Assembly: GCA_013373445.1 (NCBI GenBank)
Contig: JABXHV010000025.1
Coordinates: 80,126-120,567, forward strand
DNA: 40,442 bases
Source: Paracoccaceae bacterium
GTDB taxonomy: Bacteria > Pseudomonadota > Alphaproteobacteria > Rhizobiales > Stappiaceae
Direction: 5' to 3'
Shown here: positions 1-40,442 of the stretch, in pieces
Layout of the letters: the number at the start of each line of letters is the position of its first letter
Position numbering within the stretch: the first letter of the stretch is position 1
Program-made: the position numbers and the translations under genes
Notes under the pieces: generated by a model
The model's input: only the letters and a program-made list of their open reading frames with translations
The model's database searches: none
Told to the model about the DNA's origin: nothing

Positions 1-1
1 A

Positions 2-412
2 TTGCTATCCCCTTCTCCAGATTCGAGAATCCACTGGATGGAACCTTTTGGTTTCCATGATTACATAAGCTTGCAGATGCAGGCATTTTGCACAATCTCG
101 GACAGTGGCACGATCACGGAAGAAAGTGCGATTTTAGGATTTCCTGCTGTCACTCCGCGAAACGCCATCGAACGCCCGGAGGGCCTGGATCAAGGCAGTA
201 TCTTAATGACTGGGCTGGGGCCAGATGAGATTTTAAGTGCGGTTGAAGCCGTAACTGAGATGCGCGGATTGCCGACTGAAGAGGTGGATGAGACCACACT
301 TCCACTTGATTATCGAATTCAAAATACCTCTCAAAGGGTTGTTTCTTTGATTTTAAGTACGGCGAGGGTCTCAAATAGTTGGGATGGCATTCGCAAAAAC
401 GATTTGTCCTAA
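2..412 (+). CDS. wecB: UDP-N-acetylglucosamine 2-epimerase (WecB family), C-terminal fragment
   Basis: The gene enters from the left edge, so only about 136 C-terminal residues are visible. The segment SDSGTITEESAILGFPAVTP followed by ERPEG matches the conserved C-terminal nucleotide-binding region of non-hydrolysing UDP-GlcNAc 2-epimerases, which interconvert UDP-GlcNAc and UDP-ManNAc for surface polysaccharide synthesis in the cytoplasm. The true start lies outside the window; the TTG at position 2 is only the first possible codon. It is followed by relic sequence and an opposing acyltransferase, consistent with the edge of a polysaccharide locus. Family assignment is good; the exact substrate is inferred. 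Confidence 0.8.
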   Translation: MLSPSPDSRIHWMEPFGFHDYISLQMQAFCTISDSGTITEESAILGFPAVTPRNAIERPEGLDQGSILMTGLGPDEILSAVEAVTEMRGLPTEEVDETTLPLDYRIQNTSQRVVSLILSTARVSNSWDGIRKNDLS

Positions 413-475
413 ATCATTGCACCACGGATATTCGTTTGTTTGCCATTTTGAAGTCGGGTGATGAGGCTGAAGCCA

Positions 476-625
476 GCCTTCACCTGCCCTGCCTTCGGCG
501 ACGAAGATCTCTCAAAGCCTTATGTAACAACAGCCGCAACCGGTGTCGAAAAAACGAACGCCGGCAAAAGCTTCGCAATCAAGACAGGTCTCACAGGCAT
601 ACCGGAATACCGGGTGGCGCTGTGA
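476..625 (+). pseudogene. Relic of the 3' end of an SMP-30/gluconolactonase-like gene (copy 1)
   Basis: A 49-codon reading frame with no start and no upstream body reads TCPAFGDEDLSKPYVTTA, then FAIKTGLTGIPEYRVAL and a stop. This resembles the C-terminal beta-propeller strand and tail of SMP-30/regucalcin-type lactonases (typical pattern: CxFGGxDL...LYVTTA...TGLPE). Nothing recognisable of the rest of that gene precedes it, so it is a remnant. A second copy of its last codons lies beyond the acyltransferase at 2813-2851. The family call rests on motif memory and is moderate. Confidence 0.45.
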
Positions 626-628
626 GTA
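602..628 (+). repeat. Direct repeat, copy 1, bracketing the acyltransferase gene
   Basis: CCGGAATACCGGGTGG is identical at 602-617 and 2828-2843, and the similarity continues through the stop codon (TGTGAGT in both) and more loosely into the following bases. The two copies lie in the same orientation on either side of the acyltransferase gene. Both encode the tail PEYRVxL of an SMP-30-like protein. Confidence 0.7.
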
Positions 629-649
629 GGGAACGTCTCGATTTCTTTC

Positions 650-2596
650 CTAATGGCTCTTGAGTATCTCTTTGTAAAGATTCCGATGTTGCCCAAGGAA
701 TTCTGACCCATCATAGGACAAGTGTATTCTATCATTGTAGAGCAGCTTTTCTCCGTCGGTAACGGAGCAAGTTTCGGTATCGCAAAAGGTTTCATCTAAC
801 CACAAAATACTGATTTCATCTTCTAAGGACTGAAAAATTTCATTTATCTCCTTTTGGAAGCTTTCCGCATCTAACCGTTGAATGGTGCATTCTGAAATCG
901 GTGACCCAAACATAACTGACCTAAAATAACATATGCCGATATCTCGACCATCTATTGGTGGTGGGGTGATCAAGACTGGAACTAGATTGTTTTCACGAAG
1001 CCAGGTAACCGTATTTTTTAATTCTGTACTTAGTAATAGAAGGCTTGACGCAACCGTTTCCTCTTTCTCTGTCAGCGCCAAACTTGGGCTGTTCCAGCGA
1101 TTGAAGATGGAAACCAAGGCGACATATTTTATCGATGGTGTCTGGGTGAGCCAACGTTGAACACGCTTGTTGAAGTCATTGCAGCCTTTGGCATGAATTC
1201 GGTCGGCAATGTTGGTGCCTATTGCCGCGTAGCCAATTATAGGACTGCAGTTTGTCCGTGTGAGCTGAACAATACTTGCATTCGGATCGGATTTCTTGAC
1301 AGCTAGTGCTGTGTGCATCGCCAGCGAATCTCCCCAAACTGCAACGAGCGGGGTCGGTTCGGTCATGCATATTTCGGGCACAGGATTGGTTTGGTCACAG
1401 CTACCTGATAGGCCGAGATTCATCGAAAGTTTGGCATCAAGCTCGCTTATTTCCGGCGGCCGAAACGGAAGCGTCGAGCGTCCCTGAATTTTTGTAAACC
1501 GTGCGCCTGCGATTAGCACAGCAAAACAGATAAAGAGAGTTGCAAGAATTGTTAGACTTCCTCGTGTGCTGCGCCATTTTCGTCGAATAGGTTGTTCAAT
1601 GAATGAGTAGCTTCCGTATGCGAGTGCGCCAGTGATGACGATGAGGAATAGGTAGGCGATGGCGTTAAGATTTTCTTCACCGAAACGGAACCGGGCGAAA
1701 ACGAAAACAGGTTGATGCCACAGATACATGCTATAGCTGATAAGCCCCACCACAACGAGCGGCTTAAATGAAAGCACTCGTCCGACAAGAGTGTTTCGAT
1801 TGCCAAATGCAATCACCAGGGCAGTTCCGACGACTGGCAAGAGTGTCCAGAGTCCCGGATAGGTAAAACGACTATCGACAAAATTGATACTGAATAAAAT
1901 CGTGACTAGGCCAACTGCTGAGAGCGAGTTGTTCCAGCGTTCTTTGAAGCAGACCTCTTTTTTTACAGCGATTGCAAGAAGAGATCCGACGATGAGCTCC
2001 CACGCACGCGAAAACGGTGAAAAATAATTCACGTTTGGTGTATTGGGTCCAAGAAGTTGCGCTGTTGCGAGACTGGCCACCGCTGCTCCGAAAAGTATCG
2101 GAACGAGTAGGCGCGGGGCGAACTTCCAGCTCAAATAAAGGATTGGGGGAAAGACCAAATAGAATTGTTCCTCGATTGCGAGGCTCCAAGTGTGTAGGAG
2201 AGGTCTTAGGTGCTGAGCAGTATCAAAGTAGCCATTTCCATCCATGAAGAAGAAATTTGAGATAAATAAATTGACGGCAACAACGCTGCGTGAAAATTCA
2301 CGCAATTGAATTGATGGCATCCAGAGATAGCCAAAGATAAAACAGGCAGCAATTACTAGGAATAATGCCGGTAAAATGCGCCGCATTCGACGGTCATAGA
2401 ATCGCAAGAGTGAAAAGCGTTGGGTATCAAGGTCTGTAAGCAGGATGCTTGTGATCAGGAAGCCACTGATCACGAAGAATATATCAACGCCAATAAAACC
2501 GCCTTTGAATAAATCAAAGCCTGCATGATTGAAGACAACAGGAAGGACCGCGATCGCTCGCAGCCCGTCAATTTCTCTTCGGTAGTCGATTGCCAT
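650..2596 (-). CDS. Membrane acyltransferase with C-terminal SGNH domain (OafA/YrhL type)
   Basis: A 648-residue protein. The N-terminal ~370 residues form an acyltransferase-3 membrane domain with about ten hydrophobic segments, starting YRREIDGLRAIAVLPVVFNH, which contains the conserved catalytic-type His and the RxxR-like region (YDRRMRRILPA). The C-terminal part is an SGNH hydrolase-like domain with GDS near residues 421-423 and a late DRIH motif. Such proteins O-acetylate surface glycans (LPS O-antigen, exopolysaccharide), the SGNH domain acting in the periplasm. The start ATG at 2596 begins the conserved domain directly. Local DNA is visibly more AT-rich than the neighbouring core genes and is bracketed by a duplicated sequence, suggesting acquisition by transfer. 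The adjacent epimerase supports a role in polysaccharide decoration. Confidence 0.9.
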   Translation of the reverse strand: MAIDYRREIDGLRAIAVLPVVFNHAGFDLFKGGFIGVDIFFVISGFLITSILLTDLDTQRFSLLRFYDRRMRRILPALFLVIAACFIFGYLWMPSIQLREFSRSVVAVNLFISNFFFMDGNGYFDTAQHLRPLLHTWSLAIEEQFYLVFPPILYLSWKFAPRLLVPILFGAAVASLATAQLLGPNTPNVNYFSPFSRAWELIVGSLLAIAVKKEVCFKERWNNSLSAVGLVTILFSINFVDSRFTYPGLWTLLPVVGTALVIAFGNRNTLVGRVLSFKPLVVVGLISYSMYLWHQPVFVFARFRFGEENLNAIAYLFLIVITGALAYGSYSFIEQPIRRKWRSTRGSLTILATLFICFAVLIAGARFTKIQGRSTLPFRPPEISELDAKLSMNLGLSGSCDQTNPVPEICMTEPTPLVAVWGDSLAMHTALAVKKSDPNASIVQLTRTNCSPIIGYAAIGTNIADRIHAKGCNDFNKRVQRWLTQTPSIKYVALVSIFNRWNSPSLALTEKEETVASSLLLLSTELKNTVTWLRENNLVPVLITPPPIDGRDIGICYFRSVMFGSPISECTIQRLDAESFQKEINEIFQSLEDEISILWLDETFCDTETCSVTDGEKLLYNDRIHLSYDGSEFLGQHRNLYKEILKSH

Positions 2597-2812
2597 TTTA
2601 CCCCTGAATGCTGGAAATATTAATCTTTGATAGAACTGTTTTTTTGAGTTAACGGCAGTAGCTATAACCGAAGTTGTTTATCCGTTGAAATTAAAATCGG
2701 CAGATCATTTCCCGTTGTAAAATTACAATCGCATATTTGGCAGTGCCAAATAGCATCTTTGGGTTCCCGCGTTTTATTCATGTATTTGCTCGTATGGAGC
2801 TCTGAATCGTAG

Positions 2813-2851
2813 CGCCCTGAAGGCTTGCCGGAATACCGGGTGGACCTGTGA
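2813..2851 (+). pseudogene. Second, shorter relic of the same SMP-30-like 3' end (copy 2)
   Basis: The codons read RPEGLPEYRVDL followed by a stop, matching the tail of copy 1 (GIPEYRVAL). A stop codon precedes it in frame, so only the last dozen codons survive. It faces the convergent putA relic at 2880-3411. The copies differ at several bases, so the duplication is not recent or the copies come from two paralogues. Confidence 0.4.
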
Positions 2852-2879
2852 GTGGGAGCGCCCTCCAACAGCGCCCCGA

Positions 2880-3411
2880 TTTCGCACCACCCAGAAGGGC
2901 AGGTTGCTGCCGGCAGCTGTCTTATCGACGCAGATGTGGCGTTCGCCTTTGACGAGCGGTGTATGAGGCATCTCGCAGAACAAAGGAACGATTGGTCCTG
3001 AACGCTCGCTCAAGGCATCTTCATACGCCTTGAAGGTCGTCACATGAAGCAAGGGACCAAAGATTTACGTCCGCAGATCCGCAGTGCCGGACGCTTTGGT
3101 CATCGCCGGCGGGATGAAATGGCCCGCGGAAAGTTCCATGGGCTAATGCAGGTAAAAAGGTCCGCTGGCGGCGCAACGCAGTTGTTGGCTGCATAATTGT
3201 GCAGGAAGTCGACTGCGTCGCGAAGCTCCGCCACCGAACCCAGAGGCAGTTTACGAGCCTCCCTTGACAGGATGGCGAAGAGCTTGCCGTAGTTTTCCTC
3301 GTAAATGTCAGCCGCCGAGTTTAGAAGACGCGAACGTTCTTTTGAAAGTGCGTCACAAGGGCGCCTCGTCGGACAACGCGGTTCAATATCTGTGCGGCTC
3401 GCGGCTACCAC
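2880..3411 (-). pseudogene. putA: Relic of putA (proline dehydrogenase / P5C dehydrogenase), internally deleted
   Basis: Reading the minus strand in changing frames gives pieces of the aldehyde dehydrogenase half of PutA in order: AADIYEENYGKLFAILSREA, VAELRDAVDFLHNYA, DLFTCISPWNFPRAI; then, after a jump, HFIPPAMTKASGTADL, a stop, IFGPLLHVTTFKA; then, after another jump, SERSGPIVPLF and ICVDKTAAGSNLP, the usual PutA C-terminal signature. Several hundred codons are missing, frames shift and a stop intervenes, so the gene is dead. No N-terminal proline dehydrogenase half was found upstream. Intact PutA oxidises proline to glutamate. The assignment relies on several separate motifs in the correct order. 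Confidence 0.6.
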
Positions 3412-3641
3412 CGTACCAGGGCTGTTGCTTTACTGATAGGAGCTTTCGCTTCTGGCGCCCTTGGGCCCGCCCGCAGCGGTTCGGCAGCGGATGTTGCTCT
3501 GGAAAGGCGTGCGTTCCGCATCGATCTGCTCGATGGTCGGAACATCGCGCAGGTAAAAGCTCTTGGAGTTAATCCGTTCCGATTGCAACAGGTTCGGGGG
3601 GGCGGGATCATCCTGTTTTTAGTGGGTTTTGGCATTGGCCT
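3412..3641. other. Unassigned relic-like stretch between the putA and IS3 relics
   Basis: No convincing gene. A minus-strand reading contains a plausible peptide (SFYLRDVPTIEQIDAERTPF) but it has no start or recognisable family. A plus-strand frame is also open without a start codon. The stretch is best regarded as scrambled sequence left by mobile-element activity. Confidence 0.3.
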
Positions 3642-4257
3642 TCAGGTGGCTGTTTTCAGTTTCATAGCAGGCGTAAGACCGCCGATGGCCATATCGGGCC
3701 CGCTCATTGTCGTATGTCCATAGCCAGCGTGTGGCGTAGTCCTGTGTTTCCTCGATCGTTTCGAATATATTGTTCGGGCGGTTCGGTTGTAGCGTTCGAC
3801 ATAGGCGTTCTGCTGCGCGGTTTGCCAGGCTGGAGTACTCCAAGCCGATCTCACGCCTTGAAGCCCATGTTTGCACGTCGGCGCTGACGTTTTCCAGGCC
3901 ATTGTTTACCCAGATGTTCAACGGCCGGCACTGCCATTTGATGACCTGCTCCAGAGTGCCGACAACCCAAAAGGCTGGAATAGAATTGGCCACTTCAACG
4001 TCCAGGCCCTTACGGTTGGAGCCATCCAGCACGTTCAACGTCCTGGAGCTGCGCCCGTCGGCCAACTGATCCGACATGAAGTCCATAGACCAGGTCATGT
4101 TGGAGCCAGCCGGATCAGCCAACGGTTCCGGTCTTTCCCGAACCAGACGCTTCTTCGGCTTGACGCGCAGGTTCAGTTCTCGCGAACGATAGATCCGCCG
4201 GACGCGCTTTTGGTTCCATGCAAAGCCATTGACATTGCGCAAATAAAGGAAACACAA
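3642..4257 (-). pseudogene. IS3-family transposase OrfB relic, multiply frameshifted
   Basis: The minus strand encodes an IS3-type DDE integrase in two alternating frames: KRVRRIYRSRELNLRVKPKK, WSMDFMSDQLADGRSSRTLN and EQVIKW in one frame; QQNAYVERYNRTAR in the next; IFETIEETQDYATRWLWTY back in the first; then PDMAIGGLTPAMKL in the second. At least three frameshifts are therefore needed. The first catalytic Asp (SMDF) is present, the second is lost (VNNG where the family has DNG), and the Glu (YVERYN) is out of frame. It cannot be active. The family is clear; the subgroup was not determined. Confidence 0.8.
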
Positions 4258-4309
4258 GCCGCAGCCACAGGTTTGGTTAGTTGCCGTCAGCCGGACTAGC
4301 CAGTCCGCG

Positions 4310-4586
4310 ATCTCGGCATTCTCGCCGCCAGTTTGTACTCATAGCGACATCAGCTTTCGTTGATCTGGAAAGTGCGGCAGGTAAGAGCAATGCTGACAAC
4401 ACGCAGATGGATTGCATCCATACCACCATACTTGGACCGCCAGTTGTAGTACGTCGCCTTACTAGTCCCGTGTTCCAGGTAAAAGTCAGCGACCGGCACA
4501 CCGCTCTCATTCTTCGGGAAAATGATTCACTGGATCATCTTCTGATCCTCATAATTGCTTCAAAATTGCCAGGATCTGACTTTCCA
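4310..4586 (-). pseudogene. IS3-family OrfA relic
   Basis: Minus-strand pieces match the small helix-turn-helix OrfA of IS3 elements: MESQILAILKQ begins at 4586, a stop and an unmatched stretch of about 40 bases follow, then ESGVPVADFYLEHGTSKATY and YNWRSKYGGMDA. It lies directly upstream of the OrfB relic in the expected order. The break after the eleventh codon and later frame loss show it is dead. Terminal inverted repeats were not found. Confidence 0.6.
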
Positions 4587-4693
4587 TAAATCTCGATTTA
4601 TGCATGTCCTTCGCCCAGCATCTCAAAGGCCGCAGAAGTCAATTTTCAACCCAGTAACTTTTGGGGCTGATTACCTAAGGCTTTGCCAGAAAC

Positions 4694-4725
4694 AAAAAAC
4701 GCAAGCCCAAGGGCCTGCGTTTTTT
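4694..4725 (-). terminator. Rho-independent terminator of the trcR-like gene
   Basis: The stem pairs ACGCAAGCCC with GGGCCTGCGT (one bulge), flanked by A and T runs, so it reads as a terminator on the minus strand 22 bases beyond the stop of the DUF1013 gene. The symmetric runs could make it work in both directions. Confidence 0.8.
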
Positions 4726-4747
4726 AATCTCATCTGACGTTCAAAAG

Positions 4748-5473
4748 TCAGTCTTCGTCTTCTTCAGTCGATTCACTCTTGAGAGAATTCAGTTTGGCAA
4801 AGACCGCATCTGCGTCGATTTCCTCTTCCTCTTCCTTCTTCTCAGGTGCCGGAGTGCTGAAGGAGAAAGCAGCTGCAAGTGCTTCTTCGCTCGTGGTGTC
4901 ATCGACTGGAGAAAGCATTTCCTCACGGTTGATCACCTGATGCGGAGACGCCTTGGCAGCCTTTTCGACTTCCATATCCAGCTCCAACTGGCCACACAGG
5001 CCGAGCGTTACGGGATCAGAAGGCGTGAGGTTGGACGAATTCCAATGGGTCCGATCACGGATCGCAGCAATTGTCGGTTTGGTTGTACCAACCAGACGGA
5101 TGATCTGCGTATCTTTGAGCTCAGGATGGTTACGCACCAGCCACAAAATCGCATTCGGACGATCCTGACGACGCGACACCGGCGTGTAACGCGGCCCCTT
5201 ACGCTTGCTTGTCTCGGGCACGCCGACGCGCGATCCTTGCAAGGTCAGCTGATAGTTAGGGTCGTTCTGAGCTTTCTCCAGCTCATCACGGTTGATTTGT
5301 CCTGTAAGAACCGGGTCCAAACCTTTAATGCCCTGAGCAGCTTCACCATCAGCAATTGCTTTCACCTCAAGGGGGTGCAACTTACAAAAGTTGGCAATCT
5401 GGGTAAAGCTGAGCGCCGTATTGTCTACGAGCCAGACAGCCGTCGCCTTTGGCATAAGTGGCGTATTCGCCAT
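4748..5473 (-). CDS. trcR: DUF1013 protein, TrcR-type cell-cycle transcriptional regulator
   Basis: A 241-residue protein of the alphaproteobacterial DUF1013 family, for which the name 'cell cycle transcriptional regulator TrcR' is in use. Two internally similar helix-turn-helix-like segments are visible: TAVWLVDNTALSFTQIANFC (about residues 11-45) and AILWLVRNHPELKDTQIIRL (about 103-140). The tail from about 208 is very acidic (EKKEEEEEIDADAVF). The start is well supported by GGAGGA nine bases upstream. It is a single gene with its own terminator. It is probably a DNA- or RNA polymerase-associated regulator in the cytoplasm; the mechanism is inferred from family naming only. The symbol is less certain than the family. 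Confidence 0.85.
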   Translation of the reverse strand: MANTPLMPKATAVWLVDNTALSFTQIANFCKLHPLEVKAIADGEAAQGIKGLDPVLTGQINRDELEKAQNDPNYQLTLQGSRVGVPETSKRKGPRYTPVSRRQDRPNAILWLVRNHPELKDTQIIRLVGTTKPTIAAIRDRTHWNSSNLTPSDPVTLGLCGQLELDMEVEKAAKASPHQVINREEMLSPVDDTTSEEALAAAFSFSTPAPEKKEEEEEIDADAVFAKLNSLKSESTEEDED

Positions 5474-5643
5474 TGGTCACATTCCTCCAGTCGGCTTCCT
5501 CACCCGGCAGGGTGAAAAAGCAAGATTCCATTCAAGATTAATGGGAAGTGACGGGAATATACGTCTTTCGCCACAAAAACGCAAATCGAAACACAAGCCC
5601 TTCCAGGAGCCCGTTTAGAGAGCTGAAAATCTCTCAGACAGAA

Positions 5644-6645
5644 TCAAACCAATGTAAGAACAATCTTTCCGATATGCCCCGACGTCTCCATTCTGCGATG
5701 AGCATCAGCGGCCTGATCGAGTGGGAAACTTGAGTCTATGATCGGCTTTACAGTCCCATTCTCCAGCAAAGGCAAAACGTGTTCTTCGAGTTGCGCAGCG
5801 ATGGCAGTCTTGAACGCATCATCACGCGGACGGAGCGTTGAACCTGTATGTGTAAGCCGTTTCATCATAAGTCGAGAGAAATTCACCTCTTCCGACAATC
5901 CACTTAAGGTCGCTATCTGACAGATGCGTCCTTCAACCGCAGCAACCTTCCAGTTCTTTTCCACGTAGTCACCACCAACCATGTCCAAGATAACATCGAT
6001 ACCGTGCTTGTCGGTGATCTCCAGGAACTTGGCCACAAAGTCTTCCTGATTGTAATTTACCACATGGTCCGCGCCCAGCGCACGAACAGCTTCAGCTTTT
6101 TCTTCTGAACCAACCGTCGTGAAAACCTCTGCGCCAAATGCCTTTGCCAGCTGAATAGAGGTCGTGCCGATACCTGAAGACCCGCCATGGACTAGAAAGC
6201 GTTCGCCTTTCTTCAGACCAACCCGATCAAACACATTCGACCAGACAGTAAAGAATGTTTCCGGAATGGCAGCAGCTTCGATCAGCGACAAGCCTTTGGG
6301 AACAGGCAAGGCGTGGCCCTCATGAACCTTACAATACTCCGCATAGCCACCACCTGGCACCAACGCCATGACCTGATCACCCACTTCATAGCGTGACGCA
6401 GAAGTGCCTTTATCAACGACAACGCCGCTGACTTCCAATCCAGGCAGATCGGACGCATCCTTGGGAGCGGGATAAAGCCCAAGCCTTTGCATGACATCGG
6501 GACGATTGATCCCCGCGGCAGACACCTTGATGAGAATTTCAGTCCCCAGGGGAACGGGTCTATGGCGTTCGGCAACGGCCAGGACATCCGGGCCACCGGC
6601 TGCAGAAATTTCAACACAGCGCATCATGTCGGGCAGGTTTTTCAT
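5644..6645 (-). CDS. NAD(P)H:quinone oxidoreductase, PIG3-like MDR family
   Basis: A zinc-free medium-chain dehydrogenase/reductase of 333 residues. It opens with a GroES-like domain (MRCVEISAAGGPDVLAVAER, AAGINRPDVMQRLG) followed by a Rossmann fold with the nucleotide motif VHGGSSGIGTTSIQLAKAFG. PIG3-type enzymes reduce quinones with NADPH in the cytoplasm. The ATG at 6645 is preferred because GGAG lies eight bases upstream; the ORF extends in frame to 6690 but without a better ribosome site, and 333 residues fits the family. It stands alone, divergent from the region with the sRNA candidate. Confidence 0.88.
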   Translation of the reverse strand: MKNLPDMMRCVEISAAGGPDVLAVAERHRPVPLGTEILIKVSAAGINRPDVMQRLGLYPAPKDASDLPGLEVSGVVVDKGTSASRYEVGDQVMALVPGGGYAEYCKVHEGHALPVPKGLSLIEAAAIPETFFTVWSNVFDRVGLKKGERFLVHGGSSGIGTTSIQLAKAFGAEVFTTVGSEEKAEAVRALGADHVVNYNQEDFVAKFLEITDKHGIDVILDMVGGDYVEKNWKVAAVEGRICQIATLSGLSEEVNFSRLMMKRLTHTGSTLRPRDDAFKTAIAAQLEEHVLPLLENGTVKPIIDSSFPLDQAADAHRRMETSGHIGKIVLTLV

Positions 6646-6690
6646 ATCCATTTCTCCATTGGCTTCCCTATCGTCTACCCCTCCGCTCAC

Positions 6691-7084
6691 AAACTGGCAA
6701 TCTTATGTGAGAAACTTATGTCCCAAACCGGAACGCCAGACTGTCCCAGATCAGGACAGGGCCCGAATCGGGTCACGCGACTCACCCGGCAGCGCCACAA
6801 CGAAGTCCGCACAAGGCAGCAAACAAGAAGATGAAGAATACTTGATACGGACCAAAATTGAGACGCTAGCCCTTCTCTTTAAATCGTCGGAAGGACTGAA
6901 ACGAAAGAACTGCCCAAACGGAAGGATTCATACGAAAAGTAAAAAGGGGTGGAAATTCAAAAAATAGATTAAACTGATGTATTTATCTATCAGTTACGCC
7001 TAAATACGTATAATATATAGCAAATTTACATCAATATACTTTACGGTTTACTTTTCATTAACATTTACAGATTATAAATGACAC
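6691..7084. other. Intergenic region, no gene seen
   Basis: About 390 bases. Positions 6720-6960 show no coding pattern beyond a chance ORF overlapping the oxidoreductase on the other strand. From about 6960 to 7080 the DNA is strongly AT-rich and probably carries the promoter of the downstream sRNA candidate; TATAAA at 7073-7078 is a possible -10 box. Confidence 0.4.
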
Positions 7085-7177
7085 ATCCAGACATCTGGAT
7101 CAGGAGTGGTTTTTACCACTCTGTTTGACGCCTCCCTGTTAATGACTCCGAGCCGCATTCGTGCGGCTCTTTTTTTT
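7085..7177 (+). ncRNA. Candidate trans-acting small RNA, resembling the mmgR/suhB (alpha-r8) type
   Basis: The plus strand carries, in order, a 6-bp hairpin (ATCCAG/CTGGAT, 7085-7100), a 7-bp hairpin (GAGTGGT-TTTT-ACCACTC, 7104-7121), an unpaired stretch TTTGACGCCTCCCTGTTAA, and a perfect intrinsic terminator (GAGCCGCA-TTCG-TGCGGCTC plus eight T, 7150-7177). No plus-strand gene lies upstream, so the terminator must end an untranslated transcript. The unpaired CCTCCC is complementary to Shine-Dalgarno sequences, as in the alphaproteobacterial sRNA MmgR (Rfam suhB). The match to that family is from memory; the RNA structure itself is plain. The exact 5' end is unknown. Confidence 0.6.
7150..7177 (+). 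terminator. Strong orphan intrinsic terminator
   Basis: An 8-bp GC-rich stem with a TTCG tetraloop followed by eight T on the plus strand. The nearest upstream plus-strand gene is far away, which is the main argument for an sRNA here. Confidence 0.9.
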
Positions 7178-7356
7178 CGCCCTACAAGCAGTTACCATAG
7201 ACCTCGGGTTCCATGCACAATCGCATAATCGGCTAAACTGGCACGACCGTTGCTTTGTACATTGGCGACACTGCCGACCAGCCCAACTCGCATTCAGTTG
7301 CGATCAAGGGGCTGGAGACAGGCAGAACCCAAAGTTTATGAGTAGGTAGTGAGCGA

Positions 7357-7890
7357 ATGACCGAGAAAAAGACCGAAAACACGCAACCAGTTGCCCCGGT
7401 TCAGCTCGCCAACGTGCTTGTTTCCTCAGACAACTTCCAGGCACTCTTTCAGGAAGGCATGGCCTTGGTTGAGGAAACCGCTCTCTATCTTGACGGAGAT
7501 GGACGCAGCGAAGCTAAGCACCTGCAACGCCCGGCGTCGCTCGCCTATGCAACTGAGTCCATGCGGTTGACCACTCGTTTGATGCAACTCGCCTCTTGGC
7601 TCCTGCTACAGCGCGCTGTCAATGAAGGCGAAATGTCGAAAGAACAGGCCGGTTCTGAAAAGAACAAGGTGCGTGTTGAGAAACTATCCAGCGCAACAGG
7701 TGGGACAGCTTGGAACGATCTTCCGGATGGCTTGAAAGAGCTTATTTCCCGTTCAATCAGGCTCCAGGAACGTGTCGTGCACCTTGATCAGATGCTCTAT
7801 CGCCCAACCGGCGAAGCTGACAATGCTGAAGACAACCCAGTTGCTGCACAGCTCAACCAGCTTCATGCAGCCTTTGGCGGCCTAGGCTGA
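7357..7890 (+). CDS. rcdA: RcdA (DUF1465), regulator of CtrA degradation
   Basis: A 177-residue, mostly helical protein of the DUF1465 family, to which Caulobacter RcdA belongs. RcdA is a cytoplasmic adaptor which, with CpdR and PopA, delivers CtrA and other substrates to the ClpXP protease at the cell pole. Visible family features are the helical core (FQEGMALVEETALYLDGDGR, SMRLTTRLMQLASWLLLQRA) and a flexible acidic C-terminus (GEADNAEDNPVA) of the kind used for substrate contact. The ATG at 7357 has only a weak ribosome site. It is followed by its own terminator. CpdR, its pathway partner, lies about 23 kb away in this window. Confidence 0.82.
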   Translation: MTEKKTENTQPVAPVQLANVLVSSDNFQALFQEGMALVEETALYLDGDGRSEAKHLQRPASLAYATESMRLTTRLMQLASWLLLQRAVNEGEMSKEQAGSEKNKVRVEKLSSATGGTAWNDLPDGLKELISRSIRLQERVVHLDQMLYRPTGEADNAEDNPVAAQLNQLHAAFGGLG

Positions 7891-7922
7891 TTTGCTGTTA
7901 TCAAGGTATCCGAGCTGATTCC

Positions 7923-7954
7923 AAAAAAAGCCGCCTTTCGAGGCGGCTTTTTTC
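7923..7954 (+). terminator. Intrinsic terminator after rcdA (bidirectional)
   Basis: AAAAAAGCCGCC pairs with GGCGGCTTTTTT around a short loop 33 bases past the rcdA stop. Confidence 0.85.
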
Positions 7955-7961
7955 TTTTGCC

Positions 7962-7986
7962 CTGCTCTCCTAAGCGAGGAGAGCAG
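7962..7986. repeat. 10-bp perfect inverted repeat between two terminators
   Basis: CTGCTCTCCT and AGGAGAGCAG flank a five-base loop. It lacks a T run and sits between the rcdA and rpmE terminators, so it may reinforce transcription insulation between convergent genes. Confidence 0.6.
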
Positions 7987-7999
7987 TAAAAACGGCAAC

Positions 8000-8032
8000 A
8001 AAAAAAGCCCGGTCATACGACCGGGCTTTTTT
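8000..8032 (-). terminator. Intrinsic terminator of rpmE
   Basis: GCCCGGTC and GACCGGGC form a perfect 8-bp stem with A and T runs on both sides, 22 bases beyond the rpmE stop on the minus strand. Confidence 0.85.
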
Positions 8033-8054
8033 AAACACTGAGAGGCTGTTGGTA

Positions 8055-8279
8055 TTATGAACCCAGGAAGCCAGCGTATTTGTTCTTGAAGCGAGAAACA
8101 CGGCCGCCACGGTCCATCAACTGACGATCACCACCGGTCCATGCCGGATGTGATGACGGATCAATATCAAGCTGCAGGGAATCACCCTCTGCGCCGTATG
8201 TCGAACGAGTTTCAAATTCGGTACCATCAGTCATGACGACTTTGATGGAGTGATAGTCGGGATGAATATCCGCTTTCAT
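8055..8279 (-). CDS. rpmE: 50S ribosomal protein L31 (cysteine-free form)
   Basis: A 74-residue L31 with family motifs [26 protein letters not shown] and [13 protein letters not shown]. It contains no cysteine, so it is the zinc-independent form. The start MKADIHP at 8279 has AAGGA nine bases upstream; the in-frame extension to 8294 adds five residues not seen in the family. Single gene with its own terminator, divergent from the ABC exporter gene. Confidence 0.95.
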
Positions 8280-8545
8280 GACCGGTCCTTTCATTACACT
8301 TCGGGCTCACTAGATCCGGGACCAGCTAAGAAGTGTCGGCGAAACTTAAAAGAGCCGTCACTCACAATCCGGACGCGGCCCAGGAAACATGGAGAGGGCG
8401 TATACCGCATGAATCCTACGGAGACAAGGGGCAACTGCGATTCAAATCAACCAATTCAAACTCAATTCCGCTTTGACTCTTTTATCTCGCCCCAAGACAC
8501 CATAAATCGTAAGCCTATTGCTTGAAACCAATTATAGGCGAAAAC

Positions 8546-10324
8546 GTGTCCAAATCCCAAAAGCGTAGCAGTTCGCTACAGCCACTGCTTCCATTTTGGA
8601 ACCATTTGCGCAAATACCGCCTGGCAATGAGTCTGGCTATTCTGGCCCTTCTAAGCGCGGCAGGCCTCACGCTATTGCTACCCAACATCGTTCGCGGAAT
8701 GATCGACAATGGATTTGCAACAGAGCAAACTGATATCATCAAGACCCATTTCTGGCTCTTGCTTGGGTTGCTCACAGCCCTGGCAGCTGCGAGCGCACTT
8801 CGCTATTACACGGTGATGTGGCTTGGCGAACGCGTGGTCGCTGACATCAGGGCACAAGTTTTCGATCACGTACTGCACCTGAGCCTGCCCTTTTTCGACA
8901 AGGAGCGTTCCGGGGAAATCCTGTCACGGCTGACAGCAGATACAACCCAGATCAAGTCCGCAATTGGCGCCAGTGCGTCACAGGCCTTGCGCAACCTGGT
9001 CCTTTTCATCGGGGCAATCGCGATGATGATCTTCACCAGTCCAGGCCTGGCGTCCTTGGTTCTGGGCGCGATCCCGCTGATTGTCATACCCCTCATTCTC
9101 TTTGGCCGGCAAGTTCGTATGCGCTCTCACTCCGCGCAAGAGACACTGGCTTCTTCCGCTGCATTTGCCGGAGAAATGATCGGACACATTCGGAGCGTTC
9201 AATCCTTCACTCAGGAAAGCGCTACCGCTGACAATTTCAAGAGAGCGACAGAGAGAGCATTTCAAGCCGCAAAAAACTCCATTGGCGCACGGGCGCTCCT
9301 GACCTTCCTCGCCATATGCATCATCGGAACCAGCATCCTCGCTGTGTTATGGATCGGCATCAACCGGGTAATGGAAGGCAACTTGTCAGGTGGCGAGCTT
9401 GGCCAATTCTTTTTATACTCGGTGTTCGCTGCGGGCTCGCTAGCAAGCCTCTCTGAGGTGTGGGGAGAGATGACCCTAGCCGCAGGCGCTGCCGAGCGCC
9501 TGGCCCAGCTTCTGACCACTCAGGCAGACATCCAGTCTCCCAACGCAAATGCTCTGGCACTACCGCCCAAGCTTTCGGGCAAAATCGAGTTTCAAAATGC
9601 TTGTTTTTCGTATCAGCCGGCGTCCAAGCAGATCGCACTGGAAGATATCAGCGCTACGATCAAACCAGGTGAAACCATCGCAATCGTCGGCCCCTCAGGG
9701 GCAGGGAAATCGACTCTCTTCAGCTTGATCAGCCGGTTTTATGATCTCAAGGACGGTAAAATCCTGATCGACGATCTCGACATAACCCAACTTGATTTGA
9801 AAGGATTGCGTTCGCAGATAGCTCTCGTCCCGCAAGATCCCGCTATTTTCGCAGGCACTATTCAGGAAAACATCGCCTTTGGTGACTCCAATGCTTCGTT
9901 TGAAGCAATTCAAAAAGCTGCGCAGACGGCAGCGGCGGAAGGTTTTATCCAGGAATTGGAACACGGATACGAAACAACAATCGGCGAGCGCGGCATTACC
10001 CTGTCAGGTGGCCAGAAACAACGCATCGCCATTGCCCGGGCAATCCTGAAAGACGCCCCCATTCTCCTGCTCGACGAAGCCACTAGCGCTTTGGACGCTG
10101 ATAGCGAAGCGGAAGTCCAGTCTGCACTGAAGACGTTGATGGAAGGCCGTACGACACTCGTGATCGCGCATCGCCTCTCAACAGTTCAGGACGCCGACCG
10201 GGTTCTCGTCATGGATAAGGGCAAGATAATCGAGCAAGGTACGCACTCCGAATTGGTCAAACAGAACGGCCTGTATGCCCATTTGGCAAGTCTTCAGCTG
10301 AGCTCCAGCTCGCTCGAAGTCTAA
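8546..10324 (+). CDS. ABC exporter, fused membrane and ATPase domains (MsbA-like)
   Basis: A 592-residue half-transporter. Residues ~25-320 form a six-helix type I exporter domain; the ATPase follows with Walker A GPSGAGKST (~382), signature LSGGQKQ (~486), Walker B ILLLDEATSALD (~506) and the H-loop IAHR. Such homodimers export lipids, peptides or drugs across the inner membrane; the substrate cannot be told from sequence. The GTG at 8546 is chosen because AGGCGA precedes it; the TTG at 8522 has no ribosome site. It is divergent from rpmE and ends at a terminator shared with the SDR gene. Confidence 0.9.
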   Translation: MSKSQKRSSSLQPLLPFWNHLRKYRLAMSLAILALLSAAGLTLLLPNIVRGMIDNGFATEQTDIIKTHFWLLLGLLTALAAASALRYYTVMWLGERVVADIRAQVFDHVLHLSLPFFDKERSGEILSRLTADTTQIKSAIGASASQALRNLVLFIGAIAMMIFTSPGLASLVLGAIPLIVIPLILFGRQVRMRSHSAQETLASSAAFAGEMIGHIRSVQSFTQESATADNFKRATERAFQAAKNSIGARALLTFLAICIIGTSILAVLWIGINRVMEGNLSGGELGQFFLYSVFAAGSLASLSEVWGEMTLAAGAAERLAQLLTTQADIQSPNANALALPPKLSGKIEFQNACFSYQPASKQIALEDISATIKPGETIAIVGPSGAGKSTLFSLISRFYDLKDGKILIDDLDITQLDLKGLRSQIALVPQDPAIFAGTIQENIAFGDSNASFEAIQKAAQTAAAEGFIQELEHGYETTIGERGITLSGGQKQRIAIARAILKDAPILLLDEATSALDADSEAEVQSALKTLMEGRTTLVIAHRLSTVQDADRVLVMDKGKIIEQGTHSELVKQNGLYAHLASLQLSSSSLEV

Positions 10325-10327
10325 AAA

Positions 10328-10365
10328 CAAAAAAAGGCCCGCACCAAAGTGCGAGCCTTTCAAAA
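10328..10365. terminator. Bidirectional terminator between the ABC exporter and SDR genes
   Basis: AAAGGCCCGCAC pairs with GTGCGAGCCTTT (one C/A mismatch) around CAAA, with A-rich and T-containing flanks. It lies between convergent stops at 10324 and 10387. Confidence 0.75.
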
Positions 10366-10386
10366 AATTACACGTTCGACGATCGG

Positions 10387-11178
10387 TCAGTCTGCGTCGG
10401 GAACATCAACTGTGTAGTTAAGCGGCATACGTCCACCGTCAGCATAGATCGTCTGACCTGTGACATAGCTTGAATCACTCGAAGCAAGAAACGCTGCAAC
10501 GCCTGCAATCTCTGAAACTTCGCCGACACGCTGCATTGGCGTGCGAGACAGGACACGATGACGTGCTGCCGGATCGCTGTTCACCGATGCAAGCATCTCG
10601 GTCATGATCGAACCAGGACCAATTGCGTTGACGCGAATTCCATGAGGTGCAAGCGCAAGGGCTGCCACTTTGGTCAGCTGGCTGACGCCGCCTTTCGAAA
10701 CGCAATAAGGCACCTGGTTGGGTATAGCCAGAACAGCATTAACTGATGACATGTTGATGATACAGCCAGGCTCTCCGCCTTCCTGCACTTTTTCAACCAT
10801 GTGGCGGGCAACAGCCTGAGAGCACAGGAATGTGCCCTTCAGATTGACACCCAGCACCTTGTCAAAATCTTCAACTTCAAGATCAAGGAAGTCAGCGCCG
10901 ACCACGATACCGGCGTTGTTCACGAGAACATTGATGTCGCCATACGCGTTCAGGGCGCCAGCAACGAGATTGCGCACATCCAACCGTTCAGCGACGTTGC
11001 AGTGGATGTAAGTGGCTTCACCCAGCTTCTGAAGGTCTTCCAAAGCGGCATTACCAGCTTCATCATCCACGTCGGCAATCACAACCTTCGCACCATCCAT
11101 GACAAAACGTTTTGCAATCGCAAAACCGATGCCGCGCGCTGCGCCAGTTACAATCGCGACCTTGTTCTCAAGAGACAC
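10387..11178 (-). CDS. SDR-family oxidoreductase
   Basis: A classical short-chain dehydrogenase of 263 residues. The cofactor motif TGAARGIG near the N-terminus is followed by DVDD (an acidic residue after strand 2, suggesting NAD preference), NNAG, the catalytic Ser in NMSS and YCVSK, and the terminal GQTIYADGGR. The substrate is unknown; 3-oxoacyl reductase, sugar or polyol dehydrogenase activities are all possible. The GTG at 11178 is preferred because GAGG lies six bases upstream; the ATG at 11190 overlaps that ribosome site. Single gene, divergent from the TSUP permease. Confidence 0.85.
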   Translation of the reverse strand: MSLENKVAIVTGAARGIGFAIAKRFVMDGAKVVIADVDDEAGNAALEDLQKLGEATYIHCNVAERLDVRNLVAGALNAYGDINVLVNNAGIVVGADFLDLEVEDFDKVLGVNLKGTFLCSQAVARHMVEKVQEGGEPGCIINMSSVNAVLAIPNQVPYCVSKGGVSQLTKVAALALAPHGIRVNAIGPGSIMTEMLASVNSDPAARHRVLSRTPMQRVGEVSEIAGVAAFLASSDSSYVTGQTIYADGGRMPLNYTVDVPDAD

Positions 11179-11389
11179 TGAAAACCTCATTTATATTTTG
11201 GAAATTCATGCTGCGAACTGCAGCATTTGCGCCGACAATATAGCTAGAGAGGCAAACTGTCGACATTTTTTGAGTCTTCAAGCGAAACCCGAGGGTCGAC
11301 AAGCTGCCGGCGAGGTCAAGCAGGACGGATCGCAGATTGTGAGTAGAATTTTGCTTTACCACCGTGCGGCAGCGTGATTAAAACACTCA

Positions 11390-12157
11390 ATGTCTCCTAT
11401 CCCGGACTTCCTCTTTTACCTTGCAGCAATTCCTGCGGTGTTCCTGACCGGCCTATCAAAAGGCGGCTTCGGCGGCTCATTGGGGATGCTTGCAATCCCT
11501 CTACTGGCACTCGTCATATCGCCAATCCAGGCGGCAGGCATCATGCTGCCAATTCTAGTCATCATGGATATTGTCGGTCTGATTGCCTACCGAGGCCTTG
11601 CTGACAAGCGCACTCTTTTGATCATGTTGCCCGGCGCGATCGTCGGAATAGCCATCGGGTGGGCAACAGCGGCACTCGTCAATGAAGCTTTCGTCAGAGT
11701 GCTCGTTGGTATCATGTCGATCCTGTTCTTCTTGAACTACCTCAGGGGGCGCAAAAAATCTCAGGAAGCAAGATCGCACAACCCAAAACTCGGGTCGTTC
11801 TTCGGCATGATTGCTGGCTTTACGAGCTTCGTCAGCCACACAGGCGGGCCACCGTTTCAGCTTTACGTATTGCCTTTAAAGCTATCCCCAACGCTCTTTG
11901 CGGGAACAGCCGTGATCTTCTTCTCGCTTGTTAATGCGATCAAACTCGTTCCGTATTTCATGCTCGGACAATTTGACACGACCAACCTGTCCACGTCAGC
12001 GGTGCTATTGCCACTGGCAGCGGCCTCGACACTCGTTGGTGTCTGGCTGGTACGGGTGGTCAAAGCCGATATTTTCTACAAGCTGATCTATTACGTGATG
12101 GGAGTTGTCGGCGTTAAGCTGCTTTGGGATGGCACTTCCGCACTCCTGCAACTCTGA
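11390..12157 (+). CDS. TSUP family permease (TauE/SafE)
   Basis: A 255-residue inner-membrane protein with about eight hydrophobic segments and the two family half-repeats: LTGLSKGGFGGSLGMLAIPL near the N-terminus and SFVSHTGGPPFQLYVLPLKL around residue 145. TSUP proteins move sulfite, sulfonates or related organic anions. The substrate cannot be read from sequence. Single gene ending at a terminator. Confidence 0.88.
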   Translation: MSPIPDFLFYLAAIPAVFLTGLSKGGFGGSLGMLAIPLLALVISPIQAAGIMLPILVIMDIVGLIAYRGLADKRTLLIMLPGAIVGIAIGWATAALVNEAFVRVLVGIMSILFFLNYLRGRKKSQEARSHNPKLGSFFGMIAGFTSFVSHTGGPPFQLYVLPLKLSPTLFAGTAVIFFSLVNAIKLVPYFMLGQFDTTNLSTSAVLLPLAAASTLVGVWLVRVVKADIFYKLIYYVMGVVGVKLLWDGTSALLQL

Positions 12158-12177
12158 GATTGAACGCCGACGCAGTC

Positions 12178-12208
12178 AAAAAAACGCCGCGACAAAGCGC
12201 GGCGTTTA
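12178..12208. terminator. Terminator between the TSUP gene and the first YdcH-like gene
   Basis: ACGCCGCG and CGCGGCGT form a perfect 8-bp stem with a seven-A run on one side, giving a U run on the minus strand and a short T run on the plus strand. Stops at 12157 (+) and 12239 (-) converge on it. Confidence 0.8.
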
Positions 12209-12238
12209 GAAAAACTGTTAAACTGGTGAAGTCCACTT

Positions 12239-12418
12239 CTAGTGGAGCGTTTCGACTTTTCGCAATCGCTCAATCTCTTCCTTAAGCATGAGTTTCTTGC
12301 GTTTCATCGTGGTCACTTCTAGGGAGTCGATACTCGGGTGAAGGAGTGCGTTCTCAATCTTGCGTTCCAGCGCGGCATGACGGCGCTCAAGTTCAACGAG
12401 ATGCGACTGCATTGACAT
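12239..12418 (-). CDS. YdcH family protein (DUF465), first copy
   Basis: A 59-residue highly charged helical protein (HLVELERRHAALERKIENAL, MKRKKLMLKEEIERLRK), the helix-turn-helix hairpin typical of DUF465/YdcH. The function is unknown. The start at 12418 is set by GAGGAGG seven bases upstream; the longer frame from 12448 has no ribosome site. A second family member lies 350 bases away on the opposite strand. Confidence 0.85.
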   Translation of the reverse strand: MSMQSHLVELERRHAALERKIENALLHPSIDSLEVTTMKRKKLMLKEEIERLRKVETLH

Positions 12419-12553
12419 ATATTTGCCTCCTCTATCGTGGCCTAACAAACTGATGCTGCCATAGGGTCAGCCGGCTTGTCGAATAAAGTTTGACGGTGAA
12501 AAGCAATAATGGGCAGCTAAATGGACCTTTCCACCGAACAGGCTTTCAAATTG

Positions 12554-12595
12554 CTGAACAAAACTGTTCAGACTGATCCGGTTTTAAGGATCAGT
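12554..12595. repeat. Two adjacent perfect hairpins in the region between the YdcH-like genes
   Basis: CTGAACA-AAAC-TGTTCAG (12554-12571) is directly followed by ACTGATCC and GGATCAGT (12572-12595). A third palindrome, AATCACT-GAT-AGTGATT, lies at 12657-12673. The region holds the divergent promoters; no T run marks a terminator. These may be operators or leader-RNA structures. Confidence 0.55.
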
Positions 12596-12767
12596 ACCTA
12601 CTCTGCAGACCCTTGATTTACTTGTTCTTTGCCATCTCAGGCCGGCGGTTTGGGTGAATCACTGATAGTGATTTACGAATTTCGCTATTATCTCACGCGA
12701 AGAGCTTGTGAATAAGGTTGGTTTCGGCGTAGAAATTTCGCTCATACCGCCATCTTAGGAGAGTGAA

Positions 12768-12974
12768 ATGGCTGAAACGGATGAACAAGCAATCCGAGTC
12801 CAGCTTGCTCAATTGCGACAGGAACACCGGGATCTTGATGCCGCTGTTGAAGCCCTCGCGATCACCGGGAACGCTGATGTGCTTCAACTTCAGCGACTGA
12901 AGAAAAAGAAGCTCGTTATCAAGGACCGGATAGCAACCCTCGAAGACCAGCTCTTTCCTGACATTATCGCCTGA
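12768..12974 (+). CDS. YdcH family protein (DUF465), second copy
   Basis: A 68-residue protein with the same helical-hairpin pattern as the first copy (QLAQLRQEHRDLDAAVEAL, LQLQRLKKKKLVIKDRIATL). AGGAGAG upstream supports the start. It precedes purE by about 105 bases on the same strand and could be cotranscribed with it. The function is unknown. Confidence 0.88.
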   Translation: MAETDEQAIRVQLAQLRQEHRDLDAAVEALAITGNADVLQLQRLKKKKLVIKDRIATLEDQLFPDIIA

Positions 12975-13080
12975 TCGCAATTCAAATCCGATTTGTTCGT
13001 TGCACGACTTGAATAAGCATGGCGCATGCCTATACTCCGCGCCTTCTTGCTAGAACGAAGACAGGAACGGGGGAATTTCC

Positions 13081-13569
13081 GTGTCTAAAGCAGACGTCGC
13101 CATCATAATGGGTAGCCAGTCGGATTGGCCAACCATGAAACACACCGCCGATGTACTCGAGCAACTTGGTATCTCCTTTGACGCGCGTATTGTATCTGCG
13201 CATCGCACGCCTGATCGCATGTATGATTTTGCAAAGGGTGCAAAGGCAGAAGGCTTCAAGATCATTATTGCGGGCGCAGGCGGCGCTGCACATCTTCCCG
13301 GCATGGTCGCTTCACTGACTTCCCTTCCCGTTTTTGGTGTCCCCGTCGAAAGCCGTGCGTTGTCCGGCGAAGACAGCCTGCTCTCAATTGTCCAAATGCC
13401 CGGTGGTATTCCAGTTGGTACACTTGCCATCGGCAAGGCCGGCGCGATCAACGCGGCATTGCTTGCTGCAGCCGTGCTTGCGCTTTCCGATGCTAGAATC
13501 GAAAGTGCTCTCGATGAATACCGGGCGGCACACACCCAAAGTGTTGCCGAAAAGCCAAGCAACGACTGA
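13081..13569 (+). CDS. purE: N5-carboxyaminoimidazole ribonucleotide mutase
   Basis: A 162-residue class I PurE with GSQSDW (11-16), SAHRTP (39-44, catalytic-type His41) and [12 protein letters not shown] (64-75). It converts N5-CAIR to CAIR in de novo purine synthesis as a cytoplasmic octamer. The start is GTG with GGGGGAA upstream. purK follows 47 bases later, giving the usual purEK operon. Confidence 0.96.
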
Positions 13570-13616
13570 ACACAACAAATTCCCTCCCCCACTTTAGACC
13601 TATGCAAGGAGCCATC

Positions 13617-14711
13617 ATGACCGAACCTGTTCAGCTCGTTCCAGGAGATACGATCGGCATTCTGGGTGGCGGACAGCTGGGTCGTATGATGTCGCTTGCA
13701 GCAGCAAGTCTCGGTCTGAAGACCCACATCTTCTGCCCGGATGAAAACAGTCCGGCCTTTGAAGTTGCCGACAGGCATACTGTGGCAGCCTATGACGATC
13801 TGCAGGCATTGGATGCCTTTGCGGCCGAATGCAAGGTCGTCACATATGAATTTGAGAACGTACCCGGCGAAACTGCAGCCAGACTGGAATCACACATACC
13901 AGTGCGGCCATCTCCGCATGCGCTTGAGGTCTCACAGGACCGAAATACTGAAAAAGAGTTCTTGAGGTCGGCACAAGTTGATATCGCAGACTTCGCGACA
14001 ATCGACAGTGAAAACGATCTTGAAGAAGCTCTCGAGCTGCTCGGCGGCAAAGGCGTCCTGAAGACCCGGCGCTTTGGCTATGATGGCAAGGGTCAGGTCA
14101 TGATACGCGACCTGGAAGATATTGACGGAGCGCTTGACAAGATTGGCAATGCACCTGCCGTCCTGGAGCAGCTCATTCCATTCCAACGAGAAGTTTCCGT
14201 GATCGTGGCCAGAGACGTCAACGGAACCTGCACCGCTTACGACATTGCAGAAAATCATCACGAAAACCATATCCTCAAAACCTCTACGGTGCCTGCAAAT
14301 GTAAGAGCAGAAACCGCAGACGCGGCACGCGCTATGGCAATCAAAATTGCCACAAGCCTGAAATATGTCGGCGTAATGGGTGTGGAGATGTTTCTGATCG
14401 AAGAAGACGGTGCCGAACGTCTTCTCGTAAATGAAATTGCGCCGCGCGTTCACAATTCCGGTCACTGGACCGAGGATGCTTGCCTTACATCACAGTTTGA
14501 GCAGCATATGCGCGCAGTCGCAGGTTGGACGCTTGGGTCTGCGGAACGGCACTCGAATGTGGTGATGGAAAATCTGATTGGGGCAGAATGCGAAGCTTGG
14601 CCCACAATCCTCAAGGATCCAAAGGCCCGCCTTCACCTTTACGGCAAGTCGGAGGCGCGTGACGGACGCAAGATGGGCCATGTGAACCGCATCTCACCTA
14701 AGACCGACTGA
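13617..14711 (+). CDS. purK: 5-(carboxyamino)imidazole ribonucleotide synthase
   Basis: A 364-residue ATP-grasp enzyme: IGILGGGQLGRMM at the N-terminus, the ATP-grasp segment KTRRFGYDGKGQ, and the metal/phosphate region NEIAPRVHNSGHWTEDACLT. It makes N5-CAIR from AIR, ATP and bicarbonate and hands it to PurE. The ATG at 13617 has AAGGAG seven bases upstream and is preferred over the in-frame ATG at 13602, which precedes that ribosome site. Confidence 0.96.
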   Translation: MTEPVQLVPGDTIGILGGGQLGRMMSLAAASLGLKTHIFCPDENSPAFEVADRHTVAAYDDLQALDAFAAECKVVTYEFENVPGETAARLESHIPVRPSPHALEVSQDRNTEKEFLRSAQVDIADFATIDSENDLEEALELLGGKGVLKTRRFGYDGKGQVMIRDLEDIDGALDKIGNAPAVLEQLIPFQREVSVIVARDVNGTCTAYDIAENHHENHILKTSTVPANVRAETADAARAMAIKIATSLKYVGVMGVEMFLIEEDGAERLLVNEIAPRVHNSGHWTEDACLTSQFEQHMRAVAGWTLGSAERHSNVVMENLIGAECEAWPTILKDPKARLHLYGKSEARDGRKMGHVNRISPKTD

Positions 14712-14742
14712 ACACAGACTGTTTGAGCACAAGTCAAACATT

Positions 14743-16128
14743 TCAAAAAGCGTACGCAGTATAGTGCCGCAGCGTTCTGCGGAGGAAAAATCGGATGTTT
14801 GTCGCCAGCGCGACAAACGCCAGACCACCCGCAAGACCGCACCAGATCCCAACACCACCCCAGTTCAAGCCGAAACCAAGCCCGAGCGACAAGCTGAAGC
14901 CGATAAACCAATAGCCGAATATCGCAAAGGCCAGCGGCACTTTCGCATCCCCGATGCCGCGCAGATTGTTGACACCGATAATCTGCCCTCCATCAAACAA
15001 CTGGAAAATGGCGGCTACGGCCAAAAAGCTGGTGGCATAACCCAGAACTTCAGGCGCGTTCGGATCTGCAGGATTGAGATATAGAGATACGAGAAACTCT
15101 GGAACAGTCCAGAACACAACTGCGAAGCACAGCATGATGAGGAGGGTCACGCCGAGAGCCGACCACCCTGCCCGCGCTACAGCATCATCATTCCGACGCC
15201 CAGCTGCATAACCCACCCGTGTCAAAGAAGCCTGACTCAAACCAACCGGGACCATGAACGTCATGGAAACGATCTGAACCGCCACGCCATGTGCAGCGAG
15301 TTGTTGAGTGCCCAGCCAACCAACCAGGATTGTGCTGCCCGCAAAGAGACCAGCTTCAGCAATCAGTGTCACGCCAATAGGCAGGCCCATTTTCAAGATC
15401 TTTATCAAGTAGACGACATCTGGGCGCCACAACCGGCCAAAGATCGTATAGCGCCTAAGCCGACGCTCCCACAAAACATAGAAAATGAAGAACAGCAGCG
15501 ACATACTCGACGCCAGAACGGATGCAATGCCGGCCCCGACAAGCTCGAGTCGGGGGAACCCGAAATGTCCGAAGATGAGAACATAGTTCAGCACGACGTT
15601 GATCACGACACCAAGCAATGTCGCAGTCAAAATCACACCCGTGTACCCCATCACTGTAAGGAAGCCGCGAATTGCCATGATCGCCAACGCTGGAAACAAG
15701 CCCCATTGCAGCGCTGTCATATATTCCGCAGCAAGCGCAGAGACCGCAGGATCCTGTCCAAGAAAAATGAAAATTGGTCCGGTGTACGCTGTGACACACC
15801 AAGCAGGGATGCAGTAGAGCGCGGACATCCATAGCCCCATGCGCACAACCCGTCGGAAATCCCGGGGCTCTTTGCGCCCACGCGCCTGCGCACCCAAGGG
15901 TATCACAGCCTGAATGATCCCCATGCCAAAGAACCACAAGAGCATCCACATATTGAAACTGAGGACCGAAGCCGCCAGTTTCTCAGATCCCAAACGCGCA
16001 ATCATCAAGACATCGCTGGCATTGATCGCCATTTGCGCGACCTGCGCTCCAATCAACGGCAAGCCGAGGACCAGGGTTGGCCGAATGTCGGTACGCCAAA
16101 GAGATCTAATGGGATTCCAGAACAACAC
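14743..16128 (-). CDS. MATE family efflux transporter
   Basis: A 461-residue inner-membrane protein with about twelve hydrophobic segments and the MatE repeat organisation (LGLPLIGAQVAQMAINASDV in the first half, GLPIGVTLIAEAGLF in the second). NorM/DinF-type members export drugs or cationic compounds using Na+ or H+ gradients. The start appears to be TTG at 16128 with GGAG six bases upstream. It converges with purK, 31 bases between stops, with no obvious terminator hairpin there. Confidence 0.9.
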   Translation of the reverse strand: MLFWNPIRSLWRTDIRPTLVLGLPLIGAQVAQMAINASDVLMIARLGSEKLAASVLSFNMWMLLWFFGMGIIQAVIPLGAQARGRKEPRDFRRVVRMGLWMSALYCIPAWCVTAYTGPIFIFLGQDPAVSALAAEYMTALQWGLFPALAIMAIRGFLTVMGYTGVILTATLLGVVINVVLNYVLIFGHFGFPRLELVGAGIASVLASSMSLLFFIFYVLWERRLRRYTIFGRLWRPDVVYLIKILKMGLPIGVTLIAEAGLFAGSTILVGWLGTQQLAAHGVAVQIVSMTFMVPVGLSQASLTRVGYAAGRRNDDAVARAGWSALGVTLLIMLCFAVVFWTVPEFLVSLYLNPADPNAPEVLGYATSFLAVAAIFQLFDGGQIIGVNNLRGIGDAKVPLAFAIFGYWFIGFSLSLGLGFGLNWGGVGIWCGLAGGLAFVALATNIRFFLRRTLRHYTAYAF

Positions 16129-16466
16129 TTACTCCAGTGGCATCTAAGGAAGAGTTCAAAAAGCGATTGCTTCTCGCGCAGACCAGGTGAAACGGAGGGA
16201 AAAGGCCACGAGGTGACGCAACGATGTGTGCCCTTTCAGACCCGAAAGTACAGTCTGACTTACTCGGTCTTGTGACGTGTGAAAACAACAAAGAATTCGC
16301 GCATCATTGCCCATGTTAGTTGTGGACAAACACCCCGTCCTCTGCTAACTAGCGCGGCAGAAATGCGGATCAGCCAGAATTCTGGGTTCAGCCAAGCAGA
16401 TTTGAACAAATCTGAGACGGTCCTGATTTGCCCTTATCGAAACGAATTTAAAACGGGAACAGACGC
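16129..16466. other. Intergenic region with an rpsU-proximal palindrome
   Basis: No gene was recognised in this 338-base divergent region. It must hold promoters for the MATE gene and rpsU. A near-perfect palindrome, CAGATTTG-AA-CAAATCTG, lies at 16397-16414, about 50 bases before rpsU, and could be an operator or a leader hairpin. Confidence 0.5.
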
Positions 16467-16691
16467 GTGCAGGTTCTGGTTCGTGACAACAATGTCGATC
16501 AGGCGCTCCGGGCGCTAAAGAAAAAATTGCAGCGGGAAGGTGTCTTCCGCGAAATGAAGCTGCGTGACCACTTTGAAAAGCCATCTGAAAAGAAGGCTCG
16601 CGAAAAAGGTGAAGCTGTTCGCCGCGCCCGTAAGTTGGCGCGCAAGCAAGCCCAGCGCGAAGGTCTGGTCCCAGGACGTTCTCGCCACTAA
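16467..16691 (+). CDS. rpsU: 30S ribosomal protein S21
   Basis: A 74-residue S21 with the typical [20 protein letters not shown] opening, the [19 protein letters not shown] core and a basic C-terminal extension. It binds the 16S rRNA platform and aids mRNA recruitment. The GTG start is preceded by a GGGAA-type ribosome site. It is followed by a clean terminator. Confidence 0.95.
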
Positions 16692-16746
16692 CTGTTGGTG
16701 ATCACTAGCTGTTTCGCATTGCAGTTAGAAAATGATACGGTATTCT

Positions 16747-16774
16747 AAAAGCTGACTGTTCGCAGTCAGCTTTT
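16747..16774 (+). terminator. Intrinsic terminator after rpsU
   Basis: AAAAGCTGACTG and CAGTCAGCTTTT pair perfectly around TTCG, followed by further T, 56 bases beyond the rpsU stop. Confidence 0.9.
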
Positions 16775-16849
16775 ATTGCTTGTAGAGCAAGCAAATCCTG
16801 CGGGCCATTTGGACCCCCAGCCGCCCTTTTCACCCCAACAGGCAGATTG

Positions 16850-17713
16850 ATGCAGCACACCGTAACCAGCCAGGACCAATTCCTTCGATTCAAACGGTCG
16901 ATCGTAAAAATCTCCAGCTTGGGCGTCCTACTGATCACCCTCGCCGCCTGTCAGGGAAGTAGCGCTTACAACAGCACTCCATTTGACAAGTCCGTTGGCT
17001 CATCAGCCAACATTGAATCACTGACGCAGGTCATTGAGGCCAATCCGTCCGATCCGGCAGCCTATAACACCAGAGGCATTGCCTACGGCCAGGCCGGAAA
17101 GCTGGAAGACGCGCTGCAGGATTTTGGGGTCGCATTGCAGCTTGATCCGAACTCTTACCAGACATATGCAAACCGCGCGCTTGTCTATCGGCGTATGGGA
17201 CAATTGCAGCCAGCAATTTCCGATTACACCAGAGCAATCAACATCAAGAACGACTACTATCCGGCATACGTCGGTCGCGGAAACGTCTATCGTCAAACAG
17301 GCCAGTTGGATCAGGCTCTTCAGGACTTCAATCGGGCAATCGCAGGCGACAGCTCCGATGCCCGCGCGTATCACAATCGCGGCCTGATTTATCAATCGCA
17401 AAGACAGCATGCACGCGCAATTGAGAACTTTGCGACAGCGATCGGGCTCAACCCGCATGCCGAAGAGCCATACACAGCACGTGGCATTTCTTATCTGGCG
17501 ATCAATGACCCAAATGCCGCATTTGCTGACCTGTCCATGGCAGTGAATCTGGATCGCAAGTCTGCGATCGCCTGGGCCAATCGCGGTTTGGCACTTGAAC
17601 TGTTGGGCAAACCCAAGGATGCAAGGCGCAACTACAGCAAAGCTCAGGTACTGGATGCTTCAAACAGCATCGCACGTGAGGGTCTTGGCCGCATCGATAA
17701 GGGTAAGTTCTAA
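16850..17713 (+). CDS. TPR-repeat lipoprotein (NlpI-like)
   Basis: A 287-residue protein with an N-terminal basic stretch, a hydrophobic segment and lipobox LAAC, so it is probably a membrane-anchored periplasmic lipoprotein. From about residue 55 to 270 it consists of six or so tetratricopeptide repeats (for example AYNTRGIAYGQAGKLEDALQ, AYHNRGLIYQSQRQHARAIE). Such proteins scaffold envelope complexes; NlpI, for instance, binds peptidoglycan hydrolases. The specific partner is unknown. ATG at 16850 is preferred over the TTG just before it. Confidence 0.85.
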   Translation: MQHTVTSQDQFLRFKRSIVKISSLGVLLITLAACQGSSAYNSTPFDKSVGSSANIESLTQVIEANPSDPAAYNTRGIAYGQAGKLEDALQDFGVALQLDPNSYQTYANRALVYRRMGQLQPAISDYTRAINIKNDYYPAYVGRGNVYRQTGQLDQALQDFNRAIAGDSSDARAYHNRGLIYQSQRQHARAIENFATAIGLNPHAEEPYTARGISYLAINDPNAAFADLSMAVNLDRKSAIAWANRGLALELLGKPKDARRNYSKAQVLDASNSIAREGLGRIDKGKF

Positions 17714-17750
17714 GCCGAGAGCTCTCTTCAACAAGACCTCAAGCTCGACG

Positions 17751-18422
17751 TCAGAACGGACACTCGGAAACCCAGGTCATGCGCTCACCGCCATTTGGAT
17801 GGTGCAGGGTCAGCGTTTCCGCGTGGAGCTGCAAACGATCAGCCGACTCCAGGGCCTGGCCGGTCGCATAAAAGCGATCACCGAGAATAGGTGCGCCAAG
17901 GCTTAACATATGCACCCTCAACTGATGGGATCGTCCGGTGACTGGAGAAAGTCGCACCCGTGAGATGCCATCACGCACTTCAAGAACCTCCCAATGGGTA
18001 ATCGCACTACGCCCTTGCTCATGACAGACCATTTGCTTGGGTCGATTGGGCCAATCGCAGCGGAGTGGCAAGTCAACTGTTCCGGAAGGAGCTGAAAGCT
18101 CACCCCAAATCTCCGCGATATAAGTCTTGTTGGTTTTACGGCGTTCGAACTGCAATCCGAGATGCCGGTGTGCCGCAGCGTTCTTCGCAAGCACCATGAT
18201 ACCTGAAGTATCCATATCCAGACGGTGAACGATGCGCGCCGTGTCACAATAGGTACGCGCACGAGCCTCGATGCAATCGGAGTGTTCTTCAGCTTTTCCA
18301 GGAACGCTTAAAAGCCCGCTCGGCTTTGCAACTAAAAGCAGGTCCTCATCTTCATGAACAATGTCCAGAAAAGGCTCGACAGGCGGGTTATATACGAATG
18401 TGGGTGAAGGTCTGACGCTCAT
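17751..18422 (-). CDS. RluA-family pseudouridine synthase
   Basis: A 223-residue protein with the catalytic motif ARIVHRLDMDTSGIMVLAKN (the Asp in RLDMDTSG), KTYIAEIWG and the late GRSHQLRVHM. RluA-type enzymes isomerise uridine in 23S rRNA and/or tRNA; the short, S4-domain-free form is like RluA itself (23S U746 and tRNA U32), but that target is inferred. The start codon sits four bases after a long hairpin (18427-18469) that includes the most plausible ribosome site, GGAAGG. Confidence 0.9.
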   Translation of the reverse strand: MSVRPSPTFVYNPPVEPFLDIVHEDEDLLLVAKPSGLLSVPGKAEEHSDCIEARARTYCDTARIVHRLDMDTSGIMVLAKNAAAHRHLGLQFERRKTNKTYIAEIWGELSAPSGTVDLPLRCDWPNRPKQMVCHEQGRSAITHWEVLEVRDGISRVRLSPVTGRSHQLRVHMLSLGAPILGDRFYATGQALESADRLQLHAETLTLHHPNGGERMTWVSECPF

Positions 18423-18426
18423 GCCC

Positions 18427-18469
18427 CGGTTATACCGGCCTTCCCATCAATTGGAAGCCGGTATAACCG
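18427..18469 (-). promoter_or_regulatory. Long hairpin at the start of the pseudouridine synthase gene
   Basis: CGGTTATACCGGCCTTCC pairs with GGAAGCCGGTATAACCG with a single bulged C and an eight-base loop. Each arm also contains its own small palindrome: CCGGT-TAT-ACCGG (18426-18438) and CCGGT-ATA-ACCG (18458-18469). In the minus-strand RNA the structure ends four bases before the ATG and pairs the GGAAGG that could serve as ribosome site. It is therefore either a translational control hairpin, a paired operator, or an intergenic terminator without a U run. Confidence 0.6.
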
Positions 18470-18499
18470 CATCGCCATAGCTCAAGGGTCGATAAGACC

Positions 18500-18781
18500 T
18501 CAAATTGTGACGAGAGCAAAAAGGCCGGTCAAAACGAAAACGACGCCAGGAGCAATCCAACCATTTGCGCCGATTTTGATGCCAACGGCAGATGCAAAAA
18601 AATTGGCAAGTAACATGATCCAGCCGAGGATCAGCGAAAAAGTACCGCCAAAAGCAAACAACAACAGGCAAAGCACGATGTTCAGAACGGCAAGCGTGCC
18701 AATCTTGGAGAAGTTCAGAAAGCCCTCATAGGTGCCTTCATGCATCTCATAGTCCATTTCCGGAGCACTTTGCTCAGACAT
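18500..18781 (-). CDS. aa3-type cytochrome c oxidase subunit IV, extended form
   Basis: A 93-residue membrane protein. The N-terminal half has the aa3_CoxIV pattern MDYEMHEGTYEGFLNFSKIG followed by a transmembrane helix. Two more hydrophobic segments follow (SLILGWIMLLANFFASAVGI, WIAPGVVFVLTGLFALVTI), making it longer than the classic ~45-60-residue subunit. It probably associates with cytochrome oxidase in the inner membrane. No other oxidase genes are nearby. Confidence 0.75.
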   Translation of the reverse strand: MSEQSAPEMDYEMHEGTYEGFLNFSKIGTLAVLNIVLCLLLFAFGGTFSLILGWIMLLANFFASAVGIKIGANGWIAPGVVFVLTGLFALVTI

Positions 18782-18872
18782 AGGCTTCCCCCTCTAAAAT
18801 TCGCCTGCGCAGAACCTACAACAAACTCTGATCCGTTATCAACTTGATTAGCATCACGATAAATCGCGACTC

Positions 18873-19793
18873 TCACGCAGATTTACTGCAATTCACAACA
18901 TCTTCGAGCGCGGCAACAATCAAATGCTGAAACTCATCCAATCCCTTGTAGGTTCTCTGGTCGGGAGTGAGCGCCAGTAATTGTTGTTTTAGGCCTGATG
19001 CAAGTTCAGCAGCGCGAGAGTGTTGTCTCAGCGTAGCCAAAGGATCGTGATGTATCTTGATCGTAAATAACACGTACCCGCTTTCAGGCAGGCGTCTGAG
19101 CGTTTGGCGTTCGACCCGAATGAACAGCCGCGCCAGCGCTTCAATGGAAAGCTCAGAGGGTCGCAGTGATATGCGTTTGGGATGCGGATGGAACAGCTCA
19201 GCGTCATCATAAATCGACCAATTGTACCGACCGACCAATTGCCCCACTTTCAAGTTCTGAAAGAGGCGATCAACGATGCGCCCCATTTTCCCATGATTGA
19301 AATTGGGAACCGTTTCATGGATGGCAAACATGGATTTGCCGAACTTTTCCGCCAAAGACCAGGATGAAGGAAAACACAGACAGGCGGCGACCAGACGGTA
19401 TCCGTCCTTGCTAGGCCGCATCAAGACAAGGTCTTCCTGGACAAGACGCGCGGCGCGGACAAGAGGCGCTTCGCGTTCATCATGTTTGACGCCAATAACC
19501 CTCGGAACAGGTGGCGATGACGATACATCGTAGTCTTCGTTGCCAAGGCGGCGCAGATGCTCAACCACGAGCTCATAGGCTTCCTGTTGAGCCGCAACCG
19601 TATCTACCTCAGCCCGAAAGACAGCATCAATATCAGACGCCAGTAGCTGAGCCTTACGTTCTAGCTGATACTCCAGATTGGTATCGACTTCGAGCCAGCT
19701 GTCCTCCGAAATTGGTTCAAGACCAACGGTAAAGGGCTGTCTCGAACCATCGTATGGCGTATGGTGATACAATGGCGATGATTGCAGCTTCAT
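18873..19793 (-). CDS. DUF3445 protein (heme-dependent oxidative N-demethylase alpha-subunit family)
   Basis: A 306-residue DUF3445 protein. Visible hallmarks are YHHTPYDGSRQPFTVGLEPI at the N-terminus, the LVAACLCFPSSWSLAEKFGK core, the HETVPNFN motif and VGRYNWSIYDD. The family has been linked to heme-dependent oxidative N-demethylation, but no partner reductase genes are adjacent, so the reaction here is unknown. ATG at 19793 is chosen because AGGAG lies nine bases upstream. It follows the M3 peptidase gene by 45 bases and is probably cotranscribed with it. Confidence 0.82.
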   Translation of the reverse strand: MKLQSSPLYHHTPYDGSRQPFTVGLEPISEDSWLEVDTNLEYQLERKAQLLASDIDAVFRAEVDTVAAQQEAYELVVEHLRRLGNEDYDVSSSPPVPRVIGVKHDEREAPLVRAARLVQEDLVLMRPSKDGYRLVAACLCFPSSWSLAEKFGKSMFAIHETVPNFNHGKMGRIVDRLFQNLKVGQLVGRYNWSIYDDAELFHPHPKRISLRPSELSIEALARLFIRVERQTLRRLPESGYVLFTIKIHHDPLATLRQHSRAAELASGLKQQLLALTPDQRTYKGLDEFQHLIVAALEDVVNCSKSA

Positions 19794-19838
19794 CGGCAAA
19801 GCTCCTGCTCAATCACGGACAACTTCCTGACCGATACC

Positions 19839-21665
19839 CTAGTCGTCGAGCGCCTCCAGCTCGTCGATGATGCCCTCAATCACGCTCAGGCCTTTCTGCC
19901 AAAACGCAGGATCCTTTGCATCAAGTCCGAAAGGTTGCAAAAGCTCAGAATGGTGTTTGGTTCCACCTGCCTTCAAGAGCTCGAAATACTTCTCCTGGAA
20001 CCCGGCCTCAGCACCCTGATAAACAGCATAAAGAGAGTTCACGAGACAATCCCCAAAGGCATACGCATAGACGTAGAACGGCGAATGGATGAAGTGCGGA
20101 ATATAAGTCCAGAAGGTTTCATAGCCGTCATTCAGCTTGACCGCAGGCCCTAGGCTTTCCGCCTGAACCGACAACCACAGTTCGCCGATCTGCTCAGCGG
20201 TGAGTTCACCGTTGCGACGTTCCGTGTGCAGCTTGCGCTCAAAACTGTAGAAGGCGATTTGGCGGACGACCGTATTGATCATATCCTCGGCCTTACTGGC
20301 CAACAGAATTTTGCGGGCGCGCGGGGTCTCGGCTTTTGCCAGCAATGACTGGAATGTCAGCATTTCTCCAAAAACACTGGCGGTTTCAGCCAGGGTGAGC
20401 GGAGTTGGTGCCATCAAGGGGCCATTGTGACCCGCAAGAACCTGATGAACTCCGTGCCCAAGTTCATGAGCGAGAACCATGACATCACGGGTCTTTCCAA
20501 GATAGTTGAGCAGCACATAGGGGTGTGCGCTTGGCACTGTTGGATGGGCAAACGCACCAGGTGCCTTGCCGGGGCGTGCAGGGGCATCGATCCAGTTTTT
20601 GTCGAAGAAAGTTTTGGCGATATCGGCCATCTCAGGTGCGAAGCCTGAATAGGCCGACAAGACGGTTTCACGCGCTTCATCCCAAGAAATAACGCTCTGA
20701 TCTGACTCCGGCAGAGGTGCATTTCTGTCCCAGAAATTCATCTGTTCAACGCCAAGCCATTTTGCCTTCAGCGCATAGTAGCGGTGAGACAACTTCGGAT
20801 AAGCCTCACGAACAGCGGAAACGAGCGCCTCGACGACTTCCCGCTCCACCCGGTTGGCCAGATGGCGACTATCAGCGATATCGCCGAAGTTACGCCAGCG
20901 ATCCGAAATCTCCTTGTCCTTGGCCAAGGTGTTGGTGATCAGAGTAAACGTCGACAGATTGTCTGAGAACGTTTTGATCAACGCCTTGCCCGCACCCTCA
21001 CGTTTTGCAGGATCGTTGTTTTGCAGCATCGCCAAAACAGGCTCGACGGAGAGCTGCTCGCCGTTCACGTCGAAACGCAGCGACGCCATCGTCTCATCAA
21101 ACAGACGATTCCAGGCACCACGACCCGTCACAGATTTTTCATGAAAGAGCTGCTCGACACGATCTTCGAGCTGATAGGGTTTGTTTTTGCGCTGGTCTTC
21201 AAACCACGGCCGGTAATAGGCCAAGTCAGCGTCTGTTAGAGCCGCCTCCAGAACATCGTCGTCAACCCGGTTTAACTCCAGCTCAAAGAAAAGCAGGTGA
21301 GAGCTGATGTTGGTGATGCGCTCCTGCATGTCACCATAGAATTTCTGGACTTTAGGATCTGAGGTATCCCCGGCATAAGACAGTCCGGCAAAGGAAATCA
21401 GACGCCCCATCAGATCATCCAGATCTTCATAGGCCTTCACCGCCTTCAGCAACCCTGCAACATCATTCTTGGCGAGATCCGCAAGCTGGCCCTTGTATGT
21501 TTTCTCAAGCGCTTGCGCCTGCTCAGAACAGGCTTGAAGGTCTCTTGAAACCTCGGGAGCATCCAGCCCGGTATAAAGATCCGTCAAATCCCATTCGGGC
21601 AATCCGGCAAGGATATTTCCCTCGGCCTGATCAGCTGCAGAATAGGTTGGACTAACAATAAGCAT
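19839..21665 (-). CDS. pepF: M3 family oligoendopeptidase F
   Basis: A 608-residue zinc metallopeptidase with the catalytic motif VLAHELGHGVHQ and the family segments GLPEWDLTDLYTG at the N-terminus and HFIHSPFYVYAYAFGDCLVN near the C-terminus. M3B enzymes cleave short peptides in the cytoplasm. The start at 21665 is set by GGAGAG four bases upstream; the in-frame extension to 21746 lacks a ribosome site. Divergent from the sigma-54 regulator. Confidence 0.93.
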   Translation of the reverse strand: MLIVSPTYSAADQAEGNILAGLPEWDLTDLYTGLDAPEVSRDLQACSEQAQALEKTYKGQLADLAKNDVAGLLKAVKAYEDLDDLMGRLISFAGLSYAGDTSDPKVQKFYGDMQERITNISSHLLFFELELNRVDDDVLEAALTDADLAYYRPWFEDQRKNKPYQLEDRVEQLFHEKSVTGRGAWNRLFDETMASLRFDVNGEQLSVEPVLAMLQNNDPAKREGAGKALIKTFSDNLSTFTLITNTLAKDKEISDRWRNFGDIADSRHLANRVEREVVEALVSAVREAYPKLSHRYYALKAKWLGVEQMNFWDRNAPLPESDQSVISWDEARETVLSAYSGFAPEMADIAKTFFDKNWIDAPARPGKAPGAFAHPTVPSAHPYVLLNYLGKTRDVMVLAHELGHGVHQVLAGHNGPLMAPTPLTLAETASVFGEMLTFQSLLAKAETPRARKILLASKAEDMINTVVRQIAFYSFERKLHTERRNGELTAEQIGELWLSVQAESLGPAVKLNDGYETFWTYIPHFIHSPFYVYAYAFGDCLVNSLYAVYQGAEAGFQEKYFELLKAGGTKHHSELLQPFGLDAKDPAFWQKGLSVIEGIIDELEALDD

Positions 21666-21898
21666 GAAACTCTCCGGAAGCGTTATCGCTATCAACAGCG
21701 CGTCTGTTCTTAATACCTGTGTAGGCTGCAGATTAGGAAAATTCAATTCGCATCACTCTCAAGGTCTTCGATGAACTGACCAAGCTGTGGGCGATGGGAA
21801 GACCGAGAAAATTCTTCGTTTTATCTGGACGATTTGTTTACCCATTTGCGACCATGATGCCCCGAATTGAGACATTTCAAGCTTCGGGGCCATTTTCA

Positions 21899-23470
21899 AT
21901 GCAATCTTCAAGCGGCAGAATCCTGATCGTAGATGACGATCCGATCCAACGTCGACTGTTGAGCGAGGCCGTCAAAAAATTTGGCCATAAAGCCAAAACG
22001 GCTGAAAACGGTATTGAAGCGGTCAAGATTATGACTGGAGCAGAAGGTCATGACATTGACCTCGTAATCCTCGACATGGTCATGCCGGAACTGGATGGAA
22101 TTGGCGCGCTGACAGAGATCCGCGCTGCCAAGGTCGCAACTCCGGTTATCGTCCAGACTGCGCATGGCGGCATCGACACGGTGGTCAGCGCCATGAACGC
22201 AGGTGCGCAGGACTTTGTGGTCAAACCATTTTCACCTGAACGCCTCGACATATCTATTCGCAATCTTCTCAAGACCTCTGCGCTTGAAGATGAAATCGTC
22301 CGCTTCAGAAAGCAGGCCTCGGGCACTCTGACATTTGACGACATCATCACACATTCCCCGGCTATGGAACGGGTGATAAATCTCGGCCGCAGGGCAGCTT
22401 CGAGCAATATCCCAATCCTCATCGAGGGTGAGAGCGGCGTCGGAAAAGAACTGATAGCCAGCGCCATCCAGGGCAGTGGTGATCGCAAATCCAAGTCACT
22501 TGTGACCGTGAACTGCGGTGCAATTCCCGACAACCTCGTTGAGTCCATCCTCTTCGGACATGAGAAAGGCGCCTTCACCGGAGCAGTCGACAAACATGTC
22601 GGAAAGTTCCAGGAAGCCAACGGAGGAACGCTTTTTCTGGATGAGGTAGGAGAATTGCCGCAAGAGGTTCAGGTCAAACTTCTGCGGGCCATTCAGGAAA
22701 ATGAAATCGATCCGATCGGCGCGAAGCGCCCTGTCAAAGTCGACTTCCGATTGATATCGGCAACCAACCGACGCCTAGTCGATCAGGTAAAGGAGGGCGC
22801 ATTCCGCGAAGACCTTTACTATCGCCTCAACGTCTTTCCGATCTGGATTCCACCGCTGCGCGATCGCCGCGAGGACATTCCAGCGCTCACACGTCATTTC
22901 CTGGCGCGCTTCGCAGCAGAAGAAGGCAAACCGCAGGTCACTGGCGTTGCCCTAGATGCGTTGGAACTGCTCCAGTCCTATACATGGCCAGGCAATATCC
23001 GCCAGTTGGAAAACACCGTTTTCCGCGCCGTGGTACTTTGTGACGGAGCTAATCTCACGATAGACGACTTCCCGCAGGTCGCCTCCGCAGTCGAAACAGG
23101 TCCAAGATCACCCGGGCACAGTTTCTCTCCAGCTGTATCCGCTGGAACCGCTTCTGCAAATGAGACTAATGCTCAATCGACACCATTCACAGAACCCGAC
23201 GCAACGGCGAGCGGGCAGGAAACTGCGACCGGCGACAACGCATTTCTAGGTGCCGCTCCCTTTGGTTTTATGCGCAATCTGCAAAATGACGGCCATGTGC
23301 GCAGCCTGGAGGACGTCGAAGCAGAGCTGATCAGAACCGCAATCAATCACTACTCCGGTCGCATGACCGAAGTTGCCAAACGCCTTGGGATCGGACGTTC
23401 CACGCTTTATCGAAAGCTGAAGGAATACGATCTCGAAGAAGCGGCGGACAAAGCTGGTGCAGCGGCCTGA
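21899..23470 (+). CDS. Sigma-54-dependent response regulator (NtrC/DctD type), orphan
   Basis: A 523-residue regulator. The receiver domain (~6-125) has the acidic pocket VDDD and phospho-acceptor Asp59 (VILDM), and Lys109 (VKPF). The AAA+ domain has Walker A GESGVGKE (177-184), the sigma-54 contact loop GAFTGA (224-229) and Walker B TLFLDEVGE (244-252). A linker of about 70 Ala/Thr-rich residues leads to a Fis-type helix-turn-helix (NHYSGRMTEVAKRLGIGRST). It would activate RpoN promoters when phosphorylated. No histidine kinase is adjacent, so signal and targets are unknown. The ATG at 21899 begins the domain but has no strong ribosome site. Confidence 0.92.
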   Translation: MQSSSGRILIVDDDPIQRRLLSEAVKKFGHKAKTAENGIEAVKIMTGAEGHDIDLVILDMVMPELDGIGALTEIRAAKVATPVIVQTAHGGIDTVVSAMNAGAQDFVVKPFSPERLDISIRNLLKTSALEDEIVRFRKQASGTLTFDDIITHSPAMERVINLGRRAASSNIPILIEGESGVGKELIASAIQGSGDRKSKSLVTVNCGAIPDNLVESILFGHEKGAFTGAVDKHVGKFQEANGGTLFLDEVGELPQEVQVKLLRAIQENEIDPIGAKRPVKVDFRLISATNRRLVDQVKEGAFREDLYYRLNVFPIWIPPLRDRREDIPALTRHFLARFAAEEGKPQVTGVALDALELLQSYTWPGNIRQLENTVFRAVVLCDGANLTIDDFPQVASAVETGPRSPGHSFSPAVSAGTASANETNAQSTPFTEPDATASGQETATGDNAFLGAAPFGFMRNLQNDGHVRSLEDVEAELIRTAINHYSGRMTEVAKRLGIGRSTLYRKLKEYDLEEAADKAGAAA

Positions 23471-23674
23471 TTTCTGACAAGCGCTGAGATCTTGTGGTTC
23501 CTTTGCAAAAACATTGAAATAAATCCACAGGAGTTGTACTTTTGCCACTATTCTCACCTTTGTTGTCTTAAGGTAAAAAAATATTAACCACGGACTAGCT
23601 ATCTTTACGTGCTGGGGAGCAAGGGCTTGAGAAAGAGCCAAAATATTCGGCGAGATAGTAGTTTGCGTAGAGTA

Positions 23675-25318
23675 ATGTTCGCAATGAACATCGAGAGATG
23701 GCTAAGAGGCACGTTTTTGCTTGCCTGCCTCGTGGCATTGTTATCGATGTGGACACTTGCAGATGCCTCCGCGGAGACGCGGACCCTCAAGCTTTACAAT
23801 ACACACACCAAGGAACGCGTATCCATTACGTTCAAGAAAAATGGGCGCTATCTGGATTCTGGCCTACGCGAAGCCAACACCTTCCTGCGTGACTGGCGAC
23901 GCAATGAAGCCACCAAGATTGATCCAAAGCTGCTCGACCTCGTCTGGGAAGTGTATCAAGAAGTTGGCGCCAATAAGCCGATCTATGTGGTTTCCAGCTA
24001 TCGTTCTCCCGCGACCAACAACATGCTGCGCAAACGTTCCAATGGGGTTGCCAAAAACAGCCAGCACACGCGCGGCAAGGCAATGGATTTCTATATTCCT
24101 GGTGTCAATCTCGCGAAATTGAGACGAACAGGCTTGCGCAAGCAGGTCGGTGGTGTCGGCTACTACCCGACTTCAGGTTCGCCGTTTGTTCATATGGATA
24201 CCGGGTCAGTTCGTCACTGGCCACGGATGACGAGAACACAATTGAGCAAGGTCTTCCCGGATGGGAAAACGCTCCATGTTCCGACAGATGGCAAACCGAT
24301 GAGCGGCTATAAGATCGCATTGGCCGAAGCAAAGAAGAAAAAATCGACCAGCTCACCAACTGTAAAGACAGCTTCTTCAGATCAGAAAAATTCTGGCAAA
24401 GGCTTCCTCGCCTCTCTGTTCGGCAGACGTGATGGGCCGACACCAAAGGAAAACGTTGGCAAAGCTGTGACGACAGCAAGCAACTTGCCTGCTGCCTCAG
24501 CGAAGCAAGTCGCGGCCGCTCTTGAGCCACCGCCCGTTCCAGAAACAAAAGAAATTGTTGTCGCTGAAGCCCCAACGGAATTGCGCGCACTGCCACAAGA
24601 CAGGTCTTCCGACCTGATCCTGACACGCAGAGTGCCCACTCAAAAGCCTCAACCTGCCGCAGCGCCGATACAAGTCGCATCAGCACCACCAAACACGCTT
24701 GATGCACAACGTATCGCGATCGAAAATGGCACTCCAGTCGCGCAACCCGCCGCAGAACGTATCTTGAATGCAGCCGCGTTCCCTGAGCAGAAGCCCGCCA
24801 GCGCTGCTCTTCTGGCTGCTTCACGGCAGGCTGCTGGCGAAACAGCCAATGATCCTGTTGCAGCAATTGCAGCAGTTACAAGAAACGCTGTCACACCACG
24901 TTCGCGGCCCGAGCTTGGCAACAGCACGCTGGCCTATGCGTCCGCGACAACGCTTCCACCTGTCCGGGCTGGCAGCTCAGCCAAAGCTCCTGCGAATGCA
25001 AGCAATAAGGTCGCGCGGACAGCGGCAAAACAGTCGATTTCCGGCCGTATTCCGGTCGCCGAGATTCAGGATCCACTTGCCGGTTTTGTCAGTCTCCCCA
25101 ACAAGGCAGAGCCTCGTTTGATTACTGGCGAGCACACGACAAGACAAAGGATGTTCGCAGCGTTGAGCCACCCAAACCAACGCACGCTTAAGAATGCCTT
25201 GGCACCTGGAAACCGATTCATCGATGGTGGTTTTGGTCTTTTCCCATATGGGTCTCTGAGAACGGATCGCTTTGACGGTCCCGCAATCGTTATTCTGCCG
25301 GTCGTCTACGCCCGCTAG
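23675..25318 (+). CDS. DUF882 (YcbK/MepK-like) peptidase with long Ala/Pro-rich tail
   Basis: A signal-type hydrophobic segment (LLACLVALLSMWTLADASA) is followed by a DUF882/M15-like domain to about residue 210 with the metal-site pattern SQHTRGKAMDFYI and GSPFVHMDTGSVRHWPRMTR. Related proteins (E. coli MepK) are periplasmic murein endopeptidases. The remaining ~330 residues are low-complexity, rich in Ala, Pro, Lys and Ser, then end in a short ordered block (LAPGNRFIDGGFGLFPYGSL). The start is uncertain among ATGs at 23675 and 23684. A TTAACC half-motif lies upstream but is not enough to claim CtrA control. Confidence 0.85.
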   Translation: MFAMNIERWLRGTFLLACLVALLSMWTLADASAETRTLKLYNTHTKERVSITFKKNGRYLDSGLREANTFLRDWRRNEATKIDPKLLDLVWEVYQEVGANKPIYVVSSYRSPATNNMLRKRSNGVAKNSQHTRGKAMDFYIPGVNLAKLRRTGLRKQVGGVGYYPTSGSPFVHMDTGSVRHWPRMTRTQLSKVFPDGKTLHVPTDGKPMSGYKIALAEAKKKKSTSSPTVKTASSDQKNSGKGFLASLFGRRDGPTPKENVGKAVTTASNLPAASAKQVAAALEPPPVPETKEIVVAEAPTELRALPQDRSSDLILTRRVPTQKPQPAAAPIQVASAPPNTLDAQRIAIENGTPVAQPAAERILNAAAFPEQKPASAALLAASRQAAGETANDPVAAIAAVTRNAVTPRSRPELGNSTLAYASATTLPPVRAGSSAKAPANASNKVARTAAKQSISGRIPVAEIQDPLAGFVSLPNKAEPRLITGEHTTRQRMFAALSHPNQRTLKNALAPGNRFIDGGFGLFPYGSLRTDRFDGPAIVILPVVYAR

Positions 25319-25349
25319 GTACAAAACGATCTGGCAATGCTGAGATACC

Positions 25350-25382
25350 AAAAAAGGCGGCCACAAGGACCGCCTTTTTTTT
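25350..25382. terminator. Bidirectional terminator between the DUF882 gene and pyk
   Basis: AAAAAAGGCGG and CCGCCTTTTTTTT pair around a short loop; convergent stops at 25318 and 25408 flank it. Confidence 0.88.
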
Positions 25383-25407
25383 ATTTCAAATGGCCCAAAA
25401 CTTGGGT

Positions 25408-26844
25408 TTAAACGCTGCTCTGGCCGTCGGTGCCAACAAAAGCAATGCGAAGCATGTTGGTCGATCCGGGCGTACCGAACGGAACACCGGCGGTAACGAT
25501 GATACGTTGACCGGCTTCTGCAATCTCTTCGCTATGGGAGATGCGGCAAGCTCTGTCGACCATGTCCTGCTCACTTGCAGCATCTTCACTGACGACACAA
25601 TGTGTACCCCAGGCAAGCGCCAGCCGGCGTGCAGTACTGACAACGGGCGACAGGACGATAAGCGGAGAAGCGGGACGTTCACGCGAAGCCCGAAGTCCGG
25701 TCGCACCGGATGTTGTGTAGCAAACCACAGCTGCGAGACTTAGCGTCTCCGCAATCTGACGCGCAGCAGCAGAGATAGCGTCCGCACCCGTTGATTCAGG
25801 CGTAGCACGCTGTGCATCGATGATAGACCGATAGTTCGGATCAGTCTCAACTTCCTGAGCAATGTTGTTCATCGTTGCCACAGCTTCGATTGGGAAAGAT
25901 CCTGCAGCGGACTCGGCAGATAGCATGACAGCATCTGCACCTTCATAAACAGCCGTTGCCACATCAGACACTTCTGCACGCGTCGGCACAGGCGCTGTAA
26001 TCATCGATTCCAGCATCTGTGTTGCAACGACAACCGGCTTGCCGGCCTTCCGTGCTGCACGCGTGATCTTCTTTTGAAGACCCGGAACTTTTTCAAGCGG
26101 CATTTCAACACCAAGGTCACCACGGGCAACCATGATCGCGTCGGACAGCTCAATGATCTCATCCAGTCGGCCAATCGCCTGCGGCTTTTCGATCTTGGCG
26201 AGAACACCTGCCCGGCCACGCACGATCTTGCGAACCTCAGCCATATCATCAGGACGCTGCACAAAAGACAGTGCGACCCAGTCAACATTTTCAGCCAAGG
26301 CCGCGTCCAGATCGGCACGGTCTTTGTCCGTCATCGCACTGGTTGCGATCTCAGAATCGGGAACGCTAACGCCTTTGCGATCCGAAAGCTTGCCACCAAC
26401 GATCACCTCTGTGACGGCGTGGGTTGGCGAACATTCGATTACCCGCAGCTGAACCTTGCCGTCATCCAAGAGAAGACGGTGCGAAGGTTCAAGCGCTTTC
26501 AAGATTTCCGGATGTGGCAGATACACACGTTCAACCGTGCCAGCCGTCTCATCCGAGTCCAATACAAAACGGGCACCATTTTCAAGCATGACAGGGCCAT
26601 CCTTGAAAGCACCTACACGGAGCTTCGGCCCTTGCAAATCGGCCAAGATACCAATTGGACGCCCGACCTTCTCCTCCACAGAACGAATATGCCCAACGAG
26701 CATTTTCAGACGGTCATGATTAGTATGGCTCATGTTGATACGGAACACATCCGCACCAGCACGAAACAAACTTTCGATGATGTCTTGTTCAGAGGAAGAG
26801 GGTCCGAGAGTAGCTAGAATTTTTACCCGACGGTTTCGCCTCAT
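25408..26844 (-). CDS. pyk: Pyruvate kinase
   Basis: A 478-residue enzyme with RRVKILATLGPSSSEQDIIE at the N-terminus, the substrate segment GVLAKIEKPQAIGRLDEIIE, VARGDLGVEMPLEKVPGLQK and the effector-type C-terminal domain. It converts phosphoenolpyruvate and ADP to pyruvate and ATP. Its ATG overlaps the stop of the DUF1036 gene (ATGA, 26841-26844), so the two are translationally coupled. It is the last gene of the operon with glycerate kinase. Confidence 0.96.
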   Translation of the reverse strand: MRRNRRVKILATLGPSSSEQDIIESLFRAGADVFRINMSHTNHDRLKMLVGHIRSVEEKVGRPIGILADLQGPKLRVGAFKDGPVMLENGARFVLDSDETAGTVERVYLPHPEILKALEPSHRLLLDDGKVQLRVIECSPTHAVTEVIVGGKLSDRKGVSVPDSEIATSAMTDKDRADLDAALAENVDWVALSFVQRPDDMAEVRKIVRGRAGVLAKIEKPQAIGRLDEIIELSDAIMVARGDLGVEMPLEKVPGLQKKITRAARKAGKPVVVATQMLESMITAPVPTRAEVSDVATAVYEGADAVMLSAESAAGSFPIEAVATMNNIAQEVETDPNYRSIIDAQRATPESTGADAISAAARQIAETLSLAAVVCYTTSGATGLRASRERPASPLIVLSPVVSTARRLALAWGTHCVVSEDAASEQDMVDRACRISHSEEIAEAGQRIIVTAGVPFGTPGSTNMLRIAFVGTDGQSSV

Positions 26845-27353
26845 CGCCCACCTGTTCCTTGCTGCACGGGCTCAGTCAGCTGAACTGTCCAGCTACTTTG
26901 TTCGCCCGTGTCTATTTCAAAAAAGCCTGTTCGCTCATATCCACGAGCAACACAGTCTTCAATACCTCGAATTGTGAACTCTTTCTCACGTGTACACATG
27001 AAGGCACGTCCACCCCATTCCCCAAACTGGTCGTAATCAACCGCGTAAATGTAATAGTAGCGTGACACCAGGGTTCCGGGAACCAGCGTCTCGCATGAAT
27101 TGGCATCGAGATTCCACCAGCCCTCTGTAATCCAGTCAGACTTGTCTTTGTATCCGATTGCAACACCGACCTTGCTCTCGGTCTTGTTGCAAAGGCGCAG
27201 ATCGGCAAGTGCATTGCTCGAAGAAAATGACAAACACACAAAAGCAAAAGCAACGCATAGCGCTGCCTTCACAGCACCTTGGTTGCGCGACAATAAAGTC
27301 GCTCCGCTTCCATCCCAGATCATTTTCATTCTAAGTCTTATATCTCGCGGCAT
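26841..27353 (-). CDS. DUF1036 secreted protein
   Basis: Up to 170 residues. A hydrophobic signal segment (AALCVAFAFVCLSFSSSNALA) is followed by a DUF1036 domain starting DLRLCNKTESKVGVAIGYKD and including WITEGWWNLDANSCETLVPG. Cysteines are spaced as if to form periplasmic disulfides. The function is unknown, but the family is commonly found next to pyruvate kinase in alphaproteobacteria. The start is uncertain: ATGs exist at 27353, 27329 and 27323 with weak ribosome sites. It begins 17 bases after the glycerate kinase stop. Confidence 0.85.
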   Translation of the reverse strand: MPRDIRLRMKMIWDGSGATLLSRNQGAVKAALCVAFAFVCLSFSSSNALADLRLCNKTESKVGVAIGYKDKSDWITEGWWNLDANSCETLVPGTLVSRYYYIYAVDYDQFGEWGGRAFMCTREKEFTIRGIEDCVARGYERTGFFEIDTGEQSSWTVQLTEPVQQGTGGR

Positions 27354-27370
27354 TCAACTCTAGCTTTTTG

Positions 27371-28678
27371 CTAGGACGCGTTTGGATTGTCAACGACGAT
27401 AGCACGAAAGTCGTTGACGTTCGTATAAGTTGGGCCGCATCTCAACAGATCCCCCAATTTATTGAAGAATCCCGAACTATCGTTTCTCATCAAAAATGAG
27501 GCAGCATCAAGGCCGATCTCATCACTCCTGGGAGTGGTCGAAGGTAGGACGAAAGCTCCGGCAGGGTCGCTGTCCAAGCCCTTGCCACCATCTGTGCCAT
27601 CTGTATCTGCCCCCAGCGCCGCAATGCCCTTCGCACCCCCCAGAGCCACCGCCAGGCCCAGGGCATATTCCTGATTCGGTCCACCATCGCCGTCGCCAGC
27701 AATTGTGACTGTCAGTTCACCACCGGACAACAAGACGACTTTTCGTCCGTCGCGCTGCATATCAAGTGCCATCTTGGCATGAGCAGCGGCAACTTCCCGC
27801 GCCTCGCCTTCAAGACTGTCTCCGAGAATAACAGGTTCGTAACCTGCAGACCTTGCGACATCTGCGGCCGCCTCAAGCGAAGCTTGCGGCAAGGCGACAA
27901 TCTTGTAGCTGGTCCGGTCAAAGACCGGATCACCTGGCTTCACACTTTCATTGGACGGATCCTGTAGGGCCTGCTTTACGGAAACTGGCAAGTCCAAGTC
28001 GAAACGCGCACAAATATCCAAGGCGTCCTGCAGCGTCGACGGATCAGGAACCGTTGGCCCCGATGCAATCGCCGCAGGATCATCATTTGGCACATCCGAA
28101 ATCGCAAGCGTTGTCATCCAGCCGGACGTCAAACGACCCGCCAAACGGCCGCCCTTGATCTTGGAGATATGCTTACGAACAATATTTATATCCTGGATGG
28201 TCGCGCCGGATTTCAACAAAGCCTTGGTCACCGACTGCTTGTCCTGCAATGAAACCCCATCAGCAGGCGCGATCCAGTTCGCAGATCCACCACCTGTCAA
28301 CAAAACCACGACATGATCGTTCGAACGGGCCTGCTCAACAACTTCAAGCGTTCGTAAGGTTGCGTCGACGCCAGCTTGATCGGGCACCGGATGCCCGGCC
28401 TCAACCAATTCCAAAGTGCCAGTAGGGCGTGAATAGCCATGACGAGTAACACCAAAGCCGAGCAAGCGGTCAGCGCCCAGTCCCATCTCCTCGCGGTAGT
28501 ACTTTTCAGCCACCTCAAGCATGGCACCCGCCCCCTTGCCTGCCGCCAGAAGGACAATACGTCCATCAGCTTCCGGCTTCGGCAAATGCGGGATCAGACA
28601 ATGCTCTGGTTGAGCAACAGACACCGCGGCATCAAACATGGAACGCAGCAAGGTCCGCAACGACTGTTCGTCTGACAT
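27371..28678 (-). CDS. Glycerate 2-kinase (MOFRL/TtuD family)
   Basis: A 435-residue protein. The N-terminal MOFRL-associated domain contains VLLAAGKGAGAMLEVAEKYY and VVVLLTGGGSANWIAPADGV; the C-terminal MOFRL domain contains VVLLSGGELTVTI and ALGADTDGTDG. These kinases phosphorylate D-glycerate, mostly to 2-phosphoglycerate, feeding enolase and then pyruvate kinase, which is encoded in the same operon. The start at 28678 has GGGAAG upstream; the frame extends to 28744 without support. Confidence 0.9.
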   Translation of the reverse strand: MSDEQSLRTLLRSMFDAAVSVAQPEHCLIPHLPKPEADGRIVLLAAGKGAGAMLEVAEKYYREEMGLGADRLLGFGVTRHGYSRPTGTLELVEAGHPVPDQAGVDATLRTLEVVEQARSNDHVVVLLTGGGSANWIAPADGVSLQDKQSVTKALLKSGATIQDINIVRKHISKIKGGRLAGRLTSGWMTTLAISDVPNDDPAAIASGPTVPDPSTLQDALDICARFDLDLPVSVKQALQDPSNESVKPGDPVFDRTSYKIVALPQASLEAAADVARSAGYEPVILGDSLEGEAREVAAAHAKMALDMQRDGRKVVLLSGGELTVTIAGDGDGGPNQEYALGLAVALGGAKGIAALGADTDGTDGGKGLDSDPAGAFVLPSTTPRSDEIGLDAASFLMRNDSSGFFNKLGDLLRCGPTYTNVNDFRAIVVDNPNAS

Positions 28679-28898
28679 TTGTCTTCCCGTATTTCTGGCA
28701 GGTGGCACCACTGACTTGGAAACGGTGTAGCAGATAAAAAGCAAGAGCAGCAGGTGCTTGGATTCTCGTTGCGACTATCTTAAATCAGGTGAAAGTTCAC
28801 TGTCCACGGCACGAAGTCGATAATCTCGACCGTCCACGACCTTCGCGCGCATTAACTTACCCAGAATGCCGAAGGACACGTCAAAAATGAGGAAACAC

Positions 28899-29195
28899 AT
28901 GGACGCTAAAACACAGACAGAACTCGAAGCGGCCGCCTTCCGTCGTCTGATCGCTCATCTACAGGAGCGCACGGACGTCCAGAACATTGACATGATGAAC
29001 CTGACTGGATTTTGCCGCAATTGCCTGTCCAGATGGTATTCTGAGGAAGCCGCAGAGAGGAACCTTGACGTGAATCAGGATGCGGCACGCAAAATCGTCT
29101 ACGGAATGCCATACGCGGAATGGAAAGAAAAATACCAACGCGAAGCCACCGCCGACCAAAAAGCGGCCTTCGAGGTGAACAAACCCAACGACTGA
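28899..29195 (+). CDS. DUF1244 protein
   Basis: A 98-residue protein of the DUF1244 family, with the signature ALxRL-like helix ([20 protein letters not shown]), [15 protein letters not shown] and [16 protein letters not shown]. The CxxC pair in FCRNCL is conserved in the family. The function is unknown. GAGG six bases upstream fixes the start at 28899. It lies 100 bases before gapR in the same direction and may share its transcript. Confidence 0.88.
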
Positions 29196-29295
29196 CCTCA
29201 AAGGTCATCCAACAAGCTTGACCTTCAACACAGTCTCTGGCACGGCACAGAACAGTCATTTTGAATCACTAAAATCAACTAAGGAGAAGCAGGAT

Positions 29296-29553
29296 ATGTC
29301 AGATCCGGGCGGAGTTGCCGGCGATCAGCTGCGTGCATTCATCGAGCGCATCGAGCGCCTCGAAGAAGAGAAAAAAGTCATTTCTGACGACATCAAGGAT
29401 GTCTACGCCGAAGCCAAGGGCAATGGCTATGATGTAAAGATCCTGCGAAAGGTTGTATCACTTCGCAAGAAGCAACCCCACGAGCGCGAAGAAGAAGAAG
29501 CCGTCCTGGACCTTTACCTTCATGCACTGGGAATGGCAGGTCCGGCCGAATAA
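29296..29553 (+). CDS. gapR: GapR nucleoid-associated protein (DUF2312)
   Basis: An 85-residue DUF2312 protein matching GapR: coiled helices [40 protein letters not shown] and [20 protein letters not shown]. GapR of Caulobacter forms clamps around overtwisted DNA ahead of replication and transcription and is essential for normal cell cycle there. The start has AAGGAG upstream. A terminator follows the stop. Confidence 0.92.
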
Positions 29554-29574
29554 GCCACTGCCACAAACTGAAAT

Positions 29575-29606
29575 AAAAAAACCAGCGGTCTTCGCTGGTT
29601 TTTTTA
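29575..29606. terminator. Terminator between gapR and the TPR gene
   Basis: ACCAGCG and CGCTGGT form a 7-bp stem with runs of A and T on either side, so it can serve both convergent genes. Confidence 0.88.
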
Positions 29607-29648
29607 TGTCCGATTCAACCTCTTCAAACCACTCGCTAACTTCAGACA

Positions 29649-30302
29649 TCAGATAGCAACGCCTGCGGCGGCCTTTTCGAGTTTTTCCATCGCTTCACGG
29701 GATGCTTCGAGGCCGGGATGAATGGCAAGCGCAGAGCGAAAGGTCTCAAGCGCGCGTTTATCGTCACCAAGCCGCCGTTGGATGATCGCAAGACCGGAAA
29801 GAGCACCCCAATGGCGCGGCTCTAGAGCAAGAACACGTTCGATATCGCTCAGGGAGCGCCCATAGTCTTCCTGCATGTAAAAGATGGTGGCCCGACGGTT
29901 CCACCCTTCGGCAAATTCAGGCCGAAGGGTAACCACATGATCTAAGAGATCCAGCGCCAGTGCCAATTGATTGGCAGCCATCGCATCTGCGGCGCGATCC
30001 ATCAAAAGGTCGACAGCATCGCTCCCGCTATCCAGCCAGATGCGCTGTATTTTATAAGCTATCGGATTAGCCGATGTCGGGCTCTCAGCGGAAGCAAGCT
30101 TCTCGAACAGTGTTTCAAGCTCAGCTTGGGCGTTTTCACGCACGACTTCTCGCGGGCCAATATCGGAATCGCTTTCCGGAAGTAGCGTCTCCAGATCGTT
30201 GACTTGAGGCTCATCAGCCTCTGGCGCGAGATCAGGCGTCGGCTGGGCGACGGCCGAACCAATAAAAAGTATAGACGAAATGATTAACGCAGAAAGCCGC
30301 AT
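29649..30302 (-). CDS. Periplasmic TPR-repeat protein
   Basis: A 217-residue protein with a signal peptide (MRLSALIISSILFIGSAVA), an acidic linker, and three or four TPR units from about residue 95 onward (ADAMAANQLALALDLLDHVV, GWNRRATIFYMQEDYGRSLS, GALSGLAIIQRRLGDDKRAL). It is likely a periplasmic scaffold; its partners are unknown. It stands between gapR and rpmJ. Confidence 0.82.
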   Translation of the reverse strand: MRLSALIISSILFIGSAVAQPTPDLAPEADEPQVNDLETLLPESDSDIGPREVVRENAQAELETLFEKLASAESPTSANPIAYKIQRIWLDSGSDAVDLLMDRAADAMAANQLALALDLLDHVVTLRPEFAEGWNRRATIFYMQEDYGRSLSDIERVLALEPRHWGALSGLAIIQRRLGDDKRALETFRSALAIHPGLEASREAMEKLEKAAAGVAI

Positions 30303-30387
30303 ACCAGCAGATTACTCTGTTGGACGCGGCAGTCAATCCGTAACGGACAATCAAGAAGCCTCAAGACGCGTGAAAGCGTCTGCGCAA

Positions 30388-30513
30388 TTAGCCCTGACGA
30401 GCTTTAAAGCGTGGGTTCTTCTTGTTGATGATGTAAACGCGGCCCTTACGACGAACCATACGGTTATCGCGGTGGCGGCCCATGAGTGCTTTGAGCGAAT
30501 TTTTGATCTTCAT
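30388..30513 (-). CDS. rpmJ: 50S ribosomal protein L36 (cysteine-free, YkgO type)
   Basis: A 41-residue gene: [20 protein letters not shown] then [20 protein letters not shown] and a final Gly. It lacks the zinc-binding cysteines of classic L36. The G-rich stretch GGGGGA upstream serves as ribosome site. A short hairpin (AGACGC/GCGTCT, 30364-30381) follows the stop but lacks a U run. Confidence 0.95.
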
Positions 30514-30678
30514 GACACTGTCCCCCGAAAGGGCCCTTTACCCGTAAACATGAAACGAGCGCTCGAGGCGCTCGCGTTGACTTATTTCTCCGGACAAAAC
30601 CGCCGCACGAAAGTAGTTGCGCAGGTTTCTTTCAGCCCCGGAATGCCGACACTACAAATCAATGATCATAGTGTAAAA

Positions 30679-30753
30679 TGGTGGGCGTGACAGGGATTGA
30701 ACCTGTGACCCCTTCGATGTCAACGAAGTGCTCTCCCGCTGAGCTACACGCCC
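30679..30753 (-). tRNA. tRNA-Val (anticodon GAC)
   Basis: The minus strand reads a full cloverleaf: acceptor GGGCGTG/CACGCCC, D-arm AGCTCAGCGGGAGAGC, anticodon stem CTTCG/CGAAG with loop TTGACAT (anticodon GAC), T-arm with GGTTCAATCC, discriminator A and an encoded CCA. It decodes GUC and GUU. Confidence 0.97.
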
Positions 30754-30797
30754 GAATTTCTCGGTATCACGCCGCCGGAACGCCGTGGTGGAGAGCG

Positions 30798-30825
30798 ATA
30801 TAACGAGGATCGCGCGACGACGCAA
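30798..30825 (-). promoter_or_regulatory. Candidate promoter of tRNA-Val
   Basis: On the minus strand TTGCGT (30825-30820), a 16-base spacer and TTATAT (30803-30798) resemble the alphaproteobacterial housekeeping promoter (CTTGAC, CTATAT). The -10 lies about 45 bases before the tRNA 5' end. Confidence 0.4.
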
Positions 30826-30898
30826 CACCCTTTTTCACAGATTCGCAGAACAATTCCTGAAAACCGCAGAAAAAGCCAAACCCTCCCCACACCGCCCG

Positions 30899-31258
30899 TC
30901 AGGCAGCCAACATGCGCTCAACTTCGTGCACAAGATCTTTCAGGTGAAACGGCTTGGAAAGCACCTTTGCATCTTTTGGCGTGTCTGCCTCGGAGTTCAA
31001 CGCCACAGCTGCAAACCCGGTAATGAACATCACCTTGAGATCGGGATCCAGCTGCGTCGCACGACGCGCCAGTTCGATACCGTCCATCTCAGGCATAACA
31101 ATATCTGTCAAAAGCAGAGAGAACGGCTCTTCACGCAGACGCTCGTAGGCACTCTTACCATTGTCGAAGGAAATGACATCATGCCCGGCATTTTCCAAAG
31201 CCTTCGCCAGGAAACGGCGCATGTCGTTGTCATCTTCCGCAAGAAGGATACGCGGCAT
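30899..31258 (-). CDS. cpdR: CpdR single-domain response regulator
   Basis: A 119-residue receiver-only protein: PRILLAEDDNDMRRFLAKAL, phospho-acceptor Asp52 in LLLTDIVMPEMDG, FITGFAAVAL and Lys102 in VLSKPFHLKDLV. It matches CpdR closely in length and in the receiver sequence. In its unphosphorylated state CpdR primes ClpXP at the cell pole to degrade substrates and, with RcdA, CtrA. The frame is open far upstream, but conservation begins at the ATG at 31258. It is divergent from the N-formylglutamate amidohydrolase gene, an arrangement common in Hyphomicrobiales. Confidence 0.93.
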   Translation of the reverse strand: MPRILLAEDDNDMRRFLAKALENAGHDVISFDNGKSAYERLREEPFSLLLTDIVMPEMDGIELARRATQLDPDLKVMFITGFAAVALNSEADTPKDAKVLSKPFHLKDLVHEVERMLAA

Positions 31259-31415
31259 ATTCGCTACCAATGCTACGGTGTAAATTTCAAAAGCGGACTC
31301 AAGCCCACTCGTCATGAGTCGGTTATAATCGGAATCCGACGTAAAGATAGAGTGAAAGCCAATCAATGGGGATGTTGGCACATGCCTGTGGACTGAATGT
31401 TGATTCCAAGGCACC

Positions 31416-32369
31416 ATGTCATATGACGCAACGCGAGGGCTCACCGTGGCACCTGAACAAGAACAAACGGCCATAACCACTGCGGCGGACTTCAATGGGC
31501 TATCACCTTTTGAGGTTCTCGCTCCAGCAGACCAGCGCCTCCCCTTCGTTTTCAATTCACCTCACTCAGGCTGCCAATATCCGAAGGCCTTTCTAGAAGC
31601 CTCACGTCTCGACGCCCTGTCCATCAGAAGCTCAGAAGATTCCTTTGTCGACCAGCTGTTCGCACATGTCGTGCCCTTGGGAGCGCCGATGTTGCGTGCC
31701 CATTTTCCGCGCGCTTTCCTGGATGTGAACAGGGAACCTTATGAGCTGGACCCCAAAATGTTCTCGGAAAGGCTGCCATCCTACGCGAATACCCGATCAA
31801 TTCGGGTGGCTGGCGGTTTGGGGACGATCCCCAAGATCGTCAGTGAGAATCACAACATCTATCGCCATAACCTGCCAGTCGCCGAAGCTCTGTTTCGCAT
31901 CGAAGAGATCTACAAACCCTATCATTCGACACTGACGCGGCTTCTTGCTCAGACACATGTGACCTTCGGTTACGCCATTCTGATCGACTGTCACTCCATG
32001 CCGTCCCAACAACGAGGCCCCGGCACTGAAAGCAAGCCAGATTTCATCCTTGGGGATCGTTTTGGAACAAGCTGCGATCCATCCCTTACCGAGACCGCTG
32101 TCGATCTTCTGACCGACTTGGGCTACAGCGTCAGCTGCAACAAGCCTTATGCAGGTGGATTTATCACCGAACATTACGGGCGCCCGGCCAGAAACCTCCA
32201 CGCCCTGCAGATTGAGATCAATCGCAATCTTTACATGGACGAGGAAACCCAGACCCACCATGGCGGCTTCCATAAATTAGCGGAAGATCTTGCGCATTTT
32301 TCAGCAGAGCTCACAGCCATGCCTGATTTTGCATTCCTGCCCGACGAAGAAAGTCTCGCCGCAGAATAA
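31416..32369 (+). CDS. N-formylglutamate amidohydrolase family protein
   Basis: A 317-residue protein with PFVFNSPHSGCQYP, AILIDCHSMPS and LQIEINRNLYMDE, the metal-site and substrate motifs of the FGase family (HutG type). The enzyme hydrolyses N-formyl-L-glutamate; no other histidine degradation genes are nearby, so the natural substrate may differ. Start ATG at 31416 has AAGG upstream; a GTG at 31446 is an alternative. Confidence 0.88.
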   Translation: MSYDATRGLTVAPEQEQTAITTAADFNGLSPFEVLAPADQRLPFVFNSPHSGCQYPKAFLEASRLDALSIRSSEDSFVDQLFAHVVPLGAPMLRAHFPRAFLDVNREPYELDPKMFSERLPSYANTRSIRVAGGLGTIPKIVSENHNIYRHNLPVAEALFRIEEIYKPYHSTLTRLLAQTHVTFGYAILIDCHSMPSQQRGPGTESKPDFILGDRFGTSCDPSLTETAVDLLTDLGYSVSCNKPYAGGFITEHYGRPARNLHALQIEINRNLYMDEETQTHHGGFHKLAEDLAHFSAELTAMPDFAFLPDEESLAAE

Positions 32370-32399
32370 CGCGCAAACTTGGGACTCTCGAAGGCTGAA

Positions 32400-32487
32400 A
32401 GAAAAAAGGGCCGCTGAAAAGCGGCCCGAAGTCTAGGGAGGAAACGCCCAAGGAGGGCGGCGCTACTCAGAAGATCGTTTCGCGCTG
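32400..32487 (-). ncRNA. Candidate small RNA with CU-rich motifs and orphan terminator
   Basis: Reading the minus strand, a promoter-like GCTTGACC (about 32523-32516) and an AT-rich -10 region (about 32498-32489) precede a ~85-base stretch with a small hairpin GCCC-TCCTT-GGGC, an unpaired GTTTCCTCCCTAGACTTC, and the perfect terminator GGGCCGCT-TTTC-AGCGGCCC followed by TTTTTT. No minus-strand coding gene lies upstream within a kilobase. CCTCC-containing loops are typical of alphaproteobacterial trans-acting sRNAs (AbcR/alpha-r14-like). Family not assigned; the 5' end is an estimate. Confidence 0.55.
32401..32427 (-). terminator. Orphan intrinsic terminator on the minus strand
   Basis: GGGCCGCT and AGCGGCCC pair perfectly around a four-base loop. 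The T run lies only on the minus-strand side, so it does not serve the plus-strand amidohydrolase gene well and points to a minus-strand transcript. Confidence 0.85.
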
Positions 32488-32515
32488 CAATAAAATTCTC
32501 ACCGCAGCGCACAAA

Positions 32516-32523
32516 GGTCAAGC
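32516..32523 (-). promoter_or_regulatory. -35-like box of the sRNA candidate
   Basis: GCTTGACC on the minus strand matches the CTTGAC -35 consensus of alphaproteobacterial housekeeping promoters, positioned about 30 bases before the estimated sRNA start. The -10 is less clear (AATTTT or TTTTAT). Confidence 0.4.
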
Positions 32524-32677
32524 CTGCATTATGTGCGAGCATGCCTATAAATTAATCAAAACACACCTTTTGCCGCTAAAATCTAAGCGTGCACCGCATT
32601 CTATAATGAAATAGAAGGGCAGCAAGGGCACAGTGCCAAGAAATGAAATCCAGTAATTCCCAATCAAGAGATTCGCA

Positions 32678-33487
32678 ATGACTGCCAGTTCCAAACGCCC
32701 TTCCACGCCATACTCCGAATTTATAGAAGAGCTGGCGGACGCCGCAGGCAAGGCAATCATGCCGCATTTTCGCAATTCTTTTGACGTTGAGAACAAGGTG
32801 GCAGGCGGATTTGACCCCGTCACCGTTGCTGACAAGGGAGGCGAGGAGATCATGCGCAAAATGATCAACGAGCGTTATCCTGAACACGGCATCCTGGGTG
32901 AAGAATACGGGCCTGAAAATCTGGACGCAGAAAATGTCTGGGTTCTCGATCCGATCGACGGCACCCGCTCCTTCATCACTGGCATGCCGACATGGGGCAC
33001 ATTGATCGGCCTCAAGACAAACGGCAAACCAAGTCTCGGTTTGATGGGACAGTCCTACATCAATGAATTTTACGCTGGCGACACCAAGAGCGCCTGGTAT
33101 TCCGGCCCAATCGGTGAGAAGACCCTGAAGACACGTTCTTGCGGCGCCTTGTCAGATGCAGTCCTCTTCACAACAACCCCGGCCCTGTTCGATCAGGCAG
33201 AACGTGAAGCCTATGACCGGATCGAAGAGCAAGTAAAGCTCGTCCGGTACGGCACTGATTGCTACGCCTACTGCATGGTGGCTGCAGGAAGTGCGGATGT
33301 CGTGATTGAATCCGGTCTTCAGGCCTATGACATTGTCGCCCTCATTCCAATTATCGAGGGAGCAGGCGGCGTCGTTACAAACTGGGCTGGAGGATCTGCC
33401 GTGGATGGCGGCCAAGTCGTTGCCAGCGGCGACCCAAAACTGCATGAGATTGTTTTGAAGCAACTCGCCCAAGCAGCGAGAACCTGA
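32678..33487 (+). CDS. hisN: Histidinol-phosphatase (inositol monophosphatase family)
   Basis: A 269-residue IMPase-fold enzyme with metal-site motifs GILGEEYG, WVLDPIDGTRSFITG and AYDIVALIPIIEGAGG. The pattern around DPIDGTRSFITGMP is that of HisN-type histidinol-phosphatases, which complete the penultimate phosphatase step of histidine synthesis in alphaproteobacteria and actinobacteria. It follows the amidohydrolase gene but is separated from it by the sRNA candidate. The ATG at 32678 has AAGAGA upstream. Confidence 0.88.
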   Translation: MTASSKRPSTPYSEFIEELADAAGKAIMPHFRNSFDVENKVAGGFDPVTVADKGGEEIMRKMINERYPEHGILGEEYGPENLDAENVWVLDPIDGTRSFITGMPTWGTLIGLKTNGKPSLGLMGQSYINEFYAGDTKSAWYSGPIGEKTLKTRSCGALSDAVLFTTTPALFDQAEREAYDRIEEQVKLVRYGTDCYAYCMVAAGSADVVIESGLQAYDIVALIPIIEGAGGVVTNWAGGSAVDGGQVVASGDPKLHEIVLKQLAQAART

Positions 33488-33510
33488 ATCGGTTCTCTAT
33501 AAGCCGAGCG

Positions 33511-34476
33511 CTAATGTCCGGAGACGTGGAAGTCGTCTTTCACCTGACCGGGAACGAACGCATCAAAAGCAGCCCAAAACTGCTGACGAATGACATCACG
33601 TTCCTGCAGTAGTTCATGTTCGGCGTCGGCGATCTCAATATATCCCGCAGCCTTCATACGCGACACAAGCTCCTCAGTCGCACGGGTCGAGACAATCCGG
33701 TCAGCACCGCTTGCAATCACCATGGACGGCAACACCATGGACGGGCCGAACTCGCGGGTTCTGAAAGACAAGAGTGTTTTAACCGCTGAGCGAAGCCACC
33801 CAACAGTTGGAGGACCGACAGCCAAATCAGCACGTTTCTCTAGACACGCCTGAAATCTTGCGAACCGCTTTGGGTCACGTGTCTGGCGATTGCCATCGAA
33901 GGGAACAACGATATTGCCAGCGGAACGCGGCAGAGCCATCCGGCTCAATCCGCAAAGGGAAAGCAGCTTGGCGAAGGCAAATACCAGTCGCTCTCTGCGC
34001 CCTCCGTCCATAAGACCGACAAGCGGAGAACACAGAACCGCACGCTCCGCCATTGTCCGAAGCCTGCGTGAATCGGCCAAAACAACCGCACATCCTGTTG
34101 AATGCGCCAGAATGAAATGTGGCCCTGGATATTCGGCCATAACGACCGATTTCAAAATCGACCGCAAGTCAATCTTATACTCTTCGAAGCTACCCACGTG
34201 ACCTTTGTTACGGTTCCGCACGAGACGCTGAGACCCTCCCTGGCCGCGCCAGTCGAATGCCACGACATCAAACCCGCGGCTCCGCAGCTCGGAAATGACC
34301 TCAAAGTACTTTTCGATGAATTCCGCTCGTCCCTGAGCAATCGTAACTGTTCCGAGTCGTGTACCACCTGCCGCGGACCACCGCGCATAACGGAGCCGAA
34401 CTCCATCGCTGGTCAGGAGTTCTTCACAACGAGCGCCTTCGGGGACCGGATTTTCGGGCGAATCAAGAAGCTGCAT
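33511..34476 (-). CDS. Alpha/beta hydrolase, lysophospholipase-like (PldB family)
   Basis: A 321-residue serine hydrolase. The fold markers are TVTIAQGRAEFIEKYFEVI (oxyanion region), VVAFDWRGQGGS, the nucleophile in FILAHSTGCA, a probable Asp in ASGADRIVS and His in DAEHELLQE. The family includes monoacylglycerol lipases and lysophospholipases; the substrate is unknown. ATG at 34476 is likely, although its ribosome site is weak; a GTG at 34533 would add 19 residues. It converges with hisN, 23 bases between stops. Confidence 0.85.
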   Translation of the reverse strand: MQLLDSPENPVPEGARCEELLTSDGVRLRYARWSAAGGTRLGTVTIAQGRAEFIEKYFEVISELRSRGFDVVAFDWRGQGGSQRLVRNRNKGHVGSFEEYKIDLRSILKSVVMAEYPGPHFILAHSTGCAVVLADSRRLRTMAERAVLCSPLVGLMDGGRRERLVFAFAKLLSLCGLSRMALPRSAGNIVVPFDGNRQTRDPKRFARFQACLEKRADLAVGPPTVGWLRSAVKTLLSFRTREFGPSMVLPSMVIASGADRIVSTRATEELVSRMKAAGYIEIADAEHELLQERDVIRQQFWAAFDAFVPGQVKDDFHVSGH

Positions 34477-34677
34477 GTCAAAAACTTTAAAGGGACAATT
34501 GGAAACTTGATAGCCTTGAAAAAACAGGCTCACAAGTCAAAACGCGCACTAAGAACGCGATTCAACAAGCCTGCAAGCGCGGTTACGGACGTCGTACAGC
34601 AGAGGGGCTCACAGCGACGAGCGGACGATTGGACATAAGCCTCTCGTCCACTCGTATCATTCGATGCATTTCCGTTG

Positions 34678-35100
34678 TTACCAGCGATAGTGCCAGTTGA
34701 AACGGTGGCCTGTTGGGCGCATGTGCACAACACGGCCAGTGTAGGCGTCGACAACGAGTTTCATACGAACACGATCAAAACCAACCGCACGCGCAACATA
34801 GGTTGCACCGCGAGCACCCGTAACCTGGATCCGGCGGAAGCCCTGCCGGCGCAAGGAGCGCTTGACCTCTTTACGGTTCATACGATGCGCCTTCCATTTT
34901 CCATGACCAGGATGACCATGACGATGGGCATGAAATTTCTTGCCATGAACCTCATGGACCAAAGCGGAGCGCTCACTTGCTTGCTGAACGCTTCCACCGT
35001 AGGTGCCAAGGCCCTTTGCCTGGGCGCCGCCAAGGGCTGCGCTGGATACGATCATCACTGCAACAAGTGTCTTCAAAACGGTTCGTTTGCCACTGGTCAT
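34678..35100 (-). CDS. Secreted basic His-rich protein with PepSY-like C-terminus
   Basis: A 140-residue protein with a signal peptide ending SSAALGGAQA. A histidine-rich stretch (HGKKFHAHRHGHPGHGKWKA, ~50-70) is followed by a PepSY-like fold: RSLRRQGFRRIQVTG, AVGFDRVRMKLVVDAYTGRV. It is strongly basic overall. The His cluster could bind metal ions, but there is no direct evidence of function. The start at 35100 has GGAGAG upstream. Not recognised beyond this. Confidence 0.75.
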   Translation of the reverse strand: MTSGKRTVLKTLVAVMIVSSAALGGAQAKGLGTYGGSVQQASERSALVHEVHGKKFHAHRHGHPGHGKWKAHRMNRKEVKRSLRRQGFRRIQVTGARGATYVARAVGFDRVRMKLVVDAYTGRVVHMRPTGHRFNWHYRW

Positions 35101-35220
35101 TGTTCTCTCCAATTCAATTGTGCAACGGCTTGCTCAGCCAATGGAGAGACAATGACAAACTGCGCTTGAACCCTTTTGGAAGGACTTGTTCAACTGGCGT
35201 TCATGTTGAAACAGGGAGCT

Positions 35221-35245
35221 CTTGAAATCCAAAACAGCACCACTA
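35221..35245 (+). promoter_or_regulatory. Candidate heat-shock (RpoH) promoter of hsp20
   Basis: CTTGAA at 35221-35226 followed after 13 bases by CCACTA resembles the alphaproteobacterial sigma-32 pattern (CTTGAA, then a CC-AT type -10). It would start transcription about 100 bases before hsp20, leaving room for the RNA thermometer. Confidence 0.35.
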
Positions 35246-35283
35246 CCTTTAGTTCACGGACGCCAATTCGGGTTCGTAGAAAC

Positions 35284-35354
35284 GCCTCGAGATTTCGCCA
35301 ATTCGGGAAACACAGAGGCAAGACGATTAACGTTGCTCAAGAAGAGGACTTATC
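35284..35354 (+). promoter_or_regulatory. ROSE-like RNA thermometer in the hsp20 leader
   Basis: Just before the start, GTTGCTC (35332-35338) can pair with GAGGAC (35344-35349) across a five-base loop, leaving one G unpaired. This hides the AGGA ribosome site. It is the hallmark of ROSE elements, in which U(U/C)GCU pairs with the Shine-Dalgarno site with a bulged G and melts on heating. An upstream helix GCCTC/GAGGC (35284-35288 and 35315-35319) gives the usual multi-hairpin leader. The fit is by eye. Confidence 0.6.
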
Positions 35355-35801
35355 ATGCGTCATATGGATTTCTCCCCACTGTATCGATCCACAGTTGGAT
35401 TTGATCGCCTATTCTCAATGCTGGATACAGCAGGAGCTGAAGCCCCTAGCTATCCACCCTATAACATTGAGAGAACAGGTGAAAACAACTACCGCATCAC
35501 AATGGCAGTCGCCGGTTTTGCGGAAAGTGACCTGTCGATCGAGGCCAAGGAACATGTCCTGACCGTCACCGGCGAAAAACCGGAAGAAGACGAAACCCGC
35601 GAAATTCTCCACCGCGGCATTGCAGGACGCGCCTTCGAGCGCCGGTTCCAGCTGGCAGAATTCGTCACCATCCAAGGTGCACAGCTTGAAAACGGGCTAC
35701 TGCACATTGATCTCATCCGCGAGCTTCCGGAAAAAATGAAGCCGCGCAAGATCGAAATTGGAACGGATTCAACCAAGCAAATTGAATCAACTGCTCACTA
35801 A
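35355..35801 (+). CDS. Small heat shock protein Hsp20 (IbpA type)
   Basis: A 148-residue alpha-crystallin protein. The N-terminus (RHMDFSPLYRSTVGFDRLFS) is typical of rhizobial class A small Hsps; the core has YRITMAVAGFAESDLSIEAK, and the closing motif AQLENGLLHIDLIRELPE plus a C-terminal IEI that acts as the IXI oligomerisation motif. It is a cytoplasmic holdase for unfolding proteins. Probably controlled by an RpoH promoter and a ROSE-like leader. Confidence 0.94.
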   Translation: MRHMDFSPLYRSTVGFDRLFSMLDTAGAEAPSYPPYNIERTGENNYRITMAVAGFAESDLSIEAKEHVLTVTGEKPEEDETREILHRGIAGRAFERRFQLAEFVTIQGAQLENGLLHIDLIRELPEKMKPRKIEIGTDSTKQIESTAH

Positions 35802-35824
35802 GCTGAGCAGTAATCCCAAATCTC

Positions 35825-35853
35825 AAAGGCGCCCATTCGGGCGCCTTTTTTTA
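35825..35853. terminator. Terminator between hsp20 and threonine aldolase
   Basis: AAAGGCGCCC and GGGCGCCTTT pair around ATTC with a seven-T run on the plus strand; the stops of convergent genes at 35801 and 35870 flank it. Confidence 0.88.
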
Positions 35854-35869
35854 TGTAATGAATGCAGCT

Positions 35870-36919
35870 TCAAAGAAGCGAGACGAACTTCTCGACCTCG
35901 CCAGGCGACGTGGCAAAACTCGTCACCAGTCGCAAAGCGACCTCATCTTCTGATATCAATTTATCAGAACCTTCTTCCGGCTCGACTGTCCATTCATAAA
36001 AAGCAGCACCCTCAGCCCGCAATCGGTCGACTTGAGCCCGCTTCAGAACCGGAAAAACTTCATTGATCTCGACAGGCCAAAGGGTGCGGCCACCAGTGGA
36101 CGCAATACCGTCAGCTAGGTCGTGCGCCATCGCGTTCGCATGACGCGCATTGGACAACCAGTGATCGTCCTCAAAATAGGCATCGAACTGAGCGGAAACA
36201 AACCGCGCTTTCGAGAAGACGTGACCGGATCGTTTTTGCAAATACGCAAAGCCCTCAGCCTGGTCCGGATTGAAAAAGACAACCGCCTCTGCTGACCAGC
36301 AGCCATTTTTGGTTCCGCCGAACGATAGAACGTCAACACCAGCCCTCCAGGTCATGTCTGCAGGCGACACATCCAACGAGGCAAGCCCATTGGCAAAACG
36401 GGCACCATCCATGTGCAGGGGAATGTTGCGCTCATGCGCTGCTATCGCGATTTCTTGGAGCTCGGGGACAGAATAGACTGTTCCACTTTCCGTACCCTGC
36501 GAGAGAGAGACTGAGCTAGCCTGCCCGCTCATCACCGCCCCTTCAGGCACTGAGCTGAGCGCGTGCTTGAATGCATCAGCAGAGAATTTGCCGTTACTTC
36601 CATCAAGCCCGATCAGACGATTTCCATTACTCAAGAATTCCGGAGCCCCACATTCGTCGCAACGAATGTGCGCGTTGCGATGGCAAAAGATCGCCCCGCC
36701 CGGCTTGGCAAACTGGGAAAGCGCCAGCGCATTAGCGGCTGTGCCAGTCGCAACGTAGAAAACAGCAACCTCTTTTTCAAAGATGTCGCTAAATCGTTCA
36801 ACGATACGACCGGTCAACTCGTCAGAGCCATACGCAGGCTCAAACCCGCTCGAATGCCGTGTCAGGGAAGCCGCAACCGCTTCCGAAACACCGGCCCAAT
36901 TGTCACTGGAAAAACGCAT
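35870..36919 (-). CDS. Low-specificity L-threonine aldolase
   Basis: A 349-residue PLP enzyme of the beta-eliminating lyase family: MRFSSDNWAGVSEAV at the N-terminus, TGTAANALALS for phosphate binding, HMDGARFANG with the Asp that contacts the PLP ring nitrogen, and FGGTKNG containing the Schiff-base Lys. It splits L-threonine or allo-threonine to glycine and acetaldehyde. It lies 58 bases after doxX in the same direction and may be cotranscribed with the buf operon, though a functional link is not evident. Confidence 0.92.
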   Translation of the reverse strand: MRFSSDNWAGVSEAVAASLTRHSSGFEPAYGSDELTGRIVERFSDIFEKEVAVFYVATGTAANALALSQFAKPGGAIFCHRNAHIRCDECGAPEFLSNGNRLIGLDGSNGKFSADAFKHALSSVPEGAVMSGQASSVSLSQGTESGTVYSVPELQEIAIAAHERNIPLHMDGARFANGLASLDVSPADMTWRAGVDVLSFGGTKNGCWSAEAVVFFNPDQAEGFAYLQKRSGHVFSKARFVSAQFDAYFEDDHWLSNARHANAMAHDLADGIASTGGRTLWPVEINEVFPVLKRAQVDRLRAEGAAFYEWTVEPEEGSDKLISEDEVALRLVTSFATSPGEVEKFVSLL

Positions 36920-36977
36920 ACATCTTTAAACCACTGAGGCTCTTGCCGGGCAAGCCCAACAACGTCATCTAGCTGAC

Positions 36978-37562
36978 TCAGTAATAGCTTTCGCGACGTC
37001 GATAGTATGTGCTCAGGATCGCATCAAGAGAGATACATCCCGGCCCACGTAGCAGTGGAATGAACAAGACCATCAGCCAGAGCATCCGCTGATCTGCGAT
37101 CAGGGACGACGGGTTGCTGTCAAACACCATGCCAATCGTCGAAGCGTCGACGTGATGGCCGGTAATATCAACAACTGTCATGACCACGATGAACACAATC
37201 ATTCCCAAACTTGCAGCTCGCGTGAACAAGCCAATGACAACCAATACCGGCAGAACAAATTCCGCCCAGGTGCCAAGCAACACAATAAGCCCATAGGGGA
37301 AGAATTCAATCTGGCTGGTGTCATAACCGACCTGTTCCATGAGGCTCGGGAGAATTTGCGCATAAGCGCCATCACTCGGCGCCAAAAAGCCCAACGGGCC
37401 TTTTCCAACCTTCGTCATTCCAGAATTGATGAAGTAAACAAGCAAAGTGCTGCCGAAGACCAACCGGGCTGTCAGTCCGAGAAACCATCCACTGGTGATC
37501 GCTTCCAATTGGGCAAAAAACGCTTGATACAACCGAACAATTACCCTGATTAACGCGCTCAT
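36978..37562 (-). CDS. DoxX family membrane protein of the buf operon
   Basis: A 194-residue DoxX protein with four or so hydrophobic segments (LVFGSTLLVYFINSGMTKVG, FPYGLIVLLGTWAEFVLPVL, LGMIVFIVVMTVVDI, MLWLMVLFIPLLRG). DoxX proteins are inner-membrane proteins often linked to redox or thiol stress and regularly accompany bufABC operons. It begins 26 bases after the bufC stop. The precise role in the system is not known. Confidence 0.88.
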   Translation of the reverse strand: MSALIRVIVRLYQAFFAQLEAITSGWFLGLTARLVFGSTLLVYFINSGMTKVGKGPLGFLAPSDGAYAQILPSLMEQVGYDTSQIEFFPYGLIVLLGTWAEFVLPVLVVIGLFTRAASLGMIVFIVVMTVVDITGHHVDASTIGMVFDSNPSSLIADQRMLWLMVLFIPLLRGPGCISLDAILSTYYRRRESYY

Positions 37563-37588
37563 TATGCCACCCCAGTTTGTTGCAGTGA

Positions 37589-38374
37589 TTACATCGATAC
37601 CTTGATAAAGGCTCCTGCCTCAAACGAATCGCGCAAAACAGCGCCCAGATCAAACATCTCGTTCAAACTTTCCGCCTGCGCAGCCGCTTCGCCAAGAGAC
37701 AAACCTTCAGCTATGCCAATAAGAAAGGACGCAGCGCCAGGTTTCAATCTAAAAACAATAACATCCAGCGCAGGTCGTGAAATAAGAACGTCTTCTCCAC
37801 CTTCAATCTCGATACTGTCAACGGAACGTGTCCCAAATCTATTCGCCTCGGCCAAAGACAGAACCGGCCATTTTGATTGCACAATCCTCACACTGGGATG
37901 GAGGTCAAATGTAAGCTCAGCCAGGGCATCGGCGCCGAGATCGGACAAAACACCAGGGTCAAATATCTCGGCATCTTTTGCGTGATAGGCCTGCAGCCAA
38001 GCCCATTCAAACCGCGCCAGATCGCCAAGGTATGGATAAAGGGCAAGAGGCTCGAAGGTGTCGATAAAATCGGGAAATGAGCTTCCGAACCACATCATGA
38101 CCGGCGACTGTGGAGGGTGCGTTTCCACATAAAGCTTAGACAAAGCCTTAAAATACCCCGGCCCAAGCATTTTCATTACGGCCGGAAAATTCTGCTCCAA
38201 AGCCTCAATCAAACTGACCATGACATTGTTGCGGTATACCGAGAACCGTTTTGGCGCCGCCTTCCCATCTGGACCGATCACACCTGCGGGTATATCGGCT
38301 TCAGAATCCAACAAGGACCGACCGAAGTCTTCCAGCTGAAGCGGAGATAAGGCGTTACCCTGCAAGACGTGCAT
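37589..38374 (-). CDS. bufC: BufC-type DUF2063 protein, putative partner of the MNIO enzyme
   Basis: A 261-residue protein with an N-terminal DUF2063 domain: [40 protein letters not shown] and [20 protein letters not shown]. In bufferin-type systems the DUF2063 protein is the partner that presents the precursor to the DUF692 enzyme. Its start overlaps the end of bufB by 20 bases, indicating translational coupling. It probably acts in the cytoplasm in a complex with BufB. Confidence 0.88.
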
Positions 38375-39263
38375 TGCTCTTCACCCTACTGCCCTTGGTT
38401 TCACACAGCAGCGCGTCCGCCAAGCGAGCTTCAGAAAGCAGTATGTTCCACTCAGGAACATCATTGTCCCACTCAATCAAGGTAGGCAACGGCCCAGTGC
38501 GCTCAAGAAGGCGCTTGTAGAGGTCCCAGACGGCCGCATCGACCTCCCGATCATGCGCGTCAATGAGCAGAGGGCGCCCTGCATCATCCACATCAGGAGC
38601 ATGGCCTCCAAGGTGCAGCTCTCCCACCACGTCAATCGGGAATTCATCGATATAGTCAATTGCCGATCTTTGGTGATTAACGCAGGAGACATAGACGTTG
38701 TTTACATCCAGCAAGAGACCACAGCCGGTTCGACGCACGATCTCATTCAAAAACGCCAGCTCCGACATCGTACTTTGTTCAAACGCCACATAGGTCGATG
38801 GATTCTCAAGCAGCATCGTGCGCCCAAGTGTTTCCTGCACTTCATCGATATGATCGCAAACGCGTGTCAATGTCGGTTCATCATAAGGAACCGGCAGCAA
38901 ATCATTGAAATAGGTGTCGCCATGGGTCGACCAGGCTAGATGTTCGGAAAAAAGCCCCGGCTCATAACGCTCATTAAGTGCCTTTAGACGCCCCAGGTGA
39001 GCCCGATCGAGGGGCCCGTCGGCACCGATAGACAATCCCACCCCATGCATGGAGATCGGAAAGCGCGCCCGGATCGCTTCAAGTTGGTGGTGGGGGACGC
39101 CACCATCACCCATGTAGTTTTCAGCATGGACTTCAAAAAAAGCCACACTGGTCTTCGAGTTCAAAATTTCCGAAACATGTTCAGGCTTCAACCCTGCCCC
39201 TGCCCGGTTTGGAATAGCCGACGCAACGCGCTCCGGCTGATCAAAAACGGATAGCTCTGCCAT
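38355..39263 (-). CDS. bufB: BufB-type DUF692 / MNIO iron-dependent peptide-modifying oxidase
   Basis: A 302-residue TIM-barrel protein of the DUF692 family (multinuclear non-heme iron oxidases, MNIO). Metal-ligand type motifs are visible in order: [58 protein letters not shown] and [13 protein letters not shown] enzymes modify cysteines of RiPP precursors; in bufferins they form 5-thiooxazole groups that bind copper. GAGGAGG upstream supports the start. It follows the precursor gene by 62 bases, with a strong hairpin between. Confidence 0.93.
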
Positions 39264-39291
39264 TGGTTATGCCTCCTCAAATATAAAAGGT

Positions 39292-39318
39292 TTCCGGCTG
39301 ACAGATAGCCAGCCGGAA
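39292..39318 (-). promoter_or_regulatory. Intercistronic hairpin between bufA1 and bufB
   Basis: TTCCGGCTG and CAGCCGGAA form a perfect 9-bp stem with a nine-base loop, immediately after the bufA1 stop. On the minus strand it is followed by a broken T-rich stretch (ACCTTTTATATTTG), so it may terminate partly or protect the upstream mRNA, letting the cell make more precursor than enzyme. Confidence 0.65.
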
Positions 39319-39325
39319 AGAAAAC

Positions 39326-39622
39326 TTAAGCAGGCAGATCGCGCTTCAGTGGCTCCAAAGAACCCTTGCGGTCACCAGGAACTTCCATTGTCATGCATGT
39401 ACCTTCTGGAACCAGCTTCCAGGCATTGCCCTGATAATCAATCGTGGAAGTACCAGCGCAAGTCGTGCCAGCACCCGCCTTGCAGTCGTTTTGACCCTTC
39501 ATGGAAACACCGTAGCATTTCTCTTTGCCTTGAGCGTGCGCTACATCAGGCATGCTGATTCCGGAAAGGGCCGTTGCGACTGCGCCGGCCACGGCGGCGA
39601 CGGTAAGTGCTTTCTTGGACAT
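39326..39622 (-). CDS. bufA1: Bufferin-type (BufA1, DUF2282) RiPP precursor
   Basis: A 98-residue precursor. A Sec-type signal peptide ends in PDVAHA (residue 30). The core has four cysteines, Cys36 (EKCYGV), Cys47 (NDCKAG), Cys55 (TTCAGT) and Cys76 (GTCMTME), and ends [12 protein letters not shown]. This is the DUF2282/BufA1 pattern. After modification by BufB/BufC the peptide is exported and is known in related systems to bind copper in the periplasm. AGGAG seven bases upstream sets the start. Confidence 0.9.
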
Positions 39623-40212
39623 TCGATTACTCCTAGTTAAGTCGAAATTCTCAGGCAGAACGCCTCGTGCATTCCGTCTGCAAGCAACCTGACCGCTTCA
39701 ACATTCAATTGGAAATCAAACGACCGTTACGAGCCCGAGAGCAAGTAACGCAAGAAAATTTCCAACCGACAATTACTCAGCAATATTGAAAACAATTACA
39801 GTCGTCTGACGAAACAATCAGACGACCCGGGCTAGAATTCTTCTTGCTCTCAGATCAAAAATCTGTCATCTTCGCGACGTTCGGAATAGGACAGCAACAC
39901 TGTCCTTTTTTCAAAATGTCACATCCCCGCTGTATTTTCAGCGTCGTGGAGGAGACCCCCACCGAACAAAAACAGAAGGTGATTGTTAAAATTACCTTTC
40001 AAAACAAAAGCCTCTGTAAAAGAGGCACGGCGGCAGGGTACCCCTGCTACGTCAATGTTACGATTCGCTTTCGGGGGCGAAACGTTAGATAATAGACATG
40101 CCGAGGCGCGAGCCAGGGTAGTCGCACGAGCCGCGTTTCAGTTCAAAGCGCGACCCGACAGCGACCTGCGCTCAACCGCCAAGGTTACTTGGGTGAAACC
40201 ATGAGGGCGCAC
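39623..40212. other. Divergent intergenic region between buf operon and gltB
   Basis: About 590 bases without a recognisable gene. It holds an inverted repeat CGTTAC-N14-GTAACG (39725-39750) about 100 bases before bufA1, a perfect 9-bp hairpin GTCGTCTGA/TCAGACGAC (39801-39826), and two hairpins in the gltB leader, GCCTCT/AGAGGC (40010-40026) and GCAGGG/CCCTGC (40033-40047). Open frames here lack family features. Confidence 0.5.
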
Positions 40213-40442
40213 ATGACGAGTAAAGAGCTGACGGCCAATACAGCTATTCAAGGAACCGGAGTGGATGGTCTCGATCATTCTGCCACCAAATCCGATCTGA
40301 CGACCCGGCTGAACGATGCCGCCGAACAAGGGCTCTATAATCCTGCACGTGAACACGATGCATGTGGCGTTGGCTTTGTCGCGCACATGAAGGGCGAAAA
40401 ATCCCATCGCGTTGTTTCCGACGGTTTGCAGGTTCTCGAAAA
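40213..40442 (+). CDS. gltB: Glutamate synthase large subunit, N-terminal fragment
   Basis: The reading frame is open to the right edge. After a propeptide of about 35-45 residues comes [20 protein letters not shown], where Cys of ACGVGF is the glutaminase nucleophile exposed by propeptide removal. GltB uses glutamine and 2-oxoglutarate to form glutamate. The ATG at 40213 has GAGG six bases upstream and is preferred over the ATG at 40201. Confidence 0.9.

Follow-up and report, generated by a model that had tools for sequence, protein, structure and literature searches.

Buf1 clusters, such as CC3254-CC3257 of Caulobacter and others, combine a DUF2282 precursor that carries four cysteines with an MNIO enzyme, a DUF2063 partner and DoxX (PMC12452194, PMC3511200), and these clusters, their chemistry and their role in copper handling have already been published (PMC12452194, PMC12668002, PMC13419390). 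In Buf1 the central cysteines are modified and the outer cysteines form a disulfide (PMC12452194), and every characterised product of an MNIO enzyme with a PME-type 1 partner is described in PMC12668002 as bearing a 5-thiooxazole. Likewise, the Lys-Cys captophorins fontiphorin, oxazolin and gonophorin owe their 5-thiooxazoles to the chemistry of an MNIO and a PME1 protein; their precursors, however, contain repeated EGKCG motifs, in contrast to the four-cysteine DUF2282 domain of the precursor analysed here (PMC12668002). The TglHI and MbnBC systems share with it the MNIO family and the iron ligands, and TglI also the fold of the partner protein, but have a different precursor and a different product. 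The locus presented here is a further example of the published Buf1 (DUF2282) kind and agrees with it in precursor family, cysteines, MNIO enzyme, DUF2063 partner, DoxX and gene order.

The whole stretch of DNA analysed (the window, 40,442 nucleotides) belongs to a genome of 3.64 Mb with a single DUF2282 match and a single MNIO match. The first-pass annotation had proposed a complete bufA1-bufB-bufC-doxX operon, composed of a four-cysteine precursor, an MNIO enzyme, an overlapping DUF2063 partner and DoxX, and our analysis bears this out: its five open reading frames, including that of the aldolase, lie on the minus strand at the positions given in Table 1, and curated models match each of the four buf and dox genes. 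By their ORF coordinates the bufB and bufC reading frames overlap by 20 nt, and 58 nt separate the doxX stop from the aldolase start. Anti-phage models gave no match. Elsewhere in the window, Rfam models match a BjrC1505 sRNA (7040-7176, plus strand), a suhB/mmgR sRNA (32393-32465, minus strand) and a tRNA (30682-30753, minus strand).

Table 1. Features of the bufferin locus and its immediate surroundings (positions in the window)
Feature	Positions	Strand	Basis or remark
Conserved promoter-like element GTAACGGTCGTTTGATTTCCAATTGA, beginning 108 nt before the bufA ATG	39705..39730	-	
bufA1, DUF2282 precursor, 98 aa	39326..39622	-	profile match, Cys pattern
12-bp hairpin in the bufA-bufB gap, with CCTTTTATAT after it	39291..39319	-	terminator-like, gap folding z -4.6
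bufB, MNIO maturase, 302 aa	38355..39263	-	profile matches, iron ligands
bufC, DUF2063 + RRE-like partner protein, PME-type 1, 261 aa	37589..38374	-	profile match, predicted fold
doxX, DoxX membrane protein, 194 aa	36978..37562	-	profile match
Promoter-like boxes before the aldolase, CTTGCC (36954-36949) and TTTAAA (36930-36925)	36925..36954	-	doxX-aldolase gap, outside bufferin operon
Threonine aldolase-type PLP enzyme, chromosomal neighbour, probably outside the system	35870..36919	-	

BufA1 matches the DUF2282 model of Pfam (E 1.1e-24; 86.5 bits, cut-off 22.4) and has cysteines at positions 36, 47, 55 and 76, all of which are invariant in an alignment of 23 BufA sequences. Their spacing, C-x10-C-x7-C-x20-C, is retained in 71 of 72 rows of the family comparison; the exception is a locus in genome G003 (L102), in which the bufA frame is broken past the third cysteine, while matches to bufB and doxX and the upstream 26-nt element are present; the precursor gene may be decaying, or the break may be an error of sequencing. 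The N-terminus, inspected by eye, starts with MSKK, continues with an Ala-rich stretch and reaches AHA at residues 28-30; it reads as a putative Sec-type signal, with likely cleavage after residue 30.

BufB is matched by the MbnB_TglH_ChrH model (E 4.6e-104) and by the NCBIfam model 'MNIO family bufferin maturase' (384.9 bits, cut-off 310). In TglH the irons are held by His71, His107, Glu151, Asp184, His216 and Glu258, with Asn187, Asp229 and His231 as further ligands of the third iron (PMC10880893). An alignment with 8hci, followed position by position, places Glu151, Asp184, Asn187 and His216 of TglH at Glu153, Asp186, Asn189 and His217 of BufB, and Asp229, His231 and Glu258 at Asp235, His237 and Glu264; the two remaining ligands, His73 and His108, were assigned through an alignment with 3bww. 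All nine residues are invariant in 21 BufB sequences, and so is Asp266, which we regard as the counterpart of the catalytic base proposed for FonB.

For BufC the match to DUF2063 of Pfam is likewise clear (E 9e-23; 80.8 bits, cut-off 27.2), and neither phmmer nor two profiles brought up a credible relative among the sequences of solved structures. An AlphaFold model built from 24 sequences (mean pLDDT 93) resembles TglI (8hci; Foldseek E 6e-7, Z 13.1 over 224 residues) and NGO1945 (3dee; Foldseek E 3.7e-5, Z 14.1 over 188 residues), followed in third rank by MbnC (Z 6.1). Its C-terminal half resembles small leader-binding (RRE-type) proteins weakly when taken alone, with a Z of 4.3 for TbiB1. 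PME-type 1 partners consist of DUF2063 and an RRE, NGO1945 being an example (PMC12452194), and the predicted fold places BufC among them, as a DUF2063 protein with an RRE-like domain.

The DoxX protein exceeds the cut-off of the Pfam model (31.3 bits, cut-off 23.6) and is longer than CC3257 of Caulobacter (194 against 150 aa; PMC3511200). The scores of BufC against the NCBIfam HvfC model (50, cut-off 142), of DoxX against the HvfX model (26, cut-off 80) and of BufA1 against the BufA2 model (25, cut-off 60) remain below threshold, and we take these models to describe other subfamilies.

The presence of the operon is more than a chance assembly of genes. We scanned 87 genomes of the family Stappiaceae for DUF2282, which is present in 72, and fetched the loci of 71 relatives, all of which keep the order bufA-bufB-bufC-doxX as judged by sequence matches, one of them (L043) with a weak DoxX match (34% over 95 aa). 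Thirteen of the 15 genomes devoid of DUF2282 belong to one genus represented by 14 genomes. The other two genomes are split into about 680 and 980 contigs: one of them keeps bufC and doxX beside the aldolase, and in the other a contig begins near the aldolase.

Our study demonstrates a conserved element of 26 nt upstream of bufA, with the consensus GTMAC-N5-TTTGATTTCC-NRTTKA. It scores at least 16 of 20 in 70 of the 72 family rows, the exceptions being L043 and L099. The window's genome has a single site with fewer than three mismatches, the one before bufA; a further site with three mismatches, inside a frame that by eye looks like a LysR gene, was considered as a marker of the regulator and is taken as chance. 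When whole genomes of the family were scanned with up to two mismatches, 68 of 87 matched, including none of the 14 in the genus where DUF2282 is mostly absent and all but five of the remainder, and a reversed control pattern yielded four matches in all. Sites away from bufA are confined to one in G002, two in G061 (bufA missing from the assembly) and one in G026 that is unplaceable.

A relation between this element and the chromosomal position of the operon becomes apparent in a broader set. We compared 98 of 100 bufferin loci (two without a BufA match were dropped), calling a locus linked when an aldolase match fell inside the fetched stretch, some of which are short, so that links may be missed. 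The element occurs in 27 of 37 linked loci (6/6 in Stappiaceae, 21/31 in others; absent in 10) and in none of 61 unlinked ones (shuffles 4/4900), whereas the sigma-F-type motif is found in 2 of 37 linked and 16 of 61 other loci (shuffles 25/4900); the locus sets are not independent, since all 6 Stappiaceae also belong to the 71 relatives, further genomes may be present more than once, and common descent ties related genomes to each other. The linked and unlinked labels require 13 changes on a BufB tree as opposed to 35.9 in shuffles, and this tree of 111 rows, made by a quick method under a simple model and with weak deep forks, shows neither a single origin of the linked loci nor many.

In Caulobacter, sigma-F recognises GTAACC-N16-CGAA before the DUF2282 operon (PMC3511200), and in Sinorhizobium meliloti RpoE7 (ECF16) acts on a similar site to drive a DUF692/DUF2063 operon (PMC6180224). 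The window's genome differs from this arrangement: NrsF has no match in its 201 contigs (completeness 100; the Caulobacter control was positive), GTAAC-N15..17-CGAA is absent within 400 nt upstream of bufA, and a different conserved element is present. Eight matches to sigma-70 region 2 occur in the genome. With NrsF and the sigma-F-type motif both absent, a stress response linked to sigma-F cannot be assumed here. The motif is present in only 1 of 72 family rows, the cluster L043 of G084, a genome of the genus mostly devoid of DUF2282. This cluster shares with the window the genes for a precursor, an MNIO enzyme and a DUF2063 protein as well as one for a DoxX-like protein, but lies on a contig other than that of the aldolase, has ECF sigma and NrsF genes downstream, lacks the 26-nt element, and belongs to another BufB group, in which it clusters with Rhizobium, Pseudorhodoplanes and Rhodobacteraceae rows (quick tree, SH-aLRT 96). 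Its DoxX-like protein has 148 aa, and its alignment gaps face approximately residues 9-23, 53-63 and 132-148 of the window's DoxX.

The element contains TTGAT-N6-TTKAT, a direct repeat of 11 nt, beside GTMAC, a sequence similar to the -35 box in the sigma-F-type motif. Direct repeats of 11 nt are of the kind bound by OmpR/PhoB-type regulators. A consensus scan found no sigma-70-type promoter before bufA on the bufA strand, and a literature search for TTGATTTCC returned nothing related by title among the matches listed. Transcription of the operon probably depends on the 26-nt element, which differs from the sigma-F type known so far. Beyond this, we see an even chance that Bufferin-1 operons fall into two classes of control, namely clusters with sigma-F and NrsF on the one hand and, on the other, an inherited gltB-aldolase-ibpA locus, typical of the order to which this family belongs, with the element and a putative regulator of this single operon.

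A second non-coding feature is the hairpin in the gap between bufA and bufB. Folding of this gap is stronger than in shuffled sequences across the family (average z -2.67, n=70, excluding L067 with a gap of 29 nt and the frame-disrupted L102; z of -2 or below in 40), the window reaching -4.6, compared with family means of -0.58 for the bufC-doxX gap, -0.27 upstream of bufA and -1.49 for the doxX-aldolase gap. Terminator-like sites as such number 11 in the scanned stretch against 7.1 (sd 2.8) in shuffles. We considered whether the hairpin is special to the linked class, and rejected this: the mean z is -1.80 in unlinked Buf1 loci (n=38) and -2.01 in linked ones (n=34); loci whose gap fell outside 30-250 nt, 25 in number, were left out. 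Because its strength is alike in both groups, the hairpin is a general trait of Buf1, given a gap of sufficient length. Its simplest reading, based on sequence and folding, would be a partial terminator or a stabiliser of the mRNA end that favours the precursor over the enzyme. The main text of the cluster survey (PMC12452194) does not contain the words 'promoter', 'terminator' or 'hairpin'. Two more terminator-like hairpins lie between bufA and the divergent gltB, at 39800-39827 (minus strand) and 39888-39906 (plus strand).

The reading of the locus as a bufferin-1 operon holds for every feature that can be checked by sequence and predicted structure. With a probability of roughly 0.88, the locus is an operon of this type, yielding a cysteine-modified, exported and copper-sequestering peptide. 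The RRE-like domain of BufC would hold the precursor, while BufB, as a multi-iron oxidase, would act in the cytoplasm and turn the central Cys 47 and 55 into 5-thiooxazoles. The peptide would then leave by way of Sec, be cleaved at about residue 30, form a disulfide between the outer Cys 36 and 76 and capture excess copper in the periplasm. DoxX would act as an accessory membrane protein, and the hairpin past bufA may raise the output of precursor over that of maturase.

The purpose of such a peptide might be a different one: the operon could serve another metal, or oxidative or sulfur stress, instead of copper. CC3255, a sigma-F-dependent gene of the Caulobacter DUF2282 operon, is induced by dichromate and cadmium (PMC3511200), a DoxX homologue elsewhere guards against oxidative or sulfur stress (PMC12452194), and the element found here belongs to a class different from the sigma-F type. 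Nevertheless, copper binding is reported for Buf1 products (PMC12452194, PMC12668002), and copper may be one inducer among several, so that we consider this alternative unlikely. That the precursor is exported unmodified, or that the cluster is decaying, finds a parallel in the disrupted bufA of L102, but is highly improbable for the window, in which all frames are open and the catalytic residues and cysteines are intact, and in view of the cysteine spacing kept in all but one of 72 family rows. A copper-sequestering bufferin remains the preferred reading, and the question is then whether its pathway includes a fifth gene.

The first-pass annotation had drawn attention to the short distance between doxX and the threonine aldolase and to a possible shared transcript. 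The 58-nt spacing is correct; a functional coupling is not supported. The closest solved match of this enzyme is labelled 'Aldolase', and the matches that follow are L-threonine aldolases. In favour of a five-gene operon with the aldolase as a working part of the pathway, it lies downstream of the buf genes and in the same direction in 70 of 71 family relatives, and the gap to doxX is below 200 nt in 65 of 71 rows. Outside the family (139 aldolase loci listed, 85 chosen with at most 4 per family and none closer than 5 kb to the low contig end, 80 fetched), 20 of the 80 loci have buf genes no more than 7 kb away from the aldolase; 6 of these have no gltB or ibpA near, are not explained by that neighbourhood, and leave some room for a selected link between buf genes and aldolase. 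One of the 20 (L303, G170) has the buf genes on the strand opposite to the aldolase.

These shared positions first seemed to speak for coupling, but the context count alters the picture. The family relatives have not only the aldolase beside the buf genes but also gltB (68 of 71) and ibpA (67 of 71), and in the genus with DUF2282 missing from most genomes the genes gltB, aldolase and ibpA stand together in 14/14 loci, with no bufferin match in a 4-kb stretch. The aldolase was present in all 17 family genomes tested, 13 of which have no DUF2282. Likewise, among the 60 extra-family loci without buf genes, gltB is near the aldolase in 45, ibpA in 49 and both in 43. Conversely, 80 loci found by BufB include 17 with an aldolase match, downstream of the operon in 8 and upstream in 9. 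Buf-less gltB-aldolase-ibpA loci and an aldolase on either side mean that the operon often sits in a conserved chromosomal neighbourhood. Moreover, the doxX-aldolase gap measures 1.0-2.6 kb in 6 of 71 rows, and separate promoter-like boxes precede the aldolase gene in the family: a TTG at -40 to -29 from its ATG is found in 68 of 71 rows with the operon (0 in the control window) and in 14/14 rows of the DUF2282-poor genus (control 1). As a general feature these boxes fail, with TTG in 8/19 and 17/60 rows outside the family (controls 2 and 14), and we claim them for the family only.

Since the aldolase keeps its place in many relatives that have no operon there, lies upstream in more than half of the linked loci found by BufB, and its boxes are its own in the family, we consider a role of the aldolase in the pathway very unlikely; it is best read as a chromosomal neighbour, and transcriptional read-through from doxX is possible. 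The cluster survey (PMC12452194) took unrelated genes only within 10 bp, and by this limit the aldolase would go unlisted here. Our literature search, with most subscription papers outside its scope, found no paper joining DUF2282 with threonine aldolase and none joining MNIO with Roseibium.

The evidence argues against threonine aldolase as a gene of the bufferin pathway, and the control element is the part of the locus most worth following: with approximately one 26-nt site per genome, it provides a concrete handle for seeking a second bufferin regulator. For the family itself, our data reveal the bufferin operon as a stable gene set in most genera of one alphaproteobacterial family, and not as a sporadic cluster.
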